A stretch of DNA of 64,000 nucleotides, from positions 1 to 64,000 of the forward strand of contig NZ_JAMHGA010000023.1 of NCBI RefSeq assembly GCF_023660105.1. The letters are read 5' to 3'. The DNA is from Desulfovibrio aminophilus (GTDB lineage: Bacteria > Desulfobacterota > Desulfovibrionia > Desulfovibrionales > Desulfovibrionaceae). Under the pieces are notes generated by a model that had not been told where the DNA came from, made no database searches, and worked only from the letters and a program-made list of their open reading frames with translations. Position 1 is the first letter of the stretch; each line of letters starts with the position of its first letter. Made by a program: the position numbers and the translations under genes. Positions 1-64,000 of the stretch are shown piece after piece.

Positions 1-72
<72 letters not shown>

Positions 73-115
73 ACGGCCGCGGAACGCAATGGTCCGCGGA
101 TGAGGTGATGACGGA

Positions 116-1675
116 ATGGACATCGTCGGGACAGGCACCCTCCGCTCCCTGTGGGATGAGCTGGCCTGCGCATACGCCGGAAAAACCGCGCTGATCGTCG
201 AGGACGTCGCCGGAAACACCCGCGAGTACAGCTACGCCGCGCTGAACGAGGAGATCAACCGGGCCGCGAACCTCTTCCTCGGCCTGGGCCTCGGCAAGGG
301 CGACCGGATCGCCGTGCAGCTCCGCAACAGCGTCGAGCTGATCGTCGCCTGGTTCGGGGCGGCCAAGATCGGCGCGGTCATGGTCCCGGTCAACACCCAG
401 TACGTGCGCGAGGAATGCGGCTACATCCTCGAAAAGAGCGGCGCGCGCATCGTGGTCACCGAGCGCGAGCACCTGCCCGTCTACGAGGCCATCCGGCGGG
501 AAGAGCCGGGCCGCATCCGCGACATCCTCGTGGTCCGGTCGGCGGACGGCCCCGACGTCCCGGGCGTGCTGAATTTCGACCGGCTCCTGCGCGAGCAGGG
601 CCCCCGGCTCCTGCCCTGCGCCCCCCCGACCAATGAGGACCCCGCCGAGATCCTGTTCACCTCGGGCACCACCTCCAGGCCCAAGGGCGTGGTCATCACG
701 CACTACAACCTGCTCTTCGCCGGGCACTACACGGCCTGGCAGTGCGCCCTGCGGTCCGACGACCGCTACCTGACCATGATGCCCGGCTTCCACATCGACT
801 TTCAGTGCACCGCCGCCATGCCGTCCTTCGTCTCCGGCGCGACCTTCATCGTCCTGGAGAAATACAGCGCGCGCAGGTTCTGGAGCCAGGTCTGCGCCCA
901 CCGGGCCACGATCACGGAGTGCATCCCGCTCATGGTCCGCACCCTGATGCTCCAGCCCCGGCGGGCCTGGGAGCGGAACCACCAGCTGCGCGAGGTCTTC
1001 TTCTACCTGGCCATCACGGACCAGGAGAAGGACGACTTCGAGAAGCGCTTCGGCGTCCGGCTCCTGAGCTCCTACGGCATGACCGAGACGATCGTCGGGC
1101 TCATCGGCGACGTTCCGGGCCGGATGCGCAAGTGGCCCTCCATCGGCCGTCCCGGCCTGACCTACGAGGCGAAGATCGTGGACGCCGACGGCCGCGAGGT
1201 CCCGCCCCACAACGTGGGCGAGATCCTCGTCCGGGGCGTCCCCGGCAGGACGCTCTTCAAGGAGTATCACAACGACCCCGAGGCCACGGCCCGCGTCCTG
1301 GATCCGGACGGCTGGCTGCGCACCGGCGACAACGGCTTCATGGACGAATCCGGCTTCTTCTTCTTCGTCGACCGGAGCGTGAACATGATCAAGCGCTCCG
1401 GCGAGAACATCTCCAGCACCGAGATCGAGAACATCCTGGCCTGCCACCCCAAGATCGTGGAGGCGGCCGTGGTGGGCGTCCCGGACGCGATCCGCGACGA
1501 GGCGGTGAAGGCCTTCGTGGTGCTCAAGGAGGGCGCGTCCATGAGCCCGGAGGAGATCGTCGACTACTGCTGCGAGCGCATGGCGAAGTTCAAGGTGCCC
1601 TCGAGCGTGGAGATACGCGCCGCGCTCCCCCGGACCTGCACGGGCAAGGTCCAGAAAAAGAAGCTGAAATGCTGA
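116..1675 (+). CDS. Acyl-CoA ligase (AMP-forming), CaiC-like
   Basis: 519-residue ANL-superfamily enzyme that would activate a carboxylic acid to its CoA thioester with ATP. Visible motifs: the P-loop FTSGTTSRPKG at residues 181-191, the adenine motif YGMTE near 325, RTGD near 403 and the C-terminal lysine in TGKVQKKK near 511. Length is normal for the family. The GAGGTG box at 102-107 supports the ATG at 116. The context of a MaoC hydratase, FixABCX and a symporter resembles the enterobacterial carnitine/crotonobetaine arrangement, where CaiC is the ligase, but the substrate cannot be read from sequence. A 7-bp hairpin (77-99) lies just upstream. Family is certain; substrate is open. Confidence 0.88.
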   Translation: MDIVGTGTLRSLWDELACAYAGKTALIVEDVAGNTREYSYAALNEEINRAANLFLGLGLGKGDRIAVQLRNSVELIVAWFGAAKIGAVMVPVNTQYVREECGYILEKSGARIVVTEREHLPVYEAIRREEPGRIRDILVVRSADGPDVPGVLNFDRLLREQGPRLLPCAPPTNEDPAEILFTSGTTSRPKGVVITHYNLLFAGHYTAWQCALRSDDRYLTMMPGFHIDFQCTAAMPSFVSGATFIVLEKYSARRFWSQVCAHRATITECIPLMVRTLMLQPRRAWERNHQLREVFFYLAITDQEKDDFEKRFGVRLLSSYGMTETIVGLIGDVPGRMRKWPSIGRPGLTYEAKIVDADGREVPPHNVGEILVRGVPGRTLFKEYHNDPEATARVLDPDGWLRTGDNGFMDESGFFFFVDRSVNMIKRSGENISSTEIENILACHPKIVEAAVVGVPDAIRDEAVKAFVVLKEGASMSPEEIVDYCCERMAKFKVPSSVEIRAALPRTCTGKVQKKKLKC

Positions 1676-1772
1676 ACCGCCGCATGGCCGGTCCCCCGGG
1701 GGCCGGCCATGCGGAACGGCTCGGCCGGCAACAGACATTCGCAGTCACGACCACAACAAAAGGAGACTCGAG

Positions 1773-2624
1773 ATGGCACTGAAACTGGACATGCAGGGCA
1801 AGACCTACGGTCCCTTCGTGCGCAAGTACGACTTCAAGGACCTGATCCTCTTCGCCCTCGGCTGCGGCGCGGGCCGCGACGGCCGCACGGACCTGCAGTA
1901 CGTGTACGAGAAGGACCTGAAGATCCTGCCCCTGTTCGCGGCCATGCCCATCGTGGACAGCGAGGTCACCAAGACCATCGACTACGGCTTCAACTGGGGC
2001 GGCTCCCTGCACTGGGGCTTCGACCTCCAGTTCCACCAGCCCCTGACCAAGCTCTCCGGCACCCTGAGCACCCAGGTGCTCCTCAAGGGCCTGTACGACC
2101 GGGGCGAGGGCCGGGGACTGCTGGCCCAGCACATCGGCGACACCTACGACGAGACCGGAACCAAGCTCTTCACCAACGAGAGCTGGGACATCGCCCTCTA
2201 CGACGGCGGATTCGGCGGACCCAAGCCGCCCAAGGACGTCGTGGAGATGCCCGACCGCGCGCCGGACTTCGAGGTCAGCGAGCCCATCGACCAGAACCGC
2301 GCGCTCATCTACCGCCTGTCCGGCGACTACCACCCGCAGCACATCGACTGGGAGTACGCCCAGAAGTACGGCCACCCCAAGCCGAACCTGCACGCCGTGA
2401 GCACGGCCGGAACCGCCTGCCGCCACATCATCCAGACCATCATCCCCGGGGAGCCCGGACGGCTGACCCGCTTCAAGACCCGCATCACCAAGCCGCTGTA
2501 CCCCGGCGTGACCATCAAGACCCAGATCTGGAAGTGGGACGACCACTCGGTCCACTTCCGCGTCGTCGACGCCGACAACGCGGACATGATCTACCTCAAC
2601 TACGCCCTGGCGGAGTGGAAATAG
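1773..2624 (+). CDS. MaoC-type (R)-specific enoyl-CoA hydratase
   Basis: 283 residues, the size of a double hot-dog hydratase 2. The hydratase-2 signature is present as [13 protein letters not shown] (residues 180-192), with the expected catalytic D185 and H190. It would add water to a trans-2-enoyl-CoA, or run in reverse, using a product of the upstream ligase. A GGAG box sits 8 bases before the ATG, and the gene follows the ligase by about 100 bases in the same direction. No acyl-CoA dehydrogenase, 3-hydroxyacyl-CoA dehydrogenase or thiolase is visible in the window, so the rest of the pathway must be elsewhere or upstream of the visible edge. Confidence 0.85.
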
Positions 2625-2635
2625 CAGCCCCTCCC

Positions 2636-2671
2636 GGGCCGCCGTTCCCCTCCGCCGGGGGACGGCGGCCC
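2636..2671 (+). other. Long hairpin between the hydratase gene and fixA
   Basis: A 10-bp GC stem (2636-2645 with 2662-2671) continues through a T-G wobble into CCCC/GGGG around a six-base loop. There is no T run after it, so it looks like an mRNA stability or processing element inside the operon rather than a terminator. Confidence 0.5.
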
Positions 2672-2734
2672 CCTCCCCCGCGCGCGGGCCGGAACAGGGA
2701 CGGACAACATTCACCGGAATCAGGAAGGTATCGC

Positions 2735-3508
2735 ATGAACATCATCGTCGGTTGCAAACTCGTTCCCGAGGAGCAGGACATCGCCGTCCTCGGGGACGGC
2801 TCGCTGGACACGGGCAAGGCCGCCCCGAAGATCAGCCCGTTCGACCTCAACGCCGTCCAGGCCGCGATGGACATCAAGGCCCAGGTGGGCGAGGCCCGCG
2901 TCACCGCCCTGAGCGTCGGCGGCAAGGAATTGGAGAATTCCAAGGCCCGCAAGGACATCCTCTCCCGGGGACCGGACGAGCTGGCCGTGGTCATGGACGA
3001 ATCCCTGGCCGGGGCCCTGCCGGACCGCACCGCCGAGGTGCTGGCCGCCGCGGCCCGCAAGCTCGGCTTCGACCTCATCCTCTGCGGCGACGGCTCCGGC
3101 GACCTCTACGCCCAGCAGGTGGGCGTGCGCCTGGGGGCCCTGCTCGGCGCGGCCACCCTGAGCGGGGTGAGCCGCATCGTGAGCGTCGCCGACGGCAAGC
3201 TGACCGTGGAGCGCACCCTGGAAAACGAGGTGGAGGTGCTGGAAGCGCCCCTGCCCGCGGTCCTCTCCGTGTCCGCCGACATCAACGTCCCGGCCATTCC
3301 GGGCATGAAGGCCATCCTCGGCGCGGCCAAGAAGCCCGTGAACGCCCTGGGCCTTTCGGACATCGGCTGCGCCCCCGCGCCCGCGCTGGTGGAGCTCGTC
3401 GAGGTCAAGGCGCCCAAGCAGAAAGAGCGCAAGCGGATCATCATCGAGGGCGACGGCGAGGACAAGATCGCCGAACTCGTGGCCCAGCTGCGCAAAATCA
3501 TCCACTGA
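2735..3508 (+). CDS. fixA: Electron transfer flavoprotein beta subunit, FixA
   Basis: 257-residue ETF beta subunit starting [16 protein letters not shown], with the usual ETF-beta nucleotide-binding core and C-terminal arm. Pairs with the adjacent FixB (12 bases downstream). In the FixABCX family the AB dimer binds FAD and takes electrons from NADH, passing them to FixC and FixX in flavin-based bifurcation. The start at 2735 was chosen because it follows an AGGAAGG box (2722-2728) and begins at the family N-terminus; longer upstream starts fall into unrelated sequence. Separation of fixAB from fixCX by other genes is unusual. Confidence 0.93.
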
Positions 3509-3519
3509 GCGAGGTCAAC

Positions 3520-4464
3520 ATGAGCACGTTCACCAAAGTCTGGGTTTTCAGCGACATCGCCTCGCGCCTGCCCGAACTCGTCGCCGGGGCGTCGCGCCTC
3601 GGCGGAAACATCTCGGCCTTCGTCATCGGCGCCCCGGAGGAGGCCGCCAAGGCCCAGGCCCTGGGCGTCGACACGGTCCTGCACCTGGGCGAGGCGGTCC
3701 CGGGCCGCATCGTCGAGGACTACGCCGACACCATGGCCGCCGCCATGGCCGCGGCCGGGGGCCGGAGCCTGCTGCTCGTGCCCGCCACCCGCCGCTGCAA
3801 GGCCCTGGCCTCCCAGCTGGGCGTCCGGCTGAACGCCGGGGTCATCACCGAGGCCTCGGAGATCACGGCCGGGGACGACGGCGTGCGGGGCCGCCGCATG
3901 GTCTACGGCGGCCTGGCCCTGGGACTGGAGAAGATCACCTCGCCGCTGGCGATCGTGGTGGTCGGCAGCGGGGTCTTCAGCGCCGACGCGGGCCTGCCCG
4001 CCAAGTCCGGCGAGGTGGTCGCCCTGGACTACGTGCGGCCCAAGGCCCCCGTCACCTGCCTGGAGCGCCGCCCCAAGCAGGGCAGCAGCGTGGACCTGAA
4101 CAAGGCCAAGCGCATCGTCTCCGTGGGCCGGGGCATCGCCAAGCAGGAAGACCTCAAGATGGCCGAGGAGCTGTGCGCGGCCATCGACGCCGAGCTGGGC
4201 TGCTCGCGCCCCATCGCCGAGGGCGAGAAGTGGATGGAGCGGGAGCGCTACGTCGGCATCTCCGGCGTCATGCCCAAGCCGGAGCTGTATCTGGCCCTGG
4301 GCATCTCCGGCCAGATCCAGCACATGGTCGGCGCCAACGGCGCGCAGACCATCGTGGCCGTGAACAAGGACAAGAAGGCCCCCATCTTCCAGTACGCCGA
4401 CTACGGCCTGGTCGGGGACCTCTACAAGGTGGTGCCCGCGCTGATCAGCGCGCTGAAGGGCTGA
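3520..4464 (+). CDS. fixB: Electron transfer flavoprotein alpha subunit, FixB
   Basis: 314-residue ETF alpha subunit. The C-terminal FAD domain is clear: YVGISGVMPKPELYLALG, then ISGQIQHMVG and the terminal DYGLVGDLYKVVPAL segment typical of ETF alpha. It forms the dimer with FixA, 11 bases upstream. The start is the ATG at 3520, preceded by a GAGGTC box. After its stop there is a GC hairpin around 4484-4513 and then the YitT-type gene instead of the expected fixC, so the operon is interrupted here. Confidence 0.93.
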   Translation: MSTFTKVWVFSDIASRLPELVAGASRLGGNISAFVIGAPEEAAKAQALGVDTVLHLGEAVPGRIVEDYADTMAAAMAAAGGRSLLLVPATRRCKALASQLGVRLNAGVITEASEITAGDDGVRGRRMVYGGLALGLEKITSPLAIVVVGSGVFSADAGLPAKSGEVVALDYVRPKAPVTCLERRPKQGSSVDLNKAKRIVSVGRGIAKQEDLKMAEELCAAIDAELGCSRPIAEGEKWMERERYVGISGVMPKPELYLALGISGQIQHMVGANGAQTIVAVNKDKKAPIFQYADYGLVGDLYKVVPALISALKG

Positions 4465-4575
4465 TCGCGCCTTCGGCGGCGGGTCGGGGTTTCCGCGAGG
4501 GGACCCCGATCCGCCCCGCGAGACCGGCGACCGGCGGCGGCAAGGGCCCCTGAACACGGACGGAGAGGAACACGC

Positions 4576-5448
4576 ATGACCCTGGCGGGAAAGAACGAGT
4601 GCGGGCGTCGGGCCTTCTTCCTGGGCGGCATCACGCTCTATGCGCTCGGCCTGAACCTCTTCCTCGCGCCCAACAACATCGCGGCCGGGGGCGTCTCCGG
4701 CATCGCCACGGTGCTCGGCAGCCTGCTGCCCGTGTCCGTGGCCACGGTCATCTTCCTCATCAACCTGCCCCTGCTGGTGGCCAGCGTCTTCGTCCGGGGC
4801 TGGAAGTTCACCAAGAACACGCTCGTCGGCTCCTGGGTCTACACCGGCCTGGTCTACGCCACGGCCTGGCTGCCGGTCCTGACCACGAACCCGGTCTGCG
4901 CCGCCCTGTTCGGAGGCGCGCTGTACGGGGCGGGAATGGCCCTGCTCGTGCTCGGCAACGGCTCGGTCGGCGGCACGGACCTCGTGATCCGCCTTCTCGT
5001 GGCGCGGTTTCCCAGCATCAGCGTCGGGAAGATGGCCCTGCTCGTGGAAAGCGGCGTCATCGCCTTTTCCATGATCGCCTATCGCGACATCGAGGTAGGC
5101 CTTTACGCCATACTCGCGATATACATCTGCGCGGTGTTCGCGGACAAGGCGCTGCGTGGATTCAACCAGGGCAACCTGTGCTTCATCATCACCGGCAAGG
5201 ACCCCGGCCTCGTCGCCGCCCCGCTGATGGAACACATCGGCTGCGCGGTCACGCGCCTGGACGGATACGGGATGTACAGCGCGGCCGAGCGCGGCATCCT
5301 GCTCACGGCCATCCGCACCAGCCAGACGCCGCGCCTGAAGCGGCTGCTGTCGGAAGTGGACGCCAAGGCCTTCGTGGTGGTCCTGCCCGCGACCGAGATT
5401 CTGGGAGGCAAGTTCCAGCACCTCTTCCTGCCGGGAGAAAAACCATGA
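4576..5448 (+). CDS. YitT family membrane protein (DUF161/DUF2179)
   Basis: 290 residues: an N-terminal membrane region with about five to six helices (roughly residues 10-190) rich in GG motifs such as NNIAAGGVSGIATVL, followed by a cytoplasmic DUF2179 domain (about 200-285). This is the standard YitT architecture; the biochemical role of the family is not established. An ACGGAGAGGAA box precedes the ATG. It lies between fixB and the symporter pair on the same strand and may be cotranscribed. A link to uptake of the ligase substrate is only an inference from position. Confidence 0.82.
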   Translation: MTLAGKNECGRRAFFLGGITLYALGLNLFLAPNNIAAGGVSGIATVLGSLLPVSVATVIFLINLPLLVASVFVRGWKFTKNTLVGSWVYTGLVYATAWLPVLTTNPVCAALFGGALYGAGMALLVLGNGSVGGTDLVIRLLVARFPSISVGKMALLVESGVIAFSMIAYRDIEVGLYAILAIYICAVFADKALRGFNQGNLCFIITGKDPGLVAAPLMEHIGCAVTRLDGYGMYSAAERGILLTAIRTSQTPRLKRLLSEVDAKAFVVVLPATEILGGKFQHLFLPGEKP

Positions 5449-5496
5449 GCGCGTCTCTCGCCCTGTCGCACTGACGCGCGCGAAAGGAAGCCCTCC

Positions 5497-5616
5497 ATGG
5501 GAGAAATCATCTTATCGCTGTTCGTCGGAGCGTTCATCGCCGCCATCGGACTGTTCATGAACTGGTATCTCGCCCATGAGCGGAAGAAGATCGAATCCGA
5601 AGAAAAGCCATCATAG
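5497..5616 (+). CDS. 39-residue symporter-associated membrane peptide
   Basis: A short gene missed by usual length cut-offs: MGEIILSLFVGAFIAAIGLF, then a short charged tail ending EEKPS. One predicted transmembrane helix (about residues 4-26) with a basic/acidic cytoplasmic tail. A GAAAGGAAG box sits 6 bases before the ATG, and the stop is 15 bases before the symporter start. Small one-helix proteins directly upstream of sodium:solute symporters are known as symporter small accessory proteins; the position, size and topology fit this. I infer that it binds or stabilises the symporter at 5632-7263. Confidence 0.75.
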   Translation: MGEIILSLFVGAFIAAIGLFMNWYLAHERKKIESEEKPS

Positions 5617-5631
5617 CCGGAGGAGTTGGCG

Positions 5632-7263
5632 ATGAATCCGTATCTCATCGGAATGCTTGTCAGCATATCGGCATACATCCTGGTCGGCATCTATGTCGGA
5701 CGGAACATCAAGACGGTCGAGGACTACTACGTCAGCGGAAGAAACGCTCCGACGCTCCTCATCTCGGGAACGCTGTTCGCCTCCATGCTGAGCACGAACG
5801 GTTTCATGGGCGACACGGCCTATTGCTATTCCGGCAACATCACGACCATGGTCCTGCTCAACACGCTCTGCGCCGGCGGCTACGTCCTTGGGGCGCTGTT
5901 CTTCGGCCGTTACATCCGCAGGGCGCGAACCAACACGATGCCGACATATTTCGGCCGCCGATTCAACAGCCCGCGCATCCGCCGCTTCGCCGGAGTCACG
6001 ACCATCGTCTCCCTGACGGCCTACCTCCTGGCCGTCATCCAGGGCTCAGGCATCCTCATGGAAACGGTCACCGGCCTCGACCGGGTCACCTGCCTGCTGA
6101 TCACCTGGGCCTGCTTCACCTCCTTCACCCTCTATTCGGGCTCCAACGGCGTCATCATCACCGACACCATGCAATTCATCCTGTTCCTCGCGGCGACCAT
6201 CATCGGCGGGCCCTACCTCTTCGAGGCCGCCGGAGGGTTGGGCGACCTGGTGACCAACCTGCTCAACAATCCCGCCGCGCCGGCCGACCTGCTGTCGTAC
6301 CACGGCAACACCGGCGGCGGCTCGGCCTTCGACATCGTCCTCTACGCCGTGACCATGGGCGTCATCTGGATGATCACCGTCGGAGTCAGCCCCTGGCAGG
6401 CGGGCCGGAACCTCATGGCCAGGAACGAACACGTCATCTTTCGGTCAGGGGCCGTTTCCGCCCTGCTGACCGTCATCTTCCTGACCTATCTTTACCTGAT
6501 GGCGATCTGCGTCATCCCCCTCAATCCGCACATGGAACAGCCTGAGCGGGTGATCATCTGGAGCGCCTTCGAGGTCATGCCCACGCTGGTCGGAGTGGCC
6601 GTTCTGGCCGGCATCCTGGCGGCCGGACTGTCCTCGGCCTCCGCCTTCCTTTCGGTGATCGGCTTCAGCCTGTCGGACGTGCTGATGGGCGTCGAGTCCA
6701 GGGACGAAGCGAGCCAGTTGCGCTTCGCCCGCATGGCCGTGCTGGGCGTCGGGCTCGTGGCCCTGTTCCTCGCCTACCTGGACATCTCCAGCATCCGCCT
6801 CATCTCCTGGTTCGCCAGCACCATCATCGCCTCGTCGTGGGGCTATGTGGCCTTCGCCAGCGTCTGGAGCAAGCGGCTGACCGAGCGGGGAGCATACTAC
6901 GCCATGGTCGGCGGCTTCGTCGGATACATCGGCTCCAAGTGCCTGAGGGAGTTCGCCGGACTGCCGCTCAACGACCTCCTCGACCCGTTCTTCATCGGCC
7001 TGGCGGTCAGCGTCCTGATGGGAATCCGGGGCTCGAAGGGACAGACGAGATCGAAGGAGGAGATCGCGTTCCACGAGATGCTGCATCGGATACCCGCATC
7101 CGAGACGCGGATCGCGGACTACAAAAGGGACAGGGCCTACGGCTGGCTCATGGTCGCCGGCGGCGTGGCGGTCTCGGCGCTCTTCCTCGTCTACTGGGCC
7201 ATTCCCTACAACATGGCCGTCGGCAGCGACGTGGGGATGTTCTTCGCCACGCTCACGGACTAG
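5632..7263 (+). CDS. Sodium:solute symporter (SSS family)
   Basis: 543-residue integral membrane protein of the SSS/SLC5 family with about 13 helices. The N-terminus (YLIGMLVSISAYILVGIYVG, then VEDYYVSGRN) and the TM2 region around LSTNGFMGDTAYCYSG match the family. The GGAGGAG box at 5619-5625 favours the ATG at 5632 over a TTG six bases upstream that falls in the spacer. Substrate is not evident; the CoA ligase in the same operon suggests a carboxylate or betaine. Codon use here appears a little less GC-biased than in the flanking fix genes, a possible sign that the symporter pair was inserted into a fixABCX operon. Confidence 0.9.
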   Translation: MNPYLIGMLVSISAYILVGIYVGRNIKTVEDYYVSGRNAPTLLISGTLFASMLSTNGFMGDTAYCYSGNITTMVLLNTLCAGGYVLGALFFGRYIRRARTNTMPTYFGRRFNSPRIRRFAGVTTIVSLTAYLLAVIQGSGILMETVTGLDRVTCLLITWACFTSFTLYSGSNGVIITDTMQFILFLAATIIGGPYLFEAAGGLGDLVTNLLNNPAAPADLLSYHGNTGGGSAFDIVLYAVTMGVIWMITVGVSPWQAGRNLMARNEHVIFRSGAVSALLTVIFLTYLYLMAICVIPLNPHMEQPERVIIWSAFEVMPTLVGVAVLAGILAAGLSSASAFLSVIGFSLSDVLMGVESRDEASQLRFARMAVLGVGLVALFLAYLDISSIRLISWFASTIIASSWGYVAFASVWSKRLTERGAYYAMVGGFVGYIGSKCLREFAGLPLNDLLDPFFIGLAVSVLMGIRGSKGQTRSKEEIAFHEMLHRIPASETRIADYKRDRAYGWLMVAGGVAVSALFLVYWAIPYNMAVGSDVGMFFATLTD

Positions 7264-7370
7264 GGCGCCGTCATCCATCCGAACAAGGAGTCTTTCCGGA
7301 TTCAGGTCGAGCAACGCACACCGGCTTCGCGGACAGGAACGGAGTCCGAACGGACGCAACGGAAAACAAC

Positions 7371-7389
7371 CGCCCGGCCCAGCCGGGCG
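7371..7389 (+). other. Hairpin in front of fixC
   Basis: A perfect 8-bp stem (7371-7378 with 7382-7389) around a 3-base loop, directly before the GAGGTG ribosome binding site of fixC. There is no T run. It probably affects stability or processing of the fixCX part of the transcript. Confidence 0.45.
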
Positions 7390-7400
7390 TGAGGTGAATC

Positions 7401-8687
7401 ATGGCTGAAGACAAGTTTGACGCGATCATCGTGGGCGCCGGCCTGGCGGGCTGCGCCTGCGCCTGCCTCCTGGCCAGGGCCGGGCTGGAGACCCTGGTGG
7501 TGGAGCGCGGCAATTTCGCCGGGGCGAAGAACATGACCGGCGGCAGGCTCTACGCCCACAGCCTGGAGCGGATCCTCCCCGGCTTCGCCGAGGAGGCCCC
7601 GGTGGAGCGCCGCATCACGCGGGAGAAGATCTCCTTCGTCACCGGCGACAGCTGCACCACCCTGGACTACGCGGCCGCGCCCTCGGACGACCCGGCCGGG
7701 CGCTCCTATTCGGTGCTGCGGGCCGCCTTCGACCCCTGGCTGGCCGGAAAGGCCGAGGAGGCCGGAGCCAGCTTCGTGACCGGCATCCGCGTGGACGACC
7801 TCCTCGTGCGCGAGGGCAAGGTCTGCGGCGTGGTCGCGGGCGACGAGGAAATGGAGGCCGAGGCGGTGGTCCTGGCCGACGGCGTGAACTCCATCCTGGG
7901 CGAGAAGCTGGGCATGGTCTCCAAGGTCACGCCGCACCACTGCGCGGTGGGCGTGAAGGAGGTCATCCGGCTCGACCGGCGGCGGATCAACGACCGCTTC
8001 GGCTGCTCCGACGACGAGGGCGCGGCCTGGCTCTTCGCGGGCTCGCCCTCCGACGGCCTCATGGGCGGCGGCTTCCTGTACACGAACCAGGAGAGCGTCT
8101 CCCTGGGCCTGGTGTTCGGCCTGCACAACGTCGGCAAGACCGGCAAGAGCGTCCCCCAGATGCTGGAGGACTTCAAGAACCACCCCGCCGTGCGGCCCCT
8201 GGTGGAAGGCGGCGAACTGGCCGAGTACTCGGCCCACGTGGTGCCCGAGGGCGGCCTGTCCATGCGGCCCCGGCTGGTGGGCGACGGCGTGCTCATCGCG
8301 GGCGACGCGGCGGGCTTCTGCCTGAACGCGGGCTACACCGTGCGCGGCATGGACCTGGCCATCGCCTCGGGCGAGGCCGCGGGCAAGGCGGTCATCGCGG
8401 CCAAGGCCAAGGACGACTTCAGCGCGGCCGGGCTGTCCTCCTACACCGCCGAGCTGGACGCGAGCTTCGTCATGCAGGACCTCAAGCTCTACCGCAAGCT
8501 CCCATCCTTCCTGGACAATCCCCGCATGTACAACGAGTACCCGGAAATGGTCGCGGGCGTCATGCGCGACCTCTTCACCACCAACGGCCCCTCCGTTCCC
8601 CTGCGGCGGATGGTCATGCCCCACCTCAAGAAGGTCGGCCTCCTGAACCTCATCAAGGACGGCGTCAAAGGAGCGGGAGCGTTATGA
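7401..8687 (+). CDS. fixC: FAD-dependent oxidoreductase FixC (ETF:quinone oxidoreductase type)
   Basis: 428-residue flavoprotein of the geranylgeranyl reductase/ETF-QO family. The N-terminal FAD motif is IIVGAGLAGCACA (about residues 9-21), and a second FAD motif, GDGVLIAGDAAGF, lies near residue 295. In FixABCX, FixC receives electrons from FixAB and reduces quinone. GAGGTGA precedes the ATG at 7401. Its last bases overlap fixX by ATGA, implying translational coupling. It lies 2.9 kb from fixB, whereas the four fix genes are normally contiguous. Confidence 0.93.
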   Translation: MAEDKFDAIIVGAGLAGCACACLLARAGLETLVVERGNFAGAKNMTGGRLYAHSLERILPGFAEEAPVERRITREKISFVTGDSCTTLDYAAAPSDDPAGRSYSVLRAAFDPWLAGKAEEAGASFVTGIRVDDLLVREGKVCGVVAGDEEMEAEAVVLADGVNSILGEKLGMVSKVTPHHCAVGVKEVIRLDRRRINDRFGCSDDEGAAWLFAGSPSDGLMGGGFLYTNQESVSLGLVFGLHNVGKTGKSVPQMLEDFKNHPAVRPLVEGGELAEYSAHVVPEGGLSMRPRLVGDGVLIAGDAAGFCLNAGYTVRGMDLAIASGEAAGKAVIAAKAKDDFSAAGLSSYTAELDASFVMQDLKLYRKLPSFLDNPRMYNEYPEMVAGVMRDLFTTNGPSVPLRRMVMPHLKKVGLLNLIKDGVKGAGAL

Positions 8688-8971
8688 GCAACACGGTCAA
8701 CGTGGACATGAAGCTCGGCGTGGACAAGTTCTTCGTCGACGAGGGCAATCCCCACATCGAACTGGTCGAGAACCCGGACCCCGAGGAATTCCGCAAGCTG
8801 ACCCTGGCCTGTCCGGCCGGGCTGTACAAGCTGGAGGACGACGGGAGCATGCGCTTCGACTGCGCCGGATGCCTCGAATGCGGCACCTGCCGCATCCTGT
8901 GCGGTCGGACCATCATCAAGAACTGGCGGTACCCCAACGGGACCATGGGCGTCGAATACCGCCACGGCTGA
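8684..8971 (+). CDS. fixX: Ferredoxin-like protein FixX
   Basis: 95-residue ferredoxin-like subunit. Cysteines at 43, 60, 63, 66, 69 and 73 include the CxxCxxCxxxC cluster (63-73) plus the CPAGLY motif typical of FixX. It would take the low-potential electrons in FixABCX bifurcation and hand them to ferredoxin or another acceptor. The start overlaps the fixC stop by four bases. An intrinsic terminator follows, so fixX ends the operon. Confidence 0.93.
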   Translation: MSNTVNVDMKLGVDKFFVDEGNPHIELVENPDPEEFRKLTLACPAGLYKLEDDGSMRFDCAGCLECGTCRILCGRTIIKNWRYPNGTMGVEYRHG

Positions 8972-8989
8972 CGGCCGGGCGCGCGCTCC

Positions 8990-9010
8990 ACGGACCCGCC
9001 TCCGTTTTTT
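8990..9010 (+). terminator. Intrinsic terminator after fixX
   Basis: A 5-bp stem (8990-8994 with 9001-9005) around a CCCGCC loop runs into six T. The stem is short but the T run and the position right after the last gene of the operon support termination. Confidence 0.55.
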
Positions 9011-9125
9011 CGCCGATCCCTTGAGTGGTTATCCGCCACGACGTGAGCCGGGGGGAATCGCCCCCCGGCTCGGGGCCTGGCGAGACCAGCGGGGACGCAA
9101 CTCCGAAGCACGGGGAGTTCGCCGC

Positions 9126-9872
9126 ATGCACGCACGGAAGTTCTGGATTCAGGGGCAGCCCGCCAATCCCGGGGACATCCGCTCCATCGTCTCGTTCGGC
9201 GACAGCCTGAGCGATACCGGCTTCTCCGACGGGCACGGCTTCGGCCGCTCCAGCAACGGCCCCACCTGGGTGGAATACCTGGCCGAGCGCCTCGGGGCCC
9301 GGCTGACCTGCCTGGCCTGGGGCGGGGCCCGCACCGACCAGGGCAACTGCTCCGGCCCGAAGGACTGGTCCGGCCTGTCCTGGCAGATCGAGCGGCACGC
9401 CTTCGACGGCGGGCCGGAATCCACGCTGTACACCATCCTGGCCGGAGTCAACGACCTCTTTCACGGCAACGGCGACCCGGAGGCCACGGCCGCGCGGCTC
9501 GTCGCGGCCCAGGAACGCCTCCTGGAGAAGGGCGCGCGGCGGATTCTGCTGCTCACCGTCCCGGACCTCAGCCGCGCCCCGGCCTACAGGACGCAGAAAG
9601 AGTATGCCGACGCGCGGCGGACCGTCCACGAGCACACCCTGGCGGTCAACGCACGGTTGCTGGACCGGCTGCGCCCGGGCCCGTGCATGCTGTTCGACGC
9701 CGCGGGATTCCTGGAGCACCTCCTGGACCACGCCTACCGCGACACGGCGGCGGCCTGGCTGGGAAGCTATGCCTTCCCCGATCCGGCGGGGCATTTCTGG
9801 TGGGACGACTGGCACCCCATGACCTCGGTGCATGAGCGCCTGGCCCAGGCGGTCGGCGCGGCCGGAGACTGA
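9126..9872 (+). CDS. GDSL-family hydrolase/lipase
   Basis: 248 residues, cytoplasmic by appearance (no signal peptide). All SGNH blocks can be seen: block I FGDSLSDTG with S27, block II with a glycine in WGGARTDQG, block III VND in LAGVNDLFHG, and block V DDWHP with D227 and H230. This matches the thermolabile-haemolysin-like/plant-type GDSL esterases. The ATG at 9126 follows GGGGAG at 9112-9117; a longer frame to 9021 exists but its extra residues are low complexity. Monocistronic, between the fixX terminator and a convergent small gene. The natural ester is unknown. Confidence 0.85.
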   Translation: MHARKFWIQGQPANPGDIRSIVSFGDSLSDTGFSDGHGFGRSSNGPTWVEYLAERLGARLTCLAWGGARTDQGNCSGPKDWSGLSWQIERHAFDGGPESTLYTILAGVNDLFHGNGDPEATAARLVAAQERLLEKGARRILLLTVPDLSRAPAYRTQKEYADARRTVHEHTLAVNARLLDRLRPGPCMLFDAAGFLEHLLDHAYRDTAAAWLGSYAFPDPAGHFWWDDWHPMTSVHERLAQAVGAAGD

Positions 9873-9954
9873 ACCTGGACCGGCGGGAGAAGGCCCTGCC
9901 GGGCCGTGAGGCCTCCATGCATTTCCCTCGCCGGACGCAAGGCCCGGCGGGGGA

Positions 9955-10173
9955 CTATCCGCCCCGCCTCACGATGTAGCCGCCGATCTCCAGCGCCTCG
10001 TCGAGCTTGGCGCAGGCATTCTCGTGAATGCCCGCCGCCGACTGCCGCAAGTCCCTGGAGCACGCCGCGTGCAATGCCTGAAGCGCTCTCCTGGACTCGC
10101 TCTCCCAGGCGGCGAACTCGGCGATGTTGACCAGCCGCCAAATGACGGCCATCTGTTTTTCCTGCTCGTTCAT
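9955..10173 (-). CDS. Small hypothetical protein (72 aa)
   Basis: Begins MNEQEKQMAVIWRLVNIAEF and ends in EIGGYIVRRGG. No recognised domain; mostly helical and amphipathic, soluble. A GGGGA box lies 7 bases before the ATG at 10173, and a sigma-70-like promoter can be drawn 60 bases further upstream (10239-10266). A longer reading to 10266 would add an unlikely Tyr/Val/Met-rich N-terminus from AT-rich leader DNA. It converges on the GDSL gene. Function unknown. Confidence 0.5.
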   Translation of the reverse strand: MNEQEKQMAVIWRLVNIAEFAAWESESRRALQALHAACSRDLRQSAAGIHENACAKLDEALEIGGYIVRRGG

Positions 10174-10238
10174 GACCGATCCCCGTGTGAGGTTCACAAG
10201 CTGATGCTCCAGGAAGCAATACACACCATGCATCATGT

Positions 10239-10266
10239 ATACTACGACACAATAATAGGCAAACAA
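10239..10266 (-). promoter_or_regulatory. Candidate sigma-70 promoter
   Basis: On the - strand TTGTTT (10266-10261) is followed after 16 bases by TAGTAT (10244-10239). The start of transcription would be about 60 bases upstream of the ATG at 10173. Confidence 0.4.
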
Positions 10267-10357
10267 AAAACGGTTGTTTTAATAGCTCCAAATGTTGCGC
10301 GAATCCTTTACACAGAAAAAAATCCATATCAGAATCAATTTTCGACCATTCATCATG

Positions 10358-10373
10358 AATCGATTGATCGATT
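10358..10373. repeat. Perfect 16-bp palindrome, operator candidate
   Basis: AATCGAT-TG-ATCGATT is a perfect inverted repeat of 7 bp with a 2-base centre, in AT-rich noncoding DNA. It overlaps a direct repeat of ATCGATTG. Size and form fit a dimeric repressor site; no regulator gene is adjacent. Confidence 0.4.
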
Positions 10374-10528
10374 GATTATTACTAAATGTAAAATTGTGTA
10401 AAATGAGTTTGCCGCAAGGCGAATGAAAGAAGAACATCCTTCCACAATAGATGCCTGTCGGGGTCGGCACGCCCTTGGGCCGGCGTTCAGTGTTCCCCGC
10501 CCGTACCGGGGGCGGCGATACGCGAGTC

Positions 10529-11458
10529 TCAGCCTTCCCGGCTGAACGGGCGGCACAGCCCGGCCGGAGCGTTGCCGAAGCGGCGCAGGCGGTCCAGCCG
10601 GTTGGACGCGGCCAGCACGAGCAGGGTCAGGACGTAGGGCAGGACGCGCAGGACCCAGACCGGGACCGTGTCCAGGCCCGCTGCCTGGAAGTAGAACTGG
10701 AGGGCCGAGAGTCCGCCGAAGAGGAGCGCGCCCACGGCCACGCGGCCGGGCCGCCAGCCGGCGAAGACGACCATGGCGATGGCGATGTAGCCCTGGCCCG
10801 CGCTCATGCCGTCCTTCCAGCCCGGGGTGAAGCAGAGCGAGAGGTAGGCCCCGGCCAGACCGGCCAGACACCCGCCGAAGAGCACGCAGAGGCTGCGCGT
10901 CAGCCGCACCGGCACGCCCGCCGCGTCCGCGGCCTGGGCGTTCTCGCCCGAGGCCCGCACCGCCAGACCGGCGCGGGTGCGCGCGAGGAACCAGCAGACC
11001 AGGGGCAGCAACACATAGGCCGCGTAGGCCAGGGGCGGCTGGCGGAACAGGATCTCGCCCAGCACCGGGACGCCCGCCAGCAGGGGCACGTCGTAGGACG
11101 GCAGGCGCAGGCCCTGGCCGCCGATCCAGGCCCGGCCCAGGAAACCCGTGCCGCCGATGCCGAGCAGGCCCACGGCCAAGCCGGAGAGCACCTGATCCGC
11201 GCCGCAGCCCACGCTGAACAGGGCGTGCAGCGAGGCCAGGGCCATGCCCGCCAGGGCGGCCGCGCCCACGGCGGCCAAGGGATCGCCCGTGGCCGCGCCC
11301 ACCGCGAATCCAGCCAGGGCCCCGGCCAGCATCATGCCCTCCAGGCCCAGGTTGAGCACCCCGCCGCGCTCGGAAAGCACCTCGCCCAGGGCCGCCAGGA
11401 GCACGGCGATGGAGGACTTCACCGCGATCTGGGCCACCAGGATCAGGTCATTGCCCAC
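10529..11458 (-). CDS. ABC transporter permease, nucleoside/BMP family (YufQ-like)
   Basis: 309-residue BPD-2 permease with about 8-9 helices, starting MGNDLILVAQIAVKSSIAVLLAALGE. The segment LSERGGVLNLGLEGMMLAGAL is characteristic of the second permease of BMP-type nucleoside or simple-sugar importers. The start is GTG at 11458, 11 bases inside the upstream permease gene, with a GGAGG box on the - strand before it; the nearby ATG is out of frame. Last gene of the four-gene transporter operon. Confidence 0.88.
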   Translation of the reverse strand: MGNDLILVAQIAVKSSIAVLLAALGEVLSERGGVLNLGLEGMMLAGALAGFAVGAATGDPLAAVGAAALAGMALASLHALFSVGCGADQVLSGLAVGLLGIGGTGFLGRAWIGGQGLRLPSYDVPLLAGVPVLGEILFRQPPLAYAAYVLLPLVCWFLARTRAGLAVRASGENAQAADAAGVPVRLTRSLCVLFGGCLAGLAGAYLSLCFTPGWKDGMSAGQGYIAIAMVVFAGWRPGRVAVGALLFGGLSALQFYFQAAGLDTVPVWVLRVLPYVLTLLVLAASNRLDRLRRFGNAPAGLCRPFSREG

Positions 11459-12527
11459 GGCCGCCTCCGTCCGCGCCGCCCAGGACCACGCGGCGGCCCG
11501 AAATCCACTCGCCCAGGAGCAGGCCGAAGAGGAGCGCGGCCTCGATCACCGCGACCACGGCCCCGGGCAGGCCCAGCGCGGTCTGGAGCTGGTCCCCGCC
11601 GACCTCCGCCGCGCCCAGGAACACGGCCGCCGGAACCACGGCCAGGGGGTGCAGCCGGGCCAGGAAGGCCACGATGATGCCGTCGAAGCCGTAGCCCGAG
11701 GCCAGGCCGTCCTGGAGGCGGTGCTGCATGCCCAGCACCTCGCAGGCCCCGGCCAGCCCGGCCAGGGCTCCGGAGAGGCAGAGGGCCAGGACCGTGATCC
11801 GCTCCACCCGGAACCCGGCGTAGCGCGCGGCGGACGGGCTGCGGCCGATGATCCGGGCCCGGTAGCCGAAACCCGTGCGCCGGAGGAGGAACAGGAGCAG
11901 CCCGGCGCAGGCCAGGGCCAGGCCCAGGCCCAGGTGCAGGCGGGTGCCGGGCCAGACCGGCAGGAAGGAGGCGGCGGGCAGCTCGGCCGTGCCCGGGAAG
12001 CCGAACCCGGCCGGATCGCGCCAGGGGCCGAAATAGAGGTGCTCCATGAAGATCACGGCCACGTAGTTCAGGAGCAGGGTGGAGAGGATCTCGTTGACCC
12101 CGCAGCGGGTCTTGAGCAGCGCGGCCAGCCCGGCCCAAAGCCCGCCCAGGACGGCCCCGGCCAGGAGGCAGGCCGGGATCAGAACCCAGGGACCGGCCTC
12201 GGGCCAGAGCCGCAGCCCCACCAGGCCCGCGCCGACCGCGCCGAACACGAACTGGCCCTCGGCCCCGATGTTCCAGACCTGGAGCGAGCAGCAGAGGGCC
12301 ACGGCCAGGCCGGTGAGGGTCAGGGGCGCGGCCTTGAGCAGGACCTCGGTGAAGGCCCCGGGATACCCGAACGCGCCTTGGATCATGGCCGCGTAGGCCG
12401 CCAGGGGGTCGGCCCCGAGCGCGGCGAAGGCCGCCGCGCCGAGGACCAGGGCCAGGACCAGGGCCGCTCCCGTGGCCGGGAGCCCTCCCAGGGGCGGCGG
12501 CCCGTGGCGCTTTTCCAGGCGGATCAC
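11448..12527 (-). CDS. ABC transporter permease, nucleoside/BMP family (YufP-like)
   Basis: 359 residues, about ten helices, with the family motif KTRCGVNEILSTLLLNYVAV in the central loop, typical of the first permease in BMP-type importers. The GTG start at 12527 overlaps the stop of the ATPase gene (GTGA), so the two are translationally coupled. The end overlaps the next permease by 11 bases. Substrate is probably a nucleoside, but riboflavin-type members of the family also exist. Confidence 0.88.
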   Translation of the reverse strand: MIRLEKRHGPPPLGGLPATGAALVLALVLGAAAFAALGADPLAAYAAMIQGAFGYPGAFTEVLLKAAPLTLTGLAVALCCSLQVWNIGAEGQFVFGAVGAGLVGLRLWPEAGPWVLIPACLLAGAVLGGLWAGLAALLKTRCGVNEILSTLLLNYVAVIFMEHLYFGPWRDPAGFGFPGTAELPAASFLPVWPGTRLHLGLGLALACAGLLLFLLRRTGFGYRARIIGRSPSAARYAGFRVERITVLALCLSGALAGLAGACEVLGMQHRLQDGLASGYGFDGIIVAFLARLHPLAVVPAAVFLGAAEVGGDQLQTALGLPGAVVAVIEAALLFGLLLGEWISGRRVVLGGADGGGRGQ

Positions 12528-14011
12528 GCGGCCTCCAGGCCGGACATGAGCCGCCCGAGGAGGTCCAGGGCCCCCGGCGCGCCGGACTCGACCCAGCCCG
12601 CTGGACGGCCGCGATAGAGGACCATCACCCGCGAGGCCAGGGCCAGGGCCTCCTCGGGGTCTCCGGTGAGCAGGATCACGGCCGCGTCGTCGGCCGCGCG
12701 CGCCAGGGCGGCGCGCACCTCGGCCACGGCGGAGACGTCCAGGCCCTGGGTGGGCTGCTCCACCACCAGCAGGGGGGCCCGCTTGCTCAGCTCCCGGGCC
12801 AGGATGAACTTCTGCAGGTTGCCGCCGGACAGCTCGCGGGCCCGGGCCCCGGGGCCGGAGGCCGCGATGCGGAACTCCTCGATGGCCCGGCGCACGACCC
12901 GGTCGGCGTCGCCGAAGTCCGGGAACAGGCTCCGGCCGCCGGGCGTGGTGAGCAGGAAATTCTCGCGCAGGGTCAGGTCCGGCGCCGTGGCCTGGCCGTG
13001 CCGGTCCTCGGGCACGAAGGCCACCCGGCCGCGCTCCGGCGGCCAGCGCCGCGCGTCCAGCTCCCGGCCCAGGAAGGCGATCCGGCCGAACGCGGGCGGC
13101 CGCACCCCGCCCAGGGCCTGGGCCAAGGCCTCCAGGCCGTTGCCCGCCACGGCCGTGACCGCCACGATTTCGCCTCGCCGGGCCTCGATATCGACATCGG
13201 AGAAGGCGGGCAGCCCCTGGGCGTCCGCGCCGCACAGGCCCCGCGCGGAAAGGACCGTCTCGCCCGGCTCGCCCCGGGGCCGGACCGGAGGCGTCCCGTC
13301 CTCCCCGCCCATCATGAGCCGGGCCAGCTCGGCCGGGTCCAGGTCCGAGGCCGGGCCCAGGTTGCGGGCCACCACCCGGCCGCGCCGGAGCACCGAGACC
13401 TCGTCGGCGGCCAGGCCGATCTCCTCCAGCTTGTGGCTCACGAAGACCACGGCCCGGCCCTCGGCGGCCAGGCGGCGCAATAGGGCGTAAAGTTCGCGGA
13501 TCTCCTCCGGGGCCAGCACCGAGGTGGGCTCGTCGAGGATGAGCACGCCCGCGTCGCGGGCCAGGAGCTTCAGGATTTCCACGCGCTGGCGCTCGCCCAT
13601 GGAGAGGTCGTCGATGCGCCGTTCCGGGTCCACGGGGATGCCGAAGCGCTCGCCCAGGTCCCGGACCTCGCCGGGATCGAGCAGGCGGCCCAGGGCCAGG
13701 GAGAGGTTCTCGGCCACGCTCAGGGGCCCCACGAGCATGAAGCGCTGGTGCACCATGCCGATGCCCAGGCGCAGGGAGCGGGCCGGGGAGTCCAGGCGCA
13801 CCGGGACCCCGCGCAGGAGGATGGTCCCGGCGTCCGGGCGGCGGCTCCCGGCCAGCATGCCCATGAGCGTGCTCTTGCCCGCCCCGTTCTCGCCCAGCAG
13901 GGCGTGGACCCGGCCCGCGTACAGGTCCAGGTCCACGGCGTCGTTGGCCGTGAACGGCCCGAAGCGCTTGGTCAGGCCCCGGCAGGCGAGAAGCGGCGTG
14001 TCATGCGGCAT
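12524..14011 (-). CDS. ABC transporter ATP-binding protein, duplicated ABC domains (YufO-like)
   Basis: 495 residues with two ABC domains, as usual for BMP and sugar importers. Domain 1 has Walker A GENGAGKST (about residue 37), signature LSMGERQR and Walker B ILDEPTS; domain 2 has a degenerate Walker A region (AVAGNGLEALA) and signature ELSGGNLQKF. It energises the two downstream permeases. The ATG at 14011 has no Shine-Dalgarno sequence: the bases before it are the U tract and stem of a terminator hairpin (14016-14045). No alternative in-frame start lies upstream. Confidence 0.9.
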   Translation of the reverse strand: MPHDTPLLACRGLTKRFGPFTANDAVDLDLYAGRVHALLGENGAGKSTLMGMLAGSRRPDAGTILLRGVPVRLDSPARSLRLGIGMVHQRFMLVGPLSVAENLSLALGRLLDPGEVRDLGERFGIPVDPERRIDDLSMGERQRVEILKLLARDAGVLILDEPTSVLAPEEIRELYALLRRLAAEGRAVVFVSHKLEEIGLAADEVSVLRRGRVVARNLGPASDLDPAELARLMMGGEDGTPPVRPRGEPGETVLSARGLCGADAQGLPAFSDVDIEARRGEIVAVTAVAGNGLEALAQALGGVRPPAFGRIAFLGRELDARRWPPERGRVAFVPEDRHGQATAPDLTLRENFLLTTPGGRSLFPDFGDADRVVRRAIEEFRIAASGPGARARELSGGNLQKFILARELSKRAPLLVVEQPTQGLDVSAVAEVRAALARAADDAAVILLTGDPEEALALASRVMVLYRGRPAGWVESGAPGALDLLGRLMSGLEAA

Positions 14012-14015
14012 GGCG

Positions 14016-14045
14016 AAAAAAAGGGGGACCGGAAGCCGGTCCCCC
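14016..14045 (-). terminator. Terminator/attenuator between the binding-protein gene and the ABC ATPase gene
   Basis: On the - strand a 10-bp stem (14045-14036 with 14032-14023) and a 3-base loop are followed by seven T (14022-14016). This is a textbook intrinsic terminator, located inside the operon 17 bases after the binding-protein stop and 4 bases before the ATPase ATG. It would lower ATPase and permease expression relative to the binding protein. Confidence 0.8.
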
Positions 14046-14062
14046 GGTTGCGCGTCGGAACG

Positions 14063-15157
14063 CTAGTTCGGCAGCTTGCCGCCGACGCCCTTGACGAACC
14101 ACTGCATGGTCAGCAGCTCCTTGTCCGGGGCCTTCTGGCCCTTGGCCACGCGTTCCTTGCCGGACTGGTCCACGATCGGACCGGCGAAGGACTCGTCCTG
14201 GCCCTTCTCCATCCGGGCGGCCACGGCCTGGACCTTGTCGCGCACGGCCTGGGGCACGGCCTCGCCGAAGGGCGAGAGGCCCACGACGCCGTCTTCCATG
14301 CCGCCGAAATACTCCACCGGCTTCCAGGTTCCGTCCAGGACCTTGCGGACCTGATCCACGTAGACCCGGCCCCAGTGGAAGACCGTGGAGACCAGGGCGC
14401 AGCCCGCGCCGTAACGGGCCACGTCGTCGCAGTAGCCGACGGCGGCGACGCCCTTGGCGCAGGCGGCCTTGGCGCTGTCGGGGGTGTCGGCCATCTGGCG
14501 GATGAGGTCGTGGCCGCGTCCCGCCAGGGTCTCGGCCAGGGTGGTCTCGTTGACCGGGTCGCGCCAGGCCTTGAGCCAGACCACGGTGTTCACCTTGGCC
14601 GGGTCGTGGGCGGCCTTGGCCTCGTCCAGGCCGCGCAGCAGGCCCAGGGTGAAGGCGTTGATCCCGCGCACCACCTCGGGGATGGGCTGGGTGGCCACGG
14701 TGCCCACGTTCTTGTAGCCCATGAGTCCGGCCATGTAGCCCGCCAGGTACTCGGTCTGCTCGATGCGGATCATGTAGGTGCCCATGTTCGGCCGGGTCTT
14801 GTAGCCCGAGCAGTGCATGAAGCGGACCTTGGGGAACTCCCCGGCGACCTTGTACATGGCGTCCATGTGCGTGAAGGTGGTGCCGAAGACGATGTCGCAG
14901 CCCTGCTGGGCGTAGGAGCGGATGACCCGCTCGGAGTCGGCCGGGCTCATGACGTTCTCGGTGTAGGAGACCTCCACCTTGTCGCCCAGCTCCTTCTTGA
15001 GCTGCTCGATGCCCGCGTGGTGGCTGGCGGTCCAGCCCTGGTCGTTGATCGTCTCCAGCAGCACGAAGGCCACCCGGACCTTGTTTCCCGCGAACGCGGC
15101 CGATGCGGCCAGCAGCACCAGCGCGACGGCCAACGCCGCCATGAGGATTCTCTTCAT
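14063..15157 (-). CDS. BMP-family periplasmic substrate-binding protein
   Basis: 364 residues with a Sec signal peptide (MKRILMAALAVALVLLAASAAFA, probable cleavage after AFA; no lipobox cysteine). The mature part matches the BMP/PnrA family: VRVAFVLLETINDQGWTASHHAG, then FGTTFTHMDAM and GYMAGLMGYKNVGTV. It captures the ligand for the ABC transporter encoded downstream. A GAGGGAG box lies 3-9 bases before the ATG at 15157. Unlike most BMP proteins it is not lipidated. The transporter set would import purine nucleosides or a related ligand. Divergent from glnHPQ. Confidence 0.9.
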   Translation of the reverse strand: MKRILMAALAVALVLLAASAAFAGNKVRVAFVLLETINDQGWTASHHAGIEQLKKELGDKVEVSYTENVMSPADSERVIRSYAQQGCDIVFGTTFTHMDAMYKVAGEFPKVRFMHCSGYKTRPNMGTYMIRIEQTEYLAGYMAGLMGYKNVGTVATQPIPEVVRGINAFTLGLLRGLDEAKAAHDPAKVNTVVWLKAWRDPVNETTLAETLAGRGHDLIRQMADTPDSAKAACAKGVAAVGYCDDVARYGAGCALVSTVFHWGRVYVDQVRKVLDGTWKPVEYFGGMEDGVVGLSPFGEAVPQAVRDKVQAVAARMEKGQDESFAGPIVDQSGKERVAKGQKAPDKELLTMQWFVKGVGGKLPN

Positions 15158-15323
15158 CTCCCTCGCTCCTTGTTTGTCCACGCGGCGGATGTTCCCGCGC
15201 CCACTCCACCGACGGGCATACCCGATATTTCTCCGTCCCGCAAAGCCCTGGCATCCCAACGGGATGCGCTCCGAAATCAGCCGGTGCGCCGGGGCGTGGG
15301 GGGCGTGATTCCCGATCGTTTTC

Positions 15324-15352
15324 TTGCTACTTGGGCCGTCCTGCGACATACT
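15324..15352 (+). promoter_or_regulatory. Candidate sigma-70 promoter of glnHPQ
   Basis: TTGCTA (15324-15329), a 17-base spacer, and CATACT (15347-15352), giving a start near 15359 and a leader of about 75 bases before glnH. The divergent BMP operon must start in the same 276-base gap; only a weak match was seen for it. Confidence 0.5.
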
Positions 15353-15433
15353 GCCCGCGCGACGAACCCGGGCAGGCCGTCCGTCCCTCCCGGAGGGGCG
15401 TGTGATATCCCAGCAACCCGAACCCTGGAGAGC

Positions 15434-16183
15434 ATGATGAAACGCATCCTTTCCCTGATTCTCGCCGCCGCCCTGCTGGTCTCCTTCGCGGGAGCCGCCT
15501 CGGCCAAGAAGCTCATCGTGGCCACGGACACGAACTTCCCGCCCTTCGAGTTCAAGGATCCGGCCTCGGGCAAGCACACCGGCTTCGACGTGGAGCTGTG
15601 GGACGCCATCGCCAAGAAGATCGGCGCGGAGTACGACCTCCAGCCCATGGACTTCAACGGCATCATCCCCGGCCTGCAGTCCGGCCAGATCGACGTGGGC
15701 ATCGCGGGCATGACCATCAAGCCCGAGCGCGCCAAGGTCGTGGACTTCTCCGATCCCTACTACAACGCGGGCCTGCTCATCCTGGTCAAGAGCGACAACA
15801 AGGACGTCAAGGACGTGAAGAGCCTGGCCGGCAAGGTCGTCTCCACGAAGCTCGGCACCACCAGCGAGGACTTCGTGAAGAAGGAGGCCGGAGCCAAGGA
15901 CGTGAAGCTCTTCCCGAACAACGACGCCATGTTCATGGAGCTGCTCTCCGGCGGCGCCGACGCCGTGGTCTTCGACTCCCCGGTGGTTTCCGACTTCATG
16001 CGCACCGCGGGCAAGGGCCAGGTCAAGGTGGTCGGCCCCCTGTACCAGGGCCAGTCCTACGGCATCGCCTTCCCCAAGGGCAGCGACCTGAAGGCCAAGG
16101 CCGACAAGGCCCTCAAGGAACTCAAGGACAGCGGCGCCTACCGCACCCTGTACGTGAAGTGGTTCGGCACGGAGCCGAAGTAG
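15434..16183 (+). CDS. glnH: Glutamine-type periplasmic binding protein GlnH
   Basis: 249 residues: a signal peptide (about 1-24, ending SFAGAASA), then a type II periplasmic binding fold. The core closely follows enterobacterial GlnH: ATDTNFPPFEFKD, GFDVELWDAIAKKI, PMDFNGIIPGLQ, VVDFSDPYYNAGLL and the C-terminal KWFGTEPK. Two consecutive ATGs exist (15434, 15437); the GGAGAG box at 15427-15432 is better spaced for the second. First gene of glnHPQ; a GC hairpin separates it from glnP. Glutamine specificity is inferred from this similarity. Confidence 0.88.
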   Translation: MMKRILSLILAAALLVSFAGAASAKKLIVATDTNFPPFEFKDPASGKHTGFDVELWDAIAKKIGAEYDLQPMDFNGIIPGLQSGQIDVGIAGMTIKPERAKVVDFSDPYYNAGLLILVKSDNKDVKDVKSLAGKVVSTKLGTTSEDFVKKEAGAKDVKLFPNNDAMFMELLSGGADAVVFDSPVVSDFMRTAGKGQVKVVGPLYQGQSYGIAFPKGSDLKAKADKALKELKDSGAYRTLYVKWFGTEPK

Positions 16184-16202
16184 TCCCCCAACGCCTTCCC
16201 CG

Positions 16203-16234
16203 ACGGAGGCCCGGGCCCGCGCTCGGGCCTCCGT
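16203..16234 (+). other. Intercistronic hairpin glnH-glnP
   Basis: An 11-bp perfect stem (16203-16213 with 16224-16234) around a 10-base loop, without a T run. Such structures after a binding-protein gene commonly protect its mRNA or partially attenuate the permease genes. Confidence 0.55.
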
Positions 16235-16256
16235 TCCGCCTTGAGACGAGGTTCCC

Positions 16257-16919
16257 ATGGCCTTTCAGTTTGAACCCGCTGTCATCCTTGAGACGCTTCC
16301 CATGCTCATGCGCGGCCTGAAGTTCACCGTGCTCATCACGGTGGGCGGCCTGGCCCTGGGCTTTCTCCTGGGGGCCCTGTTCGGGCTCATGAAGCTGGCC
16401 CGCTCCCGCTGGCCCCGAAGGTTCGCCGGGGCCTACATCGAAACCATCCGGGGCACGCCCATGCTCGTGCAGGCCATGTTCCTGTACTACGGCGTGCCCA
16501 TGGCCCTGGGCGTCCGCATCCACCCCCTGCTGGCGGGCATCATGGTCATCGCGGTCAACTCCGGGGCCTACATCGCGGAAATCGTGCGCGGGGCCATCCA
16601 GTCCATCCACGTGGGCCAGAGCGAGGCCGGACGCTCCATCGGGCTCACCGGCTTCCAGACCATGCGCTACATCATCTGGCCCCAGGCCTTCCGGCGCATG
16701 ATCCCGCCCCTGGGCAACCAGTTCATCATCAGCCTCAAGGACACCTCCCTGCTCATGGTCATCGGCGTGGGCGAGCTGCTGCGCACCGGACAGGAGATCG
16801 TGGCCGTGAATTTTCGGGCCTTCGAGGTCTACATGGCCGTGGCCCTGGTCTACCTCGTCATGACCCTGAGCATCGCCGAGGGCCTCAAGAGGCTGGAGCG
16901 TCGCCTGCACATTCTTTAA
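16257..16919 (+). CDS. glnP: Amino acid ABC transporter permease GlnP
   Basis: 220-residue HisMQ-type permease with about five helices. The EAA loop is visible as [29 protein letters not shown] (around residues 122-150), and the N-terminal part has IRGTPMLVQ. It forms the membrane channel of the GlnHPQ importer. The ATG at 16257 follows GAGACGAGG; its stop is 10 bases before glnQ. Confidence 0.9.
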
Positions 16920-16929
16920 GGACCGCGAA

Positions 16930-17658
<729 letters not shown>

Positions 17659-17664
17659 GCACAG

Positions 17665-17690
17665 GGCCCGGCCACGCCGGGCCTTTTCCT
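17665..17690 (+). terminator. Intrinsic terminator after glnQ
   Basis: An 8-bp GC stem (17665-17672 with 17676-17683), a CAC loop, and then TTTTCCTTT. Confidence 0.75.
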
Positions 17691-17726
17691 TTCCCCACGC
17701 CGCGCCTCCCGGGCCCCACTTCCCGC

Positions 17727-17755
17727 TTGCGCGCCCTTTCTCCCGTGGATAGAGT
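17727..17755 (+). promoter_or_regulatory. Candidate sigma-70 promoter of cyuA-cyuP
   Basis: TTGCGC (17727-17732), a 17-base spacer, and TAGAGT (17750-17755). A start near 17762 would give a leader of about 50 bases. It lies just downstream of the glnQ terminator, which supports an independent transcription unit. Confidence 0.45.
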
Positions 17756-17813
17756 GCCTTACCATTCAGAGGCCCGGCGCGACGGGCCGGAACCTTCAGC
17801 AAGAGAGGCCCGC

Positions 17814-19148
17814 ATGGGTTTCAGCCTCAAGGACATCCTCCACGGCAACGCCCGCCAGTTCCTGCGCCTGGAGACCGATCCCGGCCTGGGCTGCACCGAA
17901 CCGGCGGCCATCGGACTCTGCGCCGCCACCGCCGCCGCCCTGCTCCCCCCGGGCTCGGCCATCGAGTCGGTGCGGGTGGAGACCGACCCGAACATCTACA
18001 AGAACGCCATGGGCGTCATCGTGCCCAACTCCGGCTCCGAGGCCGGGGTGGGCCTGGCGGCGGCCATGGGCGCGACCGCCGGGGACCCGGCGAAAAAGCT
18101 CCAGGTCTTCGCCGACGTGGCCCCCGAGGGCCTGGAGCGGGCCAAGGCCCTGCTCCGCGCGGGCAAGGTCCAGGCGGGCATCGCCCCGGATGTCCAGGGC
18201 CTGTTCGTCAAGGTCACGCTGACCTCCGGCGGCCACGAGGCCACGGCCACGGTGGCCGGACGCCATGACCGGGTGGTGGCCCGCGGCCTGGACGGCAAGG
18301 AGCTGGGCGGAGACAGCGCCTGCGACGGCGCCGGCGCGCCCGAGGGCAACCTGGAGGCGCTGGAGCAGTGGCTCCTGGGCCTGACCCTGGCGGAGCTGGT
18401 GGACCTGGTGGACGAGATGGACGCCTCGGACCTGAACTACATCCGCGAGGGCCTGGCCCTGAACGAGGCCCTGGTGGAGTACGGCCTGGCCCACGGGCCG
18501 GGCATCGGCGTGGGCCGCACCCAGCTCGGGCTCCTGCGCCAGGGCCTGCTCAAGAAGGACGTCTGCGTCTGGGCCGGAATCCGCACGGCCTCGGGCATCG
18601 ACTCGCGCATGGGCGGCGTGCCGCTGCCCGCCATGACCCTGGCGGGCTCGGGCAACCAGTGCATCGCCTCGGGCATCCCCGTGGCCACGGCCGTCGAGTT
18701 CGCCGCCGTGGAGGACAAGGACCTCATGCCCCGGGCGGTCATGCTCAGCTACCTCGTGACCTGCTCCATCAAGGCCGGAGTCGGCCGCCTCTCGGCCCTC
18801 TGCGGCAGCGGCGTGGCCGGTGGCGCGGGCGTGGCGGCGGCCACGGCCTACCTCTTCGGCGGCACGGTGGAGAAGATCGGCGGGGCGGTGAAGAACCACA
18901 TCGCCTGCGCCTGCCCGGTGGCCTGCGACGGAGCCAAGACGAGCTGCGCCCTGAAGGTCGGGGAGCTGGCCGCCTCGGCCGTGAAGAGCGGCCTCCTGGC
19001 CCTGGCCGGCTGCATCGTCCGGGGCACGGACGGCGTGGTGGACCCGAGCGCCGAGCAGACCATGCGCAACCTGGGGTTGGTGGCCCGCAAGGGCCTGACC
19101 GGGCTCGACCCGGTGATCCTGGACATCATGCTCAACAAGAAGCTCTAG
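17814..19148 (+). CDS. cyuA: L-cysteine desulfidase (CyuA/YhaM, UPF0597)
   Basis: 444 residues, the standard size for the L-cysteine desulfidase/serine dehydratase-alpha-like family, which splits cysteine to pyruvate, ammonia and sulfide using a [4Fe-4S] cluster. Candidate cluster cysteines lie in GLGCTEPAA (C27), GNQCIASG and the segment CACPVACDGAKTSC (about 364-379). The ATG at 17814 follows AGAGAGG with a 5-base gap; upstream residues in the same frame are not conserved-looking. The next gene, 9 bases downstream, is the matching transporter, as in the enterobacterial cyuAP operon. Confidence 0.88.
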   Translation: MGFSLKDILHGNARQFLRLETDPGLGCTEPAAIGLCAATAAALLPPGSAIESVRVETDPNIYKNAMGVIVPNSGSEAGVGLAAAMGATAGDPAKKLQVFADVAPEGLERAKALLRAGKVQAGIAPDVQGLFVKVTLTSGGHEATATVAGRHDRVVARGLDGKELGGDSACDGAGAPEGNLEALEQWLLGLTLAELVDLVDEMDASDLNYIREGLALNEALVEYGLAHGPGIGVGRTQLGLLRQGLLKKDVCVWAGIRTASGIDSRMGGVPLPAMTLAGSGNQCIASGIPVATAVEFAAVEDKDLMPRAVMLSYLVTCSIKAGVGRLSALCGSGVAGGAGVAAATAYLFGGTVEKIGGAVKNHIACACPVACDGAKTSCALKVGELAASAVKSGLLALAGCIVRGTDGVVDPSAEQTMRNLGLVARKGLTGLDPVILDIMLNKKL

Positions 19149-19157
19149 GGGAGCCGC

Positions 19158-20378
19158 ATGGCCGCGACCACCGGCAAGGCCTCCGTGCCGACCATGTCCC
19201 TGCTCGTCACGGGCAACCTCCTGGGCGCGGGCATCCTGGCCCTGCCCGTGAACCTGGGCCCGGCGGGCATGATCCCGGCCGCCGCGGGCATCGTCCTGGT
19301 CTGGGCCATCATGCTGGCCAGCGCCTGGATCCTGGTGGGCCAGGACGACCTCGTGCAGGGCGATTCCGGCGGCCTGCCCTCCTTCTTCGGCGCCAAGATG
19401 GGCCCGGCGGCCAAGTGGCTGGCCGTGGCGGCGGACCTGGTGGTGTTCTACGGCGTGCTCACGGCCTACCTCACCGGCACCACCACCATCCTCACCAACC
19501 TGTTCATCCTGCCCGTGTCCAAGCCCGTGGCCACCCTGGCCTACTTCGCCGTCGTGGCCGGGCTCACCGGCTTCGGCATGAGCCTGCTGCGGCGCTGCAA
19601 CACGGTCATCCTGATCTGCATGGGCCTGACCTTCTCGGCCCTGGTGGCCATGACCCTGGGCCACGTGGAGCCCGCCCGGGCCCTGCCCATGCGCTGGAGC
19701 TTCCTGCCCGCGGCCATGCCCGTGGCCCTGACGGCCTTCCTGTTCCACAACCTCATCCCGACCCTCTGCCGCGAGATGGGCGACCGCGGCGCGGCCCGCC
19801 GGGCCATCCTCTACGGCTCGCTCATCGGCCTGGCCATGAACCTGGCCTGGACCGGGGCCGTGTTCTGCTCCCTGCCCATGGAGGGCCCGGAGAGCATCTC
19901 CCTGCTCTGGGCCTACAAGGCCAACCTCCCGGCCACGGTGCCCCTGTCCCTGCTCCTGGACTCCAAGCTCTTCACGAACATCGGGCTGGTCTTCGCCATC
20001 CTGTCCATGAGCGCGGCCTTCCTGGCCAACGGCACGGCGCTCCAGGACTTCCTCCTGGACCTGACCAGCACCTGCCTGCGCACGCGCAGCAAGGTCCTCA
20101 TCTGGGCCCTGGCCTTCCTGCCGCCGCTGCTGGTCTCGATCTTCTACCCGGGCATCTTCCTGACGGCCATGAACCTGGTGGGCGGGGTGGGCATCTGCCT
20201 GCTCTTCGGCGTGCTGCCGGGCTTTCTCCTGCTGCGCGGGTCCAGGGGCCCCAAGCGGATTCTGGCCGTGGTCCTGCTGCTCCTGTTCGGCGCGGTGCTC
20301 GTGTTCGAGCTGGGCCAGGAGCTGGGCCTGACCCACATCCACCCGGACGTGGAGTACTGGGCGCAGTTCACGGGCTGA
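19158..20378 (+). CDS. cyuP: HAAAP-family amino acid transporter, CyuP-like
   Basis: 406-residue permease with about 11 helices, starting in MSLLVTGNLLGAGILALPVN, the TM1 signature of the hydroxy/aromatic amino acid permease family (TnaB, Mtr, TyrP, SdaC, CyuP). Because it is coupled to the cysteine desulfidase gene, cysteine or serine is more likely than an aromatic amino acid. The GGGGAG box overlaps the end of cyuA. No Lrp-type regulator (CyuR) is adjacent. A strong bidirectional terminator follows. Confidence 0.83.
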   Translation: MAATTGKASVPTMSLLVTGNLLGAGILALPVNLGPAGMIPAAAGIVLVWAIMLASAWILVGQDDLVQGDSGGLPSFFGAKMGPAAKWLAVAADLVVFYGVLTAYLTGTTTILTNLFILPVSKPVATLAYFAVVAGLTGFGMSLLRRCNTVILICMGLTFSALVAMTLGHVEPARALPMRWSFLPAAMPVALTAFLFHNLIPTLCREMGDRGAARRAILYGSLIGLAMNLAWTGAVFCSLPMEGPESISLLWAYKANLPATVPLSLLLDSKLFTNIGLVFAILSMSAAFLANGTALQDFLLDLTSTCLRTRSKVLIWALAFLPPLLVSIFYPGIFLTAMNLVGGVGICLLFGVLPGFLLLRGSRGPKRILAVVLLLLFGAVLVFELGQELGLTHIHPDVEYWAQFTG

Positions 20379-20391
20379 TCCCGCGCAACGC

Positions 20392-20438
20392 GGAAAAGGC
20401 CCCGGAACCCCACGACGGCGGGTTCCGGGGCCTTTTCC
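20392..20438. terminator. Bidirectional terminator between cyuP and hisC
   Basis: A perfect 19-bp inverted repeat (20392-20410 with 20420-20438) around a 9-base loop. The stem ends in AAAA/TTTT on each side, so it can stop transcription of cyuP on the + strand and of hisC on the - strand. Confidence 0.85.
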
Positions 20439-20455
20439 GTCTCCGACTCCAGGGC

Positions 20456-21568
20456 TCAGGCCCCGCGCAGCACCTCGGCCAGGACGGCGGCGAACTCCTC
20501 CATGACCGGGGCCAGCCCGAGGCTCACCCGGATCCAGTTGGGGAAGCGGAAGCCGGTCATGGTCCGCACCATGACGCCCCGGAGCATGAGCTTGCGGTAG
20601 AGCGCCGTGTCCGGGAACCGCGTGCGCAGCATGAGGAAATTGCCCTCCCCGCTGACGTGCTCCAGGCCCAGGTCCACGCAGGCGCGGCGCACGATCTCCC
20701 GGGCCCCGGCGACCATCTCGCGGGTGGCCCGCATGTGCCCGCCCCCGTCCTCCACGGCGGCCCGGGCCGCCTCCTGGCCCAGGGCGTTCACCGAGTAGAC
20801 CACGTGGGTCCGGCGGATGAGGTCCACCACCTCCGGCGCGCCGCAAAGATAGCCCACGCGCAGGGCCGCCAGGCCGTACATCTTGGAGAAGGTGCGGAAG
20901 ACCACCACGTTGGGGTGCCGCTCCAGAAGGTCCATGCCGTCCGGGAAGCCCGGGTCGTCCACGAACTCGCGGTAGGCCTCGTCCACCACCACCAGGGCCC
21001 GGCCGCCCACGGCGGCCAGGAAGCGCTCCATGCGCCCCTCGTCCCACCACGTCCCGGTGGGGTTGTTGGGGTTGCAGACGAAGAAGATCTTGGTCCGGCC
21101 GTCGGCGGCGGCCAGGAGCCCCTCGGGGTCGAAGCCCCAGTCCTTGAGCGGGGCCAGCCGGGCCTGGAAGCCCGAGAAGTCGGCCACCCACTCGTAGACC
21201 GCGAAGGTCTTGTCCGCGGTCACGATGTTGTCGCCCGGAGCGCAGAAGGCCTTGATCACGCTGGCGATGACCTCGCAGGAACCGTTGCCCACCAGGAAGC
21301 GGTCCGGGTCCTTGCCGAAGGCCCGGCCCAGGGCCTGGCGCAAAAGAAAGGAGTCGCCGCTGGGATAGATGGCCGCCCGGGCGGGCTCGAAGCCCTGGAT
21401 CACGGCCCGCGACGCGGGCGGCGGCCCCAGGGCGTTCTCGTTGTTGTTCAGCCGGTGCAGGTGCGTGACGCCGTACTGCCGCGCCAGGATCGAGTCGGGA
21501 CGGCTGGGAGTGTATGGCTGGAATCCCCGGACGTATTCCGGGGCCAGGTCAATGAGGCTGGGGGTCAT
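20456..21568 (-). CDS. hisC: Histidinol-phosphate aminotransferase
   Basis: 370-residue class I/II PLP aminotransferase. Motifs: RLNNNENALGPP near residue 39, NPNNPTG near 165 (cofactor/substrate binding) and FRTFSKMYGLAALRVGY around 215-230 with the Schiff-base lysine. It exchanges the amino group between glutamate and imidazole-acetol phosphate; some HisC-like enzymes act on aromatic amino acids. Its 5' end overlaps the stop of the upstream gene by 20 bases, so it is translated as the last member of a signalling operon rather than with other his genes, which is unusual. Confidence 0.85.
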   Translation of the reverse strand: MTPSLIDLAPEYVRGFQPYTPSRPDSILARQYGVTHLHRLNNNENALGPPPASRAVIQGFEPARAAIYPSGDSFLLRQALGRAFGKDPDRFLVGNGSCEVIASVIKAFCAPGDNIVTADKTFAVYEWVADFSGFQARLAPLKDWGFDPEGLLAAADGRTKIFFVCNPNNPTGTWWDEGRMERFLAAVGGRALVVVDEAYREFVDDPGFPDGMDLLERHPNVVVFRTFSKMYGLAALRVGYLCGAPEVVDLIRRTHVVYSVNALGQEAARAAVEDGGGHMRATREMVAGAREIVRRACVDLGLEHVSGEGNFLMLRTRFPDTALYRKLMLRGVMVRTMTGFRFPNWIRVSLGLAPVMEEFAAVLAEVLRGA

Positions 21569-22856
21569 GCTCGAAGACCGCCTCGTCGGACACGCCGGAA
21601 TGGGGCAGCAGCAGGCGGGGAGTGAACCCGGCCGAGAGCAGCGCCGGGGTCATGGCCGCCTGCCAGGGCCAGGCCAGGTCGAGATAGAAGAGGATGTCCG
21701 GGATGCCCTCCCGCCGCAGGGCCTCCACGTGGCGGCCGAGATTCTCGGCCAGATCCCGGCCGCCCAGCAGGGGCCGCAACACGGCCAGCCCCCGCCGCTG
21801 GTCCAGTTCCGTGGAGAGCAGGGAGTGCTCCCGCTCCAGGCCGTCGCCCGGGTCCGGGGGCAGGAGATCGCGCATGAAGGCCAAGCGGCCGTACTCCCGC
21901 TCCAGGAAGGGCCGCAGGTCGGGATGGGCCCAGACCGCCGCGCCCTCGTCCTCGCGCAGGGAGCGGAAGAAGGCGGCCTGCTCGGCCACCTCGCCTCCGG
22001 CCGTGAAGAACAGCGAACCCAGGGGTTCGAAGAACTCGGCGGGCAGGTCGGCGGTGGGCCGTTCGCTCACGGCGCAGAGCGCCTTGGTCCGCGCCACCCG
22101 GGCCAGGAAGCCCTCGGTGAGCATGACGGCGACCTCCCGGCCGTGCGCGGGGTCCAGGACGTAGGGCCCGGAAAAGAGCACGCCCTGTCCGCCCGGGGAG
22201 CGCCAGAGCAGGAGCCCGGCCGGGCGGCCGCCCGAGTCGGCCGCGGCCAGGGCCGAATAGAGACCCGCCTCGGCCATGTCCGCCAGCCGTCCGGGGTTGA
22301 AGAAACCCTTGGGGCAGAGCCGCGCGGGATAGCGACCGGCCGCGAGCATGGCCGCGTGACGCAGCATTTCGGCGGCCGGGTCCTCCACGAGCCGGAACGG
22401 CGGAGCCAGGCGGGGCGGCTCGCGCAGCGGATCGGCGGCCGGGTACTCGCGGTCCACCTCGGCGGCGAGCATGACGTCGTCCTTGCCCGAGAGGGTCAGG
22501 CGGCAGCGGTCCGTGAAGCGCGCGGCCAGCACGAGGCCCATCTCCCCGCCGTCCCCCGGGGCCACCCCTGCGGCGTAGTTCAGCGCGCGCAGGTCCAGGT
22601 GCTCGGCCCGGAAGCGGAACTCGGCCCGCGCGGCCGGTCCCAGCCGGCGCAGGGTCAGGCGCAGGGGCTCGTCCCGGCGCGCCTCGCGGCGCAGATATTC
22701 GAAGAACTCCTCCACGGCCAGGGCCAGCCGGGGCGCCCGGGCCTCGCTCAGGCCGAAGGCCCGCCCGGCGGCCTCGGCCGCGGCCACGGCCACGGAGAGG
22801 AAGCCCGCCTCGGGCGGCAGCTCCAGGGTGAGAATCCGTTCCATGGCGGTGCTCAC
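21549..22856 (-). CDS. ATPase-like domain fused to a GNAT-like domain (function unknown)
   Basis: 435 residues. The N-terminal 140 or so resemble the HATPase fold of anti-sigma kinases (RsbW type): ARAPRLALAVEEFFEYL aligns with the N-box of the preceding protein (KVELALEEALVNIF), and GGEMGLVLAARFTDRCRL with its G-box, but the key asparagine is replaced. The C-terminal half (about 170-435) looks like an acyltransferase or degenerate GNAT fold. GTG at 22856 follows AGGAG with a 6-base gap; an ATG lies four codons later. Placed directly after the SpoIIE phosphatase, it may be its partner. Domain names are my reading of short motifs. Confidence 0.6.
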   Translation of the reverse strand: MSTAMERILTLELPPEAGFLSVAVAAAEAAGRAFGLSEARAPRLALAVEEFFEYLRREARRDEPLRLTLRRLGPAARAEFRFRAEHLDLRALNYAAGVAPGDGGEMGLVLAARFTDRCRLTLSGKDDVMLAAEVDREYPAADPLREPPRLAPPFRLVEDPAAEMLRHAAMLAAGRYPARLCPKGFFNPGRLADMAEAGLYSALAAADSGGRPAGLLLWRSPGGQGVLFSGPYVLDPAHGREVAVMLTEGFLARVARTKALCAVSERPTADLPAEFFEPLGSLFFTAGGEVAEQAAFFRSLREDEGAAVWAHPDLRPFLEREYGRLAFMRDLLPPDPGDGLEREHSLLSTELDQRRGLAVLRPLLGGRDLAENLGRHVEALRREGIPDILFYLDLAWPWQAAMTPALLSAGFTPRLLLPHSGVSDEAVFEHDPQPH

Positions 22857-22867
22857 GGGCGTCTCCT

Positions 22868-25219
22868 TCAGCCGAAGGCCAGGACGAGCACGTTGGACCC
22901 GCCCCGGCGCTCGTAGCGCGCGTGCGAGGTCACGGTCTTGATGAAGAACACCCCGAGCCCGCCGGGCATGCGCTCGTCCAGCCCGGCGTCCAGGTCCGGC
23001 GCGGCGGCCTCGGACAGGGGGTCGTAGGCCCCGCCCCAGTCCGTGACGCTCAGGGCGAAGGCCCCGGGCTCGCCGGACAGGGGGCAGGCCACCTCCACCT
23101 CGCCCCGGCCCTCGGGGTAGGCGTAGTGGAAGATGTTCACCAGGGCCTCCTCCAGGGCCAGCTCCACCTTGGAGAGGGCCTCCGGGGGCAGGAGTCCGGC
23201 CGCGCGGGCGACCACGAAGGCGCGCAGCGGCTCCAGGCTCTCCATCCGGGCGGGCAGCCGCAGGGCTTGGGTGCCGCCGGTGAGGTCGCGCACCTCGCCG
23301 CCCTGGAAGCGCAGGGCCAGCATGGTGATGTCGTCGGACTGCTCGGCCCCGCCGGTGAAGGCGGCCACCGAGACGCCCACGGCGTCGATGACCTCCCGGG
23401 CGGGACGGCCGGAGAGCCCGGCCAGGGTCTGGAGCAGCCGATCCTCGCCGTAGAGCTCCTCGGCCCCGTTCATGGCCTCGGTGACGCCGTCGGTGTAGAC
23501 GAAGAGCGTGTCCCCGGGGTTCATGACGAAGCGTTCCGTGGTGTAGCGCATGCCGGGCATGGCCCCGGCCACGGGCTCGCGCAGCACGGGCAGGAAGGCC
23601 GTCGCGCCCCCGGCCCGGGTGAACACCGGCGGGTTGTGCCCGGCCGAGGCCCACTCCACCTCGCCGGTGCGGAAGTTCAGGACCGCGCAGAAGATGGTCA
23701 CGAACATGCAGGAGTCGTTTTCCTCGGCCAGGTCGTCGTTGACCTTGGAAAGGATCTCGCCCGGGGTGTGGACCTGGTCGGCCACGGCCTTCATGAGGGT
23801 CTTGGCCACGGCCATGAAGAACGCCGCCGGGACGCCCTTGCCCGAGACGTCGCCCACCAGGAAGCAGAAGCGGTCCTGGCCCAGGAGGAAGAAGTCGTAG
23901 AAGTCGCCGCCCACCTCGCGGGCCGGGACGATGCCCGCGAAGATGTCGAACTGGGTGTGCTCCGGGAAGGGCGGGAAGATCTTCGGCAGGATGCCCATCT
24001 GGATGTCGTGGGCGATGCGCAGCTCGCTCTCGATGCGCTCCTTGGCCGCCGTGGTGCGGGTCAGGTCGCGGATGTGCTCCTTGAGCGAGGCGGTCATGTT
24101 GCCGAAGGCCCGGGTCAGGTCGCGCACCTCGTCGTTGCGCTTGACCTCGGGCAAGGCCGCGTCCAGGTTCCCGGCCGCGATCTCCCCGGCGGCATGGGAG
24201 AGCCGCCGCAGGGGCTTGGTGATGGAGCCCGCGATGATCCCGGCCAGGGCGGCCAGGGCCAGGAAGCCCGCCACGCCCAGGCCCGTGGTCACGGCCGTCA
24301 TGAGCCGCACGTCGGCCAGCAGCTCGTCGCGGGGGTAGAATGCGCCCAGGGACCAGCCGCTGCTGGGCAGGGGGGCGTAGAAGAGGAATCCCGCGCGGCC
24401 GGAGGTGGGGCTCACGGCCTCCACGAAGCGCGAGCCGCCCCGGATCATGTCCCGGCCGATGGCCCGCAGCTGTTCGTCGTGCTTCTCCTCGGCCAGGGTG
24501 AAGATGGTCTCGTTGAGCACCAGGTTCAGGTCCGGGTGGGTCACGTAGACCCCGCTCTGGGAGACCAGGAAGGCGTAGCCGGTCTCCAGGACGCGGACCT
24601 CGGAGACGATCCGCCGCAGCCACTCCAGGGACACGTCCACCGTGACCACGCCGGTGAAGCGGCGCTCGCCCTCCGCCTCGCGCCAGAAGGGCACGGAATA
24701 GGTGGTCATGAGGATGTTGCCGCCGCCCTCGTCGTAATAGGGCTCGGTCCAGATCGGCCGCTTCAGCTCCCGGGGGAGCTGGTACCAGTCCTGGTAGAAA
24801 TAGCGGTAGGCGGCCCCGCCGAGCATGGTCTCGCGGACGTCGGCCCCGTCGCGGTAGAGATAGGGTGCGTAGTACAGGCTTTTGGCGTCGAAGGCGTAGG
24901 GCTCGAAGGCCACGGCCGTGGCGTAGACCTCGGGCGTGTCGGCCAGGATGCGGCGGCCCAGGCGCAGGATTTCCTGCTTGGACAGGGGCGCGTTCTCCAG
25001 GGCGTAGGCAGTGCTCCAGGGCACCTTCTGCAGGGTGGAGAGCACGGACTCGATGCGGTTCACCGTGGCCTGGGCCTGGTTGCGCGCGTTCTCCTCCACC
25101 TTGGCCAGGATGATGTCCCGGCAGACCTTGTAGGTGTAGGCCGAAACCCCGCCCAGGACAGCGGCCGCGCCGAGCAGCACGAGCAGGGCCAGCCGGGGGG
25201 CGATGCCGCCGAGTCTCAT
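22868..25219 (-). CDS. Cache-HAMP-SpoIIE phosphatase with C-terminal HATPase domain
   Basis: 783 residues. Order: TM helix (about 8-28), periplasmic double-Cache region (30-300), second TM (about 307-330), HAMP (SITKPLRRLSHAAGEIAAGN), linker helix, PP2C/SpoIIE phosphatase (about 420-635; REVGGDFYDFF and GDVSGKGVPAAFFMA carry the metal aspartates), and a C-terminal RsbW-like ATPase (about 650-783; ALEEALVNIFHYAYP). This is a transmembrane sensor that would dephosphorylate an anti-anti-sigma-like protein and also carry an anti-sigma-like kinase domain. The start overlaps the binding-protein gene (ATGA). Confidence 0.88.
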   Translation of the reverse strand: MRLGGIAPRLALLVLLGAAAVLGGVSAYTYKVCRDIILAKVEENARNQAQATVNRIESVLSTLQKVPWSTAYALENAPLSKQEILRLGRRILADTPEVYATAVAFEPYAFDAKSLYYAPYLYRDGADVRETMLGGAAYRYFYQDWYQLPRELKRPIWTEPYYDEGGGNILMTTYSVPFWREAEGERRFTGVVTVDVSLEWLRRIVSEVRVLETGYAFLVSQSGVYVTHPDLNLVLNETIFTLAEEKHDEQLRAIGRDMIRGGSRFVEAVSPTSGRAGFLFYAPLPSSGWSLGAFYPRDELLADVRLMTAVTTGLGVAGFLALAALAGIIAGSITKPLRRLSHAAGEIAAGNLDAALPEVKRNDEVRDLTRAFGNMTASLKEHIRDLTRTTAAKERIESELRIAHDIQMGILPKIFPPFPEHTQFDIFAGIVPAREVGGDFYDFFLLGQDRFCFLVGDVSGKGVPAAFFMAVAKTLMKAVADQVHTPGEILSKVNDDLAEENDSCMFVTIFCAVLNFRTGEVEWASAGHNPPVFTRAGGATAFLPVLREPVAGAMPGMRYTTERFVMNPGDTLFVYTDGVTEAMNGAEELYGEDRLLQTLAGLSGRPAREVIDAVGVSVAAFTGGAEQSDDITMLALRFQGGEVRDLTGGTQALRLPARMESLEPLRAFVVARAAGLLPPEALSKVELALEEALVNIFHYAYPEGRGEVEVACPLSGEPGAFALSVTDWGGAYDPLSEAAAPDLDAGLDERMPGGLGVFFIKTVTSHARYERRGGSNVLVLAFG

Positions 25220-26226
25220 GGCGTGGCCTCCCGCGCGAAGCGCTCATAGGTGGGTGCGAAGGGGATATGGCCCTGCTCCAGGAGCGCCGAGGCCATGCGC
25301 TGGTAACCCAGCCGGTCCAGCCTGCCCATTCGGGACAGGCCGTCGTCCCGGCGGTTCCCGGCGGGCATGACGATGTCGCGCATGCGCGCGAGCATCCAGC
25401 GCTGGTGCGCGCGGCAGGCCGGAATCCGGGCCTCGCGCATGTGCGCGAGCACGATGTCCAGGGCCTCCTCGGGGTTGTCGAAGGCGTAGCGCCAGCCCCG
25501 CAGGGTGGCCGCGACCACGGCCCGGCACATCTCCGGGTCCTCGTCCCAGGTGGTCTGCAGGCAGTAGATGCCGTCTTCCGGGAAATTCAGCTCGTAGTCC
25601 GCGAAGGAGAACACCGTCAGCTCCGAAGGGTCCAGCCCGGAGGCCAGGAGCGTGTGGTATTCGTTGTACCACATGGCCGAGAGGGCGGTCACGCCGCCGC
25701 GCAGGAAGAGGTTCACGGTGCCGCCCTGGGGCGCCAGCTCGGGGGCGATGCCCAGGCGCTGGAACAGGGCCTGGGGCTGGAGCTGGAACTCGTTGTCCCA
25801 GAGGCTCACGCGTTTGCCGTCCAGGTCGCGGGGCGAGGTGATGCCGGAGTCCTTGCGGGCCACGATCATGAGCGCCGAACGCTGGACGATCTGGGCCAGA
25901 TGCACGATGGGCATGCCCTCGGCGCGGCGCTGGATGCCGGTGGCCAGGAACATGGTGGCGAACTCCACCTCGCCCTCGGCCAGTTCGCGCGACGCCAGGG
26001 TGTCCGGGCCCCCGGCCCGGATCTCCAGGTCCACCCCGGCCTCGCGGTAGAAGCCCTTTTCCCGGGCCACGTAATAGCCCGCGAACTGGGCCTGGGGCAG
26101 CCATTGCAGGAGCAGCGTGGCCTGCTTCAGGGCCAGCGCGCGGCCCGGCAGGCAGAGAACCAGGGCCAGGGCCAGCAGCGCGGCCGGACCGGAGAACCGG
26201 CGTCTGTGCGTGGAATCGTTCAGCAT
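25216..26226 (-). CDS. NMT1/ThiY-like periplasmic substrate-binding protein
   Basis: 336 residues with an N-terminal signal/anchor (about 12-32, LLALALVLCLPGRALA). The mature start KQATLLLQWLPQAQFAGYYVAREKGFYREAG is the NMT1/THI5-like signature, a type II binding fold that binds thiamine precursors, taurine-type sulfonates or similar ligands. There is no ABC permease or ATPase gene nearby. Instead its stop overlaps the start of the SpoIIE sensor, so I infer that it presents ligand to that receptor's Cache domain. Confidence 0.8.
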   Translation of the reverse strand: MLNDSTHRRRFSGPAALLALALVLCLPGRALALKQATLLLQWLPQAQFAGYYVAREKGFYREAGVDLEIRAGGPDTLASRELAEGEVEFATMFLATGIQRRAEGMPIVHLAQIVQRSALMIVARKDSGITSPRDLDGKRVSLWDNEFQLQPQALFQRLGIAPELAPQGGTVNLFLRGGVTALSAMWYNEYHTLLASGLDPSELTVFSFADYELNFPEDGIYCLQTTWDEDPEMCRAVVAATLRGWRYAFDNPEEALDIVLAHMREARIPACRAHQRWMLARMRDIVMPAGNRRDDGLSRMGRLDRLGYQRMASALLEQGHIPFAPTYERFAREATP

Positions 26227-26290
26227 CCTGCCCGTCTTCGTACACGCAAGGGGCGTGTGCTGTCCACAGAGGCCGCGCGTTCTCCGGGGA

Positions 26291-29200
26291 TCAGCCCGCC
26301 TGGGCCGGAGCCCCGGCCCCGTTCACGGTCCCGGCCGCGCCCTGGGGCGCGCTGTCCAGGGCCAGCTCCTGCAGCTCCTCCAGATACTTGCGCGAGTAGT
26401 CCAGATAGAAGGCCAGGGCCTTGGAGAAGTCCTTGCCCACCAGCCCGTCCAGGAAGAGCTGGCTGATCTCCCGGGCCTCCAGCAACACGTACTGGGAGAG
26501 GATGAAGACCTTGCGCTCCTCCTGGGTCATCTCCCGCAGACAATGCCGGAGCACGGCCTTGGCCCGGGGCTGATACCACCAGAAGTAGAGCAGGTCCAGG
26601 GCGTTGACCGCCACGATCTTGTCGAAGTCCCGGCCCTCGGAGGCGATGGCGGAGAGGAACTCCCGGGGCGACTCGAGCATGCGCAGCACGTCCTGGCGCG
26701 GGAAGAGCATCTCCAGCCGGGCATAGACCTTGAATATCTGCTCGATCTTGCCGGTGTAGTCCCAGCGGCGCATGCGCATGTTCTGGCCCCGGTCGGCCAG
26801 GCCCTCGATGACGGCGGCCACGGTGTCCGAGGAGAGCTTGGAGATGATCGCGGCCCACTGCTGGAGGATGGCGTGGACCCCGGCCACGCCGGCCCAGCCC
26901 AGGACGCAGCCGGCCACGTCGTTAAGGCCCAGGGCCACGGGGATGGCCAGGGCCGTGCGGAAGAGGTTGCCGATGACCGCAGTCTTCGGCAGGCCCCGGT
27001 GGATGTTGTGGGAGATGATGTACAGGGTGTTGACCACGTTGATCCAGGTGTAGAGCAGCACCGGGTTGGTCTCGGCGTTGATGCCGAAGAGATCGTCCAG
27101 GAGCCAGACCTTCACGACCACGTCCAGCAGCGGCACGGAAATGCCGGTGTAGAGCAGCGAGTCGGCCACCCGCTCCCAACTCACATAGTCCCTCCAGCGC
27201 AGCAGCGGGGAGCGGCGGAAGCCGCCCGAGCCGAGCACGGCCTGGATGACGTTGCGCACGCCGGTGATGGCGAACCAGATGAAGGCCCCGCCGTAGGCCA
27301 GCAGCCACCAGTCCTGGGAGAGGACGAAGCTCAGGAAGGCGGGCACGAAGCCGAGAAATATCTTGAGCGCGTTCTTGAGCCAGCTGTTCAGGTAACGCAG
27401 CGGAATGGCCCGGTGGGACTCCGCCGACTCACAGGGATTGTAGGCCGAGGGCGGGTCTTTCTGCACCCCGCCCAGGGTATGGATGTTGCTCTCTTCCGGC
27501 CGGGAGGCGATGAAGTCGCGGATGACCCAGTCGCGGCTGATCCGGCTGAAGATCAGGCGCCCGCCCGGCAGGCGGTTGATGAACGCCAGCGCGCGGCGCA
27601 GCGCCGGTCCGACATCCTCCCTGGGACAGACGGTTTCACGCAGGAGGGCCTTGGCCCGCACGGGGATGCGCCGCCGGGTGGAGCGGCCGGAGTCCAGGGC
27701 CCTCTGTCCCCTGGGCGGCAGGGTTTCGCGGACCACGTACCCCATGCCGTGCAGCCGGTGGGACTGGCCCGTGGAGTCGGTGCCCACGCGCGACATGAGC
27801 GGGGTGTGCTTGTAGTAGGACTGGAATCCGGGAATGTCGCAGAGGATGCGCTCCAGCACGCGCACGCGCTCGGCCGCGTCCGGCGCGTCCGAGGTCTCGG
27901 CCTTGCGGATGACGCCCTGGATGAAACGCTTCAGGCGCACCACGTTCTGGGAATTGATGGCCGCCTGGAGTTCCAGGATGCGCTCGTTGTCCGCGGCCTT
28001 GCCCGTGGCGCAGTCCTTGAGGTTGAAGACCTCCAGATGGGTCACGCGTCCCTGGCAGCCGTAGAGGATCTCCAGCACGTCCTCGGCGCGCAGGCGGGAT
28101 AGGCTCAGGATGACGCGGAAGCCCGCGTGCAGCTGGGTCAGGCCCTCGGCCAGCTCGGCGGGCCCCAGGGTCAGGAGCCAGGGCACCTCCGGCCCGTCGG
28201 CCGGCACGTTGGGATCGGGCAGGCCCGGGTTGCGGCCGGGCTCCAGGTAGGCCTCGATGATCGATTCCGGGGTCTGGTCGTTCATGTCCCGCACGAGGTC
28301 GTCGAGCCTGCGGCGTTCCTCGGTATCCGGCAGGGCGCAATAGGCCGAGAGCCGCTCGGCCCGCTCGGCGAAGAGCGGGGCCACGGCGTCGTGGATGAAC
28401 TTGCCCAGGTGCAGGAGGGAGGCCTGGCCCGTGCCGATGGAGGCCAGGAAGTCTTCCTTCTCCAGGGGCTCCAGCCGGATGCCGAAGCGCTCGTTGAGGA
28501 CCAGGCGGTGGACCGAGTTGAAGGCCTCGAAGACACGCATGACGTAGCGCTGGTGGTACTGGGAGACCTTCTGGCCCTCGGCCATGAAGGCGGCCACCTG
28601 GGGATCGTCCAGGAAGCGCAGGTATTCCTGGGTGTCGGTGTTCTCGCGCGAGGACAGGACGAGCTTCAGGTAGCGGCCCCGGAAGCGCGGCGAAAACTCG
28701 ATGCCGATGCGCACGGTCATGCCCATGATGGCGGCGGCTTCGAGGAGCTCCTCGGCCACCTCCTTGGTCACATAGTTGTAGTAGATGACCGTGAGCCGCC
28801 GGATGCCCTTGATCCAGGCGTCCATGATGAGGTGGGTGGCGGACTTGCGGCCCTTGGTGTTGGCGTCGTGGACGTGGTCGTCGAAGGCGACCTGGTTCCA
28901 CTCCTCGGGCATCTCGATGAGATGGTACTTGCGGAGTTGAGCCCGGATCACCCGGGGCTTGCCCGTGGCCGAGACGCGGAAGTCGCGGGCCAGCTTGAGC
29001 TGGGCCACGTGGCCGCCCTTGCCGCGCACGAGCTCCTTCATGATCTGCAGGAGCACGCGGGCGGTGTTGCGCCGCAAACTGCTGGTGGCCGTGGTCAGGA
29101 CCTCGTCGCGCAGGGTGCGCAGGGCGTCCAGGCGGTCCTCGGTGCGGCCGGTCTCCAGGGAGCCGAGCAGGTGCACGACCGCGTAGGCCACGCGCAGGCC

Positions 29201-29371
29201 CTTGGTGGCGGCCATTTCCTTGATGCCGTGGGGGTGGAGATAGGAGGACAGGAGCTTTTTGAGGCTCGGGTAGTCCTTGCGGCTCAACACGTCGTTGACG
29301 ATGTTGAGCAGGTCGAAATCCCGCGTGTCGAAGTACCCGCGGGGAAGCTTGTGGAACTGCCCCGAATCCAT
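26291..29371 (-). CDS. Large membrane protein of unknown function (1026 aa)
   Basis: Not recognised. The N-terminal 650 residues are soluble and mostly helical; a segment at about 164-227 (FDDHVHDANTKGRKSATHLI to MTVRIGIEFS) is loosely like a PHP-type metal hydrolase motif order (D-HxH, GIE). Residues about 660-850 hold four or five hydrophobic helices, one with NPVLLYTWINVVNTLYIIS; the last 170 residues are soluble. The ATG at 29371 is used here; a GTG at 29461 would add 30 Arg/Gly-rich residues. A TTGACA box lies on the - strand at 29515-29510 without a convincing -10. Stands alone between the RND operon and the binding-protein operon. Confidence 0.7.
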   Translation of the reverse strand: MDSGQFHKLPRGYFDTRDFDLLNIVNDVLSRKDYPSLKKLLSSYLHPHGIKEMAATKGLRVAYAVVHLLGSLETGRTEDRLDALRTLRDEVLTTATSSLRRNTARVLLQIMKELVRGKGGHVAQLKLARDFRVSATGKPRVIRAQLRKYHLIEMPEEWNQVAFDDHVHDANTKGRKSATHLIMDAWIKGIRRLTVIYYNYVTKEVAEELLEAAAIMGMTVRIGIEFSPRFRGRYLKLVLSSRENTDTQEYLRFLDDPQVAAFMAEGQKVSQYHQRYVMRVFEAFNSVHRLVLNERFGIRLEPLEKEDFLASIGTGQASLLHLGKFIHDAVAPLFAERAERLSAYCALPDTEERRRLDDLVRDMNDQTPESIIEAYLEPGRNPGLPDPNVPADGPEVPWLLTLGPAELAEGLTQLHAGFRVILSLSRLRAEDVLEILYGCQGRVTHLEVFNLKDCATGKAADNERILELQAAINSQNVVRLKRFIQGVIRKAETSDAPDAAERVRVLERILCDIPGFQSYYKHTPLMSRVGTDSTGQSHRLHGMGYVVRETLPPRGQRALDSGRSTRRRIPVRAKALLRETVCPREDVGPALRRALAFINRLPGGRLIFSRISRDWVIRDFIASRPEESNIHTLGGVQKDPPSAYNPCESAESHRAIPLRYLNSWLKNALKIFLGFVPAFLSFVLSQDWWLLAYGGAFIWFAITGVRNVIQAVLGSGGFRRSPLLRWRDYVSWERVADSLLYTGISVPLLDVVVKVWLLDDLFGINAETNPVLLYTWINVVNTLYIISHNIHRGLPKTAVIGNLFRTALAIPVALGLNDVAGCVLGWAGVAGVHAILQQWAAIISKLSSDTVAAVIEGLADRGQNMRMRRWDYTGKIEQIFKVYARLEMLFPRQDVLRMLESPREFLSAIASEGRDFDKIVAVNALDLLYFWWYQPRAKAVLRHCLREMTQEERKVFILSQYVLLEAREISQLFLDGLVGKDFSKALAFYLDYSRKYLEELQELALDSAPQGAAGTVNGAGAPAQAG

Positions 29372-29580
29372 GCGCGAAAGCCCGCCCCTCTTCCGGCCGG
29401 AAGGCCGCGCCGGACCAGCCTCCGCCGCGACGCCCCCCCGGAGAACGAAATCCAACGCCACGGCATGGCGGCGTTCTTTTTTTCACAACCTCCGCATCTT
29501 TTGCCTTGCTGTCAAGCCAAAAAGAGCGCCAACCCATCCTCTCGACGGGAAAAAACGCCCTCGGGAGGCTGGAACGGGCC

Positions 29581-32500
29581 CTATTCGGCCCCGCCGGCCT
29601 CGCGCGCCCGCCCGAAGAAACGGTCCAGCACGCGCTGCAGGCGATCCAGGTAGATGTAGTACACCGGGGTCAGATAGAGGGTCAGGAGCTGGGACACGAT
29701 CAGGCCGCCGACCACGGCCAGACCCAGGGGCCGCCGGGACTCGGCGCCCGCGCCGAAGCCGATGGCGATGGGCAGGGTGCCCATGAGCGCGGCCATGGTG
29801 GTCATCATGATCGGCCGGAAGCGCACCAGCGCGCCCTCGAAGATGGACTGCTCCGCGCCCTTGCCCTCCTTGCGCTCGGCCTCCACCGCGAAGTCGATCA
29901 TCATGATCGCGTTCTTCTTCACGATGCCGATGAGCATGATGATGCCCACGAAGCCGTAGATGTCCAGGTCCAGGCGGAAGAGCAGCAGGGTCAGCAGCGC
30001 GCCCACGCCCGCGGCCGGCAGGCCGGAGAGGATGGTCAGGGGGTGGATGAAGCTCTCGTAGAGCACGCCGAGCACGATGTAGATGACGATGATGGAGAGG
30101 ACGACCAGGGCCAGCAGGCCCTTGAACGAGGACTGGAAGGCCTGGGCCGTGCCCTGGAAGCTCGTGGCGAAGGTGCCGGGCAGCATCTCCGCGGCCAGGC
30201 CCTGGACCCGGGGCATGGCGTCGCCCAGGGACAGGCCGGGAGCCAGGTTGAAGGACACGGTCACGGAGGGCATCTGGCCGGTGTGGTTGATGGACTGCGG
30301 CCCGACCCCCACGCCCACCTTGGTCAGGGCGTCCAGCGGGACCAGCGCCCCGCTCTTGCCGCGGATGTAGAGCAGCGAGAGGGCCGCCGGGTCGGCCTGG
30401 TACTTCGGCAGAAGCTCCATCTGCACCGGGTAGTCGTTGGTGCTGGCGTAGATGGTCGAGACTTCCCGCGTGCTGAAGGCCGAGGACAGGGCGTCCTCGA
30501 TCTGGAAGGCCGTGACGCCCAGGGCCGCGGCCCGGTCGCGGTCGATGTCCAGGGTGACCTCGGGGTTGGAGATCTCCAGGTCGCTGCTCACGTCCTGCAG
30601 GCCGGGGATGTCGTGCATGCGGGCCTCGAAGGCCGCCGCGTACTGGTAGAGCTCCTCGGTGTCGGGGTTCTGGAGCGTGAACTGGTAGAGGCCGCGGGAG
30701 GAGCGGCCGCCCACGTTGATGGACGGAGGCACCACGAGCATGACCCGCAGGCCGGAGATGGCCGCGAGCTTGCCGCGCATGGACTGCACGAACTGCTGGG
30801 CCGAGAGGGGCCGCTTGCCGCGCGGCTTGAGCCGGATGATCACGCGGCCGTTGTTGCCCGAGGCGTTGGGGCCGCCCGCGCCCACCAGGGTGGTGTAGCT
30901 GTCCACGTTGGGATCCGCCCGGAGCATGTCGTTGACGAGCTTGTGCCGGGCCACCATCTCCTCGTAGGACACGCCCTGCTCGGCCAGGGTCGAGCCCATG
31001 ACCTGGCCGGTGTCCTCGGAGGGCAGGAAGCCCTTGGGCGTGACGGCGAAGAGCCAGGCCGTGAGGGCCAGCAGGCCCAGGGAGGCGTAGAGGGTCAGGC
31101 GGCGACGGCGGATCACGGAGCGCAGGGTCCGCTCATAGAAGGCCAGGGAGCGGTCGAAGAAGCGCTCGGAGAAATCGAAGAGGCGGCTCCTGGGCTTCTC
31201 GGCCTCGCCCGCGTGGTGTGCCTTGAGGCCCAGGGAGCAGAGCATGGGCGTGAGGCTCAGGGAGACGAAGCCGGAGATGAGGATGGCGGCCATGATGGTC
31301 ACGGAGAATTCGTGGAACAGGCGGCCCACCACTCCGCCCATGAAGAACACCGGGATGAAGACCGCGGCCAGGGAGATGGTCATGGACAGGATGGTGAAGC
31401 TGATCTCCCGGGAGCCGTCGATGGCCGCCCGCAGGGGGCTTTTGCCCATCTCCAGGTGGCGGACGATGTTCTCCAGCATGACGATGGCGTCGTCCACCAC
31501 GAAGCCCACGGAGAGCGTCAGGGACATGAGCGAGATGTTGTTCAGCGAGAAGCCCATGACCTGCATGACCGCGAAGGTGCCCACGATGGACATGGGCAGG
31601 GCCAGGGAGGGGATGACCGTGGCCCTCAGGTTGCGCAGGAAGAGGAAGATGACCAGGATGACCAGGCAGACCGTGAGCAGAAGGGTGAACTTCACGTCCG
31701 ACACCGAGTCCCGGATGGACTCGGAGCGGTCGTAGAGCACGTCGATCTTCACCGCCTCCGGCATCTGGGCCCGGACCTTGGGCATGAGCTCCTTGATCTC
31801 GTCCACCAGGGCCACCGTGTTCGTCCCGGGCTGGCGCTGCACGGCCAGCACGAAGGCGGGCACGCCGTTGTACCAGTTGCCGCGCTTGGAGCTCTCCACG
31901 CTGTCGGAGACCAGGGCCACGTCCTGGAGCCGCACGGGCGAGCCGTTGCGGTAGGCCACGATGAGCGGGCGGTAGCCCTCGGCGCGCATGATCTGGCCCT
32001 CGGAGCGCACGGTGTAGGCCCGGCTGACCCCCTCCATGACGCCGGTGGGCAGGTTCACGTTGGCCTTGGACACGGCGTCGGCCAGCTCGTCGATGCCGAT
32101 CCGGCGGCTGGCCAGGGCCTCGGGGTCCACCTGGATGCGCACGGCGTACTTGGCCGAGCCGTAGATGTTCACCAGGGCCACGCCGTTGATCGACGAGATG
32201 CGCTGGGCCATGAGCGTGTCGGCGTACTCGTTGAGCTGCCACCTCGGCATGGTGTCCGAGGACACGGCCAGGTAGTAGATCGGCTGGTCCGCCGGGTTGA
32301 CCTTGCGCATGTAGGGCGGCGTGGTCATGTTGTCGGGCAGCTTGCGGGTGGCCACGGAGATGGCCGACTGCACGTCCAGGGCCGCGCCGTCCAGGTCGCG
32401 TTCGAGGTTGAACTGCAGGGTGATCCTGGTGGTGCCGAGGGTGTTGGCCGAACTCATGGAGTCCAGGCCCGCGATGGTCGAGAACTCGCGCTCCAGGGGC

Positions 32501-32694
32501 GCGGCCACCGAGGAGGCCATGGTCTCGGGCGAGGCCCCGGAAAGCTGGGCCGTGACCTGGATGGTGGGGAAGTCCACGTTCGGCAGGTCGGACACCGGCA
32601 GGGACCGGTAGGCCATGGCGCCGAAGATGAGGATGCCGAACATGACCAGGAGGGTCATGACCGGCCGCTCGATGAACAGCCGGGAGAGGTTCAC
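29581..32694 (-). CDS. RND efflux pump inner-membrane subunit (AcrB/MdtB type)
   Basis: 1037 residues, the family size. Starts MNLSRLFIERPVMTLLVMFG, typical of HAE1 pumps; TM4 carries the proton-relay pair in GFVVDDAIVMLENI (about residue 400). Two copies of the six-helix plus porter-domain layout are evident. It exports hydrophobic or amphiphilic compounds driven by protons, with the lipoprotein encoded upstream. The ATG overlaps the membrane fusion protein stop (ATGA). No outer-membrane TolC-type gene lies in this operon. Confidence 0.92.
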   Translation of the reverse strand: MNLSRLFIERPVMTLLVMFGILIFGAMAYRSLPVSDLPNVDFPTIQVTAQLSGASPETMASSVAAPLEREFSTIAGLDSMSSANTLGTTRITLQFNLERDLDGAALDVQSAISVATRKLPDNMTTPPYMRKVNPADQPIYYLAVSSDTMPRWQLNEYADTLMAQRISSINGVALVNIYGSAKYAVRIQVDPEALASRRIGIDELADAVSKANVNLPTGVMEGVSRAYTVRSEGQIMRAEGYRPLIVAYRNGSPVRLQDVALVSDSVESSKRGNWYNGVPAFVLAVQRQPGTNTVALVDEIKELMPKVRAQMPEAVKIDVLYDRSESIRDSVSDVKFTLLLTVCLVILVIFLFLRNLRATVIPSLALPMSIVGTFAVMQVMGFSLNNISLMSLTLSVGFVVDDAIVMLENIVRHLEMGKSPLRAAIDGSREISFTILSMTISLAAVFIPVFFMGGVVGRLFHEFSVTIMAAILISGFVSLSLTPMLCSLGLKAHHAGEAEKPRSRLFDFSERFFDRSLAFYERTLRSVIRRRRLTLYASLGLLALTAWLFAVTPKGFLPSEDTGQVMGSTLAEQGVSYEEMVARHKLVNDMLRADPNVDSYTTLVGAGGPNASGNNGRVIIRLKPRGKRPLSAQQFVQSMRGKLAAISGLRVMLVVPPSINVGGRSSRGLYQFTLQNPDTEELYQYAAAFEARMHDIPGLQDVSSDLEISNPEVTLDIDRDRAAALGVTAFQIEDALSSAFSTREVSTIYASTNDYPVQMELLPKYQADPAALSLLYIRGKSGALVPLDALTKVGVGVGPQSINHTGQMPSVTVSFNLAPGLSLGDAMPRVQGLAAEMLPGTFATSFQGTAQAFQSSFKGLLALVVLSIIVIYIVLGVLYESFIHPLTILSGLPAAGVGALLTLLLFRLDLDIYGFVGIIMLIGIVKKNAIMMIDFAVEAERKEGKGAEQSIFEGALVRFRPIMMTTMAALMGTLPIAIGFGAGAESRRPLGLAVVGGLIVSQLLTLYLTPVYYIYLDRLQRVLDRFFGRAREAGGAE

Positions 32695-33860
32695 GGCTTG
32701 GCCCCTTCGCCGCCGGCCGGGGCCGGGCCGGGCTTGGCCGCCTGCACCGGGGCGCCGGGCACCAGGCGGATCTGGCCCTCGGTGACCACGGTCTCCCCGC
32801 CCTCCAGGCCGGACTCGATGATCGTCAGGCCGTCCTCGATGGTTCCGGCGGTCACGGGCCGCAGTTCGGCCGTGTTCTGGGCGGTCACCACGTAGACATA
32901 CTGCCCCTTGTTCCCGGCCTGCACGGCCCGGGACGGAACCACCACCACGCCCTCGCGGGCGGTGAGCCCCAGGGTCGCGCGCACGAACTGGCCGGGCCAG
33001 AGCAGAAGCTTCTCGTTGGCGAAGGAGGCCTTGAGCTTGATGGTGCCGGTGGTCTTGTCCACGGTGTTGTCCAGGGAGGCCAGCACGCCGGACTCCAGGA
33101 GCGAGCCGTCCGAGGACGAGGCGGCCTCCACGGGCAGGGAGCCCTCGCCCATGCGGCGGAGGATGGCCGTGACGTGCTGCTCGGGCACGGAGAAGGTCAC
33201 GTAGATCGGCTTCAGCTGGTTGATCACGGCCAGGTCGCGGTCGTCGTTGGCCTTGATGACGTTGCCCTGGGTGACCAGGATGTGGCCCACGCGGCCGTCG
33301 ATGGGCGAGGAGATCAGGGTGTAGGAGAGGTCCAGCTCCCGGCTCTCCAGCTCGGCCTGGTCCACGCGCAGGGTGGCGGCCAGGGACTTGGCGTTGGCCT
33401 CGGTCTGGTCGTACTGCTCCCGGCTGATGACGCTCTTCTCGATGAGCCCGGAATAGCGGCGCAGGTCGTCGCTGGCCTTCTTGAGCAGGACCTGATCCCG
33501 GTCCAGCTTGGCCCTGGCCTCGCGCACGGCGGCCTCATAGGGCCGGGGGTCGATGCGGAAGAGCGCGTCGCCCTGGCGCACGTCCTGGCCGTCATGCACG
33601 AACTGCTCCAGGATCTGGCCGCCCAGGCGGGCCTTGATGGCCACCGAGGCGTAGGCCTCCACCGTGCCCACGGCCTTGAGGACCACGGGCATGGTGCGCT
33701 TCTCGGCCGTGGCCACGGAGACCGGAACGGCCTTCTTGCCCTTGTTCTCGCCCCCGCCGCAGCCGGACAGCAGAAGCAGGAGCGAGAGGACCGGAAGCAG
33801 GAAGCGGAACGGGAGACGGGCCGCGCGCGGCGACCTCGCGAGGGGCGTGGGGGTGGTCAC
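32691..33860 (-). CDS. RND periplasmic adaptor lipoprotein (AcrA/MdtA type)
   Basis: 389 residues. A lipoprotein signal with lipobox LLSGC (cysteine near residue 33) is followed by the HlyD-family order: barrel-sandwich start VEAYASVAIKARLGGQI, helical hairpin, then the lipoyl half (SPIDGRVGHILVTQGNVI) and C-terminal beta-barrel. It links the pump to an outer-membrane channel. The start is GTG at 33860, overlapping the tetR stop as GTGA with a GGAGG box 6 bases before; a longer reading into tetR gives only Pro/Gly-rich residues. Confidence 0.9.
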   Translation of the reverse strand: MTTPTPLARSPRAARLPFRFLLPVLSLLLLLSGCGGGENKGKKAVPVSVATAEKRTMPVVLKAVGTVEAYASVAIKARLGGQILEQFVHDGQDVRQGDALFRIDPRPYEAAVREARAKLDRDQVLLKKASDDLRRYSGLIEKSVISREQYDQTEANAKSLAATLRVDQAELESRELDLSYTLISSPIDGRVGHILVTQGNVIKANDDRDLAVINQLKPIYVTFSVPEQHVTAILRRMGEGSLPVEAASSSDGSLLESGVLASLDNTVDKTTGTIKLKASFANEKLLLWPGQFVRATLGLTAREGVVVVPSRAVQAGNKGQYVYVVTAQNTAELRPVTAGTIEDGLTIIESGLEGGETVVTEGQIRLVPGAPVQAAKPGPAPAGGEGAKP

Positions 33861-34495
33861 GGTCGTCCTCCCGCGCGGTCGGCGCGGCGGTAATTTGCAA
33901 CGGCTGACAGGGAAAAGGCCAGGATGTGGTCCGCCAGCTCCTCCAGGCCCTGGCGGTCGAAGCGGAGCGAGGGGTGGATGCGCCGGACCACCTCGCGGGA
34001 ACGGAAGAAATGCTGGCATTGGGCCGCGACGCTCAGGCCGCAGAAGAGCACGGCGCGGTCGTCCAGATCCGGCCCGCCCACCTCGCGGACCATCTCCTGC
34101 AGGAGGTCGGACATGGGGCGGATGGCGCGCCGGACGAGCTCGTCCAGGGCCTCGGTGGGCTCGAACATCTCGCGGGTCATGAGCCTGCCGAACCAGGAGC
34201 CCCGGCCCTCGCCGTGGAAGCGGAAGATGAAGGAGCGGATGAAGGCCCGCAGGCGCTCCTCGGGCGGATGGTCCGGGCCGGGATCGGGCGGGTGGTCGCG
34301 GATGCTCTCCTCGAAGGCCGCCTGCAGGACCTCCTCGTAGAGGCTCCGCTTGTTCCCGAAGTGATACTTCACCGAGGCCACGTTGGCCTTGGCCCTGGCG
34401 CAGATCTCGCGCACGGTGGCCGCGCGGAATCCCTTGCGGGATATGATTTCCCCGGCGGCGCGCAGAAGCCGCTCGCGGGTTCCGTCCTGAGTCAT
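33857..34495 (-). CDS. TetR-family regulator of the RND pump (CerR-like)
   Basis: 212 residues. The N-terminal HTH (MTQDGTRERLLRAAGEIISRKG, then AATVREICARAKANVASVKYHFGNKRSLY) is classic TetR; the long C-terminal domain with a conserved MTREMFEPTEALDELV segment matches the CerR/DUF1956 subgroup. It is first in the operon and overlaps the adaptor gene, so it most likely represses its own operon. A 12-bp palindrome lies 34 bases upstream of its ATG. Confidence 0.9.
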   Translation of the reverse strand: MTQDGTRERLLRAAGEIISRKGFRAATVREICARAKANVASVKYHFGNKRSLYEEVLQAAFEESIRDHPPDPGPDHPPEERLRAFIRSFIFRFHGEGRGSWFGRLMTREMFEPTEALDELVRRAIRPMSDLLQEMVREVGGPDLDDRAVLFCGLSVAAQCQHFFRSREVVRRIHPSLRFDRQGLEELADHILAFSLSAVANYRRADRAGGRP

Positions 34496-34528
34496 GCGAT
34501 GCCCCCTCCCCGCTCGGCGGGCAGGTTG

Positions 34529-34540
34529 AAACAGTTGTTT
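34529..34540. promoter_or_regulatory. Palindromic operator candidate upstream of tetR
   Basis: AAACA-GT-TGTTT is a perfect inverted repeat, 34 bases before the tetR start. Position and symmetry fit an autoregulatory TetR site. Confidence 0.45.
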
Positions 34541-34641
34541 ATGGCGGCGCACGGCGGCTGTCAAAGGAATTCTCGGCGCGGGGCCGAGAAAATCAGAGCG
34601 TTCGTGAGGGTTCCGACGGCGGAGGGGGTTCCGCCCGGAAA

Positions 34642-34669
34642 CGGCGGCGCGGGCCTTTCCGCGCCGCCG
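34642..34669 (-). terminator. Terminator after the DUF169 gene
   Basis: An 11-bp GC stem (34669-34659 with 34652-34642) with a 6-base loop and a short T run (TTTCC) on the - strand, 12 bases after the stop. Confidence 0.55.
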
Positions 34670-34680
34670 GGACAGGCGGG

Positions 34681-35457
34681 TCAGGACTTCTTGAAGATGA
34701 TCAGCGGGCAGTTCTTGCAGACGTCCGCGCCCGGGAAGTGGTCGCCGGGGCGGGTGATGGCGCCGCTGCCCAGCTCGCGCTTGCGGGTCAGCAGGCGCTC
34801 CACCGTGGGAACCAGGGCCTCGCCCTGAAGCACGAAGTTGATTTCCCCGCGCTCGGTCTTGCCCGCATTGTACGAGCCCGAGCAGGCCGGCAGGAGGTTG
34901 GCGCTCTTCTCCAGGTAGGAGTAGACGTTGCCGCCGCAGGCCGAGGAGTTCATGGTGATGTTCGAGCGCAGCGGGTGCTGGTCCATGGCCGCCATGTAGT
35001 CCACGCAGAGGTGGTAGGCCTGCATGTTGTCGCAGTAGAAGTGCACCGTGGACGGCGGCAGGGTGGCGTCGCCCAGGGGACCCACGGAGACGGCCTTGAG
35101 TTCGCCCAGGGGCAGGCGGGCCTTGGAGCGCACGAAGCGCTCGGCCTGCTCGGCGTCGCGGCAGTACTTGAGGTGGCTCTTGATCTCGTTCTCGTCGATC
35201 TCCTTCCAGCCGAAGCTGACCAGGGCGTTGGAGCAGCCCAGGGTCTCCTTGGCGCCGAGCACGGTCTGGCCCTTCATGCGCGCGGCGATCTCCCACTGGC
35301 AGAAGGTCATGGGCTTCACCGGCACGTAGAACTCGGTCCCGGCCTTGAAGCGCTCCAGTTCCTCGTCATCGAAGAAGAAATGCACGGCCACGGGGTAGTG
35401 GTAGAGGCGCAGCTCCTCCATGAGCGCGCGCTGCATGTCCTGATACGAAAGCGGCAT
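34681..35457 (-). CDS. DUF169 domain protein
   Basis: 258 residues. The layout (PVAVHFFFDDEE, CQWEIAARMKGQTVLGAKETLGCSNA, SACGGNVYSYLEK, C-terminal CKNCPLIIF) matches DUF169 proteins, common in anaerobes and archaea and of unknown function. Seven or more conserved-looking cysteines suggest a metal or Fe-S site. An AAGGAGGACGATC box precedes the ATG at 35457. A single-gene unit: terminator downstream, long gap upstream, divergent from the riboswitch operon. Confidence 0.8.
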   Translation of the reverse strand: MPLSYQDMQRALMEELRLYHYPVAVHFFFDDEELERFKAGTEFYVPVKPMTFCQWEIAARMKGQTVLGAKETLGCSNALVSFGWKEIDENEIKSHLKYCRDAEQAERFVRSKARLPLGELKAVSVGPLGDATLPPSTVHFYCDNMQAYHLCVDYMAAMDQHPLRSNITMNSSACGGNVYSYLEKSANLLPACSGSYNAGKTERGEINFVLQGEALVPTVERLLTRKRELGSGAITRPGDHFPGADVCKNCPLIIFKKS

Positions 35458-35667
35458 GATCGTCCTCCTTGTGCTGTTGTCGTCGACGCCGAACGTGTTT
35501 CAGGTATTCAAGGCCAGTGGTACGAAACAAGACCCGAGGTCAAGGAAAATCGCTCATTGTGAAAAGAAAGACGCATAATCATCTTCAGCCGAAGCAATTT
35601 CAAACTGAAACCAGCGCGACATTGCGCGAAAGGGAACGATCACACCCAGAGACGAACCAATGCGTAC

Positions 35668-35695
35668 TGTCACGCCACATCTGTAATGCGTGACA
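35668..35695. repeat. Inverted repeat TGTCACGC/GCGTGACA
   Basis: Perfect 8-bp arms (35668-35675 and 35688-35695) separated by 12 bases, about 60 bases upstream of the -35 box of the riboswitch operon. May be a regulator site or a small RNA hairpin. Confidence 0.35.
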
Positions 35696-35757
35696 TCGAA
35701 TGCGGCGCTCTGGCGGCCGCACCCTTTCGGCCCGGTTCCAGATCCGGTCGGAAATCC

Positions 35758-35786
35758 TTGACAACGGCGGGAATCGCCCTTAGTGT
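35758..35786 (+). promoter_or_regulatory. Sigma-70 promoter of the riboswitch operon
   Basis: A perfect TTGACA (35758-35763), a 17-base spacer and TAGTGT (35781-35786). The predicted start near 35793 is just before the P1 stem of the riboswitch, which supports both calls. Confidence 0.7.
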
Positions 35787-35796
35787 CGATTCCGTC

Positions 35797-35893
35797 GAAG
35801 GGGAGTAGCTCTTTCGGGCAAGGTCAACAATACTGGCGCCGCCCATCGGCGCTTGGCCTTGCCGTCGGTTCCCGACCGATGAGCCAGACCTTC
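35797..35893 (+). ncRNA. yybP-ykoY manganese riboswitch
   Basis: The conserved L1 segment GGGGAGTAGC (35800-35809) follows the P1 5' strand GAAGG (35797-35801); the L3-side segment GTCAACAATACTGG (35823-35836) and the distal GATGAGCCAGACCTTC (35878-35893), whose CCTTC closes P1, are present. This pattern is that of the yybP-ykoY class, which senses Mn2+ and typically precedes metal-export genes, including terC/alx. A TerC-family gene is indeed in the operon. Confidence 0.85.
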
Positions 35894-35908
35894 CGCGTGA
35901 GAAATCAT

Positions 35909-35955
35909 GCTGGAGGTCTTTTTTTTCGGAACCTCCAGCCAACCCGACCTGGAGG
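35909..35955 (+). promoter_or_regulatory. Riboswitch expression platform with anti-SD/anti-anti-SD
   Basis: CTGGAGG occurs at 35910-35916 and again at 35949-35955, where it is the ribosome binding site; the complement CCTCCAG lies between (35932-35938). The middle strand can pair either with the first copy (9-bp stem 35909-35917/35931-35939, SD free) or with the SD itself (translation off). The T run sits in the loop, not after the stem, so transcription termination is unlikely. Confidence 0.65.
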
Positions 35956-35960
35956 CTTCC

Positions 35961-36971
35961 ATGCTCGACCACACGACCACCCCCGTTCCCACCGCCCGCG
36001 CGCCGCGCGGCAGGGCCATGCTCTTCGCGCGCCGCGCCTTCGCCGCGCTGCTGGCCGCGGCCGTGCTCCTGGCGTCCTTCGACCTCGCCGAGGCCAAGCG
36101 TCTCGGCGGCGGCCGCTCCTTCGGCGGCGGCGGCTCGTACTCCAAGCCCTACAACAAACCCACGCCCCCGCCGGACCGGGCGGGCGCGCCCACCCGGCAG
36201 CAGGACAACGCGGGCCAGAACCAGCAGGCCGCGCCGGGCCAGCAGGCCGGAAAGACCGGCGGCGGCCTGTCCCGCTTCGGCGGCATCGGCGGCATGGTCG
36301 GCGGCCTGCTCATGGGCGGCCTGATCGGCTCGCTCCTGTTCGGCGGCGGCTTCGGCGGCGGTTTCGGCCTTCTGGAAATGCTCCTGGTGGGCGTGGGCAT
36401 CTTCATGCTCATGAAGTTCTTCCGCTCGCGCCGCGCGGCCCGGGAACAGGCCGCGCCCATGGGCGGGGAGCGCTTCGCCTACGCCTCGGGCCCGGCCGCC
36501 GGCCACGACGTCCGCGACAACGCCGACGGCTGGGGCTCGCTGCGCTCGGGCCCGTCCGGCCAGGGCGCGGGCGTCCCCACCGGCCCGGTCATGCCCGAGG
36601 GCGTGGACGAGGCCGAGTTCATCGCCGGGGCCAAGGCCCTGTTCGCCCGCCTGCAGGCCTCCTGGGACCGCCGCGACCTGGAGGACATCCGCGCCTTCAC
36701 CACCTCCGGGGTCTTCGAGGAGATCGCCCGCCAGGCCCAGGAAGACCCGAACCCCGGCACGACCGACGTGCTCATGGTCGAGGCCCGGGTGGTCGAGGTG
36801 GAACGCGAGGGAAGCCACACGGTGATGACCGTGCTCTTCGACGCCCTGCTGCGCGAGGACCAGGCCGCCGCCATGCCCGGACAGACCCGCGAGGTCTGGC
36901 GCATCCGCCGCGACGAGTCCTCGGCCAGGCCCGAGTGGCTCCTGGACGGCATCCAGCAACTGGCGAACTGA
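35961..36971 (+). CDS. Exported Tim44-like domain protein
   Basis: 336 residues. Signal peptide (about 18-43, FARRAFAALLAAAVLLASFDLAEA), a Gly-rich stretch (KRLGGGRSFGGGGS), a Pro/Gln-rich linker, a Gly-rich hydrophobic segment (about 105-145, ending LLEMLLVGVGIFMLMKFF) and a C-terminal Tim44-like fold (about 210-335; EFIAGAKALFARLQASWDRRDLEDIRAFTTSGVF). Proteins of this layout are found widely in proteobacteria without known function. The ATG at 35961 is set by GGAGG at 35951-35955; an ATG at 35907 would start inside the regulatory hairpin. Regulated by the Mn riboswitch, with terC 75 bases downstream. Confidence 0.82.
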   Translation: MLDHTTTPVPTARAPRGRAMLFARRAFAALLAAAVLLASFDLAEAKRLGGGRSFGGGGSYSKPYNKPTPPPDRAGAPTRQQDNAGQNQQAAPGQQAGKTGGGLSRFGGIGGMVGGLLMGGLIGSLLFGGGFGGGFGLLEMLLVGVGIFMLMKFFRSRRAAREQAAPMGGERFAYASGPAAGHDVRDNADGWGSLRSGPSGQGAGVPTGPVMPEGVDEAEFIAGAKALFARLQASWDRRDLEDIRAFTTSGVFEEIARQAQEDPNPGTTDVLMVEARVVEVEREGSHTVMTVLFDALLREDQAAAMPGQTREVWRIRRDESSARPEWLLDGIQQLAN

Positions 36972-36985
36972 CCGAACGTCCGCGT

Positions 36986-37010
36986 CCGGGCCGGGGAAAA
37001 CCCGGCCCGG
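36986..37010 (+). other. Hairpin between the Tim44-like gene and terC
   Basis: A 10-bp GC stem (36986-36995 with 37001-37010) with a GAAAA loop and no T run. More likely an mRNA stability element than a terminator. Confidence 0.5.
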
Positions 37011-37046
37011 ATTCCGGCGGACGGACACCCGTGATATGATGGAGCG

Positions 37047-38066
37047 ATGATGGGCACCCTCTGGATGTGGATCGGCTTCAACCTGCTCGTCCTGGGCCTG
37101 CTGGCCCTGGACCTCGGCGTCCTGCACCGGGGCGGCCGGGAGATCGGGGTGCGCGAGTCCCTGCTGCTCAGCCTGGGCTACGTGGTCCTGGCCCTGGCCT
37201 TCGGCGCGGGCCTCCATCACTTCCTCGGGCCCCAGGCCGCCGCCGAGTATCTCACGGGCTATCTCATCGAGAAGAGCCTGAGCGTCGACAACATCTTCGT
37301 CTTCGTTCTCGTCTTCACGCACTTCGCCGTGCCCAAGCACTGCCGCCACCGGGTCCTGTTCTGGGGCATCCTGGGGGCCCTGATCATGCGCGCCGCGCTC
37401 ATCGTGGCCGGGGCCGCGGTCATCACGGCCTTCCACTGGCTCATCTACGTCTTCGGGGCCTTCCTCGTGTTCACCGGGGTGAAGATGCTCGTCACCGTGG
37501 GCAAGGAGCCGGACCTGGCGCGCAACCCCGTGAACCGCTTCATGCGTCGCCTCTTCCGCGTGACCGAGGGCTACGAGGACGGCAGATTCTTCGTCCGGCG
37601 GGACGGCGCGCTGCACATCACGCCCCTGCTCATCGTCCTGGCGCTCATCGAGTTCACGGACGTGGTCTTCGCCCTGGACTCCATCCCGGCCATCTTCGCC
37701 ATCACCACGGACCCGTTCCTGGTCTACACCTCCAACGTCTTCGCCATCCTCGGCCTGCGGGCGCTCTACTTCGCCCTGGAGGGCGTCATCCACCGCTTCC
37801 ACTACCTCAAGTACGGGCTCTCCCTGGTGCTCGTGCTCGTGGGCGCGAAGATGCTCCTGAACGCCTGGTTCGAGGCCAAGGTCATCCCCACGGAATGGGC
37901 CCTGGGGGCCACGGCCGCGATCATCGCCGGGTCCATGCTCGTCTCGCTGCTCAAGACCCGCGCCGGGGCGGACGCCGAGGGCCGCGCCCGGGCCGCGCAC
38001 TGGTGGGTGCCGGGAAGCCCGGCCAAGGAGAAGGAAAAACAGGGAACAAAAGGGGACCGCGTCTGA
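37047..38066 (+). CDS. TerC/Alx-family metal-export membrane protein
   Basis: 339 residues with about nine helices. Family signatures: SLSVDNIFVFVLVFTHF (near residue 76), and EFTDVVFALDSIPAIFAITTDPFLVYTSN (about 204-232), which contain the acidic residues thought to bind the metal. TerC/Alx members export Mn2+. Two ATGs (37047, 37050) follow GGAG at 37041-37044; the second is better spaced. The upstream Mn riboswitch supports manganese as the substrate. Confidence 0.92.
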   Translation: MMGTLWMWIGFNLLVLGLLALDLGVLHRGGREIGVRESLLLSLGYVVLALAFGAGLHHFLGPQAAAEYLTGYLIEKSLSVDNIFVFVLVFTHFAVPKHCRHRVLFWGILGALIMRAALIVAGAAVITAFHWLIYVFGAFLVFTGVKMLVTVGKEPDLARNPVNRFMRRLFRVTEGYEDGRFFVRRDGALHITPLLIVLALIEFTDVVFALDSIPAIFAITTDPFLVYTSNVFAILGLRALYFALEGVIHRFHYLKYGLSLVLVLVGAKMLLNAWFEAKVIPTEWALGATAAIIAGSMLVSLLKTRAGADAEGRARAAHWWVPGSPAKEKEKQGTKGDRV

Positions 38067-38072
38067 CGGGGC

Positions 38073-40661
38073 TCAGCCGGACAGCCCGGCGATGTCCTTC
38101 TCCATCTTCTCGCGCAGCGGGCCGATGACCGCCTCGTTGCCCATGGCCATGTCCAGCTGGCGGGTGTGGATGACCACGTAGCCGAGCACGGCCACGCGAT
38201 CCAGGGTGGCGGCTTGGTCCAGGCCCTCCAGGCGGGCGAAGAGCGCGTCCTCCCGCACCTCCACCCGGAAGTCCCGCTCCTCCAGGAGCCCGGCCACGAG
38301 CAGGGCCCGGCTCCGGCGGCGCGGCAGGTCGGCGGCTCCGCCCTTGAACTGGAAGCTGACGTAGTTCTCCTGGGGGTCGTCCCCGGCCTGGGCCTCCACG
38401 GTGCAGAAGTGGAATCCGAAGCGGGACTGGAGGTTGCAGAACTCCTTGGAGATCATGAAGTAGTTCTTGACCGTGAAGGCGCTGGCCACGGTCGGCTCCA
38501 GCTCCGGGTTGCTGGCCGCGCCCGCCACCACGGCGAGGAAGCCCCGGGCGTCGGCCGCCGGTGGCCCGGCCCAGGGCACGGCGGTCATGCCCCGCCAGAG
38601 CGCGCGCATGGGCCCGGAGGCGATGCGCGCGATGTCCACGAAGCGGCCTTCCACCGGACCGTCGAAGCCGTCCTCCAGGTCGATGACCCAATACTTGAGC
38701 TTGCTCTTGCCGCAGGTGAGCTGCTTGCTGAAGCCCTCCAGGCCCGCCTGCTCGCCCTCCAGGAACATCTCGCGCACGCTCTTCTCGTGGCAGAAGCGGG
38801 TGACGTCGTGCAGGGTCCGGCAATGCTCCGGCGTGAAATCGGGCGCGTCGGGGTCGATGAGGTTCAGGGGCACGATGTGGGCGCAGGCCCCGGCCAGGGC
38901 GGCGTGCACCGGGCTGCCCTCCATGAGGTTGCGCGGGGCCGGGCGCAGGGCCAGCAACTCCTCGGCCCGGCCCGGATGCACGCGGCGGTTGTCCGCGTCC
39001 ACCGTGACCTCGCCCGCGCCGTCCAGGGCCTCCAGCGCGCCCGCCACGCCGAGCAGGGCCGGGACGCCGTATTCGCGGGCCACGTTGGCCAGGTGCCCGG
39101 CCGCGCTGCCCGCCTCGCAGACCACGGCCGCCGCCCGCGAGAGCAGCGGGGCCCAGCGCGGGTGGGCCTGGGCCGCCACAAGCACCGCGCCGTCCGGGAA
39201 GCGCAGGGCGTCGGCGTCCTTGCGCACCGCGAAGGCCGGGCCGCAGCCCACGCCCGGGGCCGCCGTGGTCCCGCCGGAGAGGAGCACGGGCAGGCGCGTG
39301 TCCGGCGGCGCGGCCTCTTCCCGCCGCCCGCTCTCGTGCAGGGGGCGGCTCTGCAGCAACACGATCCCGCCGTCCGGGGCCAGGGCGAACTCGATGTCCT
39401 GGGGCAGGCCGTAGAATTCCTCCATGTCCGCGGCCAGGGCCGCCACCTCCAGGACCTGGGCCTCGCTGAGCGAGGGGGCCCCGGCCTCTCCGGGCGGCAC
39501 GTCCACCAGGGCGATGCCCTGGGCCGGGTCGCAGACGTACTTGGTGGGCTTGTCGGCCACCTCTGCGCGCGCCAGGCGCATGGGCTCGCCGCGCTCGACC
39601 AGGAACACGTCCGGGTCGAAGCTGCCGTCCACCACGGCCTTGGGCAGGCCGTGCACGGCGTTGACCACCACGGCCCCGCCCCGGATGTCCAGGGGATCGC
39701 GGCTGTAGGCCACGCCCCCGGCCTCGGCCCCGACCATGGCCATGCAGCCCACGCACATGGCCACGTCCTCGTCCGGGATGCCGCGCGTGAGCCGGTAGGT
39801 CATGGCCGTGAGGCCGTACTTGCTGGCCACGATCTCCTTGTAGGTCTCCAGGATTTCGTCGGCGGGCACGTTCAGCTCGGACTGGTACTGCCCGGCGAAG
39901 GAGGCCCCCAGGGCGTCCTCGCCCACGGCGCTGCTGCGCAGGGCCACCCGCACGCCCTCCCCGGCCTGGGTCTCCAGGTTCCGGTAGGCCTCCAGGATGG
40001 CCCGCTCCAGGTCCCCGGGCAGGGGCGCGGCCAGGATGAGCTTCTGGAGCGCGGAGGACAGGGCGAACAACTCGTCCAGGCGGGAGGCGTCGGCGGTCTG
40101 GATGCGGCGGTCGATCTCGGCCTGGAGGTCGGAGGCCTCCATGAAGCGGCGGTAGCCCGAGGCCGTGACCGCGAAGCCCGGGGGGATGCGGCGGCCCAGG
40201 CGGCGGACGATCTCGCCCAGGCTGGACATCTTGCCGCCCACCTCGTCGGCCAGGTGCACCCCGGTCTCGGCCAGGGGCAGGACCAGGGGCCCGCCGGAGC
40301 CGCCGGAGCGGGATTCCAGGTGCGGGGCCACGGCGGCCTGGATGGCCTTCAGGCGCTCGAACAGGGCGTCGTAGCGCCCATCGGCGAGGATCGAGAGCTG
40401 GCGGACGATCTGGAAGACGTTGGCGGCCACGCGGGCGCACTGGCCGCGCACGAAGGTCATGCCGAACGGCTTCTGGCCGCGCAGGGCCTCCTCCATGGAG
40501 GCCATGATGTCCAGGGCGGCGTTGTTGGCGGCCAGGAGGCGGCGGAAGCTCTCGCAGCGGGCGCGGTACCCGGCGCGCAGGGCCTCCAGGCGGGCGGGGG
40601 ACGGCGGTTCGGGCCGCGAGCCGCGCAGAAGGTCGCCCAATGCCCGGAAAATGCCCGCCAT
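38073..40661 (-). CDS. PEP-synthase-like phosphohistidine enzyme with unknown C-terminal domain (paralog 1)
   Basis: 862 residues. Order: a helical N-terminal domain (about 20-115), an ATP-grasp domain of PPDK/PEP-synthase type (about 135-440; VGGKMSSLGEI, RSSAVGEDALGASFAGQYQ, QDIEFAL, LLQSRP), a swivelling phosphohistidine domain (about 455-560) with catalytic H523 in GSAAGHLANVARE, then 300 residues (570-862) that are not the PEP/pyruvate TIM barrel of true PEP synthase. It should take phosphate from ATP to H523 and pass it to an unknown acceptor. A second copy lies at 46852-49449. It ends the sigma-54 operon, 16 bases after the receiver gene. Confidence 0.82.
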   Translation of the reverse strand: MAGIFRALGDLLRGSRPEPPSPARLEALRAGYRARCESFRRLLAANNAALDIMASMEEALRGQKPFGMTFVRGQCARVAANVFQIVRQLSILADGRYDALFERLKAIQAAVAPHLESRSGGSGGPLVLPLAETGVHLADEVGGKMSSLGEIVRRLGRRIPPGFAVTASGYRRFMEASDLQAEIDRRIQTADASRLDELFALSSALQKLILAAPLPGDLERAILEAYRNLETQAGEGVRVALRSSAVGEDALGASFAGQYQSELNVPADEILETYKEIVASKYGLTAMTYRLTRGIPDEDVAMCVGCMAMVGAEAGGVAYSRDPLDIRGGAVVVNAVHGLPKAVVDGSFDPDVFLVERGEPMRLARAEVADKPTKYVCDPAQGIALVDVPPGEAGAPSLSEAQVLEVAALAADMEEFYGLPQDIEFALAPDGGIVLLQSRPLHESGRREEAAPPDTRLPVLLSGGTTAAPGVGCGPAFAVRKDADALRFPDGAVLVAAQAHPRWAPLLSRAAAVVCEAGSAAGHLANVAREYGVPALLGVAGALEALDGAGEVTVDADNRRVHPGRAEELLALRPAPRNLMEGSPVHAALAGACAHIVPLNLIDPDAPDFTPEHCRTLHDVTRFCHEKSVREMFLEGEQAGLEGFSKQLTCGKSKLKYWVIDLEDGFDGPVEGRFVDIARIASGPMRALWRGMTAVPWAGPPAADARGFLAVVAGAASNPELEPTVASAFTVKNYFMISKEFCNLQSRFGFHFCTVEAQAGDDPQENYVSFQFKGGAADLPRRRSRALLVAGLLEERDFRVEVREDALFARLEGLDQAATLDRVAVLGYVVIHTRQLDMAMGNEAVIGPLREKMEKDIAGLSG

Positions 40662-40677
40662 GCCGATGCTCCGCCGG

Positions 40678-41049
40678 TCAGGTCTGCTTGCCGGATTTCT
40701 TCGCCGCGTCCTGAATCTTGAAGATGAGGTCGTTGATGGCCACGGGCTTGAGCAGGTAGTCGAAGGCCCCCAGCTCCATGCCCTCCACGGCCACTTCCAT
40801 GTTGGCGTGGCCGGTGAGCAGGATCACCTCGGTGCCTGGGGCCGCCTCCTTGATCCGCCGCAGGGTCTCGATGCCGCCCATGCCGGGCATGCGCACGTCC
40901 AGGACCACCACGTCCACCGGGGTCCCGGCCAACGCCTCCAGGGCCGCCTCGCCGGTGGCCGCCGTGGTCACCTGGAAGTTGCGGCGGTCCAGGCGCTTGG
41001 TCATCAGCTCCAGGAACTCCGTCTCGTCGTCCACCAGAAGAATATGCAT
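40678..41049 (-). CDS. Single-domain response regulator
   Basis: 123 residues, a lone receiver: acidic pair in MHILLVDDETEF, phospho-acceptor aspartate in VVVLDVRMPGMGG, switch threonine in ILLTGHANM and lysine in LLKPVAIND. No output domain. The ATG at 41049 is chosen because a GGGAGG box precedes it; 18 extra upstream residues are not receiver-like. No histidine kinase is in the locus. It is followed at 16 bases by paralog 1, so it may control that enzyme by protein contact. Confidence 0.9.
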   Translation of the reverse strand: MHILLVDDETEFLELMTKRLDRRNFQVTTAATGEAALEALAGTPVDVVVLDVRMPGMGGIETLRRIKEAAPGTEVILLTGHANMEVAVEGMELGAFDYLLKPVAINDLIFKIQDAAKKSGKQT

Positions 41050-41154
41050 GCGATCCGCCTCCCGGGACGGGAAGGACTCCGTCTTTTTCGGCATCATAGA
41101 CAAAAGGGAGGCGCGGCGTCCAGCCGCCGGAAGCGGGAGCGTGGGAGGAAGGTC

Positions 41155-41970
41155 TCAGTCCTGCTCGTCCCCGTGGCGCGACAGCCCCGGGGCGTCCGCC
41201 CGGGCCACGAGGAATCCGGGGGCCAGGTCGATCTTCAGGTCCACTTCGGCGTGGGCCTCCTCGGGACCGACCTTGCCCGCCACGAGATCCCCGACCACCT
41301 GGCCGCCCTTGTCCAGGATCAGGAGCCGGTCGCCGTCGCGGACGCCGTGGACCGAGCCGAGGCCGAAGATGATCTTCCAACACTCCTTGCCCCGGGCCAT
41401 CTTGTAGATGGGCCCCAGGCCCGCGGCCTGATTGCGGGAGTCCTCGCGGTTGGAGAACAGGAAGGACACGCCGAGGCAGCCGAGCCCCAGGGGCAGCAGG
41501 AGCAGGAAGAGCCAGAAGGGCCGGACGCCCAGCCGCCGTTCGCAGACGCTCGGCAGGTCCAGGCGCAAGGCCTCGGCGTCCGGGAACAGGCGCACCTTGT
41601 AGGTGGTGGTGTCCTCGTCCGGGCTGCCGCCCTTGGGCATGAGACGCAGGTTGTATTCCCCACCGGCCACGCCGCGGCTCACGATCAACTCGCCGCGCCA
41701 GATGCGGCCCTGGAGCTCCAGCAGGCGGACCTCGGCGTCGTGCGTGCCGAGGCTGTATTCCAGGTAGGTGGTGGCCTTCTCGGGGTCGAAGTCGCGGATT
41801 TCCGCCAGGTCCTCCGGGGAGACGTTCAGCTTGCCGCCGATGGGCACGATTTGCCCGGCGGCGGCCCGGAAAAGGGTGTCCGAGCCGAAGCCGCCGCGCA
41901 TCGCGTCGGCCGCGACGAAAAGAAGCAGAAGGAAAATGCTGATGGCCAGCTTGTGGAAAAGGGCCCTCAC
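41155..41970 (-). CDS. Membrane protein of unknown function (271 aa)
   Basis: Not recognised. N-terminal helix (about 8-24, LAISIFLLLLFVAADAM), periplasmic beta-rich domain (25-140; GRIWRGELIVSRGVAGGEYNL), second helix (about 152-171, LFLLLLPLGLGCLGVSFLF), and a cytoplasmic C-terminal part (175-271) with alternating strands around VRDGDRLLILDKGGQVVGD. Overlaps the preceding small membrane gene (ATGA). It belongs to the operon of the TauE/SafE permease and paralog 1. Confidence 0.75.
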   Translation of the reverse strand: MRALFHKLAISIFLLLLFVAADAMRGGFGSDTLFRAAAGQIVPIGGKLNVSPEDLAEIRDFDPEKATTYLEYSLGTHDAEVRLLELQGRIWRGELIVSRGVAGGEYNLRLMPKGGSPDEDTTTYKVRLFPDAEALRLDLPSVCERRLGVRPFWLFLLLLPLGLGCLGVSFLFSNREDSRNQAAGLGPIYKMARGKECWKIIFGLGSVHGVRDGDRLLILDKGGQVVGDLVAGKVGPEEAHAEVDLKIDLAPGFLVARADAPGLSRHGDEQD

Positions 41971-42212
41971 GAAGCGGCTCCGCCTTCCTCGTCGCCCGCC
42001 GGTTCATCGCGGCCGAAGCGCTTGATGAAATGACGGCAGACCAGGACCGTGACGATGGCCATGGGCACGTAGGTGCGCATGAAGATGGAGGTCAGGTGCA
42101 GCCGGTCGCCATGGGCGATGTAGAAGGTCAGGCAGAGCTCCAGAAGCAGGAGCACGTCCATGACCACGATGACGATCCGCTGGCGGGGGTTGATGCTTCC
42201 GGTGCTGCTCAT
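41967..42212 (-). CDS. Small membrane protein (81 aa)
   Basis: Two predicted helices (about 13-32, VVMDVLLLLELCLTFYIAHG; 45-62, YVPMAIVTVLVCRHFIKRF), with an acidic C-terminal tail (DEPAGDEEGG). Good AAAGGAGAG box upstream; the stop overlaps the next gene (ATGA). No recognised family. Probably forms a complex with the 271-residue protein downstream. Confidence 0.7.
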   Translation of the reverse strand: MSSTGSINPRQRIVIVVMDVLLLLELCLTFYIAHGDRLHLTSIFMRTYVPMAIVTVLVCRHFIKRFGRDEPAGDEEGGAAS

Positions 42213-42234
42213 GCCTGCTCTCCTTTTGGGAGGG

Positions 42235-42274
42235 CCGGGCCGCCCGCCGGCGGTTGGAGGGGCGGGCGGCCCGG
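42235..42274 (-). other. Large intra-operon hairpin
   Basis: A perfect 14-bp GC stem (42235-42248 with 42261-42274) with a 12-base loop, no T run, between the exported small protein gene and the small membrane protein gene. It could split the operon into parts with different mRNA stability. Confidence 0.55.
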
Positions 42275-42300
42275 CAAGGGCTGGGGTTGGGGCGTGTTGA

Positions 42301-42639
42301 CTACTTCTTCTTGCTCAGGTCCTGCTTGGTCACGTTCATGACCTTCACGGCGTGGTACTTATCGTTTTCGGACGTGTAGGCGATGCGCAGGATGTCATTG
42401 GGCTCCGGCGGAATGCCGATCTTGGCCTCGGAGACGTCGAAGACCGTGACGGTGCCCGTGGGGGTGCCGTACTTGTTCTCCGGCGTGAAGTTGGTGTCGT
42501 ATTCCTCGATCTTGATGGTCTTGGCGGCCTTGTCGTGCTCGATGCACTTGCCCTGGGCCACCATGCCGGCCCAGGCGGCGGCGCACAGCAGAACCGTCAA
42601 GGCGAAGGCCGCTATGGAGGTCACAAACAGTCTCTTCAT
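42301..42639 (-). CDS. Small exported protein (112 aa)
   Basis: Signal peptide (MKRLFVTSIAAFALTVLLCA, then AAWA, residues 1-24) and an 88-residue mature domain: MVAQGKCIEHDKAAKTIKIEEYD, NKYGTPTGTVTVFDVSEAKIG and a lysine-rich end. Likely a small periplasmic beta-barrel (OB-like). One cysteine in the mature part. GGGAG precedes the ATG at 42639. No known function; lies 25 bases after the TauE/SafE gene. Confidence 0.72.
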   Translation of the reverse strand: MKRLFVTSIAAFALTVLLCAAAWAGMVAQGKCIEHDKAAKTIKIEEYDTNFTPENKYGTPTGTVTVFDVSEAKIGIPPEPNDILRIAYTSENDKYHAVKVMNVTKQDLSKKK

Positions 42640-42664
42640 GGTGTCACTCCCGGTTCCTCGGCCC

Positions 42665-43693
42665 TCAGGCCGCGCTGTTCTTGGCGTTTCTCTTTTCCCG
42701 CAGCTCATTGGCCGCGCCGCTGACCATGACCTTGATGATCACGATGCAGATCACGGAGATGGCGCCGAGAATGATCACGGCCGAGGCGGCGTTGAACTTG
42801 AACTGCTTGAGGATGATTGAAATCATGCAGCAGAGCACGGCGCAGCCGAAGACGATGCGGATGCCGTAACCCTTGGCGTACTTGGTGGCGATGGTGCCGA
42901 TCTGGGCGCCCACGGCCGCGCCGGTGAGCATGACGAACACCGCGACCATCTCGATGCGGCCCTTCAGGGCGTAGGTGAACGCGCCGTACAGGCCGGAGAT
43001 CATGACCTCGAAGAGGTCCGTGCCCACGGAGATGTGGGTCGGGCAACCGATGAGGTAGATCAGGGCGGGCATGCGGAACAGGCCGCCGCCGATGCCCAGG
43101 AAGCCGGCCAGGATGCCGGTGATCAGGCTGACCATGGTGGGCAGCCAGAACGAGCAGGTGATGCCGGCGGCCTTGAAGTGCATCATCGGCGGGATGTTGA
43201 TCTTGTGCATGGTCTTGTACCAGGTGATGCCCTCGGTGCCGTGCTCGCCGGTGATGCCCTTCTTCTTCTTGTTCACGGCCTTGGCGTAGTCGTAGAAGAC
43301 CATCCAGGCGATGAGCAGGAGCAGCAGCACGTAGACCCAGCGGACCACGGATCCGAGGTTCCCGAGGCGCTCAAGATGCATGACGATCTGGGCGCCGCAC
43401 TCGATGCCGATCATGGTTCCGGCCAGCATGACGATGCCGAGTTTATAGTCCACGTTGCCGAACTTCGAGTGGCGCACCGTGGAGATCATGGACTTGCCCG
43501 CGATGTGGGCCATGTCCGTTCCGATGGCGAAGGCCATGGGGAAACCCAGGATGTTCAGGCCCGGGGTGACCATCCAGGCGCCCGCCATGCCGAAGAAGCC
43601 GCCGATGACGCCCACGGCGAACCCGATGAGCACCAGTCCGGGCCAGAAAATGTTCACGCCCGCGATGGGCATGTGCATATACAACCATTCCAT
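42665..43693 (-). CDS. TauE/SafE-family anion exporter
   Basis: 342-residue permease with about eight to nine helices and the internal repeat of the family: GFAVGVIGGFFGMAGAW in the first half and GILAGFLGIGGGLFRMPALIYLIG in the second. TauE/SafE proteins are thought to export sulfite, sulfonates or sulfoacetate. A longer intracellular loop (KKKKGITGEHGTEGITWYK) is inserted. AAGGAG lies 8 bases before the ATG at 43693; a GTG three codons earlier has no room for a binding site. Substrate not shown; sulfite or a related anion would suit a sulfate reducer. Confidence 0.88.
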   Translation of the reverse strand: MEWLYMHMPIAGVNIFWPGLVLIGFAVGVIGGFFGMAGAWMVTPGLNILGFPMAFAIGTDMAHIAGKSMISTVRHSKFGNVDYKLGIVMLAGTMIGIECGAQIVMHLERLGNLGSVVRWVYVLLLLLIAWMVFYDYAKAVNKKKKGITGEHGTEGITWYKTMHKINIPPMMHFKAAGITCSFWLPTMVSLITGILAGFLGIGGGLFRMPALIYLIGCPTHISVGTDLFEVMISGLYGAFTYALKGRIEMVAVFVMLTGAAVGAQIGTIATKYAKGYGIRIVFGCAVLCCMISIILKQFKFNAASAVIILGAISVICIVIIKVMVSGAANELREKRNAKNSAA

Positions 43694-43724
43694 GCTCTGC
43701 ACTCCTTGCGTTGGGCGTGTCGGA

Positions 43725-44024
43725 CTAGTGTTCCACGATGCTGCGCTTGGTCAGGTCCAAACCGCAACGCGAAATGAAGAAGTCCATCAGGAATCCCAGG
43801 AAAGCGCCGTAACCGGCGGTGAGGACCACCGCCCAGATGGCGTTGAGCAGCAAATTCATGTTGTAGAGGTCCGCGAAGTAGTGCAGGACCACGTTCTTCA
43901 CGACCCGCGTGTCCGCCACGACCACGAGTTCGGAAGCGCCTCCGCCGCCGGCCCAGACGAGCTGGGGCAGCACGGCCAGCAATGCCAGAATCAGGGGAAG
44001 AAGCTTCGCCGTTCTCTTCAGCAT
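43725..44024 (-). CDS. Small membrane protein, first gene of the sigma-54 operon (99 aa)
   Basis: Signal/anchor helix (about 8-26, LLPLILALLAVLPQLVWAG), a short periplasmic part (GGGGASELVVVADTRVVKN), then a hydrophobic segment (about 52-82, NLLLNAIWAVVLTAGYGAFLG) and a charged tail. The GGAGGG box is 6 bases before the ATG at 44024. Not recognised. Its place directly before the permease suggests an accessory subunit. Confidence 0.72.
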   Translation of the reverse strand: MLKRTAKLLPLILALLAVLPQLVWAGGGGASELVVVADTRVVKNVVLHYFADLYNMNLLLNAIWAVVLTAGYGAFLGFLMDFFISRCGLDLTKRSIVEH

Positions 44025-44322
44025 CACAAACCCTCCAGTGTTTCCATCCATTCCCTATTCACACCAGTGTCGGGAGTCGTCCCGACGCTCCCTCCTGGGC
44101 CGAAGGAGGGAGAACCGGGATGCGCTCCGCGTCGGCCCTGATGAACTCGCAAAAAAGCAACCTCCGTGCCAGGACGCTACCACGCAAGAAAAACAGCTAA
44201 CCAACCGACAGGACAATTTTTTTATTTATATTGACTTCGGCAACCATTTGCGAGATGACTGGCCGGACTCCCTACACAATATCCCGTTGACCAAGACTGG
44301 AACCTCCTCCCGGGAGATCGCA
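44025..44322. other. Divergent regulatory region
   Basis: 298 bases between the 99-residue gene (-) and the AAA+ regulator (+). It contains the sigma-54 promoter at 44156-44171 and, behind it, an AT-rich run (44214-44232) that could bend or bind IHF. A candidate upstream activator half-site pair GCAA-N4-TTGC lies near 44240-44251. No gene in it. Confidence 0.65.
44156..44171 (-). promoter_or_regulatory. Sigma-54 promoter
   Basis: On the - strand TGGCACG (44171-44165), four bases GAGG, then TTGCT (44160-44156). This is a full match to the -24/-12 consensus with correct GG-to-GC spacing. It is followed by T-rich sequence and directs transcription towards the 99-residue gene and the TauE/SafE operon, with a leader of roughly 120 bases. 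Confidence 0.88.
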
Positions 44323-46842
44323 ATGACTGGACTGCCTTTCGCCGGAACGCTGCGGCAACTCTTCGCCAATCTGAGCATCCGGGCCAAGCTCCTGGTCACC
44401 GTGATCCCCTCCGTGGTCCTCATCCTGGCTGTCACCGGCTACGCAACATACAGGATTTCAAGCAGTTTCATCGAAACGGCCCTGGAGAGGACCGTCCGGG
44501 TCCAGAACATGGCCACGGCCCAGGCCCTGACCCGCCGTCTGGAGCAATGCCGCACCGCCCTCCTCCTGTTCTCGCAAAACGAACTCTCTCCCGAAAGCAT
44601 GCGGGAGTTTCTCGCAAAGGAAATGACCCTCGGCGCCCCGATGTTCCGGGAGTTCGCCTTTCTGCCGACAGGCAGCGCGCCGGCCATATTCTTCCTGGTC
44701 CAGGACGGACAGATCCTGCGGATTCAGTCGGAGCGCTTGCGCGAAATCCGGCCCAATCCGATCCTCGCGGTGGAAAAGGCCGCCGTCTTGGAACACGGCG
44801 CGGTCTGGATCTCGCCCATCGTGACCACCGAGTACCCGGCCATCGGCGAAGGCGAGGCGGCCAAGCGCACGGCCGCGCCGGTGATCCGCCTGGTCACGCC
44901 CTGCGACGGGGGATCGGCGGGCAAGGGTCTGCTCGTCCTCTCCCTGGACGCCCGCGACCTGCGCAATCTCCTCTCGGTCTACAACTCTCCCAAGTCCCCG
45001 CTCTGGGCCTTCACCCGCAGCGGGGAACTGCGCTACCACTTCCTTTTGGACCTGGACGGCTGGATTCTGCTCCAGTCCGGCGACCCGGACCGGGCCGGAG
45101 ATGATCTGGCAACATATCTGGCAAGATCCGGCTACGAGGGGACCCTGGGACGGGCGCACCTGCCCATGGCCTTTCGCCCCAACGAGGTCTTCTCCCAGTT
45201 CTGGACCATGATTTCCGACCTGCGCGACGGCAAGAACGGCGGCTACGTCGGGGAGAACGGCGGCGGAGATTTCGCGGGGTCGCGCACCTACTTCATGGCC
45301 TACGCCCCGGTCTACTTCACTCCGGTCCAGGGCGAGCCGCCCCAGGTGTACGCCGGGCTGGCCTTCCTGGACCGCAGCAAGCTCACCCTGGCCGCGGGCT
45401 ACAAGCACCTGGACGTGATGTTCCTCATCACCCTGCTGACCATCGCGGCCGTGGCCGGAATGGTCTTCTTCCTGGCCAAGGCCGTGACCTCGCCCATCCT
45501 GCGCCTGGCCAAGGCCGTGGGCGAGGCCGACCTCACCGGCGGGCTCCAGGAGATCGACCTGCCCTCCTCCGGATATGAAACAAACCTCCTCAAGCGGGCC
45601 GTGAACAAGATGCTCGCGGCGCTCCGCCTGCAGTTGGAGGAGATCCGCATCCGCGACCAGGCCATCCACAACCAGAGCCTGAACCAACGCGTCGTCGAGG
45701 ACGACGACGCGCCGGAACCCGGCGAGGGCCAGAACCCCATCCCCGGCATCCTCGGGGCCGGGCCCAAGGTGGAGGAGCTGCGCTCGGACATCCTCAAGGC
45801 CGCGCGCGTGGACGTGGACGTGCTCATCATCGGCGAGACCGGAACCGGCAAGCAGCTGGCGGCCGAGGCCATCCACAACCTGAGCTCCCGCGCCGACAAG
45901 CCCTTCATCTCCATCAACTGCGGGGCCCTGGACGAGAACCTGCTCCTGGACACCCTCTTCGGCCACGTGAAGGGCGCCTTCACCGAGGCCAAGACCGACC
46001 GCAAGGGCGCGTTCCTGGAGGCCGACGGCGGAACCCTCTTCCTGGACGAGATCCAGTCCGCCTCGCCCAAGGTCCAGCAGGCCCTGCTGCGCTCGGTGGC
46101 CATGCGCAAGATCAAGCCGCTGGGCAGCGACCAGGAGCTGGATGTGGACGTGCGCCTGGTGGCCGCCACCAACGCGGACCTCACCGAGCTCATCGAGCGG
46201 CGGCTGTTCCGCGAGGACCTCTACTTCCGGCTCAAGGTCATCACCCTGCACACCCCGGCCCTGCGCGAGCACAAGGAGAGCATCCCGATCCTGGCCCGGG
46301 CCTACCTGCGCCAGGCCGAGAACCTGGTGAACAAGCAGGGCCTGGCCCTGTCCCGGGGCGCGCTGGAGAAGATGAAGAGCTACAACTGGCCGGGCAACAT
46401 CCGCGAACTCATCAACTGCATCACCCGGGCGGCGGTCATGGCCGAGGGCGACCTGATCCTGGCCGAGGACGTGCGCCTGGAGGGCGACGGCCGGGGACAG
46501 GCGGGCGGCGACGGCGCGGCCCGGCTCCTGGCCGCGCGGCCGGCGGCGAAACCCGGCGCGGCGGGCGAGGCGCGCACCCCCTCCAGCCCGCGGCAGCCCG
46601 CGCGGCCGCTGGAGAGCTACCTGCCCGAGGGCGTGCGGCTCAGCGCGCGCCAACTCAAGGTTCTGCCGCTCATCGTGGCCCGTGGCGAGGTGACGCGCAA
46701 CGACTACCAGGAGTTGGCCGGAGGCGGCCTGCCGTCGCGCACGGCGATCTACGATCTCCAGGACCTGGTCAAGAAGGGCGTGCTCCTGCGCGAGGGGCGC
46801 GGACCGGCCACGCGCTACGTGCTGGCCCGAAGCCGGGAATAG
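44323..46842 (+). CDS. Membrane-bound AAA+ regulator of the sigma-54 activator family, atypical
   Basis: 839 residues. TM helix (22-42), large periplasmic Cache sensor (45-360), second TM (about 364-386), HAMP (388-440), AAA+ domain (about 475-715: Walker A GETGTGK 504-510, Walker B GGTLFLDEI 569-577, REDLYFRL near 630) and, after a Pro/Ala linker, a winged-helix-like end (770-835) instead of a Fis HTH. The sigma-54 contact loop reads GAFTEA (551-556) rather than GAFTGA. The ATG at 44323 follows CGGGAG. It lies divergent to the sigma-54 promoter it probably controls, and 9 bases before paralog 2. Confidence 0.88.
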   Translation: MTGLPFAGTLRQLFANLSIRAKLLVTVIPSVVLILAVTGYATYRISSSFIETALERTVRVQNMATAQALTRRLEQCRTALLLFSQNELSPESMREFLAKEMTLGAPMFREFAFLPTGSAPAIFFLVQDGQILRIQSERLREIRPNPILAVEKAAVLEHGAVWISPIVTTEYPAIGEGEAAKRTAAPVIRLVTPCDGGSAGKGLLVLSLDARDLRNLLSVYNSPKSPLWAFTRSGELRYHFLLDLDGWILLQSGDPDRAGDDLATYLARSGYEGTLGRAHLPMAFRPNEVFSQFWTMISDLRDGKNGGYVGENGGGDFAGSRTYFMAYAPVYFTPVQGEPPQVYAGLAFLDRSKLTLAAGYKHLDVMFLITLLTIAAVAGMVFFLAKAVTSPILRLAKAVGEADLTGGLQEIDLPSSGYETNLLKRAVNKMLAALRLQLEEIRIRDQAIHNQSLNQRVVEDDDAPEPGEGQNPIPGILGAGPKVEELRSDILKAARVDVDVLIIGETGTGKQLAAEAIHNLSSRADKPFISINCGALDENLLLDTLFGHVKGAFTEAKTDRKGAFLEADGGTLFLDEIQSASPKVQQALLRSVAMRKIKPLGSDQELDVDVRLVAATNADLTELIERRLFREDLYFRLKVITLHTPALREHKESIPILARAYLRQAENLVNKQGLALSRGALEKMKSYNWPGNIRELINCITRAAVMAEGDLILAEDVRLEGDGRGQAGGDGAARLLAARPAAKPGAAGEARTPSSPRQPARPLESYLPEGVRLSARQLKVLPLIVARGEVTRNDYQELAGGGLPSRTAIYDLQDLVKKGVLLREGRGPATRYVLARSRE

Positions 46843-46851
46843 GGGGCGCTC

Positions 46852-49449
46852 ATGCTGCGTCGGCTCTTCAAACGCAAGAACCGGGACCCGCACCTGGCGG
46901 CCGGGCTGTTCAAGGCCAAGTATTCCCAGTTCAAGGCCCTGCTGGAGTCCAACTCCGAGCTGCTCCAGCTGCTCACGGACCTGGAGCAGAAGCTGCGCGG
47001 GGACACGGTCTTCGGCATGGCCTACGTGCGCTCCCAGGCCTCGCGCATCGTCTTCCACGCCGTGCGCATGGTGAACAATTTCGACAAGCTCTCCTCCGGC
47101 CGCCTGCCCGCCCTGCGCGAGGTGGCCGGCCGCCTGAGCGCCGAGGTCGCCTCCCTGGCCGAGATCAAGCGCCACGAGACGGCGGTGGGCTACATCCTGC
47201 CCTACCCGGCCGTCTCGCGCGACCTGGTGGACAGCGTGGGCGGCAAGAACGCCAACCTGGGCGAGATCGCGGGCCGCGCCGGGCTGCCCATCCCGGACGG
47301 CTTCGCCATCACCACGGCGGGCTACGAGGCCTTCCTGCGCCACGGCGGCTTCCTGGACGAGGTCAAGCGCCTGGAGCTGGAAGTGGACCCGGCCGACCCC
47401 GAAACCATGGTCGCGGCCAGCGAGGGCATCCAACGCCTGTTCCTCATGGCCGACGCGCCCGACGACCTGGCCCAGGCCATCCTCTCGGCCTACGCCGAGC
47501 TCTGCGCCCGCCGGGGCGCGGGCCCGGAGGGCCTGCCCATCTCCATGCGCAGCAGCGCCATCGGTGAGGACTCCGAGCTGTCCTTCGCCGGGCAGTACCT
47601 GAGCGTGCTCAACGTGCGGCCCGACCGCATCCTGGACAACTACCGCCGCATCCTGGCCAGCCTGTTCACGCCCCGGGCCATCGCCTACCGCCTGCACAAG
47701 GGCATCCCGGCCGAGGACATCGCCATGAGCGTGGCCTGCCTGGAGATGGTCGAGGCCAAGGCCAGCGGGGTCATGTACTCCCGCCACCCCTTCGACCTGC
47801 TGGACGAGAACGTGCTCATCAACGCGGTCTGGGGCCTGGGCCCCTATGCCGTGGACGGGATCGTGACCCCGGACGTGTACCGCCTGACCAAGGAGGACGA
47901 GCCCACGATCCTGGAGATGCGCGTGGCGGTCAAGGACCGCCGCCTGGTGGCCCGGCCCGGCGGGGTCCTGGAGGACGAGCGCGTGCCCGGGGACGAGGCC
48001 GCGCGGCCCTGCCTGAACGAGGACCAGGCCCGACTCCTGGCCTCCTACGCCGCGCGCCTGGAGCGCCACTACCACTGCCCCCAGGACATCGAGTGGGCTC
48101 TGAACACGGAGGGCGGGCTCGTGCTGCTCCAGGCCAGGCCCCTGCGGGCCGAGGCCGGAAGCGGGCCGCGTCCCACCACCGGGCCCGTGCCCGGCCGCGA
48201 CATCCTCCTGGAGGGCGGCGACGCGGCCTGTCCGGGCATCGGCTCCGGCCCGGTCCGCCATGTCTGGCCGGACAGCGACCTGGCCACCTTCCCCGAGGGC
48301 GCGGTGCTCGTGGCCGAGCACTCCTCGCCCAAGTACGCCCTCATCCTCCAACGCATCCAGGCCGTGGTCACCAACGCGGGCAGCGTCACCGGCCACATGG
48401 CCTCCCTGGCCCGCGAATACGGCGTGCCCTCCCTGCTGAACACCCGCACGGCCACGGACATGCTCAAGGAGGGCGAGATCGTCACCGTGGACGCCTTCTC
48501 CGGCCGGGTCTACCGGGGCGAGGTGCCGGAGCTGCTCCGGCTGCGCCAGGACAAGGGCCGGTTCATGAAGGACACCCCTGTCTACGAGATCCTCCGCCGC
48601 CTGGGCGACCTGGTGACCCCGCTCAACCTCACGGACCCGCGCTCACCGGATTTCCGGCCCGAGGGCTGCCGCACCGTGCACGACCTCATGCGGCTCATCC
48701 ACGAGCTGTCCTACGGCGAGATGTTCGCCATCAGCGACCTGGCCGCGGACCACGGCACCTTCGCGGTCAAGCTCGCGGCCGCCCTGCCCCTGGACCTCTA
48801 TCTCATCGACCTGGGCGGCGGGCTGGCCGACGCCGGAGGCTGGACCCGGCGGGTGCGGCCGGACCAGGTGACCTCCGCGCCGTTCAAGGCCCTCCTGGCG
48901 GGCATGCTCCTGCCCGAGCTGCGCCACGCCGAACCCCGGCCCGTGGACATGAAGGGCTTCTTCTCGGTCATGAGCCAGCAGATGCTGACCAACCCCGAGG
49001 GAGCCGAACGCTTCGGGGACAAGAGCTACGCGCTCATCTCGGACAAGTATCTCAACTTCAGCTCCCGGGTGGGCTACCACTACAGCGTGCTGGACGCCTA
49101 CTGCGGCCAGACCATGAACAAGAACTACGTCAGCTTCCAGTTCAAGGGCGGGGCCGCCGACGACGTGCGCAAGAACCGCCGGGTGCGGGCCATCGCCCGC
49201 ATCCTGGAGGAGCACGACTTCAACGTGGAGGTGGCCGGGGACCGGGTGGTGGCGCGCTTCCAGAAGTACGACGCCGAGGCCACGGCCGCGCGCCTGGACA
49301 TGCTCGGCCGCCTGCTCATCTTCACCCGCCAGATGGACATGCTCATGATCGACGAGGGAAGCGTGCGGCGCGTCTCGCAGTGCTTCCTGGACGAGGACTA
49401 CCACTACGAGGGCAACGGGCCGTCCTGTTCCCGCCAGGGGCAGGGTTAG
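46852..49449 (+). CDS. PEP-synthase-like phosphohistidine enzyme with unknown C-terminal domain (paralog 2)
   Basis: 865 residues, colinear with paralog 1: helical N-terminal domain (FGMAYVRSQASRI corresponds to FGMTFVRGQCARV), ATP-grasp (VGGKNANLGEI, RSSAIGEDSELSFAGQYL, QDIEWAL, LLQARP), phosphohistidine domain with H515 in GSVTGHMASLARE, and the same C-terminal domain (NLTDPRSPDFRPEGCRTVHD; KNYVSFQFKGGAAD). No PEP/pyruvate TIM barrel. All visible ATP and histidine motifs are intact, so it should be active. The AGGGGG box overlaps the end of the regulator gene, so the two are one operon. Its stop overlaps the convergent CAP-domain gene by 4 bases. Confidence 0.82.
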   Translation: MLRRLFKRKNRDPHLAAGLFKAKYSQFKALLESNSELLQLLTDLEQKLRGDTVFGMAYVRSQASRIVFHAVRMVNNFDKLSSGRLPALREVAGRLSAEVASLAEIKRHETAVGYILPYPAVSRDLVDSVGGKNANLGEIAGRAGLPIPDGFAITTAGYEAFLRHGGFLDEVKRLELEVDPADPETMVAASEGIQRLFLMADAPDDLAQAILSAYAELCARRGAGPEGLPISMRSSAIGEDSELSFAGQYLSVLNVRPDRILDNYRRILASLFTPRAIAYRLHKGIPAEDIAMSVACLEMVEAKASGVMYSRHPFDLLDENVLINAVWGLGPYAVDGIVTPDVYRLTKEDEPTILEMRVAVKDRRLVARPGGVLEDERVPGDEAARPCLNEDQARLLASYAARLERHYHCPQDIEWALNTEGGLVLLQARPLRAEAGSGPRPTTGPVPGRDILLEGGDAACPGIGSGPVRHVWPDSDLATFPEGAVLVAEHSSPKYALILQRIQAVVTNAGSVTGHMASLAREYGVPSLLNTRTATDMLKEGEIVTVDAFSGRVYRGEVPELLRLRQDKGRFMKDTPVYEILRRLGDLVTPLNLTDPRSPDFRPEGCRTVHDLMRLIHELSYGEMFAISDLAADHGTFAVKLAAALPLDLYLIDLGGGLADAGGWTRRVRPDQVTSAPFKALLAGMLLPELRHAEPRPVDMKGFFSVMSQQMLTNPEGAERFGDKSYALISDKYLNFSSRVGYHYSVLDAYCGQTMNKNYVSFQFKGGAADDVRKNRRVRAIARILEEHDFNVEVAGDRVVARFQKYDAEATAARLDMLGRLLIFTRQMDMLMIDEGSVRRVSQCFLDEDYHYEGNGPSCSRQGQG

Positions 49450-49865
49450 CGGCAGCCGAGAAAGGTCGCGTAGCCGCCGCTCCGGCCCAGGCCCGCCCGC
49501 CGGACGTCCGGGTCGAGCAGGTTCTCGTCGTGGCCCGGCGAGTCCCGCCAGCCCTCGAACTGCCGTTCCGGCGTGGGGTCCGGCAGGCGCAGGCCCACGT
49601 TCTCCACGCAGTGGTTCGAGTCCGCGCGGGCGAAACGCCCGTCGAAGCCGTCATGGGAAAGCCGCCCCTCGGCCTCCATGCCCCGGCTGTGGGCCAGGGC
49701 CAAGCGGTCCAGGCCGGAGTCGCGGTGAAGCGCGGCCAGCCCGCGCTCCAGCCGGTAGGCGTTGATCCGCTCCAGGAGCTCGTCCTCGAAGCCTCCGGCC
49801 AGGGACGGCGCGGCCGTCGCCAGGACCGCCAGAACGGCCGCGAGGACGGCCGCCCGGAAGCTCAT
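49446..49865 (-). CDS. Exported CAP-domain (SCP/YkwD-like) protein
   Basis: 139 residues: signal peptide (1-23, AAVLAAVLAVLATAAPSLAG) and one CAP domain with its usual order: INAYRLERGLAALHRDSGLDRLALAHSRGM, LSHDGFDGRF, ENVG, and FEGWRDSPGHDENLLDPDVRRAGLG. The histidines of the CAP cavity are retained. Role of bacterial CAP proteins is poorly known. The start overlaps the glycosyltransferase stop (ATGA). Confidence 0.88.
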   Translation of the reverse strand: MSFRAAVLAAVLAVLATAAPSLAGGFEDELLERINAYRLERGLAALHRDSGLDRLALAHSRGMEAEGRLSHDGFDGRFARADSNHCVENVGLRLPDPTPERQFEGWRDSPGHDENLLDPDVRRAGLGRSGGYATFLGCR

Positions 49866-50917
49866 CCCGCCAGCCCCAGCTTGGGCGCCAGCGCGGCCCA
49901 GGCCTCTTCCGGCCGGATTTCGGTCATGCAGCGGTGGTGCCCCTCGGGGCAGAGCCGGTGGCCGTGCAGGCCGCAGGGGCGGCAGGGCAGGTCGCGCTCC
50001 AGCACCGTGGAGCCCGCGCCGCGCGGGAAGAAGCCCAGGGAGCGGGTGGTGGGCCCGAAGACGGCCGCCAGGGGCACGCCCTGGACCCAGGCCAGGTGCA
50101 TGGGGCCGGAATCGTTGGTCAGGTAGGCCGTGAGCCGCCCGATGACCGCGGCCAGCTCGGGCAGCGAAAGCGCGGCGGCGAGGTTCCTCGTGCGCCGCCG
50201 GGCCAGGTCCCCGGCCCCGTCCAGCACGGCCCGGGCCACGCCCTCCTCGCCCGGTCCGGCCAGGAGCAGGATGCGCGCCCCGGCCGAGGCGGCCAGGTCG
50301 AGCACGCGGCTGAAATGCCCCACGGGCCAGCACTTGGTGGGCCAGGTGGAGCCGGGATGCACGCCGAGCACCGGGCCGTCGTCCTCGGGCAGGTCCGTCT
50401 CCCAGATCGCGCGGGCCCGCGCCAGGGCCGCCTCCGGCAGGACCAGCCGGGCCTCCGGGGCCTCCGGGCCGATGCCCAGGGGGGCCAACAGGGCCATGAG
50501 CCGTTCGACCTCCTCCAGCTCGTGGAAGCGGCGGCTCACGGTCTCGGTGTAGGCCAGACGGTTGAACCAGGGCGCGTCGTAGCCGATGCGCCGGGGAATG
50601 CCCGAGGCGGCGGCCACCAGGGCGCTGCGGGCGCTGGTGTGGGCCGAAATCCAGAGGTCGAGGTCGCGGGACTTCAGGCCGCGTCCGAAGCGCCAGGCGG
50701 CGGCCAGACCCTTTTCCGAGCCGCGCTTGGCGAAGCCCTGGGCCGAGGCCAGTTCGGGCTGGGCCGCGAACAGGCCCTCCAGGCCGGCCCGGACGAAGAG
50801 ATGAATGGCGGCCTCGGGAAAACGGGCCCGCAGGGCGGCGAGCAGCGGCAGGGTGAGCACCGCGTCGCCCAGAAAAGCGGTCTGCCAGACCCCGATGGCG
50901 CGCGGTTCGGGGATCAT
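49862..50917 (-). CDS. Heptosyltransferase-type glycosyltransferase (GT9)
   Basis: 351 residues, close to WaaC/WaaF size. GT9 motifs: IGVWQTAFLGDAVLTLPLLAALR at the N-terminus, VLGVHPGSTWPTKCWP (donor site) near 188 and LTNDSGPMHLAWVQGVPLAAVFGPT near 270. It would add heptose to the LPS core. A cluster of cysteine and histidine residues near the end (LPCRPCGLHGHRLCPEGHHRCM) is common in these proteins. GGGAG precedes the ATG at 50917. Confidence 0.9.
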   Translation of the reverse strand: MIPEPRAIGVWQTAFLGDAVLTLPLLAALRARFPEAAIHLFVRAGLEGLFAAQPELASAQGFAKRGSEKGLAAAWRFGRGLKSRDLDLWISAHTSARSALVAAASGIPRRIGYDAPWFNRLAYTETVSRRFHELEEVERLMALLAPLGIGPEAPEARLVLPEAALARARAIWETDLPEDDGPVLGVHPGSTWPTKCWPVGHFSRVLDLAASAGARILLLAGPGEEGVARAVLDGAGDLARRRTRNLAAALSLPELAAVIGRLTAYLTNDSGPMHLAWVQGVPLAAVFGPTTRSLGFFPRGAGSTVLERDLPCRPCGLHGHRLCPEGHHRCMTEIRPEEAWAALAPKLGLAG

Positions 50918-50968
50918 GGCTTGATCTCCCGGGCCGTCGCCGGTATTCCTGGAACAGCGGAGGAACCC

Positions 50969-51208
50969 ATGAAGTACATCCTGTTCGAGGATTTCGCCGG
51001 TGATCCGGTGCCCGTCATCTTCCCCAACCGCATCGATTTCATGGAATTCCGGGAGCAGATGCCCTACGCCAAGGTGCTCGCGGCGGGCTACGTGCAGCTG
51101 CGCGGCCAGGCCTTCGCCTGCCACGGGGAATCCAAGAGCCTCGGCGTCCGCTCCCGTCCCGGGGACGCCGCCGTCATTCAGGAAAGATTCACCAACCCGG
51201 AAGCCTGA
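50969..51208 (+). CDS. Small conserved-looking protein (79 aa)
   Basis: Begins MKYILFEDFAGDPVPVIFPNRIDFM. Soluble, mixed alpha/beta, no recognised domain. GGAGG (50959-50963) is 5 bases before the ATG. Divergent from the glycosyltransferase with only 51 bases between starts. A GC hairpin follows its stop at once. Function unknown. Confidence 0.7.
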   Translation: MKYILFEDFAGDPVPVIFPNRIDFMEFREQMPYAKVLAAGYVQLRGQAFACHGESKSLGVRSRPGDAAVIQERFTNPEA

Positions 51209-51234
51209 CCGGGACCGTCCGAGGACGGTCCCGG
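51209..51234. terminator. Hairpin between convergent genes
   Basis: A 12-bp perfect inverted repeat (51209-51220 with 51223-51234), directly after the 79-residue gene and 12 bases from the end of glpX. It lacks a T run, so it is only a possible bidirectional terminator. Confidence 0.5.
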
Positions 51235-51245
51235 CCCGGCCGGGA

Positions 51246-52226
51246 TCAGTTGTACTTGACGGCGCTCACCCGCATGAGGGTGTCCCAGTTGTGGATGGCC
51301 TCGATGTAGCGGATGGTGCCGGTCTTGCCGCGCATGACCAGGGAGTGGGTCTCGGCGCCGTGGCCGGTGTAGCGCACGCCCTTGAGGAACGTGCCGCCGG
51401 AGATGCCCGTGGCGGCGAAGAAGAGGTCCTCGCTCTTGACCAGATCGGCCACGGTGTAGATGCGCCGGATATCCATGCCCGACTCGGCCAGGCCGTTCTT
51501 CTCGCCCTGCTTCTGCGGGTCCAGCTTGGCGAACATCTCGCCGCCCATGATCCGAATGGCGATGGCCGAAAGCACGCCCTCGGGGGTGCCGCCGGTGCCC
51601 ATCATCACGTCCACCTCGCTGCGCGGGTCGATGGCCATGAGCGAACCGGCCACGTCGCCGTCGGTGTGCAGCTGAATGCGCGCGCCCGCCTCGCGGATCT
51701 CGCCGATGAGCTTCTTGTGCCGGGGCTTGTCCAGGGCGAAGACCACCAGGTCGTCCACGTCCTTGCCCAGGGCCTTGGCGATCTTGCGCAGGTTCTCGCC
51801 CACCGGGGCCTCGATGTCCACCACGGCCTTGGCCTCGGCGGGCACCACGAGCTTCTGCATGTAGAAGCTCGGACCGGGATCGAACATGCTTCCGGCCGGG
51901 GCCACGCCGACCACGGAGATGGCGTTGGGGCGGCCGTAGGCCAGGAGGTTCGTGCCCTCCACCGGGTCCACGGCCACGTCCACGGCCAGTCCGCCGCTGC
52001 CCACGCGTTCGCCGTTGTAGAGCCGGGGGGCCTCGTCCTTCTCGCCCTCGCCGATGACCACGCGGCCATCGATGTCCAGGGTCTCGAAGGACAGGCGCAT
52101 GGCGTCCACGGCGGCCTGGTCGCCGGCCTCCTTGTCGCCCTTGCCGAGCCAGCGGGCCGAGGCCAGGGCCGCGGCCTCGGTCACGCGCACCAGATCAAGC
52201 GCCAAATTCCTCTGCGGGGCTTCCAT
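51246..52226 (-). CDS. glpX: Class II fructose-1,6-bisphosphatase GlpX
   Basis: 326 residues. Metal and substrate motifs of GlpX: VIGEGEKDEAPRLYNGE, DVAVDPVEGTNLLAYG, TDGDVAGSL and MGTGGTPEGVLSA. It removes the 1-phosphate of fructose 1,6-bisphosphate in gluconeogenesis and, with transketolase and RpiB upstream, in sugar-phosphate rearrangement. The ATG at 52226 is preceded by GAGGAG with an 8-base gap; the GTG at 52235 has no spacing. Confidence 0.93.
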   Translation of the reverse strand: MEAPQRNLALDLVRVTEAAALASARWLGKGDKEAGDQAAVDAMRLSFETLDIDGRVVIGEGEKDEAPRLYNGERVGSGGLAVDVAVDPVEGTNLLAYGRPNAISVVGVAPAGSMFDPGPSFYMQKLVVPAEAKAVVDIEAPVGENLRKIAKALGKDVDDLVVFALDKPRHKKLIGEIREAGARIQLHTDGDVAGSLMAIDPRSEVDVMMGTGGTPEGVLSAIAIRIMGGEMFAKLDPQKQGEKNGLAESGMDIRRIYTVADLVKSEDLFFAATGISGGTFLKGVRYTGHGAETHSLVMRGKTGTIRYIEAIHNWDTLMRVSAVKYN

Positions 52227-52294
52227 GTATCGCACTCCTCGTTGTCAGCCGTCATGGGCGGCGTCCTTTCGGCCGGGACGCCTTCGGGCCTGGT

Positions 52295-54277
52295 CTAGAA
52301 AAACCGTTCGCGGATGAGCTTCGCCACGTTCTCCGGGGTGAAACCGTACTTCTTCGCCAGTTCCCCGGCCGGGGCCGACTCGCCGAAGTGGTTCAGGCCG
52401 ATGGCCAGGCCGTCGCAGCCCAGGTACTTGAACCAGCAGTCCGTGCGCCCGGCCTCCACGGAGGCGCGCTTGGCCACGGACGGCGGCAGCACGGACTTCT
52501 TGTAGTCGGCGGGCTGCTCGTCGAAGAGGGTCTGGCAGACCATGTTCACCACCCGGATCTTGCGGCCGGGCAGGAGCTTCACGGCCTCCAGGGCCAGGGA
52601 GACCTCCGAGCCGGAGGCCAGGAGGATGAACTCGGGCTCGCCCTCGCAGTCGGCCAGCACGTAGCCGCCCCGGCGCGCGCCGTCCTTCGCCGCCGGGTAC
52701 GCGGCCGGATCGAACACGGGCAGGCCCTGGCGGGTCAGGAACAGGCAGGAGGGCCGCTTCTCCTCGCGCAGGGCCAGCTCCAGGCAGAGCGCGGTCTCGC
52801 CCGCGTCGGCCGGGCGGAAGTCCAGCACGTCCGGGATGAGCCGCAGCGAGGCCACGTGCTCGATGGGCTGGTGCGTGGGGCCGTCCTCGCCCAGGTGGAA
52901 GGAGTCGTGGGTGAAGACGTAGAGCACCGGCAGCTTCTGCAGGGCCGACATGCGGATGGCGTTGCGGCAGTAGTCCGAGAAGGTCAGGAACGTGGCCCCG
53001 AAGGGGATCGGTCCGCCGTGCAGGGCCATGCCGTTGAGGATGGCGGCCATGGGGAACTCGCGCACGCCGAAGGACATCGAGCGCTTGTCCAGGCCGTCCT
53101 CGCCGAACACGCCGAAGGCCGCCCGGAACTTGGCGGTCTGGTTCGAGGGGTCCAGGTCGGCCGAGCCGCCCATGAGGAAGGGCAGCTTGGGCGCGATGTG
53201 GTCCAGGCACTTGCCCCAGGCCTGGCGGGTGGCCAGCTTGGCCCCGGGCTCGAAGCCGGGCCAGTCCAGGGCCAGGTCCGCGCGCGGGCCGGTGGCCGCC
53301 TTCCAGAGCGCGGCGAAGTCCGCGTCTCCGGCCAGGCGGCCCTTGAGGTTCTCGCGCCAGAGCCGGGCGTTCTCGCGCAGGCCGTCGAAGCGGGCCCGGA
53401 AGTGGGCCGCCACGTCGGCGGGCACGTGGAAGGTCTCGTTCTCGGGCAGGCCCATCTTCTTCTTGGTGGCCGCGATCTCCTCCGGCGGCAGGGGCTCGCC
53501 GTGGGTGCCGTGGTCGCCCTCGCGGGTGGCCGCGCCCTTGGCCATGACCGTGTGGCCGATGATGAGCGTGGGCCGGGAGGTCTCCAGACGGGCGTCCCGC
53601 ACGGCCTTGCGGATGGCCGCGCGGTCGTGGCCGTCCACCTCGATGACCTGCCAGCAGAAGGCCTCGAAGATCTTGCGGTAGTCCGAGCAGTCGGCGCGCT
53701 TGGTGGGACCGGCCAGCTGGACCTTGTTGGAGTCGTAGAACACGATCAGCCGGGACAGGCCCCAGAGCCCGGCCAGGGAGGCCGCGCCCAGGGCCACGGG
53801 CTCCTGCAGGTCGCCGTCCGAGGCCAGGACGTAGGTGAAGTGGTCCACGGCGTCCGCGCCCAGCCGGGAGCCCAGGTGGGCCTCGGCGGCGGCCATGCCC
53901 ACGGACATGGCCAGACCCTGGCCCAGGGGGCCGGTGGTGGCCTCCACGCCGGGAGTCATGTCGTGCTCGGGGTGGCCCGGGGTGCGGCTGCCCATCTGGC
54001 GGAAGGCCTTCAGGTCGTCCAGGGTGATGAACCCGGCCAGGTGCAGCAGGGCATAGAGCAGCGCGGACTCGTGCCCGGCCGAAAGCACGAAGCGGTCGCG
54101 GTTGAACCAGCGCGCGTCGTCCGGGTCGAAGTTCAGGAACTCGCTGAAGAGCACGGTGGCGAAGTCGGCCGAGGACATGGCCCCGCCGGGGTGGCCGGAA
54201 TTGGCCGCCCGCACGGTGTCCATGACCAGGGCTCGGATGACGTTGACTGTTTTCTGGTCCAGGCTGTCGTCGCGCAT
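52295..54277 (-). CDS. tkt: Transketolase
   Basis: 660 residues, standard for the family. N-terminal TPP region: SAGHESALLYALLHLAGF, GPLGQGLAMSVGMA and the TPP motif SDGDLQEPVALGAASLAGLWG; the pyrimidine domain has RSMSFGVREFPMAAILNGMALHGG and LGEDGPTHQPIEH. Moves two-carbon units between sugar phosphates. It starts 6 bases after the rpiB stop, with CGGAG upstream of the ATG. Confidence 0.95.
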   Translation of the reverse strand: MRDDSLDQKTVNVIRALVMDTVRAANSGHPGGAMSSADFATVLFSEFLNFDPDDARWFNRDRFVLSAGHESALLYALLHLAGFITLDDLKAFRQMGSRTPGHPEHDMTPGVEATTGPLGQGLAMSVGMAAAEAHLGSRLGADAVDHFTYVLASDGDLQEPVALGAASLAGLWGLSRLIVFYDSNKVQLAGPTKRADCSDYRKIFEAFCWQVIEVDGHDRAAIRKAVRDARLETSRPTLIIGHTVMAKGAATREGDHGTHGEPLPPEEIAATKKKMGLPENETFHVPADVAAHFRARFDGLRENARLWRENLKGRLAGDADFAALWKAATGPRADLALDWPGFEPGAKLATRQAWGKCLDHIAPKLPFLMGGSADLDPSNQTAKFRAAFGVFGEDGLDKRSMSFGVREFPMAAILNGMALHGGPIPFGATFLTFSDYCRNAIRMSALQKLPVLYVFTHDSFHLGEDGPTHQPIEHVASLRLIPDVLDFRPADAGETALCLELALREEKRPSCLFLTRQGLPVFDPAAYPAAKDGARRGGYVLADCEGEPEFILLASGSEVSLALEAVKLLPGRKIRVVNMVCQTLFDEQPADYKKSVLPPSVAKRASVEAGRTDCWFKYLGCDGLAIGLNHFGESAPAGELAKKYGFTPENVAKLIRERFF

Positions 54278-54283
54278 GGGATT

Positions 54284-54721
54284 CTATCTCCGGTCGAAGA
54301 GCTCGATGAGGTCCAGACGGCGCTGGTGCCGCTCACCGGCGAAAGACGTTTCCAGGAAGGCCTGGACCATGGACCAGGCCAGGCCCTGGCCGATGACCCG
54401 CTCGCCCAGGCAGAGGATGTTGGCGTCGTTGTGCTCGCGGGCCATGCGGGCCATGAACTCGTTGGTGCACAGGGCCGCGCGCACGCCCGCGAAGCGGTTG
54501 GCCGCGATGGACATGCCCAGGCCGGTGCCGCAGATGAGGATGCCCAGGCACTTGGCCTCCAGCACCCGATCAGCGGCCTTGGCCGCGTAGGGCGGATAGT
54601 CGCAGCTTTGCGCGCAGTCCGGCCCCAGGTCCTCCACCTCGTGGCCCGCGGCGGCCAGCTTGTCCTTGAGAAATGCCTTGAGCTGGAACCCGCCGTGGTC
54701 AGAGGCCATGACGATGTGCAT
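54284..54721 (-). CDS. rpiB: Ribose-5-phosphate isomerase B
   Basis: 145 residues of the RpiB/LacAB family: MASDHGGFQLKAFLKDKL, then LGILICGTGLGMSIAANRFAGVRAALC with the active-site cysteine, and AREHNDANILCLGERV. Interconverts ribose 5-phosphate and ribulose 5-phosphate. GGGAG is 7 bases before the ATG. Lies between tkt and a small gene in a long - strand run. Confidence 0.94.
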   Translation of the reverse strand: MHIVMASDHGGFQLKAFLKDKLAAAGHEVEDLGPDCAQSCDYPPYAAKAADRVLEAKCLGILICGTGLGMSIAANRFAGVRAALCTNEFMARMAREHNDANILCLGERVIGQGLAWSMVQAFLETSFAGERHQRRLDLIELFDRR

Positions 54722-54736
54722 GCAGCGCTCCCGAAA

Positions 54737-55021
54737 TCATTGGTTGTCGTCGCGCCGGGCGGCCTTCTCCCGCCGGCGCTCCTCGTCCCGCGCGGCGATC
54801 CCCGCGCGCACCCGCCTGATCTCCTCGGCCAGGAAGGCGGCCTGGACCCGGGCCAAGTCCGCGTCGGGACTGCCGTCCCCGCGCGCGCACTCCTCGGCCA
54901 GGCGCTTCTCCAGGCTCCGCTCCTCCAACCGGCGCAGGGCCGAGCCCAGGGCGAAGCCGCACTCCTCGCGCAGGAGCCCGAGCCCCTCCAGGAATACGGA
55001 CAGAGGACCGTCGCCGTTCAT
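54737..55021 (-). CDS. Small charged hypothetical protein (94 aa)
   Basis: Starts MNGDGPLSVFLEGLGLLREE; rich in Arg, Glu and Ala and probably all helical, possibly a short coiled coil (LRRLEERSLEKRLAEECARGD). No recognised domain. The ATG at 55021 overlaps the lipoprotein stop (ATGA), which argues that it is translated. Function unknown. Confidence 0.65.
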   Translation of the reverse strand: MNGDGPLSVFLEGLGLLREECGFALGSALRRLEERSLEKRLAEECARGDGSPDADLARVQAAFLAEEIRRVRAGIAARDEERRREKAARRDDNQ

Positions 55022-55941
55022 CGCGGAGCCTCCCCGGCGGGCCCGGCGGGCGTCCCCCCGTTGGTCCCGTCCATCTCCAGGACGTGGGGGGCCTCCTCGC
55101 GGTCCAGACGGCGGATTTCCGTGCCGTCCGGCAGGGGCAGGTTCAGGGCCTCGCCCGGCCACGGCTGGAGCTTAAGCTCTCGGGACTTGATGCGCAAGAC
55201 GCCCTTTTCCTCGTCCGGCAGGTCCAGGGTCAGGATGGAGCACAGGGGCGCGCCGTCGCCGTCCGGGGCGTAGCTTTCGAAGGTGATGCTCCAGGTCTCG
55301 TTCCCGCGCTTCGTCCCGTCCTCGCGGGGGGGCCGGGTGAGCGGGCCGGACATGGACTGGGGCTGGCCCATGAAGTCCAGGACCAGCCGGTGCACGCGGC
55401 CCCGGGAGAAGCGGTACTCGAAGCCCGAGCCGGGAATCTCGCGCACCGAGTCGTAGACCGGGGAGACCAGGGGGCTGAAATCGCCGCTGACAAGATGGGA
55501 CAGGTCGCGCAGGGAGAAGGGGAAGGGCAGCCCCAGGCGCTGGGCGCCGACCACCGGATCCCAGTGCTTGTAGGCCGTGCGGCGGTCCGGGTAGAAGGCC
55601 AGCAGCCCCTCGGAGGACTCGCGGATGAAGGCCAGGCTCGTGCCCACGCCGGACTGCACGTCCAGGCGCAGGGGCGCGTTCAGGTCGCCGAAGAAGAGCA
55701 TGACCGTGCGGTTCGTCTTGGAGCGCGGCTTGGGCGCGGTGTAGGTGAAGCTGCCGCGCAGGAGCAGGGCGGGCGGCGGCTTGGGCGCGAGGAAATGGGC
55801 CCGGAACCCGGCGAAGGCCTGCCGGGCCGGGTCCGAACCCGGATCGAGCACGGGCTTGGGCATGCAGCCGGCCAGGAAAAAGGCCGCCAGCGCGGCCAGG
55901 ACCAGGACACGGGAGAAGGGGAAGACTGCGGACCGGCTCAT
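55018..55941 (-). CDS. LolB-like outer-membrane lipoprotein
   Basis: 307 residues. Lipobox FLAGC (cysteine 26). The mature domain resembles the LolB/DUF4292 half-barrel: LLLRGSFTYTAP, LFFGDLNAPLRLDVQSGVGTSLAFI, LAFYPDRRTAYKHW and LGLPFPFSLRDLSHLVSGDF, a pattern typical of lipoprotein-insertion factors. In this lineage it may be the LolB equivalent. Overlaps the TPR protein upstream and the small gene downstream, each by 4 bases. Confidence 0.7.
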   Translation of the reverse strand: MSRSAVFPFSRVLVLAALAAFFLAGCMPKPVLDPGSDPARQAFAGFRAHFLAPKPPPALLLRGSFTYTAPKPRSKTNRTVMLFFGDLNAPLRLDVQSGVGTSLAFIRESSEGLLAFYPDRRTAYKHWDPVVGAQRLGLPFPFSLRDLSHLVSGDFSPLVSPVYDSVREIPGSGFEYRFSRGRVHRLVLDFMGQPQSMSGPLTRPPREDGTKRGNETWSITFESYAPDGDGAPLCSILTLDLPDEEKGVLRIKSRELKLQPWPGEALNLPLPDGTEIRRLDREEAPHVLEMDGTNGGTPAGPAGEAPR

Positions 55942-57677
55942 AGCTCGTTCAGCTTCTTTTGGATGGTCGCGGGGTCCTTGTGGTTCTTCTTCAGGGCGTT
56001 GGCGTAGCCGCGCCGGGCGTCGGACCCGCGGCCCAGGGACCGGGCGATGTCGCCGTAGTGGTTCCAGAGTTCCGGGTCTCCGGGCACGGCGGTCACGGCC
56101 CGGCGGATTTCGGTCCAGGCCTCGTGCAGGCGGCCCATGCGGAAGTAGACCCAGGCCAGGGAGTCGATCATGAAGCCGTTGGCCGGATCCTGCCGCAGCG
56201 CGCTGTTCACGAGCACCAGGGCCCGGTCCAGGTCCCGGCCCTCGTCGGCCAGGGTGTAGCCCACGTAGTTCAGGGCCTCGGCGTGCTCCGGGTTCTTGGC
56301 GATGACCTGTTCCATGGTCTCCAGGGCCCCGGCCTCGTCGCCCATCTCCCGGCGCAGCAGGCCGTAGCGGTAGAGCAGCTCCGTGTCCCCGGGCAGCCGG
56401 GCCACGCCGCGCTCCATGACCACGCGGGCCTCGTCCAGCTTCCTGCCCTCGGCCAGCAACCCGGCCTGGAGGATGTAGAAGCGGGACTGGTCCGGGTAGC
56501 GCTTTTCGCCCTCCACCGCGGTGGCCAGGGCCTCGTCCATGCGCTTCTCGGCCGCCAAAATCTGGATGCGGAACTGCATGGCCTGGGCCGCGGCCGGGTC
56601 GCCCTCGGGCACGCGCTCCAGGAACTTCAGGGCCGCGCCCGGGTCGTTGCGGCCCTCGTAGGCGATCATGGCCTTGTACAGGTAATACTCGGAGGACAGG
56701 GGCGCGCCCTCGGCCAGCAGGTCCAGCACGGCCGAGGCCTGGGCCGCGAAGCCCTCGCGCAGGAAGGTTTCGGCGGCCTCCAGGAGGAAGAGCTTCTCGC
56801 GCGTGCCCTCCCGGACCAGGGCCAGGGCCCGCTCCGGGTTGTTCAGCTTGAGCAGCAGGCTGACCAGGCGCAGGCGGACCTCGTCGCGGGTCTCGTCGGC
56901 CTTGAGCAGCCGGGTGTAGGCCTTCACCGCCGCCGGATAGTCCTTGAGCATCTCGTGCTGGTAGGCCTGCAGCGAGAGGGCGTCGAAGTCCTCGGGGTTC
57001 TGGGCCAGGACGCGGCGCAGGGTGGCCAGGGCCTGGCGGTGCCGACCCAGGCCGGACTCGGCCTGCGCGGCCAGGAAGAGCAGCTCGGGATCGGCCTTCG
57101 GGCCGAGCAGGGGCTTGAGCGCGTCCAGGGCCCGGGCGTACTCCCGCAGGTCCACCAGGACCTGGGCGAACTGCTCCCGGGCCTGGTCGTCCTTGGGGAA
57201 GCGCGCCACGTAGGCGTCGAACACGGCGGCGGCCTGGTCCGGCTTGTTCTCCATGAGCCAGGCGTTGGCCAGGTAGAGGTTGAGCGAGCGGTCGTCGGGG
57301 TAGCGGCCCAGGCCCTCCTCGAGCGCCTGGCGGGCCAGGCCCACCTGCTCGTTGTTCCAGTAGAGGTTGGCCTTGTCCAGGTAGAGGTCGGCCGAGGGCT
57401 GCTCGGCCAGGACCCGGTCCAGGGCCTCGGCCGCGATCTTCTGGTAGCCCAGGGCCTCGGCCAGGGTCTCCTGGTTCAGCGGCTGGGTCCGGGTCAGGCG
57501 CTGCAGGCGCAGGATCTGGTCCTGGTACACGAGGTAGTAGTACTGGATGCGGGCCTCGGGGGAGAGCCCGGGCCCCCCGGCCTGCCGGGCCGGGACGGCC
57601 TGCCGGGCGGCGCAGCCGCCGAGCAGGGTCAAGGCCAGAACGGCCCCGAGGACCGCGTATCGGGACGAACGCCGCAT
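55938..57677 (-). CDS. TPR-repeat lipoprotein
   Basis: 579 residues. Lipobox LLGGC (cysteine 22). Then about 12 to 14 TPR repeats through the protein, for example YPDDRSLNLYLANAWLMENK, NPEDFDALSLQAYQHEMLKD and NPEHAEALNYVGYTLADEGR. Likely a periplasmic scaffold on the outer membrane. The ATG at 57677 follows GGGAG; a GTG two codons before overlaps the HD gene stop. Coupled to the LolB-like gene downstream, which suggests a joint envelope role. Confidence 0.88.
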   Translation of the reverse strand: MRRSSRYAVLGAVLALTLLGGCAARQAVPARQAGGPGLSPEARIQYYYLVYQDQILRLQRLTRTQPLNQETLAEALGYQKIAAEALDRVLAEQPSADLYLDKANLYWNNEQVGLARQALEEGLGRYPDDRSLNLYLANAWLMENKPDQAAAVFDAYVARFPKDDQAREQFAQVLVDLREYARALDALKPLLGPKADPELLFLAAQAESGLGRHRQALATLRRVLAQNPEDFDALSLQAYQHEMLKDYPAAVKAYTRLLKADETRDEVRLRLVSLLLKLNNPERALALVREGTREKLFLLEAAETFLREGFAAQASAVLDLLAEGAPLSSEYYLYKAMIAYEGRNDPGAALKFLERVPEGDPAAAQAMQFRIQILAAEKRMDEALATAVEGEKRYPDQSRFYILQAGLLAEGRKLDEARVVMERGVARLPGDTELLYRYGLLRREMGDEAGALETMEQVIAKNPEHAEALNYVGYTLADEGRDLDRALVLVNSALRQDPANGFMIDSLAWVYFRMGRLHEAWTEIRRAVTAVPGDPELWNHYGDIARSLGRGSDARRGYANALKKNHKDPATIQKKLNEL

Positions 57678-57679
57678 GC

Positions 57680-58468
57680 TCACTCCCTGCCCTCGCGGCC
57701 CGAAAGCCGCCGGCCCGTTCCAGAGAGGTCCTTGAGCCGCTCGTGCAGTTCGCGGCCGATGACCAGCCCCTGTTCGATCATCTGGGGTCCGTACTTGCGG
57801 CCCGTGCGGGTGCGGAAGGTTCCGGCCACGGCCTCCACGCGGGCCAGGCCCTCGGGAAAGCGGTCGGTGATCTCCTTCAGCGACCACTCCGCATAGTCGC
57901 AGATTTCCCAGAGCGTGGTCACGAAATTGTCCGGCCCCCAGCGGAACTTGTCCGCGTCGTAGAGCGCCCCGGCCAGGAGCCGGGCCCTGGGCTCCTCGGG
58001 CAGGCCCTGCCCGGGCCGGAAGGCCTCGTGCGCCTCGATGGCCTGGACCACGAGGTCGCGGTCGTGGTCCGAGATGGGGTAGTCCTTGAGGACCATGCGG
58101 GCCACCTCGCCGCCCTTTTCCGCGTGGTGCGGCTCCAGGCGGCAGGTGTCGTGCAGCAGCCCGGCGAACTGGGCCAGGAGCCCGATGTGGCGGCAGTCGT
58201 CCGGGGACATGGCCGTGCACTCCACGAGCACGATGGCGCAGGCCTCCTGGGCGACCTTCTTGGAATGCTCCACCCCGTGCCCGAAGTCGTCGTAGAGGAA
58301 GGGCAGGCAGTCCTCCTGCAGGCGCAGGATGAGGGGATGGTCGAAGAACATGTCCCAGGAGAACTTCAGCTCCACGGCGCAGTCGAGATAGAAGGCCGGG
58401 ATGGTCTGCAGGGAGGCCATCCGGCGGGCCTGTCGCCGCAGTTCCTTGAGGGACTCAGCCACGGTCAC
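57680..58468 (-). CDS. HD-domain phosphohydrolase
   Basis: 262 residues. HD metal motifs: H in DDFGHGVEHSKKV, the HD pair in GLLHDTCRLEPHHAEKG, and the distal D in LYDADKFRWG. Likely cleaves a phosphomonoester or nucleotide; the substrate is unknown. GTG at 58468 lies 14 bases inside rpoH; a second GTG two codons later is also possible. Coupling to the sigma factor gene is a notable pairing. Confidence 0.8.
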   Translation of the reverse strand: MTVAESLKELRRQARRMASLQTIPAFYLDCAVELKFSWDMFFDHPLILRLQEDCLPFLYDDFGHGVEHSKKVAQEACAIVLVECTAMSPDDCRHIGLLAQFAGLLHDTCRLEPHHAEKGGEVARMVLKDYPISDHDRDLVVQAIEAHEAFRPGQGLPEEPRARLLAGALYDADKFRWGPDNFVTTLWEICDYAEWSLKEITDRFPEGLARVEAVAGTFRTRTGRKYGPQMIEQGLVIGRELHERLKDLSGTGRRLSGREGRE

Positions 58469-59492
58469 GAATCCAATCCTTGGAAAAGCCTTCGACCTTG
58501 CTTTCCAGATGTTCCCGGAGCTTTTCCAGAAGCCGGGCCTCGATCTGGCGAACGCGCTCGCGGGTCACGCCGAACCGCTGCCCGATCTCGCGCAGGGTCA
58601 CGGGCTCGTCGGAGAGCAGCCGTTCGTTGAGAATGATCCGTTCCTTGTCCGAAAGCTTGGGCTCGATGGTTCGCAGATTCTTCAACAGAAGCTGGGATAT
58701 CTGCTCGTTGACCAGCGTCTCCTCCACCCCCGGCGTGAGCGAGGGCAGGAGGTCCATGCGCGTGGTGTCCGAGTCCTCGCCCAGGGGCAGGTCCAGGGAC
58801 ATGTCGTTGCGCGAAAGGCGCTGGTCCATCTCGTCGATCTCGGTCTCGCTCACCCCCAGGCTCTCGGAAAGGGCCTGAGTGGTGGGATCGAAACCCATGG
58901 ACTGCAGGCGCTGGCGCTCCTTGTTCAGATTGTAGAACAACTTGCGCTGGGCCTGGGTGGTCCCGATCTTGACCATGCGCCAGTTGTCCATGATGTACTT
59001 GAGGATGTAGGCCTTGATCCAGAACGCGGCGTAATAGCTGAACTTGATGCCCTTTTCCGGGTCGAACTTGCGCACCGCCTTCATCAGCCCCACGTTGCCC
59101 TCCTGGATCAGGTCGAGCACGTTCTGCATCCAGCGGCGCTGGAAGTCCATGGCGATCTTGACCACCAGACGCAGGTGCGAGGAGACCAGCCGGAAGGCCG
59201 CGTCCTGGTCGTTCTTCTCGCGCACGCGGCGGGCCAGCTCGAACTCCTCCTCCGGGGCCAGGAGGGGGAAGCGCGAGATTTCACGCAGATAGAGGTGCAG
59301 CGGATCGCGCGCCACCACCTCGCCCCGGCCCGAGGGCGCGGGCAGGGTGAAGGGCTCGGACGAAACCTCCTCGCCGGGCTCCTCGGCCGCCAGATCCTCC
59401 TCCAGGAGTTCTTCCTCCTGGCTCTCGGATTCCGGCGCTTCGGGCTCGAGATACTCGGGTTCCGCCGTCGCGGCGCGATTCTCGGACTTCAT
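58455..59492 (-). CDS. rpoH: RNA polymerase sigma factor, RpoH (sigma-32) type
   Basis: 345 residues. An acidic N-terminal extension (about 1-60, many Glu) precedes sigma region 1.2/2 (DPLHLYLREISRFPLL; LDLIQEGNVGLMKAVRKFDPEKGIKFSYYAAFWIKAYI) and region 4 (LREIGQRFGVTRERVRQIEARLLEKLR). The segment QRKLFYNLNKER (about 168-179) is the RpoH box that distinguishes sigma-32 from RpoD and RpoS. The ATG at 59492 has a weak ribosome binding site; a TTG four codons earlier is possible. First gene of the long - strand run. Confidence 0.88.
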   Translation of the reverse strand: MKSENRAATAEPEYLEPEAPESESQEEELLEEDLAAEEPGEEVSSEPFTLPAPSGRGEVVARDPLHLYLREISRFPLLAPEEEFELARRVREKNDQDAAFRLVSSHLRLVVKIAMDFQRRWMQNVLDLIQEGNVGLMKAVRKFDPEKGIKFSYYAAFWIKAYILKYIMDNWRMVKIGTTQAQRKLFYNLNKERQRLQSMGFDPTTQALSESLGVSETEIDEMDQRLSRNDMSLDLPLGEDSDTTRMDLLPSLTPGVEETLVNEQISQLLLKNLRTIEPKLSDKERIILNERLLSDEPVTLREIGQRFGVTRERVRQIEARLLEKLREHLESKVEGFSKDWIRDRG

Positions 59493-59603
59493 GGCTTCGG
59501 GCAAATCGTCCGGCGGGTGGGCCGCTTGCGGCCGCCTTGGGTCAGAGGTTCAAGAAAGAAGGCCACGATACAGCTTCTCGTTGTCCTTTTCAACGGTTTT
59601 CGG

Positions 59604-59699
59604 TACACGGGCATTGCCCGGCGAGGCCAGCATAGCATCTCCGGGCGACGCTTCAACCCTTGGGAGGCTTTTCCCAAGCTGGCCACGAAAGGAGCCCGG
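59604..59699 (+). promoter_or_regulatory. Structured leader of metH with competing stems
   Basis: CCGGGC (59641-59646) can pair with GCCCGG upstream (59616-59621) or with GCCCGG at 59694-59699, which lies between the AAAGGAG binding site and the GTG start. Inside the downstream pairing is a hairpin (59659-59665 with 59672-59678). A weak promoter (TTGTCC, 17 bases, TACACG ending at 59609) would start near 59616. The layout suggests translational control; it does not match a riboswitch class I know. Confidence 0.45.
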
Positions 59700-59700
59700 C

Positions 59701-62139
59701 GTGCCCGATTTTCGCGGCGCCCTGAGGGGCGCGGACTTCCTGCTTTTCGACGGAGGCTACGGCACTCTCCTGCAATCCCGGGGGCTGCCCCCCGGCCTGT
59801 CGCCCGAACTCTGGGGCCTGAAGGCCCCGGAAGTGGTCGCCGGGGTCCACCGCGAGTACGTCGCGGCCGGGGCCCGGGTGTTGACCACGAACACCTTCGG
59901 CGGCAGCCGCTTCAAGCTGGCCGGGGCCGCCGACGTCCGCTCCCTGAACCGCGAGATGGCCGCCCTGGCCCGCTCCGCGGCCGGGGACTCGGTCTTCGTG
60001 GCCGGTTCCGTGGGCCCCACCGGGCACTTCATCGAACCCCTGGGCGAGGTCTCCTTCCGCGAGATGGTGGCCGCCTTCCGGGAACAGATCCAGGGCCTGG
60101 CCGAGGGCGGGGCCGACCTCATCCTGGGCGAGACCCACTTCGACCTGGCCGAGGCCCGGGCGCTCATCATCGCGGCCCGCGAGGCCTGCTCCCTGCCCGT
60201 GGCCCTGACCATGACCTTCGAGGGCCTGGCCACGCTCACCGGCTCCGATCCCCTGCTCTGCGTGGACGCGCTCCAGAACATGGGCGTGGACCTGCTCGGC
60301 ACGAACTGCTCCGCCGGGCCGGAGCAGATGGTCGACACCGTGCGGGCCATGCTCCCCCGGCTCTCCGTGCCCCTGCTCGTCCAGCCCAACGCGGGCCTGC
60401 CCGAGCTGGACGGCGACGGCAAGACCGTCTTCCGCCTGGCCCCGGAGGCCTTCTCCGAGCAGGCCGCGCGCTTCGCGGACCTGGGAGCCAAGGCCGTGGG
60501 CGGCTGCTGCGGCACCACCCCGGAGCACATCCGGGCCCTGGGCGGCCGCCTGGCCGGGCGCTCCTGGTCCCGACCCGAGCCCACGGACGACGCCTGGACC
60601 GTGGTCACCTCCCGGGCCCGCTCCGTGGCCCTGGGCGGAAGCCATCCCTGCGCGGTCATCGGCGAGCGCATCAACCCCACGGGCAAGAAGGCCCTCACCG
60701 CCGAGCTCCAGGCCGGACGCCTGGACGAGGCCCTGCGCCTGGCCACGGAGCAGGTCGAGGCCGGGGCTCCGATCCTGGACGTGAACGTGGGCGCGCCGCT
60801 GGTGCGCGAGGCCGAGCTCCTGCCCGTGCTGGTCAAGACCCTGGCCGCGCGCCTGCCCCTGCCCCTGTCCCTGGACTCCTCGGACCCGGCGGCCGTGGAG
60901 GAGGCCCTCTGGGCCTACCCAGGCTCGCCCCTGGTCAACTCCGTGAGCGGCGAACCGGGCCGGATGGAGGCCCTGGGCCCGCTCTGCGCCAAGTTCGGCG
61001 CGCCGTTCATCCTCCTGCCCCTGGAGGGCAAGAAGCTGCCGGTCACGGCCTCCGAGCGCATCGCGGTCATCGAGAAGCTCCTGGACCAGGCCCTGTCCCT
61101 GGGCATCCCCAAGCGCCTCGTGGTGGTGGACGCCCTGGCCCTGACCGTGTCCTCCAAGCCCGAGGCCGCGCGGCACTGCCTGGCGGTGATCGAGCACTGC
61201 GCCAGGGTGCTCGGCCTGCCCACCACCCTGGGCCTGTCGAACATCTCCTTCGGTCTGCCCGCGCGCGAACTCCTGAACTCCACCTTCCTGGCCATGGCGG
61301 CCGCCGCCGGGCTCTCCTCCTGCATCGCCAACCCCTCCTCGGCGCGGCTGCGCGAGAGCCTGGGCGCGGCCGAGGTGCTGCTCAACCGCGACCCCCAGGC
61401 CGGACGCTACATCCAGAACTTCTCCGGCTGGACCCCGGCGGCCCCCCAGGCCGTCCCGGCTGGCGGCGCGGCCGCGCCCCAGGCCGCCCCGGACGCCGCC
61501 CCCGGCGACCCGCTCTCGACCCTGCGCCGGGCCGTGATCAAGGGCGGCAAGGACGCCATCGTCTCCCTCTGCCGGAAGGCCCTGGACGCCGGACACCCGG
61601 CCTTCGCCGTGGTCAACGAGGCCCTCATCCCGGGGATCATGGAGGTGGGCGAGAAGTACGAGCGCAAGGAATACTTCCTGCCCCAGCTCCTGCTCTCGGC
61701 CGAGACCATGCAGGTGGCCTTCGCCCATCTGAAGCCCATCCTGGAGGAGGACGGCGGGCCCAAGGGGCCGGTGGTGGTCATGGCCACGGTGGAGGGCGAC
61801 ATCCACGACATCGGCAAGAACATCGTCTGCCTCATGCTCAAGAACCACGGCTTCGTGGTCCACGACCTGGGCAAGGACGTGCCCGCCGAACGCATCGTGG
61901 ACGAGGCCCAGGCCAACGGGGCCAAGGTCATCGGCCTCTCGGCCCTGATGACCACGACCATGGTGCGCATGGAGGACACGATCCGGCTGCTGGCCGAGCG
62001 CGGCCTGGAGATTCCGGTGATGATCGGCGGGGCCGTGGTCACCGAGCACTTCGCCCAGGCCATCGGCGCGGCCGGACACTCCACGGACGCGGTCTCCGCC
62101 GTGCGGCTGGCCAAACGGCTGGCCGGGACGCTGCAGTAG
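59701..62139 (+). CDS. metH: Cobalamin-dependent methionine synthase, short form without AdoMet domain
   Basis: 812 residues. Homocysteine domain (1-285) with zinc cysteines C203 (GTNCSAGP) and C269-C270 (GGCCGTTPEH); pterin domain (about 315-570, IGERINPTG); an Ala/Pro linker; B12 cap (about 600-690) and cobalamin domain with H702 in DIHDIGKN. The C-terminal AdoMet reactivation domain of E. coli MetH is absent, as in several anaerobes, so reactivation must rely on another protein. GTG at 59701 follows AAAGGAG; upstream residues in frame are unrelated. Confidence 0.92.
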   Translation: MPDFRGALRGADFLLFDGGYGTLLQSRGLPPGLSPELWGLKAPEVVAGVHREYVAAGARVLTTNTFGGSRFKLAGAADVRSLNREMAALARSAAGDSVFVAGSVGPTGHFIEPLGEVSFREMVAAFREQIQGLAEGGADLILGETHFDLAEARALIIAAREACSLPVALTMTFEGLATLTGSDPLLCVDALQNMGVDLLGTNCSAGPEQMVDTVRAMLPRLSVPLLVQPNAGLPELDGDGKTVFRLAPEAFSEQAARFADLGAKAVGGCCGTTPEHIRALGGRLAGRSWSRPEPTDDAWTVVTSRARSVALGGSHPCAVIGERINPTGKKALTAELQAGRLDEALRLATEQVEAGAPILDVNVGAPLVREAELLPVLVKTLAARLPLPLSLDSSDPAAVEEALWAYPGSPLVNSVSGEPGRMEALGPLCAKFGAPFILLPLEGKKLPVTASERIAVIEKLLDQALSLGIPKRLVVVDALALTVSSKPEAARHCLAVIEHCARVLGLPTTLGLSNISFGLPARELLNSTFLAMAAAAGLSSCIANPSSARLRESLGAAEVLLNRDPQAGRYIQNFSGWTPAAPQAVPAGGAAAPQAAPDAAPGDPLSTLRRAVIKGGKDAIVSLCRKALDAGHPAFAVVNEALIPGIMEVGEKYERKEYFLPQLLLSAETMQVAFAHLKPILEEDGGPKGPVVVMATVEGDIHDIGKNIVCLMLKNHGFVVHDLGKDVPAERIVDEAQANGAKVIGLSALMTTTMVRMEDTIRLLAERGLEIPVMIGGAVVTEHFAQAIGAAGHSTDAVSAVRLAKRLAGTLQ

Positions 62140-62184
62140 CCCGCGCTTCCCCTCGGCCGGGGAATCTGCTACAGGGAACCAGTC

Positions 62185-62709
62185 ATGAACCAAGGACGCG
62201 CCATGAATTCCCGACTTTTCCCCGCCCGCCTGCTGGCCACGGCGCTGCTGGCGGTGGCCCTGTTCAGCACCACGGCCTGCGGCGGCTCCGAGCCGCCCAG
62301 GAAGGCCGCCGGAGGGGACTGGCCCGCCGTGGACGCGGCCGGGGTCAAGAGCCTGGTGGCCGAGAGCAAGGGCGCGCCGCTCCTGCTCTGCTTCTGGACC
62401 ACCTGGTGCCCCTCCTGCCGCCAGGAGATGGGCGAGCTGGCCAAGCTCCGCTCGGCCTACAAGCCCGGCCAGCTGCGGATGGTGGCCGTGTCCCTGGACG
62501 AGGGCCCGGACGCCCTGAAGGCCTTCTTCAAGGACAAGCCGCCGGTGGAGGTGCTCCACGCCGGACCCGCCGTGGGCCAGGCCTACGGCATCGAGTCCAT
62601 CCCGCACCTCATGATCTACGACCGCGACGGCAAGCAGGTCTTCAACCGCCCGGGGGCCTACCCCTTCGCCATGCTCGACGGCCTGATCAAGGGGCTCGTC
62701 AAGGAATGA
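62185..62709 (+). CDS. TlpA-like thioredoxin-fold lipoprotein
   Basis: 174 residues. Lipobox STTAC (C32), then a thioredoxin fold with redox motif WCPSC (C75, C78) in LCFWTTWCPSCRQEMGEL, and the cis-proline segment SIPHLMIYDRDG. A membrane-anchored periplasmic disulfide reductase, similar to TlpA/ResA. A second ATG at 62203 is also well placed behind AAGGA. Its stop overlaps the next gene (ATGA). Confidence 0.88.
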   Translation: MNQGRAMNSRLFPARLLATALLAVALFSTTACGGSEPPRKAAGGDWPAVDAAGVKSLVAESKGAPLLLCFWTTWCPSCRQEMGELAKLRSAYKPGQLRMVAVSLDEGPDALKAFFKDKPPVEVLHAGPAVGQAYGIESIPHLMIYDRDGKQVFNRPGAYPFAMLDGLIKGLVKE

Positions 62710-63176
62710 GCCAGCCGCTGCTGCGCAAGGCCCGCATCGACGACGCCAAGGCCATCCACGGCCTGCTCCTGACCTCCGGCGAGGGAGACGGCATGGTCCT
62801 GCCGCGCTCCTTCAACCAGATCTATTCGCACCTGCGCGACTTCTTCGTGGTCGCGGACCGCGACAGCGGGACCGTGCTCGGCTGCTGCGCCCTGTCCATC
62901 TGCTGGGACAACCTGGCCGAGATCCGCTCGCTCAAGGTCCACCCCGACGCGCGGGGCCGGGGCCTCGGGCGGCATCTCATCGACGCCTGCCTGTCCGAGG
63001 CCGTGACCCTGGGCATCTTCCGGGTCTTCGTGCTCACGAACCAAGAGGCGTTCTTCAGGAAAATGGGCTTCGAGGAGACCGGCAAGGACACCCTGCCCCA
63101 GAAGGTCTGGGCCGACTGCGTGAACTGCACGAAGTTCCCGGACTGCGACGAAACCGCCATGATCATGGAGCTGTAA
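62706..63176 (+). CDS. GNAT acetyltransferase, ArgA-like (short N-acetylglutamate synthase type)
   Basis: 156 residues. The acetyl-CoA loop is DARGRGLGRHLI (81-92); RKARIDDAKAIHGLL is the N-terminal strand/helix of the family. The cysteine-bearing end (VWADCVNCTKFPDCDE, C138, C141, C147) is seen in short ArgA-type enzymes that make N-acetylglutamate for arginine synthesis. Acetyl acceptor is inferred, not proven. Coupled to the thioredoxin gene upstream. Confidence 0.8.
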   Translation: MSQPLLRKARIDDAKAIHGLLLTSGEGDGMVLPRSFNQIYSHLRDFFVVADRDSGTVLGCCALSICWDNLAEIRSLKVHPDARGRGLGRHLIDACLSEAVTLGIFRVFVLTNQEAFFRKMGFEETGKDTLPQKVWADCVNCTKFPDCDETAMIMEL

Positions 63177-63177
63177 C

Positions 63178-63708
63178 GTGGCCCACCGTCTGAACGTCCT
63201 GGTCCCGGCGGAGAAGATCGCCGCCCGCGTGGCCGAGCTGGGCCGGGAGGTTTCCGAAGCCTACCGCAACAAGCCGCTGGTCTGCGTCTGCGTGCTCAAG
63301 GGCGCGTTCCTGTTCTTCGCCGACCTCCTGCGCCATGTGGACGTGGGTCCGGAGATCGACTTCGTGCGCCTGGCCAGCTACGGCGCGGGCACGGCCTCCA
63401 GCGGGACGATCACCTTCAGCAAGGATCTGGAGGTGAACATCGAGGGCAAGCACGTGCTCATCGTGGAGGACATCGTGGACTCCGGACGCTCGGCGGAGTT
63501 CCTGGTGCACGTCTTCTCCAAGCGCAATCCGAGAAGTTTGAAAATTTGCGCGCTCGTTGATAAAAAGGAGCGCAGGGAAACGGACGTGCCGGTCGCCTTC
63601 ACCGGCTTCAACCTGACCGGCAAGGGTTTCCTGGTCGGCTTCGGCATGGACTACGCGGAACGCTACCGCGAGCTGGACGCCATTTATGAACTCATCCGCG
63701 AGGGATGA
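63178..63708 (+). CDS. hpt: Hypoxanthine phosphoribosyltransferase
   Basis: 176 residues. PRPP-binding motif VLIVEDIVDSGRSAEFL, N-terminal VCVCVLKGAFLFFADLLRH, the flexible loop near LASYGAGTASSG and C-terminal GFGMDYAERYRELDAIYEL are all as in Hpt. Salvages hypoxanthine and guanine. GTG at 63178 follows GGAG; one base separates it from the previous stop. Confidence 0.93.
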   Translation: MAHRLNVLVPAEKIAARVAELGREVSEAYRNKPLVCVCVLKGAFLFFADLLRHVDVGPEIDFVRLASYGAGTASSGTITFSKDLEVNIEGKHVLIVEDIVDSGRSAEFLVHVFSKRNPRSLKICALVDKKERRETDVPVAFTGFNLTGKGFLVGFGMDYAERYRELDAIYELIREG

Positions 63709-63723
63709 GCAGGAGCAAGTCTC

Positions 63724-64000
63724 ATGATCATCACCTGCCCCAACTGCAACACGAAGTACAACCTCCCGGACGCCAAGATCCCGGCCGGCGGGGCCAAGGT
63801 GAAGTGCTCCAAGTGCGCCCACGTCTTCCAGGCCAAGCCGCCCAGGCTTGAGCCCGAGGACCAGGCCGCGGATCTGCTGGAGCGCCCCGAGGCCCAGGCC
63901 CCGGCCGGTTCCTCCCAGGCCTTCGAGGACGCCTTCGACGAGGCCGTGAGCGACGCCCGCAAGCCCGCTCCCAAGGCGGCCCCCAAACCCGCGCCCAAGC
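63724..64000 (+). CDS. Zinc-ribbon (MJ0042-type) protein, cut by the window end
   Basis: The visible 92 residues start MIITCPNCNTKYNLPDAKIP, with two CxxC pairs (CPNC, CSKC) forming the MJ0042-type zinc ribbon, followed by an acidic region and an Ala/Pro/Lys-rich linker (from about residue 78). Such proteins usually continue with a membrane helix and a DUF3426-type or similar domain. AGGAG lies 9 bases before the ATG. The 3' part is outside the window. Confidence 0.82.
   Translation, partial: MIITCPNCNTKYNLPDAKIPAGGAKVKCSKCAHVFQAKPPRLEPEDQAADLLERPEAQAPAGSSQAFEDAFDEAVSDARKPAPKAAPKPAPK

Follow-up and report, generated by a model that had tools for sequence, protein, structure and literature searches.

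Why does a gene for a Tim44-like protein stand between a manganese riboswitch and a manganese exporter gene, and is it controlled together with that exporter? The question is raised by a locus of the sulfate-reducing bacterium Desulfovibrio aminophilus (Desulfovibrionaceae), lying in a stretch of 64,000 nucleotides that was analysed as a whole and is called here the window. A sequence-only reading of this DNA had proposed a yybP-ykoY riboswitch ahead of a tim44-like gene and a terC gene. The riboswitch class, its ligand, its TerC/Alx target and both modes of control, transcriptional and translational, are already known; the link to Tim44, a P2-less subtype of the aptamer and a dual control platform look new. 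Our coverage of the literature was incomplete, and within it we found nothing that joins yybP-ykoY with Tim44 or a Tim44-like protein with manganese. A regulon survey of 2013 covered Desulfovibrionales and the yybP-ykoY family; its main text makes no mention of TerC, and an earlier listing of the operon in its supplements is possible (PMC3766115). The features of the locus are collected in Table 1.

Table 1. Features of the tim44-like/terC locus, in positions of the window
Feature	Position	Strand	Description or basis
Promoter	35758..35786	+	-35 TTGACA 35758-35763, 17-nt spacer, -10 TAGTGT 35781-35786; sequence
Mn2+ (yybP-ykoY) aptamer, predicted	35797..35893	+	comparative fold, covariance models
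P1	35797-35801/35889-35893	+	aptamer helix
P1.2	35808-35811/35881-35884	+	aptamer helix
P3.1	35817-35825/35855-35863	+	aptamer helix
P3.2	35835-35841/35847-35853	+	aptamer helix
P4	35864-35869/35875-35880	+	aptamer helix
L1 signature GGGGAGUAGC	35800..35809	+	little or no variation among 15 relatives
L3 signature GUCAACA	35823-35829	+	aptamer loop L3
Intrinsic terminator	35886..35926	+	stem 35886-35900/35905-35919 (14/15 pairs), U-tract 35919-35926
Antiterminator / anti-anti-SD helix	35909-35917/35931-35939	+	excludes terminator and SD helix
SD-sequestering helix	35932..35955	+	anti-SD CCUCCAG 35932-35938 with SD CUGGAGG 35949-35955
tim44-like gene	35961..36971	+	336 aa; Pfam, AlphaFold2
tim44-terC spacer	36972..37046	+	very stable GC hairpin 36976-37023, no U-tract, -46.3 kcal/mol
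terC, Alx type (R_switched_Alx)	37047..38066	+	339 aa; Pfam, NCBIfam

Promoter, aptamer and ligand

The leader (35758-35960) reads in order TTGACA, TAGTGT, about 10 bases, GAAGG-GGAGUAGC, the P3/L3 arm with GUCAACA, the P4 hairpin, GAGC and CAGACCUUC; a long hairpin then runs into eight U's, after which come ACCUCCAGC, CUGGAGG and the ATG at 35961. This ATG is the true start of tim44, since an upstream in-frame ATG at 35907 sits within the terminator and was discarded for that reason. The sigma-70 promoter had been called a good one, a word that its consensus does not bear out: the -35 hexamer is perfect, and the -10 hexamer is weak, with 3/6 matches, and absent from the promoter-scanner listing. 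TTGAC is nevertheless found just upstream of the aptamer in 39/39 related leaders examined, so that the promoter itself is well supported despite its weak -10.

All main conserved segments of the yybP-ykoY class had been claimed to occur in order, and we found them so (GGGGAGUAGC, GUCAACA of L3, UGGC and GAGC-AGACC), the comparative fold test being decisive. The L1 sequence and its 3' partner AGACC are both present, with P1 and P1.2, and UCAACA of L3, which carries the conserved discriminator A, is invariant in the 15 relatives. In an alignment of 15 aptamers, the window copy and 14 relatives, helices P1, P1.2, P3.1, P3.2 and P4 keep 95.6% of their pair cells, and 19/31 pairs show two-sided changes. 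None of 500 shuffles reached any of the five measures, and pairing falls to 22-44% when the partners are slid by 1-3 bases. A lineage covariance model built from this alignment gives the window copy, itself in the training set, 101.5 bits, the next best match in the rest of the 64-kb window reaching 9.7 bits. With this model the RNA is present in 101/288 genomes of the family, in 99/297 sampled from the order and in 39/395 sampled from the phylum, all taken as deposited and many of them MAGs.

The window aptamer departs from the Rfam consensus by one additional base in L3 and by its junction, in which P1.2 and P3.1 are linked by UUUCG only, in place of the P2 arm of a four-way junction. P2 is likewise absent from the tim44 and CaCA1 types, and one relative (L004) has an insertion able to form it; we consequently treat P2 as a variable element and speak of a P2-less subtype. 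Rfam release 15 gave no match in the leader at the gathering threshold. At an E-value threshold RF00080 was by far the best match, with 20.1 bits (E=0.0048) against a cut-off of 45 bits. A low covariance score had been named beforehand as a result that would speak against the riboswitch and, taken literally, it was obtained with RF00080; its cause lies in the Rfam model. The family was matched in five control genomes, above the cut-off in 2/5, and the cut-off was passed by 0/12 Desulfobacterota loci chosen for their switch and tested together, so that we treat the low score as a property of the model and not as a biological criterion. In the RF00080 alignment the P1 letters are left unpaired, and many model positions fall on P2 and on downstream regions that are short or absent here, which suggests where the score is lost. 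Weak Rfam matches in four relatives (L009-L012) look like chance hits within coding sequence; matches to PtaRNA1 and HTT-AS1 are also chance.

The conserved L1/L3 core and the genes controlled indicate that the RNA almost certainly senses manganese. The discriminator A corresponds to A48 in the numbering of the X. oryzae crystal structure (PMC6754395), and the spacing of C44/A46/A48 there fits C34/A36/A38 of the window aptamer, a mapping that we infer.

Downstream helices and the proposed switch

The leader had been described as a translational switch. The hairpin that sequesters the Shine-Dalgarno (SD) sequence is indeed present; it is preceded by an unreported intrinsic terminator, so that the switch would be transcriptional too. 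The terminator stem (-20.3 kcal/mol, computed) is followed by eight U's, and the 3' strand of P1, CCUUC 35889-35893, lies within its 5' strand; a strand common to the terminator and to the ligand-stabilised helix, together with a U-tract, is what defines a riboswitch with an intrinsic terminator. Across 24 leaders the terminator helix keeps 92.7% of its pair cells, the SD helix 93.3% and the antiterminator helix 96.8%, the last no better than shuffles. Covariation is scant in these helices because each strand serves two partners, and what supports the three predicted helices is conserved complementarity, not covariation. U-rich tails follow the terminator stem in most relatives; the U-tract is missing from L048 and L176, which keep the SD stage, and their switch would therefore be translational only.

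Because strands are shared, P1 should exclude the terminator, the terminator the antiterminator, and the antiterminator the sequestration of the SD. Computed energies, which leave aside tertiary and ligand contributions, are -82.9 kcal/mol for the OFF fold and -72.1 kcal/mol for the ON fold, as expected for a switch that needs Mn2+ to be ON. The stretch 3' of P1 folds with the antiterminator (-25.0 kcal/mol), and the stretch 3' of the terminator folds with the SD hairpin (-16.0 kcal/mol, both computed).

We put at about 85% the probability that a Mn2+-sensing yybP-ykoY riboswitch turns on the tim44-like/terC operon at high cytoplasmic Mn2+, and it probably works as a dual ON switch, at the levels of transcription and translation. 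Mn2+, with Mg2+, would dock L1 onto L3 and stabilise P1; P1 would then withhold CCUUC from the 5' strand of the terminator, and RNA polymerase would read through. The freed GCUGGAGGU strand would pair with ACCUCCAGC, a stretch that doubles as the anti-SD, and leave the tim44 SD exposed. Without Mn2+ the terminator would form, and any read-through transcript would retain a paired SD. The competition between P1 and the terminator is supported by the mechanism established for the L. lactis yybP-ykoY switch (yoaB), in which the P1.1 3' strand is common to an intrinsic terminator, has been shown to partition to it without Mn2+, and Mn2+ turns the gene on (PMC11087558). The window RNA differs in having no P2, and hence a three-way junction, in adding an SD-sequestering stage and in controlling tim44-terC. 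In E. coli, Alx belongs to the same TerC subfamily as the window gene and translational control has been described for the mntP switch (PMC11647493), whereas in the window leader the SD helix is preceded by a strong intrinsic terminator.

The conserved SD helix and the two leaders without a U-tract would also suit a purely translational switch, in which the terminator-like hairpin is a structural sink only. A 14/15-pair stem of such computed stability, running into eight U's and sharing the 3' strand of P1, argues against this, as do the U-rich tails of most relatives, and we consider it improbable. Smaller still is the chance that the RNA of this lineage is a yybP-ykoY relative which now binds another ligand or no longer acts as a sensor: the low Rfam score, the missing P2 and the extra L3 base might be read in that way, but the core letters of L1 and L3 are conserved in the relatives and the genes behind the RNA are still manganese exporters.

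Genes behind the switch

The gene following tim44 is terC, as had been claimed, with 180.8 bits for PF03741 (cut-off 27.8) and 406.1 bits for TIGR03718, the NCBIfam model R_switched_Alx (cut-off 246.4). The hairpin in the spacer between the two genes has no U's, so that terC may be uncoupled from tim44 and tuned separately; the same spacer holds different hairpins of similar stability in several relatives. A convergent gene on the minus strand (38073-40661) ends 6 bases from terC, and combines PEP-synthase ATP-binding and PEP-utiliser mobile domains with scores far below the PEP-synthase cut-offs.

In the relatives the same RNA precedes tim44-terC (L044, L046, L050, L175, L177, L180, L181/L129), tim44 followed by CaCA (L097, L105/L289), terC alone (L053, L178, L275, L277, L279, L282, L284) or another TerC type. 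The order tim44-htpX-terC occurs in L057, where a gene for an HtpX-type M48 protease (2479-3345) lies between the other two; L045 retains an htpX remnant, and in L094/L174 the contig ends after the htpX match. A weak aptamer (34.9 bits with the lineage model, 11.1 with Rfam) forms a switch-like leader directly ahead of htpX (M48) in L291 (297-1458), which belongs to another family of the phylum. Genes of the sodium/calcium-exchanger family also lie behind the RNA; one of them (PF01699) follows a second switch in the window's own genome (G000:C28:142926-143024; L062 4918-5017). Pfam confirms TerC, CaCA and M48 among the genes behind the RNA; UPF0016-like and P-type ATPase-like proteins behind it in the wider phylum were called by their letters. 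Nearly all genes behind this RNA other than tim44 are of manganese-exporter type, and a Mn2+-type switch ahead of Tim44-TerC, as first proposed from the sequence, is strongly supported by covariation, by a position conserved over many genomes and by these exporter genes. In L053, in which tim44 is missing, the leader SD and ATG open a short reading frame some 200 nt ahead of terC (2021-2290), possibly a tim44 remnant or a leader peptide.

The presence of terC behind the switch without tim44, in L053, L178, L275, L277 and others, could mean that the switch meaningfully controls terC only and that tim44 is an accidental passenger between the two. This we regard as unlikely, because in Desulfomicrobium-like genomes (L272/L274, L278, L280, L281, L283) tim44 has a switch of its own, distinct from the ones that precede CaCA and terC; in G331 and G347 each of the three genes has a separate switch. 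Furthermore, switch and tim44 are also joined in Desulfobacterales, on a second branch of the Tim44 tree, where no TerC match was found in the flank searched. In a tree of 114 Tim44-like proteins, 26 distinct switch-bearing proteins of Desulfovibrionales form one fully supported clade, four more (L122, L136, L141, L162) fall in a separate Desulfobacterales part, and the switch label requires 4 changes compared with 26.9 for shuffled labels. The switches of these four were called by motif and visible terminator; the lineage model gives 22.4 bits to L136 and 21.3 bits to L141, and did not find those of L122 and L162. In L122 (4732-9305) the switch is followed by tim44, a Bax1-I family gene, a CNNM/CBS protein and a ZIP-like transporter, which looks like a neighbourhood of metal and membrane-quality type. 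No switch was seen at the Tim44 families f54 and f76, which were also checked.

A Tim44-like protein probably under manganese control

The identity of the Tim44-like protein holds, with 56.1 bits for PF04280 (cut-off 29.6). Its layout is that of an N-terminal hydrophobic helix, a Gly-rich stretch, a membrane helix (137-163) and a C-terminal Tim44/NTF2-like domain, and the AlphaFold2 model has helices at 17-39 and 137-163 and a C-terminal domain at 213-336 with pLDDT mostly >90 and NTF2-like fold matches. Among PDB folds, the model best matches chain d of mammalian mitoribosome entries, one of them an OXA1L complex; these matches have E 2e-4 and modest TM-scores, since they leave most of the query without a counterpart. 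We take chain d to be mL45, a relative of Tim44 located at the exit site that faces the membrane. A PDB sequence search with the Tim44 alignment returned only a weak match of CHCHD10 to the low-complexity part, and the model of the Tim44/TimA adaptor (NF033779) gave 21.6 bits, below its cut-off of 80 bits. The protein had been described as exported, which is too strong: its two hydrophobic helices, the second followed by KFFRSRRAAR, indicate a protein that is probably anchored in the membrane, with the positive charges after the second helix suggesting that the Tim44 domain lies in the cytoplasm. It thus shares fold and PF04280 with the mitochondrial mL45/Tim44 family, and differs from it in being bacterial, in its Gly-rich, membrane-anchored N-terminus and in its Mn2+-type control.

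In B. subtilis a Mn riboswitch controls meeY, the TerC-family proteins MeeY and MeeF export Mn and metalate exoenzymes, and TerC proteins co-purify with SecDF, SecY, FtsH and HtpX; Tim44 is absent from the main text of that paper (PMC10550928). By contrast, in the loci studied here tim44, and sometimes htpX, shares a locus with terC, and with the B. subtilis co-purification in mind the order tim44-htpX-terC hints, tentatively, at a shared translocon process. TerC would export Mn2+, load it onto exported enzymes, or both. The least certain step of our explanation is the part played by the membrane-anchored Tim44-like protein, which might, as a speculative proposal, act at the inner membrane with the Sec and quality-control machinery under Mn2+ overload. 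With the same reserve, Tim44-like, HtpX and TerC could be conceived as a single module of the inner membrane, induced by Mn2+, in which the Tim44-like protein would be a membrane-tethered partner of the Sec translocon or insertase and would work with TerC in Mn2+ export, or in metalation or insertion of exported proteins, and HtpX would clear failed proteins.

The current Rfam cut-off hides these Mn2+ switches of Desulfobacterota, and riboswitch regulons assign function. Here a Mn2+ sensor of a well-understood class repeatedly marks a Tim44-like protein, in two orders and with switch copies of its own, so that this protein should matter under manganese overload; it appears to be tied to manganese stress for the first time. 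The HtpX neighbours agree with the independent co-purification of B. subtilis TerC with Sec components, FtsH and HtpX. If true, the proposed module would give a first role to a widespread family of unknown function.
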